A DNA stretch of 40,479 bases from Prevotella sp. (GTDB taxonomy: Bacteria; Bacteroidota; Bacteroidia; Bacteroidales; Bacteroidaceae). Within the stretch, counting starts at the first letter, position 1; every line of letters begins with the position of its first letter. Positions 1 to 40,479 of this stretch are shown piece after piece. The stretch covers positions 1 through 40,479 of the forward strand of contig JAFVGN010000046.1 in NCBI GenBank assembly GCA_017474925.1, written 5' to 3'. The translations under genes were made by a program, and so were the position numbers. Below the pieces are notes generated by a model. That model saw nothing but the letters and a program-made list of their open reading frames with translations. It was not told the origin of the DNA and did not search any database.

Positions 1-357
1 ATCGGCATACAGCAGTTTGCCGTAGGCGCCGTGAAGCTCATCATGCAGGCCACGGGCGAGACCACCATCGATAACATGAACCGCGACGCCCGACTGGCAT
101 TCACCTCGAAGACCAAGGCGATGATCAAGAGCCTGACGGGTACGGACTCCACCGACGACCCCGAAGGCGGCGACAACGCCAACGGCGGCGGCACCAACGG
201 CGGCGGTGAGAACACCGGCGGCAACGGCGGCACCAACGAGGGTGACAACACCAACACCGGCGACAACACCGGTGACAATACCGGCGACAACAACGGTGAC
301 GACAACGGCGGCGGAGGCGGCGACCTGCCCGGCGGTGGCGGCGGAGCAGAAGGGTAG
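1..357 (+). CDS. 3' end of a gene of unknown function with Gly/Asn/Asp-rich tail
   Basis: The reading frame is open from the first base of the window to a TAG at 355-357, so the start lies outside; the GTG at 31 is probably internal. The first ~50 visible residues look like an ordinary folded segment (AVGAVKLIMQATGETTIDNM). The rest is low-complexity: Gly/Asn/Thr stretches, then GDNT repeats, then a GGGG-rich end. The DNA of that tail (about 165-350) is a degenerate GGCGACAAC/GGCGGC repeat. I do not recognise the family. The tail could be a flexible linker or simply slippage-prone expansion. A hairpin directly downstream supports this as the true gene end. Confidence 0.6.
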   Translation: MGIQQFAVGAVKLIMQATGETTIDNMNRDARLAFTSKTKAMIKSLTGTDSTDDPEGGDNANGGGTNGGGENTGGNGGTNEGDNTNTGDNTGDNTGDNNGDDNGGGGGDLPGGGGGAEG

Positions 358-365
358 GAACGACG

Positions 366-403
366 AAGAGGACTGGCAAACTACGAGAGTTGCCAGTCCT
401 CTT
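366..403 (+). terminator. Hairpin terminator after the partial gene
   Basis: A perfect 14-bp inverted repeat (AAGAGGACTGGCAA at 366-379 against 390-403) with a 10-base loop begins 8 bases after the stop codon. The T-tract is poor (ACATATT). Position and stem strength still favour a terminator. Confidence 0.65.
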
Positions 404-457
404 ACATATTACGCGACAAGGTATAGCTGGATACTATAAACGGCTATATAATTAAAG

Positions 458-487
458 TTTGGGGACAATTAATGGTTTTGGGGACAA
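458..487 (+). promoter_or_regulatory. Tandem TTTGGGGACAA operator upstream of the AraC-type gene
   Basis: TTTGGGGACAA occurs at 458-468 and again at 477-487, a 19-base spacing (about two helical turns). A weaker TTTGACAA follows at 491-498. The first copy begins 82 bases before the -7 box at 540. The same motif pair at nearly the same distances precedes the gene at 1980. Inference: activator binding sites, probably for the AraC-type protein encoded immediately downstream. Confidence 0.6.
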
Positions 488-539
488 CTATTTGACAAGG
501 TTTCTTTGAAAAAAAGTTCATAATCTCAATGAAAAATCT

Positions 540-547
540 TAATTTTG
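540..547 (+). promoter_or_regulatory. -7 promoter box (TAATTTTG)
   Basis: It matches the Bacteroidetes -7 consensus TAnnTTTG, 27 bases before the ATG at 574. No TTTG box lies about 19 bases upstream, which fits an activator-dependent promoter served by the repeats at 458-487. Confidence 0.55.
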
Positions 548-573
548 CGCCTATAATTAAGGTTTAAAGACGC

Positions 574-1221
574 ATGACAGGAAATGCCATAGTGATAACA
601 GCAGTGTTTTTCGCGTTTCTGGTAGCTGTTGCTATCAGTATCTTTATCACATATAGAAAGACCAACCGCGTATTGAAAGACAATGACCATTTAGCTAATG
701 AAGTCGAGAATCTCAAAGAGGAATCTGTAGAACATCAGAAGGCCCTTGATGAACTCAAAGAGCAACTGAGGACAAAAGACCATGTGCTAAAACTGCAGGT
801 AGAGACAGAATCACTGCGTGAGAACATCAAGGACACGAAGGACATGACCGACGACGAACTCCGTGCGTGGATTGAGGTGCAGGTGATGGAAAGTCGTATG
901 TTCTGCGACCCGGAATTGGACTTGAAGACGATGGCTCAGAAGTTGGGTCTGACGCAGAAGAAGATCAAACAGCTGCTGAAAGACAATAAGAAATACGACC
1001 GCTTCTACGATTATCTGACGGAGAAACGCGTACTTTACGCCAGTGAATTGATTAAGGAAAATCCCAATTGGTCGATGGAAGCCGTGAGCAAGGAAGCCGG
1101 TTTTGTCTCCCGCACCACCTTCCAGACCGAGTTCAAGAAACATATTGGAGTCACACCGGCGCAATACCGCCAGCACACCCAGACAGAAGTGGTGCGTGCT
1201 AAACAAGCACCCGACGCATAG
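574..1221 (+). CDS. Membrane-anchored AraC-family transcriptional regulator
   Basis: The 215-residue protein has one N-terminal membrane helix (about 6-26) and a charged, probably coiled-coil segment (about 32-95). A C-terminal AraC-type double helix-turn-helix follows (about 108-202), with the features DLKTMAQKLGLTQKKIKQLL and a second helix pair ending GVTPAQYRQ. No ligand-binding, periplasmic sensor or receiver domain is visible. It is therefore a DNA-binding protein tethered to the inner membrane, signal unknown. The coiled coil suggests dimerisation. Its 3' end overlaps the convergent gene at 1199 by 23 bases. The repeats before its own promoter and before the operon at 1980 suggest it controls both; that is inference. 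Confidence 0.85.
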   Translation: MTGNAIVITAVFFAFLVAVAISIFITYRKTNRVLKDNDHLANEVENLKEESVEHQKALDELKEQLRTKDHVLKLQVETESLRENIKDTKDMTDDELRAWIEVQVMESRMFCDPELDLKTMAQKLGLTQKKIKQLLKDNKKYDRFYDYLTEKRVLYASELIKENPNWSMEAVSKEAGFVSRTTFQTEFKKHIGVTPAQYRQHTQTEVVRAKQAPDA

Positions 1222-1783
1222 TCCAGCCGAGGGCTATCTGGGTGATGATGGCGATGATGTCGACGAGCAGGGTCGGCAGGAAGGGGTAGAGCATGATGGG
1301 AAGGATGATCATGGTCACCATATGGGCCACCATCAAGATGCCCACCCACTGCAACCAGCTACGATAGAAAAAGGCGATGGAGAAGCCGAGTGGCAGAAAG
1401 GCTAACGGGGTGGCAATGGCCAGTGCCAGATTGATGGTCGAATCAGGCACCATGAACGCGATGCACCCAGCCACATCGAGTACGATGAGAATCCACCATA
1501 GCGTCGTAAACGGGAGGCGTAGCGGTTTCATGCCCACCATCATGCCGTAGTAAAGGATGAGGTCGCCAATGAGGACAAGGATGCTTCGTGGAATGGCCAG
1601 TCCGTTATTTTCTATCCAATTCGAAATAGTAATTTCCGTACACACCGCCTGCACCACGAAAAGCACAAATCCCACTTCGATGAGCCAACGGGGCATACCG
1701 CTGTCCACCTTATTAATGTATATAGACCGTTTCTTCGCATTGGCCTTCATCTGGGCCGACTCACTCAATGCCTGATATTCCAT
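1199..1783 (-). CDS. Small integral membrane protein of unknown function
   Basis: The 194-residue protein has a hydrophilic N-terminus (about 30 residues) and four to five hydrophobic helices between about 35 and 190, ending in a basic tail (TMRRVLV). I recognise no family. The frame stays open to a TTG at 1811-1813, but that TTG lies inside a good -7 promoter box, so translation most likely starts at the ATG at 1781-1783 (MEYQALSESAQ). It runs convergently to the AraC-type gene, and its promoter diverges from that of the hydrolase operon at 1980. It may thus share the regulatory region with that operon, perhaps sensing or assisting the system. Confidence 0.7.
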   Translation of the reverse strand: MEYQALSESAQMKANAKKRSIYINKVDSGMPRWLIEVGFVLFVVQAVCTEITISNWIENNGLAIPRSILVLIGDLILYYGMMVGMKPLRLPFTTLWWILIVLDVAGCIAFMVPDSTINLALAIATPLAFLPLGFSIAFFYRSWLQWVGILMVAHMVTMIILPIMLYPFLPTLLVDIIAIITQIALGWTMRRVLV

Positions 1784-1810
1784 ATTTTGTCCATTTAATG
1801 TAATATGATA

Positions 1811-1818
1811 CAAAGGTA
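1811..1818 (-). promoter_or_regulatory. -7 promoter box (TACCTTTG) for the membrane protein
   Basis: TACCTTTG on the minus strand matches TAnnTTTG and lies 27 bases upstream of the ATG at 1783. It rules out the more upstream TTG as a start, because that codon would lie before the transcript begins. Confidence 0.6.
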
Positions 1819-1873
1819 CAAAAAATTATAGTTCGTTATGCCTTTTAAGTGCAAAAATAATCCACATTTAACT

Positions 1874-1904
1874 TTTGGGGGACATAATGCCTCTTTGAGG
1901 ACAA
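1874..1904 (+). promoter_or_regulatory. Tandem TTTGRGGACAA operator upstream of the hydrolase operon
   Basis: TTTGGGGGACA at 1874-1884 and TTTGAGGACAA at 1894-1904 repeat at a 20-base spacing. Their starts are 82 and 62 bases before the -7-like box at 1956, against 82 and 63 bases for the copies upstream of the AraC-type gene. Conserved sequence and conserved geometry at two promoters indicate one shared regulator. Confidence 0.6.
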
Positions 1905-1955
1905 CAACTTTTGAAAAACTTTCGATTTCTCGCTTATTAAAAATAATGAAATACT

Positions 1956-1963
1956 TAACTTAG
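1956..1963 (+). promoter_or_regulatory. Weak -7 box (TAACTTAG) for the hydrolase operon
   Basis: One mismatch from TAnnTTTG, 17 bases before the ATG at 1980, with no recognisable -33 box. A weak core promoter fits activation from the tandem repeats upstream. Confidence 0.4.
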
Positions 1964-1979
1964 CAACCAAAATAACTAT

Positions 1980-3362
1980 ATGAATAAAATGACTACACCC
2001 AAAACATTAAACAGGTTGTCTTTGCTGACAACGATGCTGGCCACCATCCTTACTTGCGGTCATGTGTTCACATCATGCTCGAACAATGATGACGACCCCG
2101 TGAGTCCTGACCCCATTTCAGACCGTACATACCAGCTCGACCAGAAGATAACCAACCGTCGGGAGTGTCACGCGCTGAAAATGATTGCCAGCGATGTGCT
2201 GAACCTGAAGTTCCGTCAGGTGGTATTCGAATATACCAGCGTCGGCCCAGACTTAAAGACACCCGTGCGGCTCACTGGTGTCATCTCAATGAATACTGAC
2301 GTATATAATAAGTTGGTGACACCACGCGGATTGATGCTCTACAATGAGTTTACCTGTGCCAAGCATGGCGAGCGTACTTCTCAGAACGAGATTGACGATA
2401 TTGGCTTATACATGAACAAATACCAGGATATCATCATGGTTTCTGCCGACCTCTACGGCTGGACGCTTACCGAGGACAAGCCGCAGGCCTACTGCTGTCC
2501 AGAGATTACCGGCGTTGAGACCATCGACGCCTGGGATGCCGCCATGCAGATTCTGAAAGACGAAGGCTATTCCATCAGCGGACTGCCCACCTTCAACGTT
2601 GGCTATAGCAGTGGTGGATTCTCGGCACTCGCCGTACAGCGCTACTGCGACGAGAAGCGTCCCGACCTCCATTGGGACCTGACCTCGGGAGGTGCCGCTC
2701 CCTTCGATTTGTACAGCGTTTATATCAGCAACGTTACCAGCCCCACCTCTGGCTATGCCTGTTCGTTCCCCCTGGTCGTGGTGGCCTACAAGGAGACTTA
2801 CCATATGAACTTCGAATATAAGGACGTGTTCGTGGAGCCTCTTGCCAGCAACATCCAGAAGTGGATTCTCTCCAAGGACTACGGCACATGGGATATCAAT
2901 AAGCTCATTGCCGGTGGTGATGGGGCACTGGCCAAGGACTGTCCTGTCAACCTCATTCTGACGCCCGATGCGCTCAATCCTCAGTCGGCCGTTGGTGAGA
3001 AACTGGCCAAGAAGCTCCGCGAGAACTCCCTTTGCGGCGAGGGTCAGACCTGGCAGCCCAGCACCAAGACCAAGTACTACATTATGCACTCTGCCGGCGA
3101 CAAGTACATGGACTGGCATGTGGGCGAGGAGATGGCCAACTACCTCAAAGGTCACGGCTGCACCGTCGAAACCGAGTTTGGCGACTGGGGCAACCACGTG
3201 GACTACGGACTCTTCCAGCACATTGGCAAGACCATGCTCCTGATGGAGGATTACATGGAGGGCACAGAAGATGTGAAACTACATATCCAAATGGATATTA
3301 TCGACAAGATTAAGGATTATATCGATGATAAGATTGAGGAACTTTCCGATATATCTTTGTAA
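1980..3362 (+). CDS. Surface lipoprotein, secretory-lipase-like alpha/beta hydrolase
   Basis: The 460-residue protein starts with a lipoprotein signal peptide: lipobox VFTSC with Cys33, followed by SNNDDD. An acidic stretch after the Cys resembles the Bacteroidetes surface-export signal. The rest fits an alpha/beta hydrolase of the secretory lipase/esterase type. The nucleophile elbow is GYSSGG (Ser210), with likely Asp374 in HSAGDKYMDW and His406 in WGNHVDYG. SADLYGWTLTEDKPQAY corresponds to the conserved DY.G.G region of that family. The substrate cannot be read from the sequence; ester or lipid hydrolysis at the cell surface is likely. It is first in a probable operon with a second hydrolase (35-base gap), a BspA-like protein and a small peptide. 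The tandem repeats at 1874-1904 precede it. Confidence 0.8.
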   Translation: MNKMTTPKTLNRLSLLTTMLATILTCGHVFTSCSNNDDDPVSPDPISDRTYQLDQKITNRRECHALKMIASDVLNLKFRQVVFEYTSVGPDLKTPVRLTGVISMNTDVYNKLVTPRGLMLYNEFTCAKHGERTSQNEIDDIGLYMNKYQDIIMVSADLYGWTLTEDKPQAYCCPEITGVETIDAWDAAMQILKDEGYSISGLPTFNVGYSSGGFSALAVQRYCDEKRPDLHWDLTSGGAAPFDLYSVYISNVTSPTSGYACSFPLVVVAYKETYHMNFEYKDVFVEPLASNIQKWILSKDYGTWDINKLIAGGDGALAKDCPVNLILTPDALNPQSAVGEKLAKKLRENSLCGEGQTWQPSTKTKYYIMHSAGDKYMDWHVGEEMANYLKGHGCTVETEFGDWGNHVDYGLFQHIGKTMLLMEDYMEGTEDVKLHIQMDIIDKIKDYIDDKIEELSDISL

Positions 3363-3397
3363 ATAAGATAATAAATAACTAAAAAACTATAAAGATT

Positions 3398-5299
3398 ATG
3401 AATCCAAGAATATTACTATTCCTCGCCCTATCGCTTGTGTTTACGAGTGCTTGGGCACAAGATGAGGAAGATTTAGGTGGTTTACCCGAAGCAAAATGGA
3501 CCGATGTGATAGTGACCGACGTCAGTTACGCACTCTTCAGCGGTGTCGACTCCATCGTTAACAATCCAAAGACAGGCCAAAAAGACACCATCTATGTCGA
3601 CAAAGGCATGAAGATATATTCAGAAAAGGAGTTCCAGGCTAAAACCCAAGACCGCATAGAAGCTGTTCAGCGGTTTGTTAAGCGTATGGAGGAACATGCA
3701 TCCCGTCGTGCGCCAGCTGTCAACTGGTATGAAGAATGGACGAAAGAGGGCAAGCATGAACGCTCTGCCGCCCGACTGTATTCCTATAAGTATCCTTCGG
3801 TCGACGCCGATGGCAACACCGTCTATCTCTCTGCCCTGATGGGTGTGCCTTATAATTCGGTGGGCAGCGATATCGCAGGTGTGATTGGAGCCTATCCTGG
3901 AGCTGTTCTTGGTGGAATGCTTGGCACCGCACTCGGACCTGTTGGAACGCTTGTTGGTGGCGCTGGAGGCGCTGCGTTGGGTAAACGTTTGTTTGGCTTT
4001 GTGATACCGAACTGGAAAGCTAAACCCGACAATGTGGTCATTGGTTGCCATGTCACCATCACCAGTAACTTTGAGGCTCCGACATCGTACAATCGTACCT
4101 CTTCTATCTTCGGACTTGCGAACTTCACGACCGATACGGGTATGATGCTCTATTACACCCGCTACGATTTGCTGCGTCAGCCATGCAGCTTGGTCATTCT
4201 GCCCGATTACGAAGGCTATGGCTGTACCGCCAACCGTCCGCATCCCTATCTGTATCAGGAGTTGACAGCTCGCCAGGTGGTCGATGCCACCCGCTATGGT
4301 CTTGCACTCTACAACCACTATATAGAAACAGGCGATGCAGCGAAATTGGTGGACAATTGGCGTTCTGTCTGTATTGGTTTCTCGCAAGGCGGTTCCGTAT
4401 CGCTGGCTACACATAAGTTTATCGAGACCAACGACTTGGCCGACGAACTTCACTTTGCCGGCTCCGTTTGTGGCGACGGTCCTTACGATCCTGTGAATCA
4501 CCTGCTCTACTACATGACCGACAATGGAGAGACCTACGATGGTAAAAAGAAGACGGCACACAAGGCCGAAAACGTGTCAATGCCTATCGTGATGCCGCTC
4601 ATCCTGAAAGGTATGGTAGATAGCAACCCCTATATGCGTCAGCACAAAATCACCGATTATCTCACGCAGAATTTCCTGAATACAGGTGTCATCGACTTTA
4701 TTGAAAGTAAGAGCAAGCCCCAAAAGGAGCAATTCAGTACCGATGATATAAACAAAGTGTTCAAGAAGATCAAAGAAGAGAAAGTTTATAACGGAAAGAA
4801 CATCGAGGACTGCGACCTATTATTTCCATTTTATGATGGCGACAATATGCATGGTTCGTTGAGATATATGCTCACCAAGGGCTGTATTGAGGACTTCCGC
4901 CACATGACGAAGGGCGAGTCTTTAAAGAATGACTATATGAAAGATTTGGTAAAGGCGCTGGAAAGCAACAACCTGACCGTAGGCTGGAAGCCCAAGCATC
5001 GTATTGGCTTCTACCATACAACCTACGACACCGTAGTGCCTTATGTCAACCTGCTTTCCTTTATTCGCAACCAAGATGAGTTATCCTATTACTTCCAAGA
5101 TTCGGAAAGGAGGTATTCGAAAAAAGCAGGCGTCAACCCGACACACATCGTGCCGGAAGAGAACGCCGATGTCTATATCTACGACAACAACTGCAAGAAA
5201 GACCATGTACCGGCAGGACAGGAATTCTTCTTGCTTGGCAGACTTGACAATGCACCCGACAAACACTTGATGAATTGGGTGTTAACAGGTAAGAAATAA
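3398..5299 (+). CDS. Secreted lipase-like alpha/beta hydrolase with glycine-zipper segment
   Basis: The 633-residue protein has a Sec signal peptide (about 1-20, cut near SAWAQ). Its hydrolase core carries LPDYEGYGC, the nucleophile elbow GFSQGG (Ser329), a likely Asp544 in TTYDTVVPY and a likely His603 in KKDHVPAG. It resembles the upstream gene in core motifs, so the two are probably ancient paralogues. Residues about 160-200 form a Gly-rich, glycine-zipper-like stretch (AGVIGAYPGAVLGGMLG and onward) between the N-terminal region and the catalytic core. Such segments can insert into membranes, unusual inside a lipase. The protein lacks a lipobox Cys, so it is probably periplasmic or exported. 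The substrate is unknown. Confidence 0.75.
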   Translation: MNPRILLFLALSLVFTSAWAQDEEDLGGLPEAKWTDVIVTDVSYALFSGVDSIVNNPKTGQKDTIYVDKGMKIYSEKEFQAKTQDRIEAVQRFVKRMEEHASRRAPAVNWYEEWTKEGKHERSAARLYSYKYPSVDADGNTVYLSALMGVPYNSVGSDIAGVIGAYPGAVLGGMLGTALGPVGTLVGGAGGAALGKRLFGFVIPNWKAKPDNVVIGCHVTITSNFEAPTSYNRTSSIFGLANFTTDTGMMLYYTRYDLLRQPCSLVILPDYEGYGCTANRPHPYLYQELTARQVVDATRYGLALYNHYIETGDAAKLVDNWRSVCIGFSQGGSVSLATHKFIETNDLADELHFAGSVCGDGPYDPVNHLLYYMTDNGETYDGKKKTAHKAENVSMPIVMPLILKGMVDSNPYMRQHKITDYLTQNFLNTGVIDFIESKSKPQKEQFSTDDINKVFKKIKEEKVYNGKNIEDCDLLFPFYDGDNMHGSLRYMLTKGCIEDFRHMTKGESLKNDYMKDLVKALESNNLTVGWKPKHRIGFYHTTYDTVVPYVNLLSFIRNQDELSYYFQDSERRYSKKAGVNPTHIVPEENADVYIYDNNCKKDHVPAGQEFFLLGRLDNAPDKHLMNWVLTGKK

Positions 5300-5304
5300 A
5301 AAAG

Positions 5305-5311
5305 AAGGAGG
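5305..5311 (+). promoter_or_regulatory. Strong Shine-Dalgarno (AAGGAGG)
   Basis: AAGGAGG lies 9 bases before the ATG at 5321. Such consensus ribosome-binding sites are uncommon in this lineage and in this window. It fixes the start of the BspA-like gene and suggests strong translation within the operon. Confidence 0.6.
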
Positions 5312-5320
5312 ACCATTCAT

Positions 5321-8300
5321 ATGAAGAAACATATATTATTACTAATGGTTACGCTGCTTTCGCTCACGGCGAGTGCAGAATATAGACTGGGAACCATCGA
5401 CGTAACGTTGCCTGGTGGCGTCACGTCGGCTGTAGCCCGTATCGACGATGCCAATCGTCTGGTAGTCTTAGGTAATGGCTACAATTCCTGTATTCCTTAT
5501 TGGTCGCGTGGCAGCCTGGTTATTCCCGGCTCTGTCTCCATCAATGGCGTCTCGTATAAGGTGGAGGTCGGTCCCGTTGCCTTCCGTCTGTGCAGCGGGC
5601 TGACGCGTGTGACCATCAAAGAGGGTGTTGAGCAGATTGACGACTATGCCTTTGTAGGCTGCTCGTCAGTACAACGCATAGACCTGCCTTCTACGCTGAC
5701 CACCATCAAGCGCGGTGCCTTTGTCAATATGAAGGCCTTGAAGCTGATTATATGTAAAGCCGAGACAGCCCCGACATGGGAGTTCAACGACATCTTCGCC
5801 TCGGAGGGTACGTTGGAAGCCACCCAAAAGAACAATACAGAGCGCAATCTTTTCGTACCGCAGTCGCATACCGAGTCTTATAAGAAGTCGAAGTATAACA
5901 ATACCGTGGGCTGGGAAGATGCTTGTGCCCGCATTTACGAATACTCTAACGAACCGACTAAAATCAGTTCGCTGGCTGAGTTTAAGGCTTTCCGCGATGC
6001 TGTGAACGATGGCACACTGATGACCAAGTATGCTTCTGAGTCGTTTGAGTTGACTACCGACATTGTCATAAGTGAGGAACATATCACGACAGAGGCGATT
6101 AATCACGGCAAAGATGGTAACTGGACGCCAATCGGTAGTGAGAGCCATCCCTTCTCGGGTATCTTCAATGGTGGAGGGCATACTATCAAGAATATGGCTG
6201 TCAAGTGGGGTGCCGGTTCTCACAATTACGTTGGATTATTCGGATGCGCTCAAGAAGCGATTATCTACAATCTGCACTTGGATGCTCCTGCCGTCCTCGG
6301 AGCAGACTATGTGGGTAGTGTGTTAGGTTATGCTTCAACAAATACCCATGTTACTGATGTATTGGTAACCTGCCTGCCAGAACCAACTTATGATAGTTGG
6401 AATATCATCTCAATGGGCAGTGGCGGCGGTATTGTGGGTGTTGCTGAAAATGCCACGATTGAGCGTTGCTATTTTGATGGTAGCGTCAGATCAAGTGGCT
6501 GGGCTGGCGGCATCATTGGCAATGTCGGAGCAGTAACGGTTTCCGATTGCTCAGCAAGTGGAGAGGTTATTAATTCCTTCTTTTATGTGTATGGGACTCC
6601 CAATGTCCGTATAGGCGGCATTGTCGGCGGAACTTACAAGGGAGGCGTCACCATGAAGCGATGCTCGTCAAGGGTTAAGCTCCGCACTTGGATGAATCCA
6701 GGAGATGGAGCCTATGCCGGTTACCTGTTGGGCAAGCCTCAAGACGGTCAGTCTGCTGTCATCGAGAATTCCGTATATTGGGAATGTGGATACCCTGATA
6801 ATTATTACAATGACGACAAGCATATCACGTTTACCAATTGTAAGTCGTTCTCCACAGAGAGCGATATGCGTGGTGGTGTCGCCAAGAACTATCTGGGCGA
6901 CAACTGGACATACTTCACTGACAGTTATCAGGACTATGCCATCCCAACCACGCTGGCTAAGATGTATCTGAAGGATATCGTTCTGACTGATGCCAGCGGC
7001 CTGGTTTATCGTCCTGTGGGCTCCAAGAATGCGCCTACTGCTTACGTGGTGGAGGCATATACGGGCAGCAGCGCTGATGTGACGATTCCTGACACCTATA
7101 AGGACAAGCCTGTAACAGCTATTCTTGAGGAGGCATTCAAAGCCAATGAGGTGTTGAAAACCATTAAGTTGGGCGCCAACCTGCAAACCATCGGCAAGAG
7201 TGCCTTCGAGGATTGTGACTTGCTGACGGCTATTGACCTGCCTGATGCTGTAAACATGGTGAAGCGAGATGCTTTCCGAGGTTGCGACAACCTTGTGAGC
7301 TTCAACATCGGCAAGGGTTTCAAGGATCACGAAGGCAATTTCCTGGCCTACTGTCCTAAGCTGACCACGCTGACTGCCTCGCGTGGCAACGATAATGGGT
7401 ACCTGTGTGTGGACAACGTGCTGATACACAATGTGGGTTCTTATCGCAGTTATGTCATTGTTTGTGCACCTGGCAAGACGGGCGATTATGTGATTCCTGT
7501 CAACAGTTTGACAAATTTTACGGTTAATGTCTTTACCAATTGTTTCGCGTCTTGCGATGGACTGACCAGCATCACCTTCCCCGCAGGAAAGAAATACTCC
7601 TTGGGTAGTGGGGTGTTCGACGGAGCCTATAACCTGCGCTATGTCGATATGTCAGCTATCTCAGGAACCATTGATGATGCCAAGTACAAAGTAGACCGTA
7701 ACGATGCTGAGACTCCCTTCTATGGTATGAGCGATAATACTATGATATATATGCCAGGTGGTAAAGGACATACTGCTGCCACCAACGAGCCTAACGTTAT
7801 TATCGGCGATAAAGCTCAGGGAGGCCTGATTCTGCACGAAGACTGGGGCTTCAAACCATTGAAGGAGAATGTGAAACAGGTCAAGGGTGTGACCATGAAT
7901 CGCGATATCTCGTCTGAGCGTACTATCATTAACTATATCGTGACCGACGGTGAAGGCAATGAGATTGAGGCGAAGGACGAGAATGGTAATCCCATCGTGG
8001 TGAATGCCTATAATGCTGACGGCACACCGCAGATGGAGGAAGACGGCGTGACGCCCAAGACGACCCATTTGCCCGAAATGGCGGATTATGATTATTATAT
8101 TCCACGTCTCTATACCGTTTGCCTGCCTTACGATTTGGAGATTAGCGCCGCAGATGACTACGTCTTCACTCCAACCAAGGTAGATATGGTCGAGGGCGTG
8201 CCTACATTTTTTTTCAAACAACTGATAGAGAACAACGAAGAGAAATACGAGTTGAAAGCCAACAGGCCATACGTCATTCTGGCAGCAGGCAAAAATCCTA

Positions 8301-9409
8301 TTGACCTCAGCACCGACAAGACCATTGAGACGATGACGTTCGAAAGCAGTCCGGTGTCAATTGGTCCCTTTGAGTTCAAGGGAACGATGGAGCAGTTGCA
8401 GGGCGATGCCCTCATCGATGCCTCTAAGCCCTTCTACGTGATGCAGAGCGATGGTTCCTGGAAACTTATAAAGGAAGGCGATACAGATGCCGTTGTGGCT
8501 CCCTTCAGCGCCTACTTCCAAGCGAAGTCGCCTTCCACTATCGATAAAATAGCTGTTATCTTTGAAGACAATTATCCTGTCATTACGCTCGACGAAAAGG
8601 GTGATAATACCGCTATCCTCAAGCAGTATGAGGGTCAGAGAGTTAATGTTGTATACGACCGCGTACTGGCAGCTACGAAGATAGAAAGTGACAAATGGGC
8701 AAGCCGAGCCTATACCGTCTGTCTGCCTTACAACATCGACCTGCTCGACTATGAGAACATCCAAGTCTATCGCCTCATTGGCATCAAGGATAACAAGGAG
8801 TTTATCTTTACCAACGACTTTGCAGATCTCGAAGCGGGCGAGCCTTACCTGATTGTGGTGAACGAAGGTTTCGTTCCTCTGTCAGCCCGTGGCGTGAGAG
8901 TCATATCTGAGCCAAGCGAAGGCGACGAAGTCACCAATCATCTCGACTCGGAATCACCCGACTATAAGAAATTGGGTCGCTTCAAGGGAACGTTCAAGTA
9001 TCTGTCCAATGACGAGTGTGTCGCACAGAACGCATACGGAATGAGCGCTGATGGCAAGTGGAGACGCTACCGCAACGACAAGCCTCAATACCAAAAAGCA
9101 TATGCGTGTGCTTTCCGCTGTTTCTTCAGTGCGATAGAACCGATGGGCAATGGCGTATATGCAACGCTCTTCGAAGAGCATGAGGAAGGCGAAGAGGAGT
9201 TTGAAATTACAAAGTTCCCTGCAGAAGTATTCTCAGGCGATGCCGACTTCTCGGGCTACGACGATGAAGGAACGGGCATTATCCTGCACACCATCGATGC
9301 CGACGGCACTCATCGTTACTTCGACATGCAGGGTCGTCCTCTTGACGGCAAGAAACCCACTAAGAGGGGATTATATATCATAAACGGTAAAAAGGTAGTA
9401 GTAAAATAA
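5321..9409 (+). CDS. Large BspA-like leucine-rich-repeat surface protein
   Basis: The 1362-residue protein begins with a Sec signal peptide (about 1-19). A BspA/LRR_5-type block follows at about 75-140 (AFRLCSGLTRVTIKEGVEQI) and another at about 590-720 (AFEDCDLLTAIDLPDAVN). Between them, about 265-430, lies a Gly-rich beta-helix-like region of GLUG type (FSGIFNGGGHTIKNM; GGIVGVAENATIERCYF). Two related modules start with YTVCLPY near residues 930 and 1130. The last ~30 residues (YFDMQGRPLDGKK..GLYIINGKKVVVK) resemble the C-terminal tails of secreted Prevotella proteins; a link to type IX secretion is inference. The likely role is adhesion or binding at the cell surface beside the two hydrolases. 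The 21-base gap to the previous gene supports one operon. Confidence 0.8.
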   Translation: MKKHILLLMVTLLSLTASAEYRLGTIDVTLPGGVTSAVARIDDANRLVVLGNGYNSCIPYWSRGSLVIPGSVSINGVSYKVEVGPVAFRLCSGLTRVTIKEGVEQIDDYAFVGCSSVQRIDLPSTLTTIKRGAFVNMKALKLIICKAETAPTWEFNDIFASEGTLEATQKNNTERNLFVPQSHTESYKKSKYNNTVGWEDACARIYEYSNEPTKISSLAEFKAFRDAVNDGTLMTKYASESFELTTDIVISEEHITTEAINHGKDGNWTPIGSESHPFSGIFNGGGHTIKNMAVKWGAGSHNYVGLFGCAQEAIIYNLHLDAPAVLGADYVGSVLGYASTNTHVTDVLVTCLPEPTYDSWNIISMGSGGGIVGVAENATIERCYFDGSVRSSGWAGGIIGNVGAVTVSDCSASGEVINSFFYVYGTPNVRIGGIVGGTYKGGVTMKRCSSRVKLRTWMNPGDGAYAGYLLGKPQDGQSAVIENSVYWECGYPDNYYNDDKHITFTNCKSFSTESDMRGGVAKNYLGDNWTYFTDSYQDYAIPTTLAKMYLKDIVLTDASGLVYRPVGSKNAPTAYVVEAYTGSSADVTIPDTYKDKPVTAILEEAFKANEVLKTIKLGANLQTIGKSAFEDCDLLTAIDLPDAVNMVKRDAFRGCDNLVSFNIGKGFKDHEGNFLAYCPKLTTLTASRGNDNGYLCVDNVLIHNVGSYRSYVIVCAPGKTGDYVIPVNSLTNFTVNVFTNCFASCDGLTSITFPAGKKYSLGSGVFDGAYNLRYVDMSAISGTIDDAKYKVDRNDAETPFYGMSDNTMIYMPGGKGHTAATNEPNVIIGDKAQGGLILHEDWGFKPLKENVKQVKGVTMNRDISSERTIINYIVTDGEGNEIEAKDENGNPIVVNAYNADGTPQMEEDGVTPKTTHLPEMADYDYYIPRLYTVCLPYDLEISAADDYVFTPTKVDMVEGVPTFFFKQLIENNEEKYELKANRPYVILAAGKNPIDLSTDKTIETMTFESSPVSIGPFEFKGTMEQLQGDALIDASKPFYVMQSDGSWKLIKEGDTDAVVAPFSAYFQAKSPSTIDKIAVIFEDNYPVITLDEKGDNTAILKQYEGQRVNVVYDRVLAATKIESDKWASRAYTVCLPYNIDLLDYENIQVYRLIGIKDNKEFIFTNDFADLEAGEPYLIVVNEGFVPLSARGVRVISEPSEGDEVTNHLDSESPDYKKLGRFKGTFKYLSNDECVAQNAYGMSADGKWRRYRNDKPQYQKAYACAFRCFFSAIEPMGNGVYATLFEEHEEGEEEFEITKFPAEVFSGDADFSGYDDEGTGIILHTIDADGTHRYFDMQGRPLDGKKPTKRGLYIINGKKVVVK

Positions 9410-9421
9410 TACGAAAGAAAC

Positions 9422-9556
9422 ATGAATACGAAGAAAGAATATCAAAAGCCGACAATGCACACCGTTGAGCTACGTCATACACAGATATTAACCGTTAGTG
9501 ATGGGCAGCAAGTCCCAAACCAGGCTCCCCAATATCGGGTCTTCGACGATGAGTAG
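9422..9556 (+). CDS. 44-residue peptide of the short KKEYQKPTM type
   Basis: ATG at 9422 gives MNTKKEYQKPTMHTVELRHT followed by QILTVSDGQQVPNQ and a short tail, ending TAG at 9556. It begins 12 bases after the BspA-like gene. Many Bacteroidales genomes carry 40-60-residue proteins that start M.KKEYxKPxMxVVxxxHxxxIL and end in a variable Gly/Asn/Pro tail, so this is probably real although very short. Function is unknown. The position last in the operon suggests co-expression with the surface protein. Confidence 0.6.
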   Translation: MNTKKEYQKPTMHTVELRHTQILTVSDGQQVPNQAPQYRVFDDE

Positions 9557-9635
9557 AATCGCCCCAGGCTCCACAGTTTTCCTCTATACCGTCGGACTGA
9601 CGGAGGCGGAGACTGCCCGTGCTGATAAGGAGTAA
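9549..9635 (+). pseudogene. Remnant of a SpoIIE/PP2C phosphatase C-terminus
   Basis: A 28-codon frame overlapping the end of the preceding small gene contains APGSTVFLYTVGLTEAE. This matches the PP2C motif seen intact at 15736-17646 ([17 protein letters not shown]). Here the motif Asp, a metal ligand in this family, is Val, and the frame stops 9 codons later. The similarity also extends to the DNA (CCTCTATACC.TCGGACTGAC.GAGGC). It reads as a decayed fragment of a second phosphatase, not a functional gene; the ATG at 9549 may be fortuitous. Confidence 0.55.
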
Positions 9636-9694
9636 CGAGGAAGGAGATATGTTCGAGGGCTGAAAAATACCCGCAGAACATATCTCCTTCCTCG
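9636..9694. terminator. 19-bp hairpin between convergent operons
   Basis: A perfect 19-bp inverted repeat (9636-9654 against 9676-9694) with a 21-base loop lies between the plus-strand hydrolase operon and the minus-strand glgP operon, 19 bases from the glgP stop. It has no clear T-tract on either side. A bidirectional terminator is the simplest reading. Confidence 0.65.
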
Positions 9695-9713
9695 AAAACA
9701 GCTGCCGCTAACC

Positions 9714-12287
9714 TTACATGTTGGTGGGAAGGTCAAGCCACTTGACGTAGCAGAAGTCCTGACGGTGAGGCAGGCTCGGGTGCTTCGGGTACATACGTAC
9801 GGCCGACTTGTACTGTCCGAACTGGTAGGGAGTGAGCTCAGCCTCGAAGATATAGTTGTTGCCCTCATGGCCAACCATCTTCAGCGGCTCAACATTGTAG
9901 ACCTTCTCCTGACCGTCCTTGTCGGTGCAGATGTTCACCTTCTCGAGGCCGACGGCATCGTGAAGACCCTGCTCGTTGACGACATACCTGATGGAGTACT
10001 TCTTGCCGGCCTCGCAACCGCTGGCAGGGAAGTTCCACTCGCAGCTGACGACGTTGATGGCATCCCAGCGCTCGGCAACGGTCTCCTTCCACAAGGCAAT
10101 ATCCATAGCCAGGCGATTGCCGTCCTTGGAGAGTTCCTTTGAACGCTTGGCCAGCTTCTCGTAGAACTTGCTGTAGTAGTCGTCGAGCTGACGCTTCATG
10201 GTGTAGTGCGGAGCAATCTGGGCGATGGAGTTCTTCACAACCTGAATCCAGCCATTCGAAATGCCGCGCTCATCCGTATCGAAATACAGGGGAACAATCT
10301 CGTTCTCGAGCAGGCCATAGATGGTGGCAGCGTCGAGCTGGTCCTGATAGTCCTGATTCTGGTAGGTGCGCTTCTCGGTAAGTGCCCAGCCGGCACCCTC
10401 GCGATAGCCTTCGAGCCACCAGCCGTCCTTGACGGACAGGTTGACGACACCGTTCATCTCAGCCTTCTCGCCTGACGTACCGCTGGCCTCCATGGGACGC
10501 GTCGGAGTGTTCATCCAGATGTCGACACCGCTGACGAGACGACGGGCCAGCAGGAAGTCGTAGTCTTCGACGAAGATGACCTTGCCCTGGAACTCAGGAC
10601 GCTGGGAGATTTCGTAGATGCGCTTGATGAGTCCCTGTCCGGCACCGTCGGCAGGATGAGCCTTACCGGCGAAGAGGAACATGACGGGACGATCGGGATT
10701 GTTGACGATGCGGCTCAGACGGTCGAGGTCGGTGAACAGCAGGTGGGCACGCTTATAGGTGGCGAAGCGACGGCAGAAGCCGATGACCAATGCGTTGGGG
10801 TTGAAGCGCTCAACCAGCTTCACAACACGTGCAGGATCGCCCTGGTTCTTCAGCCAAGTTTCCTGGAACTGCACCTGGACATATTGGAAGAGCTTAGCCT
10901 TCAGAGCCTTGCGGACAGCCCAGATTTCCTCGTCGGGACAGTTGTAGATGCCATGCCAGATGTCCTCGTTGGACTGGTCGCCCAGGAACTTCGGATCGAA
11001 GTACTTGCTATAGAGCTGGAGCCACTCGGCAGCTACCCAGGTGGGGAAGTGGACACCGTTGGTGACGTAGCCCACGTGGTTCTCCTCGGGATAGTAGCCG
11101 TTCCAGATGGGGGCGAACATCTTCTGCGACACCCAGCCGTGCAGCTTGGAGACACCGTTGACCTCCTGACAGGTGTTGCAGGCGAAGGTGGACATGCAGA
11201 ACTTCTCGCCGTGGTCGTCGGGATTGGTACGGCCCATGCCGATGAACTCGTCCCACGTGATGCCCAGCTTGGCAGGGAAGCCACTCATGTACTTGCTGAA
11301 GAGTCCCTCCTCGAAGTAGTCGTGACCGGCAGGTACGGGAGTGTGGACGGTATAGAGGCTGGAGGCACGCACCAGCTCAAGAGCCTGGTTGAACGTCAGT
11401 CCCTGGTCGATATAGTCGCACAGGCGCTGCAGGTTGCACAGGGCAGCATGACCCTCGTTGCAATGGTAGACGTCCTTCTTGATGCCCAACTTCTTGAGCA
11501 GCAGCATGCCGCCGATGCCGAGCAGGATCTCCTGCTTCAGACGGTTCTCCCAGTCACCGCCGTAGAGGGCGTGGGTGATGGACTTGTCGAAGTCGGAGTT
11601 CATCTCGTTGTCGGTGTCGAGCAGATAGAGCTTCACGCGGCCGACGTTGACACGCCATACATAGGCGTGAACCTGGTAGTTGGTGTAAGGCACGTCGATG
11701 ACCAGGGGATTACCCTCGGCATCGAGCTGCTGCTCGATGGGCAGCGAACTGAAGTTCTGCTTCTCGTAGTTGGCAATCTGCTGACCGTCCATAGCCAGCG
11801 ACTGGGTGAAGTAGCCGAAACGATAGAGGAAGCCGACGGCACACATGTCGACGTTGGAGTCGGAAGCCTCCTTCACATAGTCGCCGGCAAGCATGCCCAG
11901 ACCACCGGAGTAGATCTTGAGTGCCGAGTGGATGCCGTACTCCATGCAGAAGTAGGCCACAGAGGGACGGTTGCTGTCGGGCTCGACATCCATGTAAGCC
12001 CTGAATTTGGCATAGACGTCCTGGATGCGCTTCATGAGGGCCTCGTCCTTCTGGATGGCTTCCTTGCGCTCGTAGGTCAGCTGCTCAAGGAGCATCACGG
12101 GATTGTGCTTGACATCGTGGTAAATGTCTGGGTCAAGGTCACGGAACAGGTCGCGTGCCTCGTAGTTCCATACCCACCACATGTTGTGGGCAATCTCGTC
12201 CAAACACTTCAGCTTTTCAGGAAGAGTAGCCTTGACGGTAAGAATCTTCCATTGTGGAGCATTTACATAATCTGCTTTGATTTTCAT
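9714..12287 (-). CDS. glgP: Glycogen/alpha-glucan phosphorylase
   Basis: The enzyme releases glucose 1-phosphate from alpha-1,4-glucan with phosphate and PLP (GT35). The 857-residue protein has the DUF3417-type N-terminus of the short alpha-glucan phosphorylase branch ([20 protein letters not shown]). It also has the phosphorylase core ([33 protein letters not shown]) and the PLP-site region [14 protein letters not shown] near residue 600. About 90 extra C-terminal residues form a beta-rich tail. The frame is open further upstream, but the ATG at 12285-12287 ([13 protein letters not shown]) gives the family's normal N-terminus. It follows the DUF3943 gene by 51 bases with no visible promoter, so it is probably last in the operon starting at 18558. 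Confidence 0.9.
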
Positions 12288-12338
12288 AGATGTTGTAGTT
12301 AAATAATGATAATTATGTTTCAGGATATATTCATACAC

Positions 12339-14702
12339 TTACAGGTGATAAGCCAAACCAAGCTTGAGCTCGAAGGTTTTGGCCCTCACATTATCGTGGG
12401 ACTTGTAGTGGGTGCTACGGACGAAATAGCTGCCGCTGAACTCGACGCCCCAGTTCTTGCCGAGGTTGATCTCGACCAGGGGATTGATGACGAAGAGGCG
12501 GGCATTGCTATGGTCGCCCTGCACGTTGAGGTAGTGCAGGTCTTCGGTTCCGTCGATAAAGGGTGTCAGGTCGATGTCCTCATAGCCCTTCCACGAGTAG
12601 AGATAGAAGTAGCTGATGTTGGTGACGAAGTGGCCGAAGTTCTTCAGCTGGAGCAGGGTCTTCGACTTGATGCTGAAACCGCTACCCATGTTATAGTCGC
12701 GCTCGATGACGTTGAAGTAGTCGCTCTTGGTACCGCCCAGCAGGATGCCCGTCAGGAACACGCGCTGCTCGAGTTTCTCGAGGGCTCCCGCCTTCGGCAT
12801 CTGGATGACAAAGCCCGGTCCAAACGAGGCAGCCTCGCTGATGCGGTAGGGTGTCAGGCCGCTGCCGTCCTTGATGGGCTTGGAGTCGTAGTAGTTGAAG
12901 TGCTGATAGATACCGAACTCGGCCTGCATGCCCTTGTGGGAATACATCGGGGTGCTCCAGATGCGACCCAGCAGATGAACCCTGTTGACGATGGGCTGGT
13001 TGCTGGTGAGGCCGAAGTTGGCCTCGACCTCGAAGAAGTCGTAGGGCTTATTGTTGTCGCCCTCGTTCAGCACGTCACCATATTCCATTTTCAGGTTGAT
13101 ATATGGATTATGATCGCCACGGAAGAGTGCTCCGTTGTCGGCCAGATAGCGGTCGCCGAAGGCAACGCTGAAGTTGATGGGGAAGCGATTCCAGTCGTGG
13201 TGCAGGCTGTTGGTGCTATGCACATGCCATGCCTCGCCGCTGATGATGCGGTTGATGCCCTTGATGGGGTTGATGACAAATCCCAGCGCCTCGGTCCAGA
13301 AACGGGACCAGCCGCGCCTGCTGTCATTGAGCACGGCATTGCTGAGGCGGTGAGTGATTTCACCGATGGCGATACCTCCGAACGTGGTGGCAAAGATGTC
13401 GTTGATGGCAGGCGGCTCGGTCTCGCCGAAGAACTCCCACATCAAGGAACCACCCAGCGCGAAGGGTGCCGACTCCCAGAAGGTCAGGCCATTGGAACGT
13501 GCCGAGTTGTAGTATAGGTTGCCGTGATAGGGATGCAGGAACATATTGGTAATGAATACGTCGTTGTCCCACACGAAGGCGTGCTTGAAGTTATTGCCGA
13601 TGCTACGCAGGGTGGTCTGTGCAAACTCCTCCTTGGAGACGTAGCGGTCGAAGAGCTGTACCAAGACATTGACACTGGTCATCTCGGCCAAAGCCCACCA
13701 GGGATGCTTGCCGTAAGGCCACTGGCAGAGCGAGTCGGCCTGTTCGCCAAAGTCGCGCTGCTTCCGTTTAGGAGCCGAACGCAGGAAGCCATTGCGGTAG
13801 CGCAGGGTGACACCGGCCTCGAAAATGGGACGGTTGCGGTAGGTCTCGTTACGGTTGTAGTAGCGTGTCAGTCCCCAGCCTGCCGAGGCAAAGGCGCCGA
13901 AGGTCTTGTTAATCTGATAGTCGGCATTGATGCGTGCCTGAAGACCATAGAGGCGCTCGGGCTTGTCGTCCGAATTGCGCTCGAAGGTCTCGATGTGTGC
14001 ATAGCCTATGTCGCCGCTAAGCGTCCAGCGGCGTGACAGTTGCTGATGGAGTCCGAGGCGGTAGTAAATGGAGCCAGAGAACTTGCTGTCGAGTCCCATG
14101 TAGTGAGTGCCGACGCCCAGAATGCTATAGTGGTGGCGATTGCGAAAACGGACGGCCAAATTGATCTTGCTGGCATTGCCACCAAAGAGCATGTAGTCGA
14201 TGTCCGTGGTGGGACGGACGTTGAACAAACCGACCTGATGAGCCATGCTGTCGCGCGAGATATTCACCACACCAATCTGCCAGCCCTTAGGATGGCTGAC
14301 GTCACGGTTGATGACGCCTATCTGAACACCACTCAGCGTATCGGCGAAGTTCCATATCGAGGTCTGAAGACCCCGCATCTGGCCTGCTGAGACATTAAAC
14401 AGCGGAGACAACTGGAAGCCACGGTCGACACCCATGGAGATGTTGTTGATAGCGCTGAGCTGGAAACCGTTGATGGGAGCACCAGACATGTTGGCAAACG
14501 TACCAAACTGGAAGCCTTTCATCTGGCTGACTGCCGCGGAGGATATCACGCCAAACTGCACGCTCTTGACAGAGTCCTGCACGCTGGCTATTCCCACAGG
14601 GAATTTCTGGGCAGCCACAGGAATGGAGGTGAACAGGCAAAAAAGCAATACGCCTGCTGCCTGCACCTTCTTCCTGATGTCTTTAATCAATTGAATTTCC
14701 AT
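12339..14702 (-). CDS. DUF3943 outer-membrane protein with GFQLG/GVQIG repeats
   Basis: The 787-residue protein has a Sec signal peptide (about 1-32, cut near PVAAQ). Residues about 40-170 hold short repeats (VQFGVISS, FQFGTFAN, FQLSAINN, VQIGVINR, WQIGVVNI), like those described in LA_2272-type surface repeats. A DUF3943-like core follows around residues 320-480 (FVWDNDVFITNMFLHPYHGN, FGGIAIGEITHRLSNAVL). The C-terminal half is beta-rich and ends in LELKLGLAYHL, typical of an outer-membrane barrel. Function is unknown. Its place between pfkA and glgP suggests a role in carbohydrate uptake or the envelope, but that is inference. Confidence 0.75.
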   Translation of the reverse strand: MEIQLIKDIRKKVQAAGVLLFCLFTSIPVAAQKFPVGIASVQDSVKSVQFGVISSAAVSQMKGFQFGTFANMSGAPINGFQLSAINNISMGVDRGFQLSPLFNVSAGQMRGLQTSIWNFADTLSGVQIGVINRDVSHPKGWQIGVVNISRDSMAHQVGLFNVRPTTDIDYMLFGGNASKINLAVRFRNRHHYSILGVGTHYMGLDSKFSGSIYYRLGLHQQLSRRWTLSGDIGYAHIETFERNSDDKPERLYGLQARINADYQINKTFGAFASAGWGLTRYYNRNETYRNRPIFEAGVTLRYRNGFLRSAPKRKQRDFGEQADSLCQWPYGKHPWWALAEMTSVNVLVQLFDRYVSKEEFAQTTLRSIGNNFKHAFVWDNDVFITNMFLHPYHGNLYYNSARSNGLTFWESAPFALGGSLMWEFFGETEPPAINDIFATTFGGIAIGEITHRLSNAVLNDSRRGWSRFWTEALGFVINPIKGINRIISGEAWHVHSTNSLHHDWNRFPINFSVAFGDRYLADNGALFRGDHNPYINLKMEYGDVLNEGDNNKPYDFFEVEANFGLTSNQPIVNRVHLLGRIWSTPMYSHKGMQAEFGIYQHFNYYDSKPIKDGSGLTPYRISEAASFGPGFVIQMPKAGALEKLEQRVFLTGILLGGTKSDYFNVIERDYNMGSGFSIKSKTLLQLKNFGHFVTNISYFYLYSWKGYEDIDLTPFIDGTEDLHYLNVQGDHSNARLFVINPLVEINLGKNWGVEFSGSYFVRSTHYKSHDNVRAKTFELKLGLAYHL

Positions 14703-14744
14703 TTATCGATTCTACTTGTTATCCTTTTACGTGGTTCGTCATCC

Positions 14745-15722
14745 TTAGATGCTGAGCTCGTCGAGCACCGTAATCAGTCGCTTGTCGAAGCGCTTGTCGG
14801 TGCGGATGCACTCAGTGAAGGGCACATAGACCACATCGTTATTACGAACGCCCACCATCACGTTGCGCTGTCCCTGCATGATAGCATCGATAGCACCGAC
14901 GCCTGTACAGCTGGCCAAGATACGGTCGCGTGCGGAAGGCGTACCACCACGCTGCAAATGGCCTAGGATGGATACGCGGACGTCGAACTCGGGGAATTCG
15001 TGCCTCACACGGTCGGCATAGAAGAGTGCGCCGCACTTGGGACTCTCAGAGACGATGACAATGCACGACTTCTTGGACTTGCGGATGCCACGGCCCATGA
15101 ATGCTGCGAGCTGGTCTACGTCGGTTGCCTCCTCAGGCACAATGGCGGCCTCTGCACCACAGGCGATGGCACAGTTCTGGGCCAGGAAACCGGCATCGCG
15201 TCCCATCACCTCGACAAAGAAGATGCGCTCGTGCGAATTGGCGGTGTCGCGGATACGGTCAACACACTCCATGATGGTGTTCATGGTGGTGTCGTAGCCA
15301 ATGGTTGCATCGGTACCATACAGGTCGTTATCGATGGTGCCGGGCAAGCCGATGACAGGGAAATTGAACTCCATGCCGAAATCGCGGGCACCTGTCAACG
15401 AACCATTACCGCCAATGACGATAAGGGCGTCAATTTGCTCGCGCTGACAGGTTTCGTATGCTTTCTGCATTCCTTCAGGAGTCATGAACTCCATAGAACG
15501 GGCGGTCTTCAGGATAGTGCCGCCTTTGGTGATGATTCCACTAACATCTTCCGTCGTAAACTCCTTGACCTCACCCTTGATGAGTCCATCATAGCCACGG
15601 AAGATGCCCTTGATGTTGAAACAATTGTAAATACCAGCGCGTGTCACGGCACGGATAGCTGCGTTCATGCCAGGGGCATCACCGCCCGAGGTCAGAATTC
15701 CGATAGTCTTAATCCTACTCAT
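14745..15722 (-). CDS. pfkA: 6-phosphofructokinase
   Basis: The enzyme phosphorylates fructose 6-phosphate to fructose 1,6-bisphosphate, the committed step of glycolysis. The 325-residue protein has [10 protein letters not shown] (12-21), [13 protein letters not shown] with catalytic Asp131, and [12 protein letters not shown], as in bacterial PfkA. The nucleotide loop reads GGNGS (104-108) where ATP-type enzymes such as E. coli PfkA have GGDGS. The Gly after it, characteristic of ATP over PPi use, is kept. The phosphatase gene ends 13 bases upstream and the DUF3943 gene starts 42 bases downstream. Co-transcription with glgP would couple glycogen breakdown to glycolysis. Confidence 0.92.
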
Positions 15723-15735
15723 AATTCGTAAATAT

Positions 15736-17646
15736 TTAAAGTGATGTTGATTGATGATTGTTCGTATACTTGATTGCCAGCATTGTCAGGTCGTCACTCT
15801 GCTCAGCGTCGCCCGCGAACTGACGGACGGCATTGGTCATTGCCTGTACAAGTTCTTGGGGCATGCCCTCGTGGCTGACGATGACCTGTGTCACCCGCTC
15901 CTCGCCAAACTGCTCACTACGGACGTTCTCGGCCTCAGTCAGTCCGTCGGTATAGAGGAAGAGCATCGTACCAGGTTCCAGCACCGTCTGCTGCTCGGAG
16001 TACGTCAGGTCTGGCGTCACACCGATGGGCAGATTGGCATCACAGGGCAGCATGGCGTGCTGTAGATATGGTGAGTTGTGGCCTGCATTGCAATAGGACA
16101 GGCGGCCTGTCGGAAGGTCGAGCACACCGACAAAGAGCGTGACGAACATACACTCGTCGTTGCCGTCGCTGATGGCTGCATTCATGAAATCCGCGATGCG
16201 GCTGGGCTCATCGTGATGATAGGCTATATTGCGGAACAGCGTGCGCGAAACAGCCATGACGAGCGAGGCAGGCACTCCCTTGCCAGACACGTCGCCAATA
16301 CAGAAGAAGAGCTTCTCGTCGCGGATGAAGAAGTCGTAGAGGTCGCCTCCGACAGCCTTGGCAGGCTCCAGCGAGCCATAGAGTTCGAGGTCGGTGCGTT
16401 CAGGAAAAGCAGGATATGTCTTGGGCAACATGGACATCTGGATGCTGTGGGCTACGTTCAGTTCGCCCATGATGGCTGCCTTTGCCGCCGTAGTCTCCTG
16501 CAAATCCTTGACATAGCTCTTCAGCGACTGCTGCATGGAGTCGAACGAGTCGCGCAGCTGGGCTATCTCGTCTTTGTGCTTGAACGACGGCAACGCGGTA
16601 TCGAAATTACCCTTGGCGACCTCTTGCGCCGAGTCGGAAAGGAAGCGCAGCGGCTGGACGGCACTACGGATGCTGCGGCGCAGGAAGAAGAAGATGACCA
16701 GACCGCCGACACTCATGAAGAAGAGGATGACGATGGCAAGTATAATGCCCCACAAGAACACGACTTTATAGTGCTGTGCGACGAGCAGAGTCCAATGGGA
16801 ACCGTCCAAACGCTGATAGCCAACATAATAGGGTGTGCCTTCGACATCAATCATCTCTTCTCCCTCTGCATTTTTCTCCTGAAGGACCTTGATAATCTTG
16901 TCGTTAACAGTCTCATAGCCGGCTATCCGCCTACCCTTGCCATCAACTATCTGGAGGAAGAAATAGAAGTCTTCAACATCATCATCGAAGAAGAGTGCCT
17001 TCTTGACCTTCGACTCCTCACTGGCAATGGCATCCTCGAGCCATCCCAGGTACATGATGAGACCATAAAGCCCCACCTTGCGACCACTGGCATCGCAGAC
17101 GGGAGTGACATAGGTACAAAGCATGGGCTGACTGCCTTCCTTGACAACGTAGGGGTCAGTCATATAGCCCATCAAACCGTCCGGCAAGTGAAGACCCTCC
17201 TCGTACCACTCCTCCTTGAAATAGTCATATTGTGCAGAGCCCTTCTGTTCGCGAACAATTTGGGTACTATCCTGGAAAGAGACACTGGGGGCGAACCATC
17301 GGCCCTGACTGGGGAAGTAGTCTGGTTCGAAAGCGACGAAGCAACCTGCGCAAGTGTTATTCACGCGCAACTCCGCTTCCAAGGCCTCATACACTTTCTC
17401 GGGGCTGTCCAGATTAGCTTCTATGGCTGCCACGTTGTTCTTGGCTGTTATCTCCACAGCTCTGCGTATGGTCTCTAACTTACCGGTCATTCCGTTTAAC
17501 AAGTATTGCGCACGTGCTTCGCTCTCCAGCATCGAGACAGCAAAATCAAAAGCAACAACCGCTCCAATGATAAACACATTGAAGAACACAATAATCAGGA
17601 TGACGCGCCAAGTAATGCGCCGTGCTAACTTGCTTTTATTTTTCAA
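15736..17646 (-). CDS. Membrane SpoIIE-type PP2C phosphatase with sensor and HAMP domains
   Basis: The 636-residue protein has a first membrane helix (about 12-34) and a periplasmic Cache-like sensor (about 40-290; [20 protein letters not shown]). A second helix (about 297-322), a HAMP region (about 325-375) and a short coiled coil follow. The C-terminal PP2C/SpoIIE domain (about 395-627) keeps its metal-site motifs [30 protein letters not shown] and SDDLTML. It is predicted to dephosphorylate a Ser/Thr-phosphorylated partner, classically an anti-sigma-factor antagonist, on an external signal. No antagonist or anti-sigma gene is visible here. It lies 15 bases after the AraC gene and 13 before pfkA, suggesting a link to carbohydrate control. 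Confidence 0.88.
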
Positions 17647-17661
17647 AATCTCTATTTTATT

Positions 17662-18558
17662 TCATTGATGATACTTTTTCCTATATTCCAACGGCGTCAT
17701 GGCTGAGTGTTCCTTGAAATACTTGCCAAAAAAGGAGGCATTGGGGAAATTCAAGTCGTTCGCAATCTCCTGCATCGTCATGTCCGTGAAACGCAGGCGC
17801 TGCTCAATGGCTTTCATCGTAAAAAGCAGTATCAGCTCACTCGGCCGACGGTTCATGGTCTCCCTGAGAAGTGCCGACAGATACTTGGGAGTAATGTTGA
17901 GCTGATTGGCAAAATCCTCGACCCTACGGATACGTCCGTCACTCCGCTCCACCAGATGCACGAACTTGTCGGCCAGCATTCTTTTGTGGGCGTTCGACGG
18001 CTTGTCCAAGACGGGATTCTGATCAGGTATGGCATCCTTACCACGACGAAGGATGGAAAGCATTTCCAGCAACATGGTGCTGAAGAGCGATCTCACGATA
18101 TCGCCATAGAGTAACGTTGAACGTTCTTTCATCCTGTGGCAGAGCAAACGAAAATAGCCCTCAAGCAGGGCTTCGTCGTCCTGGGTGAGAGAGACCTTGG
18201 GATGTTGCTTCAGATAGACCAGATCGAACAGGCTTGTATTGCTATACATATTGATATCCCATAACTCGCTGCGGGCAAACCAAATCTGCCGGCAGTTGAA
18301 GTTGGAAGTGGACATGAAATTGTTGACAACGCTGTGTGCCATGAAAAGAAACAGGTCATTCTTATGGATTTGTTCCAATTGCCCGTCGTATTCGAACTGA
18401 GCCTTGCCTTCAGTACAAAAAACAATAACACCATGGTCGTCAATACGAACCCCACCATCGGAAATGGGACCGACATGCTCAATAACCACGAGTTCGTCGC
18501 TATCGCCAAGTCGCAGACAGTCATCTCCCCTACGAGGTTTTATTGATTTTATCTCCAT
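17662..18558 (-). CDS. AraC-family transcriptional regulator (cupin sensor type)
   Basis: The 298-residue protein has an N-terminal beta-rich cupin-like ligand domain (about 15-140; VIVFCTEGKAQFEYDG, HKNDLFLFMAH). A C-terminal AraC double helix-turn-helix (about 195-297) carries RRVEDFANQLNITPKYLSAL and the signature MQEIANDLNFPNASFFGKYF ending TPLEYRKKYH. It probably senses a small molecule in the cytoplasm, identity unknown. It is first of five tightly spaced genes ending with glgP. Five copies of AATGTTCT(A) lie directly upstream, one of them just before its start codon, which suggests autoregulation and control of the phosphatase-pfkA-glgP operon. Confidence 0.88.
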   Translation of the reverse strand: MEIKSIKPRRGDDCLRLGDSDELVVIEHVGPISDGGVRIDDHGVIVFCTEGKAQFEYDGQLEQIHKNDLFLFMAHSVVNNFMSTSNFNCRQIWFARSELWDINMYSNTSLFDLVYLKQHPKVSLTQDDEALLEGYFRLLCHRMKERSTLLYGDIVRSLFSTMLLEMLSILRRGKDAIPDQNPVLDKPSNAHKRMLADKFVHLVERSDGRIRRVEDFANQLNITPKYLSALLRETMNRRPSELILLFTMKAIEQRLRFTDMTMQEIANDLNFPNASFFGKYFKEHSAMTPLEYRKKYHQ

Positions 18559-18701
18559 AATGTTCTTTTTTTCTTTTCAACTACAAAGGTCTTAATAAAA
18601 AACCACAATATAATGTTCTATATATACAAAATAATGTTCTACAGCTCCGAAATAAGTCACTTCGTTGCCAATAGAACATTTTACAAGAAATATCGAACAT
18701 T
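18559..18701 (-). promoter_or_regulatory. Symmetric array of AATGTTCTA repeats (operator)
   Basis: Plus-strand copies are at 18559-18566 (AATGTTCT, touching the start codon), 18612-18620 and 18633-18641. Minus-strand copies are at 18672-18680 and 18693-18701 (the last AATGTTCGA). Within each of the two main pairs the spacing is 21 bases, two helical turns, and the pairs face each other as a dyad. This is the layout expected for AraC-type dimers, possibly with looping. The only -7-like box is a weak GACCTTTG at 18584-18591 (minus). Confidence 0.65.
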
Positions 18702-18742
18702 TTCGGCCGATTTCCTGTAGGCCTATGGAAACAGCATCAGGA

Positions 18743-19777
18743 CTATTTCAACATATCCTCAAAAGCATTAAAAGCCTCGTGAACCAATCTGACGGCATCG
18801 TCCATCGTACCGTAGACACGTCCTCCGGAAGCGTTCAGGTGTCCTCCGCCATTGAAGAACCGTTCGGCCATCTGATTGCAGGGGAAATCATCGACGGAGC
18901 GCAGGCTCACCCATACTAAATTGTCGCGCTCGGTATCCTCGCGTAACGAGATGCTCAGCTTGAGTCCCTTGATTTGCAATGGCATGTTGACCAGTCCTTC
19001 AGCATCGCCTTTCACGTAGTTGAACTGCTTGAGATCCTGACGTGTCAGGGTGTAGTAGGCTGCATGGCGTAACTCGTCGACTACCAGCTTGTTGCATAAT
19101 ACATACCCCACCAGGCGAAGACGGTGTTCGGAATAGTTGTGATAGACATTGCGATAGATTTTGTCCTTATTGATTTTCTTGGTCAGCAACTGACAGATGA
19201 TAAAGAAAATAGACGGATCGTTGGAGTTAAAAGTAAAACCGCCTGTGTCTGTCATCATGCCACAATAAATAGGACCTGCAAAATGCTTTCCCTGCTTGTC
19301 AAACGCGCCCAGCTGCCAAATGATACGGAACACCAGCTCGCAAGTACTGGACATCTTCGGACAGGAGATGGTGAGTACCGCATCAACGTCAGGGTTGGGG
19401 TGATGGTCTATCAGCACCAACTTGGCCGGTGTTGCCTTCAGGGCCTCTTCCATACTGTCGGTGCGCGACAAGGTGTTGAAGTCAAGACAAAGCACCAAAT
19501 CGGCAATTCGGAGTAACAGGTCTGCCCGCTCCTTATGCTTGTCGTAGCGCACTATCTTCTCGGAGTTTGGAAGCCATTGCAGAAAGTCGGGATATTGGTC
19601 GGGAACGATAATCGTCGCCTCTTTACCTTCTGTCCTGAGATATTCTGCCATACCAAGACACGAGCCAATAGCATCGCCGTCAGCACTCTGATGACAGGTG
19701 ACGACGATGGTATCGCTCTCGTGTACAAGCTCTCTGAACAGCTGTAACTGTTCGTCTGTTAAAATATTCTCCAGCAT
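18743..19777 (-). CDS. DHH-family phosphoesterase, NrnA-like (nano-RNase/pAp phosphatase)
   Basis: The 344-residue protein has the DHH motifs HQSADGDAIGS (His29, Asp33, Asp35), LCLDF (Asp99) and IDHHPNPD (Asp124-His125-His126), metal ligands for Mn2+. The DHHA1 substrate domain ends with GGGHLNASGG near residue 318. Length and domain order match NrnA proteins, which degrade 2-5-nt RNAs and dephosphorylate pAp; some relatives cleave cyclic-dinucleotide products (pApA, pGpG). Which substrate applies cannot be decided here. The nucleotidyltransferase gene ends 73 bases upstream, with a short hairpin between, so the two may be partly co-transcribed. Confidence 0.85.
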   Translation of the reverse strand: MLENILTDEQLQLFRELVHESDTIVVTCHQSADGDAIGSCLGMAEYLRTEGKEATIIVPDQYPDFLQWLPNSEKIVRYDKHKERADLLLRIADLVLCLDFNTLSRTDSMEEALKATPAKLVLIDHHPNPDVDAVLTISCPKMSSTCELVFRIIWQLGAFDKQGKHFAGPIYCGMMTDTGGFTFNSNDPSIFFIICQLLTKKINKDKIYRNVYHNYSEHRLRLVGYVLCNKLVVDELRHAAYYTLTRQDLKQFNYVKGDAEGLVNMPLQIKGLKLSISLREDTERDNLVWVSLRSVDDFPCNQMAERFFNGGGHLNASGGRVYGTMDDAVRLVHEAFNAFEDMLK

Positions 19778-19798
19778 TTCTCTTACCCCTTTTTCTGA

Positions 19799-19822
19799 TC
19801 AAGGTCAGCATGATGACCTTGA
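19799..19822 (-). terminator. Short hairpin between nucleotidyltransferase and NrnA-like genes
   Basis: TCAAGGTCA (19799-19807) pairs with TGACCTTGA (19814-19822) around a 6-base loop. No T-tract follows on the minus strand, so it may be an attenuator or an RNA-processing site and not a full terminator. Confidence 0.4.
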
Positions 19823-19850
19823 GAAATCATTCACCTCAAACAACTTTTCC

Positions 19851-20771
19851 TTAGAACAGCTTGTTGGGATAGACTCCCTCGTCAATGAGACTCTGAATGC
19901 GGTCAACTGTTGCCTGACGGTCGGCGGCATAAGTGACACCAAACCACTTGGAAGTAGTGTCAAGAACCTCACAGGTAGCCGTACCCTCCGTGATGAGCTT
20001 GTTGACCATCAGGGGAATAAAGAATTCTGCCTTCAGGTTTTCCATATTCTTCGGGTCGCTGAGGAACTCCTTGAAATAAGCCTCAGAATAGTCGAAATAG
20101 TCAGGAGTAAAGCCCCACATGTTCATGGACACAGGAACATTTTCCTCCAGCGGCTGCCACTCGCCCTGCTCATCCTTATAGCAGATGGCACCACCCTTGT
20201 CGGCAATGCGCATAATCTCAGTACGCTCCACTACATCGGTCAGGTGGCGTTTTTCGTTATATGCACACACGCCACGGGCTACGCTACCGTTCTCGCTAAG
20301 CGTATTGCAGACACGGAAGCCCACCATGGCATAGCTGTTTTTGGACCCCTCAGCCAAACCGTTGAGGAATTTTCCAATCTGCATAAAGGCGTCGCGACCA
20401 TAGAAATCGTCACAGTTGATGACACAGAACGGTTCCTTAATCACATCCTTACCCATCAGCACGGCATGGTTTGTACCCCAAGGTTTCTGACGTCCTTCAG
20501 GAACGCTAAAGCCTTCTGGCAGGGCATCAAGCGCCTGGAAACACAGTTCGCAGGGTATCTTATCCTCATATTTGGAAAGTATCTGCTGACGGAACTGCTC
20601 CTCAAAATCCTTGCGGATAACCCATACTATCTTGCCAAAACCAGCCTGAATGGCATCGTAAATACTATAATCCATGATGGTCTCACCATTGGGTCCCAGT
20701 CCATCAAGTTGTTTCAGGCCACCATAACGGCTGCCCATGCCTGCGGCCAAAAGAAATAATGTCGGTTTCAT
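19851..20771 (-). CDS. Sugar-phosphate nucleotidyltransferase-like protein
   Basis: The 306-residue protein begins with the NTP-transferase signature LLAAGMGSRYGGLKQLDGLG, the nucleotide-binding loop of sugar-1-phosphate nucleotidyltransferases. VINCDDFYGRDAF, the Mg-binding Asp region, lies near residue 110. The family activates a sugar phosphate with UTP, dTTP, CTP or GTP; the sugar and nucleotide cannot be assigned here. It is shorter than GlgC and lacks recognisable GlgC regulatory motifs, so I do not call it the glycogen ADP-glucose enzyme, although the glycogen genes nearby make a glucose-1-phosphate substrate possible. A TATCTTTG promoter box lies 36 bases upstream. Confidence 0.75.
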   Translation of the reverse strand: MKPTLFLLAAGMGSRYGGLKQLDGLGPNGETIMDYSIYDAIQAGFGKIVWVIRKDFEEQFRQQILSKYEDKIPCELCFQALDALPEGFSVPEGRQKPWGTNHAVLMGKDVIKEPFCVINCDDFYGRDAFMQIGKFLNGLAEGSKNSYAMVGFRVCNTLSENGSVARGVCAYNEKRHLTDVVERTEIMRIADKGGAICYKDEQGEWQPLEENVPVSMNMWGFTPDYFDYSEAYFKEFLSDPKNMENLKAEFFIPLMVNKLITEGTATCEVLDTTSKWFGVTYAADRQATVDRIQSLIDEGVYPNKLF

Positions 20772-20806
20772 AACTCTATCACTAAATAATTTTTGATTGA
20801 TGACTG

Positions 20807-20814
20807 CAAAGATA
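20807..20814 (-). promoter_or_regulatory. -7 promoter box (TATCTTTG) for the nucleotidyltransferase
   Basis: Matches TAnnTTTG on the minus strand, 35 bases before the ATG at 20771. A 10-bp palindrome, CGATATATCG (20826-20835), lies 11 bases upstream, in the space between -7 and -33, and could be an operator. Confidence 0.55.
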
Positions 20815-20851
20815 GCAAAAAGTCACGATATATCGGACAATCACATGGATT

Positions 20852-22849
20852 TTAACATTTCAAGGCACGCATGGCATTGAGTACCGCCAGCACGGTGACA
20901 CCCACGTCGGCAAAGACAGCTAACCACATGGTGGCCAGTCCGACAGCAGCCAACAAGAGCACCGCCACCTTGACACCAATGGCAAACCAGACATTCTGTC
21001 GGGCGATGGTCAGCGTACGACGGGCAATATTAATGGCAGAAACGACTTTGGAAGGCTGGTCGTCCATCAGCACGACGTCAGCTGCCTCAATAGCGGCATC
21101 GCTTCCCAATCCTCCCATGGCGATGCCGACGTCAGCGCGAGCCAGCACGGGAGCATCGTTGATGCCATCACCGACAAAGGCCACAGTTCCTGTCCGTCTG
21201 CCCTCATCATCCTGAGTTCCCACCATCTTCTCAAACAAAGTGACTTTTTCTGCAGGCAACAAATCGGCATGATATTCGTCCAAGTGCAACTGACTGGCAA
21301 CATTGTGAGCCACCTCCTCACGGTCGCCCGTGAGCATGACAGTCTTGCTGACACCCAGTTCCTTCAGTTGGGAAACAGTCGATGCGCTGTCAGTCTTCAA
21401 CTGGTCGTTGATGACGATATGACCGGCATAGCTTCCGTCAACAGCCACGTGGATAATGGTACCGACGTGATGACAGTCATGCCATCGGGCTCCAACCGTT
21501 TCCATCATTTTCTTGTTGCCCACACATACCTGACGGTCGCCTACGCGAGCCCTGACGCCCTGGCCTGCCACTTCTTCCACCTCCGTCACCCGACAACCGT
21601 CAATGGCCTCATCGGGAAAGGCATCACGAAGTGCTGCACCAATAGGATGAGTGGAGAAATGCTCCACATGAGCAGCCAGGTGCAACAACTGGTGTTCATC
21701 GAACTCTTCAGGGTGCACAGCCTCGACGGCAAAACGCCCATGGGTCAATGTTCCCGTCTTGTCGAACACCACGGTATCGACTTTTGAAAGCACGTCCATG
21801 TAATTAGCTCCTTTGATGAGGATGCCCTTCCTGGACGCTCCTCCAATACCGGCAAAGAAAGTAAGCGGCACGCTGAGCACCAACGCACAAGGACAGGAAA
21901 CTACCAGGAACATCAGCGCCCGATAGAGCCAGACGGCAAAAGGACCGCCCAGCAACGTGGGGACGACAGCCAAGGCCAGGGCTGCAACCACCACCAAGGG
22001 GGTATAGATGCGTGCAAACTGGGTAATAAAAGTCTCGCTTCGGGATTTGTGCTCTCCGGCATGCTCCACCAAGTCAATAATCTTCGCAACGGTACTCTCG
22101 CCGAATATTTTCGTGGTGCGCACCTTGATGACACCAGTCATGTTGACACAGCCCGAGATCACCTCATCACCCTCCTGGACACTACGAGGCAGCGACTCGC
22201 CTGTCAGAGCAACCGTGTTGAGAGCCGACGAGCCATCAACGATGACACCGTCCAACGGTATCTTCTCACCAGCCTTGATGACGATGACAGCTCCAAGCGG
22301 CACCAACTCCGGACTCACATCCTTTGCCTCAGACTGCCCGTCATTCTGCTCAAGGAGATGGGCCACGTCTGGTCGGATGTCCATCAAGTGTGCAATGCTC
22401 TCGCGGCTCCTGCCTTCGGCATAGCCCTCGAACAACTCACCCACCTGGAAGAAAAGCATGACGAAGACTGCCTCGGGGAACTCTGTCTCAGCTCCTGGCA
22501 AGAAACCGATGCAGAGCGCTCCTACGGTTGCAACCGTCATGAGGAAATGCTCGTTGAAGGCGCGACCGTGCATCAAACCCTCGACTGCCTCCTTCAATGT
22601 GTCGTGTCCTATTATTAAATAAGGTACGAGATAGACCAGCAACAGCTGCCATGTTGACAGGTAAAAGCGGTGTTCTATCCATACTGCCAACAAAAGCAGT
22701 ACCACCGTGTCTAAGATGAGCCACAACTGGTGTTTCGCATCCTCATGATGATGTTCGTGATGATGATCACAGGTGTCGCACTCACCATGGTGATGCTCGT
22801 GATGATGCTCGTGATGATGATGATGTTCGTGTGCCATACTTTCCAGCAT
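20852..22849 (-). CDS. Zn/Cd/Pb-type P1B-ATPase with His-rich N-terminus
   Basis: The pump expels a heavy-metal cation across the inner membrane using ATP. The 665-residue protein has the metal-site motif SCPCALVLSVP, DKTGTLTHG with the phosphorylated Asp, STHPIGAAL (HP locus), MLTGDREE and GDGINDAPVL. Its last helix, FADVGVTVLAVLNAMRAL, is the form typical of ZntA/CadA. In place of an HMA domain, the first ~40 residues carry 19 His and a CDTC motif. Start may be 22849 or the ATG at 22837 (MAHEHHHH). A clear -7 box and an 8-1-8 dyad lie just upstream, suggesting metal-dependent repression. Confidence 0.9.
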   Translation of the reverse strand: MLESMAHEHHHHHEHHHEHHHGECDTCDHHHEHHHEDAKHQLWLILDTVVLLLLAVWIEHRFYLSTWQLLLVYLVPYLIIGHDTLKEAVEGLMHGRAFNEHFLMTVATVGALCIGFLPGAETEFPEAVFVMLFFQVGELFEGYAEGRSRESIAHLMDIRPDVAHLLEQNDGQSEAKDVSPELVPLGAVIVIKAGEKIPLDGVIVDGSSALNTVALTGESLPRSVQEGDEVISGCVNMTGVIKVRTTKIFGESTVAKIIDLVEHAGEHKSRSETFITQFARIYTPLVVVAALALAVVPTLLGGPFAVWLYRALMFLVVSCPCALVLSVPLTFFAGIGGASRKGILIKGANYMDVLSKVDTVVFDKTGTLTHGRFAVEAVHPEEFDEHQLLHLAAHVEHFSTHPIGAALRDAFPDEAIDGCRVTEVEEVAGQGVRARVGDRQVCVGNKKMMETVGARWHDCHHVGTIIHVAVDGSYAGHIVINDQLKTDSASTVSQLKELGVSKTVMLTGDREEVAHNVASQLHLDEYHADLLPAEKVTLFEKMVGTQDDEGRRTGTVAFVGDGINDAPVLARADVGIAMGGLGSDAAIEAADVVLMDDQPSKVVSAINIARRTLTIARQNVWFAIGVKVAVLLLAAVGLATMWLAVFADVGVTVLAVLNAMRALKC

Positions 22850-22879
22850 TTTATTTCAACGTTTTCTTGAATTCTGCTG

Positions 22880-22887
22880 CAAAGGTA
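22880..22887 (-). promoter_or_regulatory. -7 promoter box (TACCTTTG) for the P-ATPase
   Basis: Matches TAnnTTTG on the minus strand, 30 bases before the ATG at 22849. A second match, TATCTTTG at 22913-22920, overlaps the operator palindrome and may be fortuitous. Confidence 0.6.
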
Positions 22888-22898
22888 CGACAAAAGAC

Positions 22899-22915
22899 TT
22901 GCAACTCAGTTGCAA
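22899..22915 (-). promoter_or_regulatory. Fur/Zur-like operator (TTGCAACT-C-AGTTGCAA)
   Basis: A perfect 8-1-8 inverted repeat lies 11 bases upstream of the -7 box, where the -33 box would be. The size and symmetry match operators of Fur-family metal repressors. Which regulator binds is inference; no Fur gene is in the window. Confidence 0.55.
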
Positions 22916-22925
22916 AGATACAACA

Positions 22926-23663
22926 TCAGCGTTTACGACGCTTCTTGGCAGGGGCTGGGGCTTTCTTGGGCTCTTCCTTGGGGGCGAAGGGGTCTTTCAC
23001 AATGGTTGCACGCAAGATGCGGACGTCAGTAAGCGGACGGTTGTAACGGTCAGTTGGCATCTGTTGGATGCGTTCAACAACGTCCATGCCTTCCAACACC
23101 TCACCAAACACGGTATACTGTCCGTCCAGATGGGGCGTGCCGCCAATGGTTTTGTAGGTTTCAATCATCTCGGGAGCCAACTTAACGCGCCCTTGTGTCA
23201 TGGAGTCGATATACTCCTGTGCACGGGCTATCTGCGCATCGTCGAGCACCTTGCCCCAGACAATGTAGAACTGGCAGGCACCCGAGCGCAGCTCCGGGTT
23301 GATGTCGTCAGGTTCACGAGCAGCAGCCACAACGCCACGACGATGGTACAACTCCGGCAGGCGGAACTCAGGCTCCAAGGTATAATCCAGCTCACCAGAA
23401 CCCAGGCGCTGACCCGGCTGTGCATATTTACTGGTCAAGTCGCCACCCTGAATCATAAAGTCCTTGACGACACGATGGAAGAGCAGCGAGTCGTAAACAT
23501 GCAGGCGATTCAGCTTCAGAAAATTGTCACGATGCTGCGGTGTCTCATTATAGAGAGCAATACGAATGTTCCCCTCTGTGGTTTCCAACAAAACTTCGGC
23601 ACGCTCGTCCTGGGCAAAAAGGACCATTGGCAACAAAGCCAGTAAAAAAAATATTCTCCTCAT
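22926..23663 (-). CDS. Exported cyclophilin-type peptidyl-prolyl isomerase
   Basis: The 245-residue protein has a signal peptide (about 1-17, cut near LFAQ) and a cyclophilin domain with [14 protein letters not shown] and a downstream [17 protein letters not shown]. Between them lies an insert of about 40 residues (about 145-185), and the C-terminus is a basic tail ([13 protein letters not shown]). It is predicted to speed proline isomerisation during folding of exported proteins. Its start overlaps the queF stop by 4 bases, so it is translated in the queuosine operon although it has no known link to that pathway. Confidence 0.88.
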
Positions 23664-24121
23664 AGTATTTGGTGGTTCAAAAGTCGTTCTTCAGCCATTT
23701 TCTCATATTTGGTACCAGGCATGCCATAATTGGCATAGGGATAGATGCTGATGCCTCCACGTGGCACAAAGAGCCCCACGACCTCAATATACTTGGGCTG
23801 CATCAGTCTGACAAGGTCTTTCATAATGATGTTGACACAGTCCTCGTGGAAATCGCCATGGTTTCGAAACGAGAAGAGATATAGTTTCAAGCTCTTCGAC
23901 TCAACCATCTTACGGTCAGGGATATAGAGAATCTTGATTTCCGCAAAATCGGGCTGACCAGTAATGGGACATAGCGAAGTAAACTCTGGGCAGTTGAACT
24001 GCACCCAGTAGTCGTTGTCGGGATGTTTGTTCTCAAAAGCCTCCAGAACCTCTGGGGCATAAGTGGTCTTGTATTCCGTTTTCTTGCCAAGAGCCTGCAA
24101 ATTGTCTTGTTCGCGATTCAT
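23660..24121 (-). CDS. queF: NADPH-dependent 7-cyano-7-deazaguanine (preQ0) reductase
   Basis: QueF reduces the nitrile of preQ0 to the aminomethyl group of preQ1, a queuosine tRNA precursor. The 153-residue protein is the short (type I) form, with [14 protein letters not shown] containing catalytic Cys51 and Asp58, and the family signature [24 protein letters not shown] region (Glu74 onward). It lies 11 bases after yhhQ and overlaps the cyclophilin gene by 4 bases. The product, preQ1, is the likely ligand of the leader RNA upstream of yhhQ, giving feedback control of the operon. Confidence 0.95.
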
Positions 24122-24132
24122 CGATAGTGTAA

Positions 24133-24828
24133 TTATATTTTCAGGATGTTAAAAATATTGTAGTTGATATCCTTGTCGTAAACGTCCTCGTGGTCGTGTT
24201 GCTTTGTAAACTCGACAACGCGTATGGTGACTGGCAGCACAAGAATTTCATAGAGCGTCTTAAACAACACCTGCGAAATCATCAGGGACGGCATCTCCTC
24301 CCAAGGAATGACTCCTCCCAAGGCCAAGGGAAAGAAGATGATGGAGTCGACACTCTCACCTCCTATCGTGCTGAGTACTGCCCGCACGGAGAAATTGTGG
24401 CCTTCGGACGACAGTTTCATGCGAGACATGATGTAGGCATTGATGAAGGAGCCCAGGATAAAGGCAATAAACGATGCCAGCGTGATGCGTGGAGCCAATC
24501 CGAAAATGACATGAAAACCTTCGTCACCATTCCAATAAGGTGCACCAGGTATCCAATCGGCTATCGCCCCGAAAATGACAAAGACGAAGTTCATGGCGAA
24601 ACCCATCCAAATGAGCATACGCGTCCGCTCGTAACCCCACACTTCACAGACAACATCATTGATGATATAGCTGACAGGAAATACAACTATACCTGCTGTC
24701 AAATTCACAGGTCCGAAGGAATACTGCTTTGTTTCTAAAACGTTTGCCGTAATCAGGCAGACGCAAAACAGCGTGCCGAAAAGCATAAAAAGCACGCTGA
24801 CTTTTTTATTGTTCTCTTGTTCCATCAT
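24133..24828 (-). CDS. yhhQ: Queuosine precursor transporter (YhhQ/DUF165)
   Basis: The 231-residue membrane protein of the YhhQ/VUT family has about six helices and the conserved segments [45 protein letters not shown] and [14 protein letters not shown]. The family imports queuosine precursors such as preQ0 or preQ1. Two adjacent ATGs (24826-24828 and 24823-24825) could start it. The first lies only two bases after a structure that matches a preQ1-I aptamer, so ligand binding could hide the start. The operon continues with queF and a cyclophilin gene. Confidence 0.92.
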
Positions 24829-24830
24829 AT

Positions 24831-24886
24831 TCTTGTTTTTTTAAAGAGGGTTCGTCACTTCTGAAAAGGACTACGCAAGCACCTCT
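24831..24886 (-). promoter_or_regulatory. Candidate preQ1-I riboswitch with inserted hairpin
   Basis: Read on the minus strand, AGAGG (24886-24882) pairs with CCTCT (24849-24845) as P1. CTTG (24879-24876) pairs with CAAG (24835-24832) as the pseudoknot P2. The 3' part TTAAAAAAACAAGA has the same length as that of the Thermoanaerobacter aptamer and differs at two bases. The equivalents of U6 (24881), G11 (24876), C15 (24850), A29 (24836) and C30 (24835), the ligand-site residues, are all present. Instead of the single U12 there is a 23-nt insert (24875-24853) that can fold into a hairpin closed by CGT/ACG. The start codon follows directly, implying translational control. Confidence 0.75.
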
Positions 24887-24902
24887 GCCTAATAAGCGGC
24901 TG

Positions 24903-24910
24903 CAAAGGTA
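24903..24910 (-). promoter_or_regulatory. -7 promoter box (TACCTTTG) for yhhQ-queF
   Basis: Matches TAnnTTTG on the minus strand. Transcription would begin about 24897, so the leader of about 70 nt includes the whole candidate riboswitch. Confidence 0.65.
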
Positions 24911-24920
24911 CGAAATAAAA

Positions 24921-24943
24921 CTTGAAAAAAAGCTCTTTTCAAG
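24921..24943 (-). repeat. Inverted repeat CTTGAAAA..TTTTCAAG upstream of the yhhQ promoter
   Basis: Eight-base arms around a 7-base centre lie 10 bases upstream of the -7 box, in an AT-rich stretch. It could be an operator or simply an upstream element; no known site is recognised. Confidence 0.35.
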
Positions 24944-24964
24944 TATTTTTTCAGAAGAGGTAAG

Positions 24965-25005
24965 AAAAAAGCACAGGAAACCACTTCGTTTCTGGTTTCC
25001 TGTGC
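24965..25005 (-). terminator. Rho-independent terminator of the glycogen operon
   Basis: On the minus strand a perfect 13-bp stem (GCACAGGAAACCA with its complement) and 9-base loop is followed by TTTTTTC. It lies 28 bases after the GH57 stop codon and separates the glycogen operon from yhhQ. Confidence 0.9.
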
Positions 25006-25032
25006 GTTGTTATTAAAAGTGTCCTCTATTGA

Positions 25033-26421
25033 CTACTCTTCAGAAGCTTTCTTGGCAGAAGCCTTCTTGGATGCAGCTTTTTTCGGAGCAGCCTTCTTGG
25101 CAGGCTTCTTGTCCTCCTCATCAGGTTCGTATTTTGAAAGACGTGCCATCAGACGCGTAATCTCAGCATCTTTCATCTCAATCTCGTCGCCTTGGTTACG
25201 AATCGTTGTCAGCAAGGCGTTGAGCTCGTCGTTCTCAATCTCCTGTGGATAGAGCGCATTGACCCTGTTGATGAAGTCGCCCAAAATATTCATGTAGTTG
25301 GTGAAGGCATCGAACGGTCCGCTATAGATGCCACGATCCAGACCTACATTAGAGGGCTTCGTGGTCATGAAGCGGAAGTTGTTGGAAGCCTGCAGATAGT
25401 CCCAGTCCTGATTGATGCGCGGGTCGTCGGCAATGCGCAGACGGTCAGCAACAGAATAGAGCTTGTTGAAAGCCTCACGCTGCATCGCGTTACCCAACCA
25501 GCATGAGCAGTCGCGTTCCTCGTCAACCCAGCTCAGGGTATCAGGCACATCAAGGTTGCCAACGCTCTTCACCTTCATGCAGATTTCAGTAGGCGTGGAG
25601 AACGTGATGCCCTTCTCCTTGGCACAGGCAGGAAGAGCCTTCAGGAAGTCAAGGATATTTGAGCTGAGGGGCTGGGCAATACCCAGGGCAGAGAGCTCCA
25701 TGAAAATATTGATGATCTGCTCCTCTTCCGGCAGGCGGGCAATACGGTCAATATAAGTATCGGCAAACAAGGGATAGCCTTCCCAGTCTGCGTTGTTGAA
25801 GCGCAATGAGATGTCGTCAGACAGCACCACATCGCGTAACAACAGCTTCAGGTTGGGAGCTATGTTGCAGTTATAGACATAGTGAGGCGACTTCCATCCC
25901 AATACGTGCTTGGCACCCTCGGTCAACATACCTTTAAAGCCCATGGCAGCAATCTGGCCGCCAATGTCGTCAGAGTAGATGAGCGAAGAGTTGCGGGCTA
26001 CTGTCGGCTTCCTGCCAAACAGTTCCTCAATCTTGGCACATTGCTTCTTCACGTCAAGGGCAAAGGTCTCTTCGTTAGCCAGCGAAGACAAACCATGAGA
26101 GTAAGGCTCGGCCAGGAACTCCACGCAACCCGTCTGGTTCAGCTCCTGCAACTTCTCGAGCACCTGGGGAGCATGCATCTCAAGCTGCTCAATACCTGTA
26201 CCGCTGAGGGAGAAGGCAACCTTGAAAAACTCGCCATGCTCGCGAATCATGTCGCCAATGGCATTCAATGCAGGCATGTAGCTGCGATTGGCGATATCGG
26301 TGATGCTACGCTCGTTCTCGTAGTCATCATAGTAATAATGATCGGTGCCGATATCGAAGAAACGATAACGCTTCAGATGGATAATCTGATGTATCTCGAA
26401 ATATAAACAAATTGTTTTCAT
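25033..26421 (-). CDS. GH57 alpha-amylase-like protein lacking catalytic residues
   Basis: The 462-residue protein belongs to the GH57 alpha-amylase branch: FEIHQIIH near the start, FLAEPYSHGLSSL (about 102-114) and GFKGMLTEGAKHVLGW. The nucleophile motif, RNTEL in active relatives, reads RNSSL with Ser146 for Glu. The acid/base motif FMDYETFGEH reads FMELSALGIA with Glu242 for Asp. It is probably not a standard hydrolase. GH57 alpha-amylase-like homologues lacking such residues are a known group. The C-terminus is a Lys/Ala-rich, histone-H1-like tail (about 430-462). It is last in the operon with debranching enzyme and glycosyltransferase, so a glucan-binding or regulatory role in glycogen metabolism is plausible. 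Confidence 0.82.
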   Translation of the reverse strand: MKTICLYFEIHQIIHLKRYRFFDIGTDHYYYDDYENERSITDIANRSYMPALNAIGDMIREHGEFFKVAFSLSGTGIEQLEMHAPQVLEKLQELNQTGCVEFLAEPYSHGLSSLANEETFALDVKKQCAKIEELFGRKPTVARNSSLIYSDDIGGQIAAMGFKGMLTEGAKHVLGWKSPHYVYNCNIAPNLKLLLRDVVLSDDISLRFNNADWEGYPLFADTYIDRIARLPEEEQIINIFMELSALGIAQPLSSNILDFLKALPACAKEKGITFSTPTEICMKVKSVGNLDVPDTLSWVDEERDCSCWLGNAMQREAFNKLYSVADRLRIADDPRINQDWDYLQASNNFRFMTTKPSNVGLDRGIYSGPFDAFTNYMNILGDFINRVNALYPQEIENDELNALLTTIRNQGDEIEMKDAEITRLMARLSKYEPDEEDKKPAKKAAPKKAASKKASAKKASEE

Positions 26422-26515
26422 AATTCTTTTATTGTTTAATGTTTATTTTTTGCAGCAGACGATAACGGACTTTTCCAAACTATCTGCGTTAGTCCGCAGC
26501 TGTCCGCTACTTATT

Positions 26516-27787
26516 TTACTGTTCCCAGCCAAGGGTACGCCTATAGAGGGTGGCAATCCAGGCACCCACCTTCTCCCAGGTAATCTGGTCAACCTCGTTC
26601 TTTCCTTCCTCCTTGAGATAACGGAAGAGCGACTCGTTGGCACAAATGCTGTAAATGGCATCAGCCAAAGCGTGGATGTCCCAATAATCAACCTTAATGC
26701 AGTTGGTCAGAATCTCAGCACAGCCTGACTGTTTGGAAATGATGGAAGGTGTGCCACACTGCATGGCTTCCAACGGCGATATGCCGAAGGGTTCAGAGAC
26801 GGAAGGCATGACATAGACGTCAGAATCCTTCAGGCACTCGTAAACCTGCTTGCCGCGCATGAAGCCCGGGAAGTGGAAACGGTCGGCAATGCCGCGCTCG
26901 GCAGCCAGATGGATCATCGCATTCATCATGTCACCTGAACCAGCCATACAGAAACGCACGTGGCGGGTACGGCGAATGACCATATTAGCAGCTTCAACAA
27001 AGTACTCTGGTCCCTTCTGCATAGTGATGCGCCCGAGGAATGTCACCACCTTATCCTTACCCGTATGGTCAGGACGCGGGATGGCCTGATACTCGTCGGG
27101 CAACGGATAGACGGCATTGTGTACGGTGTAGCACTTGCGCGGATCCTGATGGTACTGGTGGATGACCGTCTGGCGAGTCAGCTCCGACACACACATGATA
27201 CAGTCGGCATGATCCATACCGTTCTTCTCTATGGAGTACACGGTGGGGTTCACCTTACCTCTCGAACGGTCGAAGTCGGTAGCATGCACATGAATACAGA
27301 GCGGCTTACCACTCACCTGCTTGGCATGAATGCCTGCAGGATAGGTCAGCCAGTCGTGGGCATGGATAATGTCGTAGTCAAAAGTACGTGCCACGACACC
27401 GGCAATGATAGAATAGTTGTTGATTTCCTCATGCAGGTTCCCAGGGTAACCGCCTGCGAATTCCATAGCACCCAGGTCGTTGACGTGCATGTAGTTGAAG
27501 TCGGCATACAAATGGTCGCGCAGACGGAAATAGAGTTCAGGATCCATGATATTTCCCACGCGCTCACGGACATAGTCGGCAGTCACGTCGCGCCACGCAA
27601 TAGGCACGGCATTCATGGCAACTATGTTGCAAGCAGAGCGGTCTTCATCACCGAAAGGATGTGGCAGACAAAGCGTGATATCCATGTCGCCCTGGGCATG
27701 CAGACCCTGTGAGATACCATAGTTAGCGGTGGCCAATCCACCAAATACGTGAGGAGGATACTCCCATCCAAACATTAAAACTTTCAT
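26516..27787 (-). CDS. Glycogen-synthase-like glycosyltransferase (GT4/GT5 type)
   Basis: The 423-residue GT-B protein starts with FGWEYPPHVFGGLATAN, the Gly-rich donor loop of glycogen/starch-synthase-like enzymes. It also has HAHDWLTYPAG, VTFLGRITMQKGPEYFVEAA and the C-terminal E-x7-E motif SEPFGISPLEAMQCG (about 325-340). It most likely extends alpha-1,4-glucan from a nucleotide-glucose. The donor (ADP- or UDP-glucose) is not decidable. It lies 16 bases after the debranching gene behind a strong Shine-Dalgarno, and 94 bases before the GH57 gene. That gap holds only a small hairpin (26484-26499). Confidence 0.83.
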   Translation of the reverse strand: MKVLMFGWEYPPHVFGGLATANYGISQGLHAQGDMDITLCLPHPFGDEDRSACNIVAMNAVPIAWRDVTADYVRERVGNIMDPELYFRLRDHLYADFNYMHVNDLGAMEFAGGYPGNLHEEINNYSIIAGVVARTFDYDIIHAHDWLTYPAGIHAKQVSGKPLCIHVHATDFDRSRGKVNPTVYSIEKNGMDHADCIMCVSELTRQTVIHQYHQDPRKCYTVHNAVYPLPDEYQAIPRPDHTGKDKVVTFLGRITMQKGPEYFVEAANMVIRRTRHVRFCMAGSGDMMNAMIHLAAERGIADRFHFPGFMRGKQVYECLKDSDVYVMPSVSEPFGISPLEAMQCGTPSIISKQSGCAEILTNCIKVDYWDIHALADAIYSICANESLFRYLKEEGKNEVDQITWEKVGAWIATLYRRTLGWEQ

Positions 27788-27794
27788 AGCTTCT

Positions 27795-27801
27795 CCTCCT
27801 T
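27795..27801 (-). promoter_or_regulatory. Strong Shine-Dalgarno (AAGGAGG) for the glycosyltransferase
   Basis: AAGGAGG on the minus strand ends 7 bases before the ATG at 27787 and sits in the short gap after the debranching gene, fixing the start. It is one of two consensus sites noticed in the window. Confidence 0.6.
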
Positions 27802-27803
27802 AT

Positions 27804-29753
27804 TTATTTTTGGTAAGTATACTTCTCCAAGAGTTTCAGCGTACGCAGAATCTCAGCCACATTCATGGCAAAGGCCATAGCGCCTCGTCCATGGAAAGGC
27901 GGGTTTCCGTCAAACAGTTCACTGATGCTTCCCAGAGCATGATAGTTAATCTCATCTTCATAGCCCACCATCTGGCGCTCGATGAACGACAGGCGTGTAC
28001 GCTTATAGAGCTTCAGGCAAGCCTCCATATAGAATCCACCCAACCAAGGCCAGGCAGTTCCCTGATGGTAGGCATAGTCGCGCTGAGTCTGCGGACCGAC
28101 ATACATGGGATTATAACCACCGCTCTTCGGTGAGAGCGAGCGCAGTCCCTTCGGAGTCAGCAGTTCACGGGTACAGATGTCGACCACGCCCTTCTTCTGG
28201 TCTTGTGACAGCGGTGAGTAGTCGAAAGCAGCAGCAAAGATCATGTTCGGACGTACACTCCAGTCCATCATGTTACCATCAACATAATCCAGCAGATAGC
28301 CATACTCATTCATGAAGGTGTCGACAAACGACTGCTTGCACAGCTCAGCACGCTGCTCCAGCTTCTCGGCCAGAGCCTTGTCACCGAACTCAGCTTCCAA
28401 TGCGGCGCAGAACTTCAAGGCGTTATACCACAGAGCGTTGAACTCTACGATGTAACCGGAACGGGGAACAACAGGACGGCCATTGGCCATGGAGTTCATC
28501 CAAGTAATCGCTCTATCACGACCATTGGCATAGAGCAGTCCGTTCTCGTCAAGGCGCATCAGCGGATTACCGTCTTCGATGATATAATTAACAATGTCCT
28601 TCACGAGCTTACCGTACATCTTGTAGCCCTTCTCCTTACCTGCATCCTTCGTATATTGCTGGATGGCCCAGACAGCCCAGAGTGGTACGTCAGGCTGTTC
28701 TATCTCATATATCTTGACGCTAAGGGGCTTGTCTTCCATGAATTCGCGAAGTCCCTTTTCAGCTGTTTTCATCACCAGCTCGAAATAATCCTGCTCGCCA
28801 ATGGCCAGCGTCAGTCCGGGCAAGGCGATAAACGTGTCGCGTGCACGCGCCTTGAACCAAGGATATCCTGCCAGCAGATAGCGGTCGTCGTTGGGCTGGC
28901 GATTGTGGAACTGATGGGCTGCTGCCACCAGACAATGATAGAAATTATCGCGTGGTTGACGAAGGTCCATTTCCTTCTGGAACAGGGTTTTCAGCGTCGA
29001 GCTCTTGATTTCCTTGGTCGAAGCAGCAAAGACGATGCTCTCGCCTTTCTTAATCGTCAACTCAAAATAGCCGGGAACGTATAGGTCCTCGTTCGAGGCA
29101 TAGCCACGCTCTTGCTCCTTCGGATACTCCACGCCGCGATACCAGTCGGGCTGGAAAATGAACTCGTTCTTCTTGTTGAACTGCATGTAGAGATCAGGAT
29201 AGCCCGCATACATACATGTCTTGATGCCATTGTCTACGGGATGGTACTCACGCGAAGCCGTCGAGTTCTCATGGGTGAACTGACGAACCGAACGGAATGC
29301 CAGGAACGGGCGGAAACGTAGCGTAGTGGCAGAATGTGCGTCTTCCAATGTGTATCGGATGAGGATACGGTCCTCATAGGTCTGGAAGATGGTCTCCCTT
29401 TTTAACAACACACCACCGACGCGGTAGAGCGTAGTGGGTAGCACATCACCGGTGAACTCACGGATGTACTTGTGACCTTTAGGGCTGAAGTTGTTGCCCT
29501 GGTACTTGTGGAGTCCGAGATTGAACTCTGCACCGTGCTGAATTACCGTACAGTCGAATGACGAGAGCAACACATGGTTCTCGTCATCAAGCTCAGGTAC
29601 GGGAACAACGAGCAAACCATGATACTTACGGGTGTTACAGTCTACCAAGGTAGATGCACTATAGGCACCCGAGCGGTTCGTCCGAAGCAATTCACGACGG
29701 AGGGATTCCTCCAAGTTGGTCATCACAGCTTTTTCAAATCGTAAATAACTCAT
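27804..29753 (-). CDS. Glycogen debranching enzyme (amylo-alpha-1,6-glucosidase, GH133-like)
   Basis: The 649-residue protein begins with the family's N-terminal domain (LLRTNRSGAYSASTLVDCNTRKYHGLLV, about 24-51). It continues into an (alpha/alpha)6-type C-terminal half with YLLAGYPWFKARARDTFIAL, RDRAITWMNSM and HQGTAWPWLGGFYMEA. These are features of bacterial amylo-1,6-glucosidases that remove alpha-1,6 branch points from glycogen. It is first in the operon, with a promoter at 29801-29831. The next two genes are a glucan synthase and a GH57-like protein, so the operon handles glycogen structure, complementing glgP elsewhere in the window. Confidence 0.9.
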   Translation of the reverse strand: MSYLRFEKAVMTNLEESLRRELLRTNRSGAYSASTLVDCNTRKYHGLLVVPVPELDDENHVLLSSFDCTVIQHGAEFNLGLHKYQGNNFSPKGHKYIREFTGDVLPTTLYRVGGVLLKRETIFQTYEDRILIRYTLEDAHSATTLRFRPFLAFRSVRQFTHENSTASREYHPVDNGIKTCMYAGYPDLYMQFNKKNEFIFQPDWYRGVEYPKEQERGYASNEDLYVPGYFELTIKKGESIVFAASTKEIKSSTLKTLFQKEMDLRQPRDNFYHCLVAAAHQFHNRQPNDDRYLLAGYPWFKARARDTFIALPGLTLAIGEQDYFELVMKTAEKGLREFMEDKPLSVKIYEIEQPDVPLWAVWAIQQYTKDAGKEKGYKMYGKLVKDIVNYIIEDGNPLMRLDENGLLYANGRDRAITWMNSMANGRPVVPRSGYIVEFNALWYNALKFCAALEAEFGDKALAEKLEQRAELCKQSFVDTFMNEYGYLLDYVDGNMMDWSVRPNMIFAAAFDYSPLSQDQKKGVVDICTRELLTPKGLRSLSPKSGGYNPMYVGPQTQRDYAYHQGTAWPWLGGFYMEACLKLYKRTRLSFIERQMVGYEDEINYHALGSISELFDGNPPFHGRGAMAFAMNVAEILRTLKLLEKYTYQK

Positions 29754-29800
29754 AGTTCCTATCTTATGGTTTAATATGTTTTAGGATTTCGAAATTTCTC

Positions 29801-29831
29801 CAAAATTACACAATTTCGCTGTGACTACAAA
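29801..29831 (-). promoter_or_regulatory. Complete promoter (TTTG, 19 bases, TAATTTTG) of the glycogen operon
   Basis: On the minus strand TTTG (29828-29831) is followed after exactly 19 bases by TAATTTTG (29801-29808). This is the -33/-7 consensus of the Bacteroidetes housekeeping sigma factor. The ATG is 48 bases downstream of the -7 box. Confidence 0.75.
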
Positions 29832-29833
29832 AT

Positions 29834-29869
29834 AAAAAAGGCATTTTTTTTCAAAAACGCCTTTTTTTT
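29834..29869 (-). terminator. Terminator after the lipid kinase gene
   Basis: AAAAAAGGC (29834-29842) pairs with GCCTTTTTT (29859-29867), with T-runs on both strands. It serves the minus-strand operon ending at 29888 and lies against the next promoter. Confidence 0.75.
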
Positions 29870-29887
29870 CAATTATTTCACTTTTTC

Positions 29888-30814
29888 TCAGTCAGGAATA
29901 AGGAAATTGATGACCTCTTGCTCCACGGTAATGCGGTAAGACCCCACAGGTACGCCCAGCAGTCGTCCGTCGACACCTACCTGAGCGTATTTAGCCTCAA
30001 CGACCTCCACCTCACGCGTGCGATAGGGATGCACGCTACGATGGTTCAAGAAACGACCGGTAATCAACAGCCATAGTCCTGCAAAGACCTGCAACACCTC
30101 CGCATGATACACCAGCGACACGTCCAACATGCCGTTGTAAGGTACGGCGCTGGGGGTTTGTCCATAACCCGGGCCGCTGCCCACGCACATCGTCATCACC
30201 TTGCGGTCAACCGTGTCGTAATTGATTTTCACGTGCATCTTATATTCCATGCGGTGAAAAATCATGACGAATATGGAAACGATGAACGACAGCGTCCGCG
30301 ACCCCAGGAGCGAGCGCGCCTGACGTCTCTGATTCATGATGTCGGCTATCAGCCCCACATTGACGCAGTTCAGGAAATAGCGATGGCACGCCTCTCCCTT
30401 TTTGTTCGTATAGCGGATGCAGCCCAAGTCGATGGCACGCACACGATGGCTGACCAGCCAGTCGACGGTCTGTTCCAAGTTGCCCTCCTTGAAATTCCAA
30501 TAGCGGGCAAAGTCGTTCATGACACCGTTGGGGATAACACCCAAGGCTATCTGGTCGCGCACCTGTTTCTCTTCTCCCATCAGACAGTTGACGGCATCGT
30601 TCAAGGCCGAGTCGCCTCCGACAATGACTATCGTCTTGTAGCCGTTGTGGATGAGCATGGTCATCAACCGTTCTACGCTGTCACTGGACTCGCTTTGGAC
30701 AAAGTCGTACTGCACCCCGCGATCGTCCAGCACCTTCTGGATTTTCTCACGCTGCTTGCTGCCATGTCCCTTCGGGCAATACAATATGCCCCATCGTGTA
30801 TTCGCTTCGCTCAT
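29888..30814 (-). CDS. Diacylglycerol/lipid kinase family protein
   Basis: The 308-residue protein has the DAGK catalytic fold. VIVGGDSALNDAVNCLMG (63-80) corresponds to GGDGT..E of lipid kinases, with Ser69 for Gly, and PNGVMNDFARYW to PxGTxNDFAR. The C-terminal part (QVGVDGRLLGVPVGSYRITV) matches the beta-rich second domain. It is predicted to phosphorylate a membrane lipid at the inner leaflet; the substrate is unknown. The two motif changes leave activity uncertain. The upstream miaA gene ends 17 bases away, so they are probably one operon. Confidence 0.8.
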   Translation of the reverse strand: MSEANTRWGILYCPKGHGSKQREKIQKVLDDRGVQYDFVQSESSDSVERLMTMLIHNGYKTIVIVGGDSALNDAVNCLMGEEKQVRDQIALGVIPNGVMNDFARYWNFKEGNLEQTVDWLVSHRVRAIDLGCIRYTNKKGEACHRYFLNCVNVGLIADIMNQRRQARSLLGSRTLSFIVSIFVMIFHRMEYKMHVKINYDTVDRKVMTMCVGSGPGYGQTPSAVPYNGMLDVSLVYHAEVLQVFAGLWLLITGRFLNHRSVHPYRTREVEVVEAKYAQVGVDGRLLGVPVGSYRITVEQEVINFLIPD

Positions 30815-30831
30815 AGATCAAAAATGAGGAA

Positions 30832-31788
30832 TTAGGAGTGATGATTACTTTCTTCCATTAATCGTTTGATAGACTCTACTTTTTCTTCCATCGGCTGCTG
30901 GGCATCAATCCAATGAATGACAAATCCACGGCGCTCCATGCCGCGAAACCAGGTCATCTGGCGCTTCGCAAACTGATGGATAGCAATCTCCAGGCGCTGG
31001 AACATCTCGTCGTAGGTAGTGGCACCTGTCACATACTCCGTCACGAACTTGTACTCCAGTCCGTAGTATATCAGGTCTTCGGCAGGGATTCCCTCGCTTA
31101 GCAGGCTTCTCACCTCTTCCACCATACCATGTTCCAGGCGTGCCTTCAGACGGCTGGTAATCTTCTGCCTGCGGATTTCACGGTCGATGCTCACACCGAC
31201 TATCAGCGAGTCAATGGGTGGCATCTCCCGTTTCAGGGTAGGCGTACGTAGGTTGTACTCCTCAATCTCTATGGCACGGATAGCGCGCTGGCACGAGTCC
31301 ACGTCTGTCTTGTTATGCATGTTGGAACCGTTCCTGGCCTTCAACTCCACTAACATCTGCGTCAGCTCTGCCAACGATTTCCCTTCCAGACGCTGACGGA
31401 GTTCTGGGTTCTGGGGAACGGGCGACAGGTGATAGCCTTTCAGAACGGCCTCGATATACAGACCCGTACCACCACACAGGATGGGTGTCAAGCCCCTACC
31501 TTTTATATTATTGTATGCCTCGAAGAAATCCTGCTGGTACTGGAACAGGTTATACTTTGTTCCAGGCTCTGCGATATCAATGAGATGATAGGGAATGGTG
31601 ACCGACGAGCCATCGGTGCCGATGCGGTAGTCTTCCAAGTCCTTGCCTGTCCCGATATCCATTCTCCGATACACCTGGCGTGAATCAGCAGATATGATTT
31701 CACCACCGATTTCCTTCGCCAATGCCACAGCCAACGGTGTCTTTCCACTGGCCGTGGGACCGAGTATGGTAATCATCTGCTTTGGCAT
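30832..31788 (-). CDS. miaA: tRNA dimethylallyltransferase
   Basis: MiaA adds a dimethylallyl group to N6 of A37 in tRNAs reading UNN codons. The 318-residue protein has the P-loop GPTASGKT (10-17), ISADSRQVYRRMDIGTGK with the catalytic Asp, LCGGTGLYIEAVL and QRAIRAIEI. The usual HPND before the Arg motif is replaced by NKTDVDSCQRAIRA. This could be the second, divergent MiaA type of Bacteroidetes, which often have two copies; that is inference. luxS ends 15 bases upstream and the lipid kinase follows. Confidence 0.92.
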   Translation of the reverse strand: MPKQMITILGPTASGKTPLAVALAKEIGGEIISADSRQVYRRMDIGTGKDLEDYRIGTDGSSVTIPYHLIDIAEPGTKYNLFQYQQDFFEAYNNIKGRGLTPILCGGTGLYIEAVLKGYHLSPVPQNPELRQRLEGKSLAELTQMLVELKARNGSNMHNKTDVDSCQRAIRAIEIEEYNLRTPTLKREMPPIDSLIVGVSIDREIRRQKITSRLKARLEHGMVEEVRSLLSEGIPAEDLIYYGLEYKFVTEYVTGATTYDEMFQRLEIAIHQFAKRQMTWFRGMERRGFVIHWIDAQQPMEEKVESIKRLMEESNHHS

Positions 31789-31803
31789 CCTCCCTGTACT
31801 ATG

Positions 31804-32298
31804 TCAAGCGTCAGCAAATACCTTACCGTTTTCCAAAGTCACCTGAAGGGTATGATACTCAGAATGGAAATCATTCCGCAGGCGTTCCAAGTATCTCCTG
31901 CATTCCCACTTACACATGGGCAGGTCGTGCATCAGATAGTTTCCACAGGTTTCAGGAGTCGTTGCAGGCACCTCGTCCTGCGTCAATATCCACTCCAGAC
32001 ATTCCATGGTCAGTTCACGCATCTGCTGGACATTGTAGTCGCCAGTCATGACAATATACATGCCGGTCAGACAACCCATCGGCCCGACATAGACGACATC
32101 TTGCTCTACCCTTGAGTTACGGAACCATGTAGCCATCAGATGCTCCATGCTGTGCATAGCGGCAATAGCCACTGCCGGCTCCTTATTAGGCTCGGTGATG
32201 CGCAGGTCGAAGGTGCGGAACAAGCTGTCATCGCGCGAAACATAGATACCCGGCTTCAAGCGGGTATGGTCAATCGTAAAGCTCTGAATAACCTCCAT
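31804..32298 (-). CDS. luxS: S-ribosylhomocysteine lyase
   Basis: LuxS cleaves S-ribosylhomocysteine to homocysteine and DPD, the precursor of autoinducer-2, in the activated methyl cycle. The 164-residue protein has the metal site HSMEH (His49, His53), catalytic Cys76 in GPMGCLTGMY and the third metal ligand Cys118 in ETCGNY. The frame is open upstream, but the ATG at 32296-32298 gives the standard N-terminus MEVIQSFTIDH and leaves an 11-base gap after the lipoprotein gene. No pfs (nucleosidase) gene is in the window. Confidence 0.95.
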   Translation of the reverse strand: MEVIQSFTIDHTRLKPGIYVSRDDSLFRTFDLRITEPNKEPAVAIAAMHSMEHLMATWFRNSRVEQDVVYVGPMGCLTGMYIVMTGDYNVQQMRELTMECLEWILTQDEVPATTPETCGNYLMHDLPMCKWECRRYLERLRNDFHSEYHTLQVTLENGKVFADA

Positions 32299-32309
32299 GA
32301 TGATCCTTA

Positions 32310-32912
32310 TCAGATGATGTCGTGAGCCAGATAGTACCACATGCTGTTGCGTACGTCGGTACCAAACTTCAAGTCATAGAAATTGTCTATCACCCAACGT
32401 CCGTCCTCATACACCAAATCGACACGTGCCGGTGTGTAGGTGAATGTCTCGTAGACGGTATACTTCACCGAAGCGAACTTCTTCTCCCCCAGTACTACCT
32501 TGTCAACCTCGAAACCGTCGTAGGTGACAAATCCCGGTTCGCGGGCCATCGACCAGTATTCAACCTCAAAGAACAGGGTGTTGGTCTGCGACTCTTTCTT
32601 GCGCACCGCCAAAACCAGGCTGTTCCACCGCTTCGAGCAGTAGGTATAGTCCAGCAGCTCGTTCATGGAAGCGCCGCCGCTGCTCAGATAAGTGGCTTTG
32701 ACATCCTTGAAAATACTCTTCACACGATCAAGCACTATCCCCGACTCAATATTGTACTGCATCTCTATCGTGGTGGTATCACGATATTCTCTTGCACTTT
32801 GAGCCACGGTAGCACCAGCGCCCTTGACTGGCGTGCCATCGTCGCCACAACCCGTCAGCAACATGGGTATGGCAAACAAGAAGAGCATACACTTTTTCGC
32901 TGTCAAAATCAT
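32310..32912 (-). CDS. Small lipoprotein of unknown function
   Basis: From the ATG at 32910-32912 the protein has 200 residues. It starts with a lipoprotein signal peptide (MILTAKKCMLFLFAIPMLLT ending at a lipobox Cys) followed by GDDG. The body is mixed alpha/beta with no motif I recognise. The frame extends 24 codons further upstream, but that extension would include the -7 promoter box and lacks a signal peptide, so the shorter start is chosen. It is first in a likely operon with luxS, miaA and the lipid kinase. It may be an NTF2-like or DUF family member; I cannot assign it. Confidence 0.7.
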   Translation of the reverse strand: MILTAKKCMLFLFAIPMLLTGCGDDGTPVKGAGATVAQSAREYRDTTTIEMQYNIESGIVLDRVKSIFKDVKATYLSSGGASMNELLDYTYCSKRWNSLVLAVRKKESQTNTLFFEVEYWSMAREPGFVTYDGFEVDKVVLGEKKFASVKYTVYETFTYTPARVDLVYEDGRWVIDNFYDLKFGTDVRNSMWYYLAHDII

Positions 32913-32954
32913 CTGAAATCTTTTATGGTTGTCTCTTATATGTAGTTTCGGCTG

Positions 32955-32985
32955 CAAATATACATAAAAATTGCCATACGACAAA
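32955..32985 (-). promoter_or_regulatory. Promoter (TTTG, 19 bases, TATATTTG) of the lipoprotein-luxS-miaA operon
   Basis: On the minus strand TTTG (32982-32985) and TATATTTG (32955-32962) are separated by exactly 19 bases. The -33 box falls in the loop of the gapA terminator hairpin, so one short stretch serves both purposes. Confidence 0.7.
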
Positions 32986-32997
32986 ATCGTACGGCAA
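32966..32997 (-). terminator. gapA terminator
   Basis: TTGCCGTACGA and TCGTATGGCAA (minus strand, one G-U pair) form an 11-bp stem with a 5-base loop, followed by TTTTT. It begins 26 bases after the gapA stop codon. Confidence 0.85.
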
Positions 32998-33023
32998 TTT
33001 TTTTTGTATCTACCTAATAATTA

Positions 33024-34049
33024 TTATTTCAGCTCAGCGAGATACTTAATGGTGCGAACCATCTGAGAAGTGTAAGAGTTCTCATTGTCGTACCAAGCAA
33101 CAACTTGAACGAGAGAGTTGCCGTCACCAATCTTGCTGACCATGGTCTGGTTAGCATCGAACAGTGAACCGAACTTCATACCGATAATGTCGCTTGAAAC
33201 AAGCTTCTCCTCGGTGTAGCCGAATGACTCGTTGGTAGCAGCCTTCATGGCAGCGTTGATAGCCTCAACGGTAACCTCACCCTTGACAACAGCGTGCAGG
33301 ATGGTGGTAGAACCTGTGGGAGTCGGAACGCGCTGTGCAGCACCGATCAGCTTGCCGTTCAGCTCGGGGATAACCAGACCGATAGCCTTGGCAGCACCAG
33401 TTGAGTTAGGAACGATGTTCTGGGCACCGGCACGGGCACGCTGAACATCACCCTTGCGCTGAGGACCGTCCAGAATCATCTGGTCGCCAGTGTAAGCGTG
33501 AACAGTGGTCATAATACCGCTCTGGATGGGAGCGAAGTCGTTCAGAGCCTTGGTCATGGGAGCCAGACAGTTGGTGGTGCAAGAAGCAGCGCTGATAACG
33601 GTGTCAGCAGGAGTCAGGGTCTTGTGGTTTACGTTGTAAACGATGGTGGGCAGGTCGTTGCCGGCAGGAGCAGAGATCACAACCTTCTTGGCACCAGCGG
33701 TCAGGTGGGCAGAAGCCTTCTCCTTAGAGGTATAGAAACCTGTGCACTCCAGTACTACGTCTACGTCCAGCTTACCCCAGGGGAGCTCAGCAGCGTTAGG
33801 AATAGCATAGATGGTAATCTTCTTGCCATCTACTACGATGAAGTCCTCACCAGCCTCTACAGTGTGCTTGTTCTCACCGAACTTGCCACAGAAGCCACCC
33901 TGAGCGGTATCGTACTTCAGCAGGTGAGCGAGCATCTTAGGACTTGTCAAGTCGTTGATTGCTACAACTTCATAACCTTCAGCCTCGAACATCTGACGGA
34001 AAGCGAGGCGACCGATACGGCCAAAGCCGTTAATAGCTACTTTTGTCAT
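33024..34049 (-). CDS. gapA: Glyceraldehyde-3-phosphate dehydrogenase, type I
   Basis: GapA oxidises glyceraldehyde 3-phosphate to 1,3-bisphosphoglycerate with NAD+. The 341-residue protein has the Rossmann start [15 protein letters not shown], the active-site [10 protein letters not shown] with Cys157 and [14 protein letters not shown], and it ends [19 protein letters not shown]. The Asp in AINDL favours NAD over NADP. It stands alone between its own promoter box (34142-34149) and terminator, as expected for a highly expressed housekeeping gene. Together with pfkA and glgP it places much of the glycogen-to-glycolysis route in this window. Confidence 0.97.
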
Positions 34050-34141
34050 CTTTTACTAATTTTTTTATTAAAGGGTTTATATAAAAATTGTTCTTTGTCT
34101 AAAAATTGCGCCTTTTCGACACTTTTTCTTGATTTCGGATG

Positions 34142-34149
34142 CAAAGTTA
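34142..34149 (-). promoter_or_regulatory. -7 promoter box (TAACTTTG) for gapA
   Basis: Matches TAnnTTTG on the minus strand and gives a leader of about 90 nt. It lies 13 bases from the divergent mscL promoter box, so the two promoters are back to back. Confidence 0.6.
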
Positions 34150-34161
34150 CAAAAAAATTCC

Positions 34162-34169
34162 TATATTTG
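34162..34169 (+). promoter_or_regulatory. -7 promoter box (TATATTTG) for mscL
   Basis: Matches TAnnTTTG on the plus strand. A second match, TAAATTTG at 34217-34224, also precedes mscL. The leader (34175-34308) contains the palindrome CTTAATTAAG; I see no known riboswitch in it. Confidence 0.5.
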
Positions 34170-34308
34170 CACTTGATTTCAGTCTTAATTAAGATTAAAG
34201 ATTGATTATAAAGTGATAAATTTGAAATAAATCAAGGGTGAAAGCCCAAGATTGTAAAACGCAGATAGCAAATTAACATTATAAGTCAAACATTAAAAAT
34301 TAAACATT

Positions 34309-34692
34309 ATGGGATTTATCAGTGAATTCAAAGAGTTTGCCATGAAGGGCAACGTAATGGACATGGCAGTAGGTGTCATCATCGGTGGTGCCTTTGGTAA
34401 GATTGTGTCAAGTCTGGTCGATGACATCCTGATGCCGATCATCGGTGTGCTGACCGGTGGCGTGGACTTTACCGGTCTGGTGGCCAAGGTAGGCGATGCA
34501 GAGGTGAAATACGGTGTATTCGTCCAGAACATCATCGATTTCCTCATCGTGGCATTCTGTATTTTCCTCATGATTAAGGCCATGAACAAGCTGAACCGCA
34601 AGAAAGAAGAGCCAGCAGAGCCCTCAGCCCCTGCCGGACCCACCCAGGAGGAGCTGCTGGCTGAGATTCGTGACCTGCTGAAGAATAAGTAA
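34309..34692 (+). CDS. mscL: Large-conductance mechanosensitive channel
   Basis: MscL opens under membrane tension to release solutes during hypo-osmotic shock. The 127-residue protein has the N-terminal amphipathic helix ([20 protein letters not shown]), the first pore helix [17 protein letters not shown], a periplasmic loop and a second helix (about 72-93). A basic RKKEE link leads to a C-terminal bundle helix ([14 protein letters not shown]). Length and features are standard. Its TAA overlaps the ATG of the SulP gene (TAATG), implying translational coupling. Confidence 0.96.
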
Positions 34693-36377
34693 TGGAGAAA
34701 GGGTTAGATTTTAAGCCCAAAATGATTTCGGCCATCAAGAACTACGACCGTAAGACCTTCGTAGCTGACTTGATGGCCGGAGTTATTGTGGGTATTGTAG
34801 CACTTCCGCTGGCCATCGCCTTCGGTATTGCCAGTGGTGTAAGCCCTGAGAAGGGCATTATCACGGCCATCGTCGCCGGTCTTTTCATCTCGGTCTTTGG
34901 TGGTTCCAAGGTACAGATAGGCGGACCCACGGGAGCCTTCATCGTCATCGTCTATGGCATCATCCAGCAGTATGGCATGCAGGGTCTGACCATTGCCACG
35001 CTCATGGCGGGCGTGTTCCTCATCCTGTTGGGCGTGCTTCGCCTGGGCACTATCATCAAGTACATACCCTACCCCATTGTCGTGGGATTCACCTCGGGTA
35101 TTGCCGTCACCATCTTCACCACGCAGATCAAGGACCTGCTGGGCCTGACCATGGAGCATGTCCCTTCCGACTTTGTCGAGAAGTGGATAGCCTATGTATA
35201 TAATATAGGTAGTATAGACTGGTGGTCGGCACTGGTGGGCATTGTCAGCGTTGTCATCATCGCCATCATGCCCCAGTTCTCCAAGAAGGTACCCGGTTCG
35301 CTGGTAGCCATTGTCCTGATGACCGTCGCCGCCCTGCTGCTCAAGCAGTATGCAGGGGTAACGACCATTGAGACCATTGGCGACCGCTTCAGCATCAACT
35401 CCACGCTGCCCGGTGCCGTAGTTCCCCAGCTGACGTGGGAGACAGTCAAGGGGCTGGTAGGCCCAGCCGTCACCATTGCTGTCCTGGGTGCCATCGAGTC
35501 GCTGCTGTCTGCCACGGTGGCCGACGGTGTCATTGGCGACCACCACAACTCCAACACGGAGCTCATCGGACAGGGCATTGCCAACATCGCGTCGCCCATC
35601 TTCGGAGGCATTCCTGCCACTGGAGCCATCGCACGCACCATGACCAACATCAACAATGGCGGTCGCACGCCTGTGGCAGGCATTGTCCATGCCGTGGTGC
35701 TGTTGCTCATCTTCCTGTTCCTCATGCCCCTGGCCCAGTACATTCCCATGGCCTGCCTGGCTGGCGTGCTGGTAGTCGTGGCCTACGGCATGAGCGGTTG
35801 GCGTTCGTTCCTGACCATGGCGCGCAACAACCCCAAGAGCGACGTGACGGTGCTCCTGCTGACGTTCTTCCTGACCATCATCTTCGACTTGACGGTAGCC
35901 ATTGAGTTCGGCCTCGTCTGCGCCTGCCTGCTCTTCATGCGACGCATGGCTGAGACCACCGACGTACATGCCGTGCTCAACGAGATTGACCTGAACGAGG
36001 ATGCAGACATGGAGCGTGGCAACCTGCAGCACCTGACCATTCCCGAGGGTGTGGAGGTCTACGAGATTAACGGTCCCTACTTCTTCGGCGCAGGCAACCG
36101 CTTCGAAGACATCATGGCCCGTTACGGCAACAGGCCCCGTGTACGCATCATCCGAATGCGTAAGGTGCCGTTCATCGACTCCACGGGTATGCACAACCTG
36201 GAGAACATGTGCCAGATGAGCCAGAAGGAAGGCATCACCGTCGTGCTGTCGGGTGTCAACGCCAAGGTTGAGTCCGTGCTGAAGCGCAACCACTTCAGCG
36301 AATTGCTGGGCGAGGAGAACATCTGCAACCACATCGACCTGGCACTGGCCCGTGCAAACGAAATTGTGAAATCATAA
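34692..36377 (+). CDS. SulP/SLC26-family anion transporter with STAS domain
   Basis: The 561-residue inner-membrane protein has a SulP transport core (about 20-430). VALPLAIAFGIASGVSPEKG and KVQIGGPTGAF form the family signature, and EIGQG-type helices follow. A cytoplasmic STAS domain (about 455-555) contains VPFIDSTGMHNLE. The substrate may be bicarbonate, sulfate or a dicarboxylate; the sequence does not decide. It is coupled to mscL by a one-base overlap and followed after 13 bases by the kinase-like gene, so these three probably form one unit. Confidence 0.88.
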   Translation: MEKGLDFKPKMISAIKNYDRKTFVADLMAGVIVGIVALPLAIAFGIASGVSPEKGIITAIVAGLFISVFGGSKVQIGGPTGAFIVIVYGIIQQYGMQGLTIATLMAGVFLILLGVLRLGTIIKYIPYPIVVGFTSGIAVTIFTTQIKDLLGLTMEHVPSDFVEKWIAYVYNIGSIDWWSALVGIVSVVIIAIMPQFSKKVPGSLVAIVLMTVAALLLKQYAGVTTIETIGDRFSINSTLPGAVVPQLTWETVKGLVGPAVTIAVLGAIESLLSATVADGVIGDHHNSNTELIGQGIANIASPIFGGIPATGAIARTMTNINNGGRTPVAGIVHAVVLLLIFLFLMPLAQYIPMACLAGVLVVVAYGMSGWRSFLTMARNNPKSDVTVLLLTFFLTIIFDLTVAIEFGLVCACLLFMRRMAETTDVHAVLNEIDLNEDADMERGNLQHLTIPEGVEVYEINGPYFFGAGNRFEDIMARYGNRPRVRIIRMRKVPFIDSTGMHNLENMCQMSQKEGITVVLSGVNAKVESVLKRNHFSELLGEENICNHIDLALARANEIVKS

Positions 36378-36390
36378 AAACTGACAAGAT

Positions 36391-37908
36391 ATGAGAAAGA
36401 TATTTTCAATCCTACTATTGAGCCTGTTCCTCTGCTTCGGCACGGGCTATGCCCAGAACGAGGCGAAGGAGGGACAGAAGAGCAGCCTTGAGCAGCTGGC
36501 AGAGAGCGAGAAAGAAAAAGGCAACGTGGCTAGCGCCCGCTACAACTACATCCGTTCCTTCGAGGACTATGCCAACAAGGGACAGACCAAGCAAAGCGTG
36601 CTGTGCGGCGTCAAGGCTACGGCGCTCTACTACAACGAGAACTTCTACGAGGAAGCTTTCAACCTGCTGCACCGTGTCGACAACGTGATTGCCTCGAGCA
36701 CGCAGAGCGCAGCAGCCAAGGCTGCCCTGCAATACCTGGTGGTCAAGGAGCGCATGCAGATGTACGTCAAGCTGCGCAAGCCCCAGAGCGCCAAGGACCA
36801 GCTGAACATCATGGAAAGCCAGGCCAATGCGTCCAACGACGAGGAAGTGAAGAACGACCTGCTCTACACGAAGGCCGTCTACTACTACACCTTCGGCATG
36901 AACGCACAGGGCAATGCCGTCTTCAAGGAGATGGCCCAGAAGCTGACCTCGTCCAAGGAGTACGACAAGGTAGAGGAAGCCTACAAGACGCTCATCGCCA
37001 ACGGCCGTCGCAGCAACAGCGCCAGCATGGTGGCACAGTCGTACAGCAGCTACACGGCGTGGAAGGACTCTGTCACCGCCCTGAAATATGCTGACGAGAT
37101 AAGCGCCCTGAAGAAGCAGATTGCCGACAACGAGGCCACCATCTCCGACAAGGACAGCTCGCTGACCACGCGCTGGGCCATCATCATCGGCCTGGGCGTC
37201 CTGGCCGCCGCTCTGGCTGCCGCACTCATCGTCGGTGCCATCGTCCTGCTGCGTTTCATCCTGCTGACGCGCAAACAGCAGAAGACCATCAAGCTGGCCA
37301 ACGACAACAACGCGCTGAAAGCCAAGTTCATCAGCAACATCTCAGCCCAGCTGGAGCCTACCCTCAAGAAGCTCGACAGCCGTCAGCCCGAAGTCAAGGC
37401 ATTGCTGGATTTCTCTGAGCACATCCAGACGCTCTCCGAACTGGAGAACTCGATGGACGAGGAGGTCGAGATGGAGGAGGTGCAGATGGCACAGTTCTGC
37501 GAAGACATCGTCAGCCAGATTCGCAACAAGGTTCGTCAAGACGTCACCGTCAAGGTCGACGCACCCAGAATGAGTGCCCTCATCAACCGCGACTACGTGT
37601 CACACATCCTGCTGCACCTGCTTGACAATGCCGTCCTCTATACTCCCGAGGAAGGCCACATCGCACTCGACTTCAAGAAGCGCGGCGCCCACACCCACCA
37701 GTTCCTCGTGTCAAACACGGGCTCTACCATCCCCGAGGAGCAGCGCGACAACATCTTCAAGCCGTTCCTCGAAATCCGCGACCTCACCAAGGGCGACGGA
37801 CTCGGACTGCCGATATGCAAGCAGATGGCCCTGAAGATGAAGGGCGACCTCGACATCGACCCCGCCTTCACCAAAGGCGTCCGCTTCATCCTCGAGCTTC
37901 ACTCGTAG
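36391..37908 (+). CDS. Membrane histidine-kinase-like protein lacking the phospho-accepting His
   Basis: The 505-residue protein has a signal peptide (about 1-21), a helical TPR-like periplasmic region (about 30-240), a membrane helix (about 260-288) and a kinase-like cytoplasmic part. The H-box reads FISNISAQLEPTL with Ala319 where active kinases have His (FLSNISHELRTPL). The ATPase domain keeps the N-box (LLHLLDNAVLYTP, Asn413) and the G-box GDGLGLPICKQ (about 467-477). It could bind ATP but probably cannot autophosphorylate in the usual way. It may act as a phosphatase, scaffold or partner of another kinase. No response regulator is adjacent. A terminator follows. Confidence 0.8.
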   Translation: MRKIFSILLLSLFLCFGTGYAQNEAKEGQKSSLEQLAESEKEKGNVASARYNYIRSFEDYANKGQTKQSVLCGVKATALYYNENFYEEAFNLLHRVDNVIASSTQSAAAKAALQYLVVKERMQMYVKLRKPQSAKDQLNIMESQANASNDEEVKNDLLYTKAVYYYTFGMNAQGNAVFKEMAQKLTSSKEYDKVEEAYKTLIANGRRSNSASMVAQSYSSYTAWKDSVTALKYADEISALKKQIADNEATISDKDSSLTTRWAIIIGLGVLAAALAAALIVGAIVLLRFILLTRKQQKTIKLANDNNALKAKFISNISAQLEPTLKKLDSRQPEVKALLDFSEHIQTLSELENSMDEEVEMEEVQMAQFCEDIVSQIRNKVRQDVTVKVDAPRMSALINRDYVSHILLHLLDNAVLYTPEEGHIALDFKKRGAHTHQFLVSNTGSTIPEEQRDNIFKPFLEIRDLTKGDGLGLPICKQMALKMKGDLDIDPAFTKGVRFILELHS

Positions 37909-37939
37909 TCAGGAGCACGCAAGACATACCCCTACAAGA

Positions 37940-37978
37940 AAAGCCCCCCGACCAGCGTGTCGGAGGGCTTTCTTTTTA
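37940..37978 (+). terminator. Rho-independent terminator of the mscL-SulP-kinase unit
   Basis: AAAGCCC-C-CCGAC (37940-37952) pairs with GTCGG-A-GGGCTTT (37959-37971), one mismatch, 6-base loop, followed by a T-rich run. Confidence 0.88.
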
Positions 37979-38015
37979 CCTTTAAATTATATATACGCGC
38001 GCAGAGTGCTGTCCG

Positions 38016-38870
38016 CTACTTTCCGCCTATCACTTTCGACACGTCCAGCATCATGCCGTTGCCACCGACTATCAGCGGCATCTTTCCGTCCCACTTCTCT
38101 ATCATGTCCTCCTGGACTATCATGGGCGAGAGCGACGCAGCTATCGTCCTGTTGTAGTAAGCCTCTGCATCGGCCTTGATCTTCATGGCCTTGGCGTTAC
38201 CCTCGGCTTTGGCCACCGCGATCTTCGCATTGGCTTCGGCCTCCTTCACCTCGTTCTCGGCCTTCAAGGCACTCTGAATAGCCGTGTTCTTCGCGTCAAT
38301 CATCGACAGCAGCGACGACGGCGGCGTTATCTTGCTGGTAAACTCCTCGACGAGGAATCCCTCCGACATCAGCGACTTCTCGAGTCTTGCCCTGACGTCG
38401 CGCTCGAAATTGGCACGGTTCGACATCAGCGAGTCACTGGTATACTGGTTGGCACACGTGCGGTAAGCCTCGTAGATGCAGGTACGGATGTAGCCTTCCT
38501 CCAGCTCCTTGACGCCCACGCGGTACTTGGTGAAGATGTCGCACGCCTTGTCGGGGTTGATGCGGTAGGCGATGGTGGGGTCCATCTCGAAGAGCGAGGC
38601 GTCCTTCGCGTTCACCGAGAACGTCTCATACTGCTTGCGCTGGGTGTACGTCGGATAGGTAAACACGTTGGTCGTGATGGGGTTGTAGAACACCCATCCC
38701 TTGCACGTCCCTTCCACGCCGCCGTAGTCCTGCTCGTTGAGCGACCATTTGTGGAACCTGATACCCACCTCGCCGGAGTCGACCACCGTACAGCAGGTGG
38801 CAAACAGGATCAGCACCAGCACGATGCTGCCACCGGCAATTCCCAATGCTCGATAATACTGTTTCATCAT
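38016..38870 (-). CDS. SPFH/prohibitin-family membrane protein
   Basis: The 284-residue protein has one N-terminal membrane helix (about 9-29) and a band-7/prohibitin domain (about 30-200; VDSGEVGIRFHKWS, RVGVKELEEGYIR). A charged Ala/Glu/Lys helix follows (about 200-240; ENEVKEAEANAKIAVAKAEG), typical of the oligomerising coiled coil. Such proteins form large ring or cage assemblies, organise membrane domains and guard FtsH-type proteases. No FtsH or NfeD-type partner is adjacent. A -7 box and a double palindrome lie upstream. Confidence 0.85.
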   Translation of the reverse strand: MMKQYYRALGIAGGSIVLVLILFATCCTVVDSGEVGIRFHKWSLNEQDYGGVEGTCKGWVFYNPITTNVFTYPTYTQRKQYETFSVNAKDASLFEMDPTIAYRINPDKACDIFTKYRVGVKELEEGYIRTCIYEAYRTCANQYTSDSLMSNRANFERDVRARLEKSLMSEGFLVEEFTSKITPPSSLLSMIDAKNTAIQSALKAENEVKEAEANAKIAVAKAEGNAKAMKIKADAEAYYNRTIAASLSPMIVQEDMIEKWDGKMPLIVGGNGMMLDVSKVIGGK

Positions 38871-38946
38871 CTTTGCTTGTTTTTTAGTTGTTCACGTAGA
38901 GCCCTTTGTCATAAACGGATTCTCCATATCTTCTTGTTTTTGACCA

Positions 38947-38954
38947 CAAAAATA
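38947..38954 (-). promoter_or_regulatory. -7 promoter box (TATTTTTG) for the SPFH gene
   Basis: Matches TAnnTTTG on the minus strand, 76 bases before the ATG at 38870. The double palindrome at 38968-39004 lies immediately upstream, where a -33 box would be. Confidence 0.45.
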
Positions 38955-38967
38955 AGCATAAAAACAC

Positions 38968-39004
38968 AATTATCCCAATTAGGACAATCCTATTTAGGAT
39001 AATT
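38968..39004 (-). promoter_or_regulatory. Double palindrome ATCCNAWTTAGGA (possible operator)
   Basis: Two near-palindromic units, ATCCCAATTAGGA (38972-38984) and ATCCTATTTAGGA (38987-38999), repeat at 15 bases. Outer arms AATTATCC and GGATAATT pair across both. The whole lies 13 bases upstream of the -7 box. Confidence 0.45.
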
Positions 39005-39251
39005 TATGATTTACGAACTATCAATCTAAGGATTGATTATAGAAAAACAAGGCAGATTATTGAATAATATTCCGAAAGTAATTTCAATTACTCCGAAAGA
39101 AATTTTAATTACTACGAAAGGAACGCTCATGGGGCGAGGTGCGCAAAAGCTCAAAGATGGAAGAGAAATGGAAGAGAACATTTTCTCTTCCACGCCAAAA
39201 TCTATTATAAATAAAGGATTTCAAGAGATTTATGGAAGATGGTATACAATA
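39005..39251. other. AT-rich intergenic stretch with tandem and inverted repeats
   Basis: No convincing gene is seen here. It holds three 21-base direct repeats with core CCGAAAG (39072, 39093 and, as ACGAAAG, 39114). An exact 11-base tandem duplication ATGGAAGAGAA (39157-39167, 39168-39178) follows, and an inverted copy completes a hairpin. A plus-strand frame at 39033-39329 crosses the region but starts with TTG and runs into the gene on the other strand, so it is not called. Confidence 0.5.
39169..39192 (-). terminator. Hairpin downstream of the repeat-protein gene
   Basis: TGGAAGAGAA (39169-39178) and TTCTCTTCCA (39183-39192) pair perfectly around CATT. It lies about 60 bases after the minus-strand stop at 39252 and is followed by a pyrimidine-rich TTTCTCTTCC. 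A terminator is plausible. Confidence 0.45.
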
Positions 39252-39662
39252 TCAGAACAAATTAAAGAAGTAAAACACTGCCGCATAGGTTTGGTTTACA
39301 CCTTCTACGCTTCCAATTTTCATATTTGACCCATCCCTAACTGTACCGTTGGATTCCACGCTGCCGATTTTCATATTGCTTGCGTCCCTAACAGTACCGT
39401 TGCTCTCGATTGAGCCAATCTTCATGTTATTCTTGTCTCTGATTGTGCCGCCATCAATGCTGCCTACCTTCATGTTAGAAGCATCCCTAATAACGTTATT
39501 ACGGTCAAAGCTGCCAATCTTCATATACGATGAATTACGTACAGTGCCATCAGATTCAATCTTTCCAATGGTCATATTGTTCTTATCTCTGCATGTTTGA
39601 GCCATGCTTACCGATAAGAAACATATCAACATTAGCAGTGAAGCAAATAGTTTCTTAATCAT
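39252..39662 (-). CDS. Small exported protein with six ~17-residue TVRDxxNMKIGSxESNG repeats
   Basis: The 136-residue protein has a signal peptide (about 1-21, cut near VSMAQ). Six tandem repeats of 16-17 residues follow (about 22-121), with consensus T-[VI]-R-D-x-x-N-M-K-I-G-S-[IV]-E-S-N-G. The end is aromatic (AAVFYFFNLF). Similar 'RDKNNMTIGKIESDGTV' repeat proteins occur in other Bacteroidetes, by memory. The regular strand-turn pattern suggests a small beta-solenoid or sheet. Function is unknown. The DNA units (~51 bases) are similar enough to allow slippage. It is AT-richer than the genes before 38000. Confidence 0.75.
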   Translation of the reverse strand: MIKKLFASLLMLICFLSVSMAQTCRDKNNMTIGKIESDGTVRNSSYMKIGSFDRNNVIRDASNMKVGSIDGGTIRDKNNMKIGSIESNGTVRDASNMKIGSVESNGTVRDGSNMKIGSVEGVNQTYAAVFYFFNLF

Positions 39663-39682
39663 AGTTCAAGTGGTTATGGGTA

Positions 39683-39690
39683 CAAAGATA
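39683..39690 (-). promoter_or_regulatory. -7 promoter box (TATCTTTG) for the repeat protein
   Basis: Matches TAnnTTTG on the minus strand, 20 bases before the ATG at 39662. Confidence 0.5.
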
Positions 39691-39734
39691 GTCATAAAAT
39701 CCCATTTTGAGGTTATACTTGTGCGTTTTTTGTT

Positions 39735-40313
39735 CTACTTCACCTTATTCTCAAATGAAATTGTACCGTTCAACTTAATGTTTCTTTGTTTTTCACTTCT
39801 ACTTATAACAACCTCATAGTCGTTGAAGGTAATGGTAACATACTTTCCATCGTTCTTTACGACCTTGGCACTGCCAGAGAGATATTCACCATACCAACCA
39901 GCTGCATATGGGTCAATGAGAACAATTACGGTTGCATCTTCTCCAAAGTCACTGAATCCCAGGGTAAAGTATGAAGAATCCAAATCTTTACCGTATTTGC
40001 TCGATGGGAACACAATATATAAGTTACCCCTCGGAAACATGATACTGAAATAGCTGCCACTTGTGCGCTCAAACAACTTTAGATTCTCCAATTCCGCACC
40101 AAGAGCTTTTATTTCATATTCATTTTCATAGGTGTATGTCTCTTCGTTGCCATTTGGGTAGGTATATAAAATAGTGAAGGTTGAACTTGATGAGCTGCCA
40201 CTGCCACCACCACCTCCATTATCACCATCTTCATCATCACCACCGCAAGCGGTTAAACTTAACGCTGCTACCATCATTGCTAACAGCATAATTGTTGAAT
40301 ACAGTTTCTTCAT
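39735..40313 (-). CDS. Lipoprotein of unknown function with Gly/Ser linker
   Basis: The 192-residue protein has a lipoprotein signal peptide with lipobox SLTAC (Cys23), followed by GGDDEDGDN and a Gly/Ser linker (about 34-44). The acidic stretch after the Cys resembles a surface-export signal. The remaining ~145 residues are beta-rich (TFTILYTYPNGNEETYTYEN; YVTITFNDYEVVIS) with no motif I recognise. It is likely a small surface-exposed lipoprotein. Codon use is AT-rich compared with the mscL-SulP region. No clear promoter box was found upstream (40314-40368). Confidence 0.75.
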   Translation of the reverse strand: MKKLYSTIMLLAMMVAALSLTACGGDDEDGDNGGGGGSGSSSSSTFTILYTYPNGNEETYTYENEYEIKALGAELENLKLFERTSGSYFSIMFPRGNLYIVFPSSKYGKDLDSSYFTLGFSDFGEDATVIVLIDPYAAGWYGEYLSGSAKVVKNDGKYVTITFNDYEVVISRSEKQRNIKLNGTISFENKVK

Positions 40314-40368
40314 AGTTTCAATCTATTATTTAATGATTATTAAAGTTTCGCAAGTGAATATTCATTCA

Positions 40369-40479
40369 TCAAGCGACTAATTTATACATTTGATATAGCT
40401 TATGGAACTTAGGATTGGCATCAATAACCGCAGAAAGCAGTTCGCTGGCATCAGCAGAGATCATCTCTGCGATTTCCAG
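40369..40479 (-). CDS. C-terminal end of an unidentified gene (5' part outside window)
   Basis: On the minus strand the frame is open from the window edge to a TGA at 40369-40371, giving 36 residues that begin LEIAEMISADASELLSAVID and end FHKLYQMYKLVA. They look helical and soluble. I cannot name the family. The downstream lipoprotein starts 55 bases later. Confidence 0.5.
   Translation of the reverse strand: MEIAEMISADASELLSAVIDANPKFHKLYQMYKLVA

Follow-up and report, generated by a model that had tools for sequence, protein, structure and literature searches.

The window, 40,479 nucleotides that comprise positions 1 to 40,479 of contig JAFVGN010000046.1 of a Prevotella sp. assembly, carries on its minus strand the gene of a queuosine precursor transporter, yhhQ, followed by queF, and in the yhhQ-queF leader an aptamer core which spans positions 24886-24832 of the same strand. 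From 5' to 3' the parts of this leader follow one another in the order P1, U, G, P2, L2, P1', L3, P2', AAT and ATG ATG. They are given below with the genes and the putative promoter element.

24133..24828, minus strand: yhhQ, queuosine precursor transporter (TIGR00697, 106.5 bits against a cut-off of 50.95)
23660..24121, minus strand: queF, preQ1 synthase (TIGR03139, 174.4 bits against a cut-off of 86.9)
24903..24910, minus strand: -7 box TACCTTTG of the Bacteroidota type, 16 nt upstream of P1, with a predicted transcript start at about 24896
24886-24882, minus strand: P1 5' strand AGAGG, pairing with 24849-24845, with covariation in relatives
24881, minus strand: equivalent of the ligand-site residue U6, demanded by the strict parser of relatives' leaders
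24879-24876, minus strand: P2 5' strand CTTG of the pseudoknot, pairing with 24835-24832, with covariation in relatives
24875-24850, minus strand: expanded loop L2, 26 nt, ending in AAC, the specificity C at 24850 included
24875-24853, minus strand: insert within L2, 23 nt
24871-24854, minus strand: inserted hairpin GUCCUUU-UCA-GAAG(U)GAC, 7 bp with one bulged U, predicted by folding and from homologous stems
24852-24851, minus strand: equivalents of A13-A14, preceding the specificity C at 24850
24849-24845, minus strand: P1 3' strand CCTCT, with AC just before it, the type II signature (PMC11625349, excerpt)
24844-24836, minus strand: A-rich loop L3, TTAAAAAAA
24835-24832, minus strand: P2 3' strand CAAG, at -7 to -4 of the first ATG

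P1 of the window has 5 bp and is closed at the pocket by G24882-C24849; the consensus of the -7 box in the Bacteroidota is TAnnTTTG. A reading of this DNA made earlier from the letters alone (the sequence-only reading) had described a complete preQ1-I core with a 5-bp P1, a CTTG/CAAG pseudoknot, an A-rich L3 and the ligand-site residues, and all of these parts were found where it had placed them. The 23 nt that it saw inserted at 24853-24875 were borne out in length and position, and its view that the genes downstream fit the ligand is upheld by the profile matches of YhhQ and QueF. It erred on the start codon, which it had put two bases past the aptamer: the first ATG of yhhQ, at 24828, lies 3 nt past CAAG, and judging from relatives the second, at 24825, may be the actual start. 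We read the leader as a riboswitch of preQ1-I type II through which, in this SD-less bacterium, preQ1 would repress translation of the yhhQ-queF mRNA, and which would carry a peripheral stem in L2; we give this reading a probability of about nine in ten. The adjoining protein of 462 aa (25033-26421, minus strand) has no NCBIfam match and ends in a lysine/alanine-rich C-terminal tail, KKPAKKAAPKKAASKKASAKK; we take it to be glycosidase-like.

Conservation of the aptamer core within the genus

YhhQ was detected in 101 of 150 genomes of the genus, and 99 yhhQ loci (30 + 69) were taken for comparison, four weak YhhQ fragments (G027, two in G034, G041) being left out. The strict parser saw the core in 87 of the 99 leaders; two of these were spurious (L066, L105) and were dropped from later counts, leaving 85 leaders, and in L025 and L014 P2 parses awkwardly. 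The true aptamer of L066 was recovered by model R1, which was built from 13 short-L2 relatives with the window sequence absent from training. At E up to 0.5 this model matches 90 of the 99 loci, its 13 training loci counted and with L021 matched by the tail only and L024 and L062 in part only. Together with L097, seen by the parser, the aptamer is thus recognisable in 91 of the 99 leaders, and neither R1 nor the parser found it in the remaining eight (L018, L030, L032, L035, L100, L103, L105, L107). Two leaders, L034 and L036, have lost both strands of P2 and kept P1 and the A-rich tail, which is perhaps decay or perhaps an altered switch.

The two helices of the core are both conserved and covarying in the relatives, where the sequence-only reading had proposed to look for them. 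In the R1 alignment, which has 88 distinct rows and was fitted to P1 and not to P2, 98.5% of the P1 and P2 cells are paired, and 62 cells are changed on both sides, compared with a mean of 14.0 after shuffling. The covariation score of P1 and P2 is 0.184 as against 0.075 in shuffles, none of 500 shuffles was as high, and slid versions gave at most 0.091. The window itself has A-U at the P1 pair 24884/24847, where 74 of 77 rows have G-C, and P2 is found elsewhere as ATTG/CAAT, CTAG/CTAG and CTAAG/CTTAG. The promoter motif TAnnTTTG stands upstream in 61 of the 85 parsed leaders, in 36 of these at 14-20 nt before the aptamer.

The expanded second loop and its stem

L2 is 4-7 nt long in 69 of the 87 parser rows and expanded to 17-42 nt in 17 of the 99 leaders (16 by the parser, and L021). 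The proposal that the insert of the window folds into a stem-loop stood as far as homologous stems are paired in relatives, but the window's own stem is not significant alone: the insert is no more paired than shuffled sequence (p 0.22 and 0.27), and its longest contiguous stem has 3 bp (p 0.62). Support for the candidate hairpin of the window comes from its relatives, not from its own sequence. Among the 17 inserts of the genus, five are paired at p < 0.05 when taken singly (dinucleotide shuffles), and the combined p against mononucleotide shuffles is 7e-6 if the inserts are treated as independent.

A pattern scan of one genome for each of 84,980 species yielded 89 stretches. In 16 of them, flagged for this, the matched CTTG lacks a preceding P1 5' strand; L195 is one of these, and L120, L145 and L160, flagged too, were retained as a valid register is also given. 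By reading, nine of the 16 are aptamers with a short L2 and an upstream CTTG that matched by chance (L121, L123, L131, L135, L148, L153, L173, L178, L188), the matches L110, L159 (Urinicoccus) and L177 (Sinanaerobacter) were judged by reading to be chance, and L132, whose match ends 50 bases before the stretch end, was left out of the reading. The 75 expanded-L2 loci of the scan are labelled in their records as Prevotella (36), Prevotellaceae (21), Bacteroidales (14), Bacteroidaceae (2) and other (2); many of the records name ruminant samples, and some are not marked as MAG (Prevotella sp. ne3005, tc2-28, tf2-5 and khp7, for example).

From the genus loci and the species scan 91 loci with 67 distinct expanded L2s were collected, distinct sequences being counted since species overlap between the two sources. 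A stem of at least 4 bp lies at the same place in 41 of the 52 distinct inserts of 15-30 nt, with 6.9 expected from mononucleotide shuffles (G-U allowed, position fixed), the mean stem length is 4.5 bp as compared to 2.4 bp in shuffles, and each of the first four stem pairs occurs in at least three Watson-Crick types, these counts not being independent because the inserts are related. In alignment A5 (31 rows) P1 and P2 are nearly invariant, and the stem is changed on both sides at four of its five pairs. Stem cells with a change on both sides number 34 against 17.7 in shuffles, the covariation score of the stem is 0.157 against 0.077, and for neither value was any of 500 shuffles as high; the number of stem pairs with a double change, 4, is not above that in shuffles (mean 4.2). 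At fixed columns 70.3% of the A5 stem cells pair, a value kept low by register shifts in some rows. Among 15 longer inserts, of 34-41 nt, the minimum-energy fold has two hairpins in 14, as calculated without a control. The flanks of the 52 inserts recur as well, with CGAA or CGAAA on the 5' side in 22 and GAC at the end of the 3' flank in 33. The inserted stem hence stays paired while its sequence changes, and the insert may be a tolerated, structurally maintained peripheral stem which might tune folding.

Why, then, would some leaders carry such a stem? It could be a neutral gain of sequence at a solvent-exposed spot, paired because a floppy loop of 20-40 nt would be harmful, and we consider this an even bet. 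The inserts vary in sequence, in length (17-42 nt) and in the number of hairpins, L2 is short in close relatives (L014, for instance), and its state changes on the YhhQ tree, a quick tree of 144 rows with many open forks and long branches. On this tree a single clade of all 56 hairpin rows apart from the 78 short rows is rejected (AU p 6.9e-42), which means that there was more than one gain or loss of the L2 state, or an exchange of leaders. A purely neutral origin does not sit well with the pairing, which is strongly maintained across inserts, nor with the recurring flanks, which exceed neutral order even if common descent explains them in part. Alternatively, the stem could be a module that tunes affinity, kinetics or Mg dependence and so marks a functional subtype. 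The terminal loops and stem lengths vary among the inserts, which argues against such a role, and we would sooner wager against it, even though the stem is present on separate branches of the YhhQ tree and also upstream of queC as a second gene, and the CGAA and GGAC flanks could stack as sheared G-A pairs. Long and short L2s in close relatives offer ready-made pairs for folding studies.

Ligand and level of control

Gene context bears on the ligand. In 107 of 158 YhhQ loci, drawn from two sources which overlap in species, queF begins within about 200 nt downstream as counted from the BLAST match start; for the others it lies elsewhere or in opposite direction (38) or is not in the stretch (12), or the stretch is too short (1). 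In eight genomes of the genus with no detected YhhQ, some of them incomplete, the aptamer was found by reading directly before queF (L240-L247), and the downstream proteins of L240 and L246, which were tested, are QueF. In another Bacteroidales lineage 12 loci were read in which the aptamer precedes queC, L2 being expanded in ten and short in two (two of the proteins tested), and G111 and G071 have an additional preQ1-I-like leader, with P2 CTAAG/CTTAG, directly before queD (L251, L252; 31.9 and 32 bits with RF00522; the L251 protein tested). Since the contexts of the aptamer are restricted to queuosine genes, its ligand is likely to be preQ1; control of yhhQ by a preQ1 riboswitch is already known (PMC5372724 and PMC10622847, excerpts). 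It seems improbable to us that this aptamer, real as it is, senses preQ0 or another 7-deazaguanine better than preQ1. Such a preference would suit the control of yhhQ, the E. coli relative of which takes part in preQ0 transport (PMC5372724, excerpt), and in relatives that of queC, the maker of preQ0. However, the preQ1 pocket retains C15, U6 and the A-rich L3, and queF, the preQ1 synthase gene, is in the same unit or directly controlled. For the type II aptamer of Tte the preference of preQ1 over preQ0 is only 17-fold (PMC10622847, excerpt).

For the preQ1-responsive switch that we favour, we propose the following mode of action. Transcription would begin some 10 nt upstream of the aptamer and the start codon would lie 3-6 nt behind it, so that the yhhQ leader would be little more than aptamer. 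At low preQ1, P1 and the inserted stem would form and the A-rich tail, made up of L3 and CAAG, would be open as a landing site for the ribosome; the predicted fold of the window without the pseudoknot leaves this tail open. Once held by C15 between P1 and P2, preQ1 would let the tail zip into the pseudoknot, upon which initiation at yhhQ, and by coupling also at queF, would fall, the outcome being feedback on the import and synthesis of preQ1. The 23-nt insert would sit in L2 where the backbone crosses between P2 and P1, and we propose that its stem stays closed in order for A14-C15 to be able to reach the pocket.

Several features of the leaders bear on the level of control. The next ATG follows P2' at 1-8 nt in 86 of 87 parser rows, in 65 of them at 3 or 4 nt, and of the 85 leaders 67 have A at -3, 76 at -6, 66 at -12 and 54 at -13. 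An A at any of the positions -3, -6, -12 and -13 promotes initiation in Flavobacterium (PMC6847099, excerpt), and in Prevotella bryantii there is no functional SD interaction and leader structure lowers expression (PMC3155529, excerpt). The A-rich L3 and P2' can thus double as initiation region, which would be hidden by the ligand-closed pseudoknot; the A positions are consistent with this double use and no proof of it, because leaders rich in A are usual in the phylum and an A-rich L3 belongs to the class in any case. That control is exerted instead on transcription, by pausing or early termination, is very improbable, with no terminator-like site in 24700-25050 and no room for one, the ATG lying 3 nt past P2, an argument which weighs less against pausing alone; the Bsu preQ1-I riboswitch does act on transcription and pausing (PMC11625349, excerpt).

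Detection, distribution and relation to known preQ1 classes

No Rfam family reaches its cut-off anywhere in the window. At a permissive threshold RF00522 aligns over the entire leader aptamer with 22 bits, below its cut-off of 39, and a search of the whole genome with RF00522, the model that the sequence-only reading had suggested, places the best match in the 2.28 Mb genome at this leader (E 0.039; runner-up 14.6 bits; 11 matches at E up to 10), weak matches at E up to 10 being present also in 14 of 14 control genomes. R1 finds the aptamer with 38.1 bits (E 1.8e-6) as the only match of the genome at E up to 0.01. A pattern of the core, drawn up post hoc and with CTTG/CAAG kept constant, has a single match in the window and none in 200 mononucleotide shuffles of one strand. 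Folded as a single sequence the window aptamer is unremarkable (z 0.49 and 0.37), and this folding is not counted as support because it gives no signal. A chance resemblance, to which the low RF00522 score and the unremarkable folding would be congenial, is already refuted by the R1 match and the conservation and covariation of P1 and P2 in relatives, and the aptamer ranks first in its own genome; the type II core in the yhhQ-queF leader is not chance, and it is a structural variant of a known preQ1-I class, not a new class.

The suspicion that standard models miss this form proved correct in that none of the 150 genus genomes passes RF00522 at its cut-off, so that the class is overlooked in a major gut genus; 23 genomes have a match at E up to 0.05, and the top score at a yhhQ leader is 29.6 bits. 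The insert is not the sole cause, though, because short-L2 forms are missed too: of 20 loci of this kind RF00522 picks up only 2 at E up to 1 (25.7 and 25 bits). Four of six places fetched for weak RF00522 matches (L250, L253, L254, L255) are not like preQ1 leaders. With R1 at E up to 0.01, 97 of 150 genus genomes match, of which G001 at the least is probably a chance case; its match and the second one in G059 look like chance, as no gene is seen behind them (L249, L248). Across the family R1 matches 62 of 251 genomes in 12 of 30 genera, and across the phylum 5 of 395 genomes, a count that is no measure of absence because R1 is tuned to its own family. By reading, 25 of the 33 loci from the family and phylum searches precede a YhhQ-like protein, one of these 25, L227, belonging to another family of the order. 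The sequence-only reading had not known the class to be common in Bacteroidetes; it is not new there, types I and II being reported from several phyla including Bacteroidota in a review (PMC11625349, excerpt).

With preQ1-I type II (Tte, Bsu, RF00522) the window aptamer shares the H-type order P1-L1-P2-L2-P1'-L3-P2', the AC before the P1 3' strand, U6, the A-rich L3 and the queuosine genes downstream. It differs in that L2 has 26 nt with a stem and not 4 nt as in Tte or 6 nt as in Bsu (PMC3905878, excerpt), that no SD is involved, and that it scores below the RF00522 cut-off; we file it as a type II variant because its L2 of 26 nt is not the short one of 4-6 nt. Type III, the type of E. coli yhhQ, likewise controls yhhQ and acts at the start codon region, but has UU after P1 and an AAGG SD in P2, whereas here U-G and CAAG followed by AAT are found, and it is almost confined to Pseudomonadota (PMC11625349, excerpt). 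In type I the P1 5' strand is followed by UU and the P1 3' strand preceded by UC, where the window aptamer has UG and AC. The preQ1-II and preQ1-III classes, also larger preQ1 pseudoknots and termed HLout (PMC11625349, excerpt), have different cores, and no match to their Rfam models was obtained, be it at cut-off in the window or at E up to 10 in the leader.

In the passages of openly licensed PubMed Central papers that the search covered, we found neither hairpins in L2 or L3 of preQ1-I nor preQ1-I in Prevotella. Prevotella and its relatives could conceivably hold a fourth preQ1-I subtype, an H-type pseudoknot whose L2 (in rare cases L3) bears one or two hairpins as an auxiliary domain to tune an SD-free switch, and this in a lineage where tandem and triple aptamers are found as well. 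We put this forward tentatively and would not yet lean towards it; if true, peripheral domains would have been acquired on several occasions in what is the smallest class of riboswitches. PreQ1-I aptamers serve as a model of the minimal RNA sensor, and dozens of natural versions with an L2 stem, and a few with one in L3, reveal where this fold can take up additional domains. Riboswitches that control translation have been predicted in SD-less bacteria (PMC11625349, excerpt), and the genus offers many SD-less candidates with an A-rich initiation region overlapping L3 and P2.

Of 398 genus genomes, 5 carry tandem preQ1-I aptamers ahead of yhhQ, and in two of the five the array is triple (three copies in L068/L231 and L230; two in L061/L235, L233 and L237), with none in a reversed-pattern control; the scan matches in three of eight genomes (G989, G091, G901) were chance by reading. 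A 2022 survey lists PreQ1-I among the classes not found in tandem (PMC9481103, excerpt). In the tandem and triple arrays only the last copy overlaps the start region. A hairpin in L3 (of the TTTCG... type) in place of one in L2 is found in 3 of 200 genus genomes (L024/L256, L062/L257, L246/L258); L246 sits before queF, and L021 has hairpins in both L3 and L2. Finally, L017 and L027, and similarly L011, have an upstream copy of GGGGTACTT, with a possible hairpin with GAGTACC, before the real aptamer, and the copy in L017 and L027 is perhaps a degenerate tandem copy.
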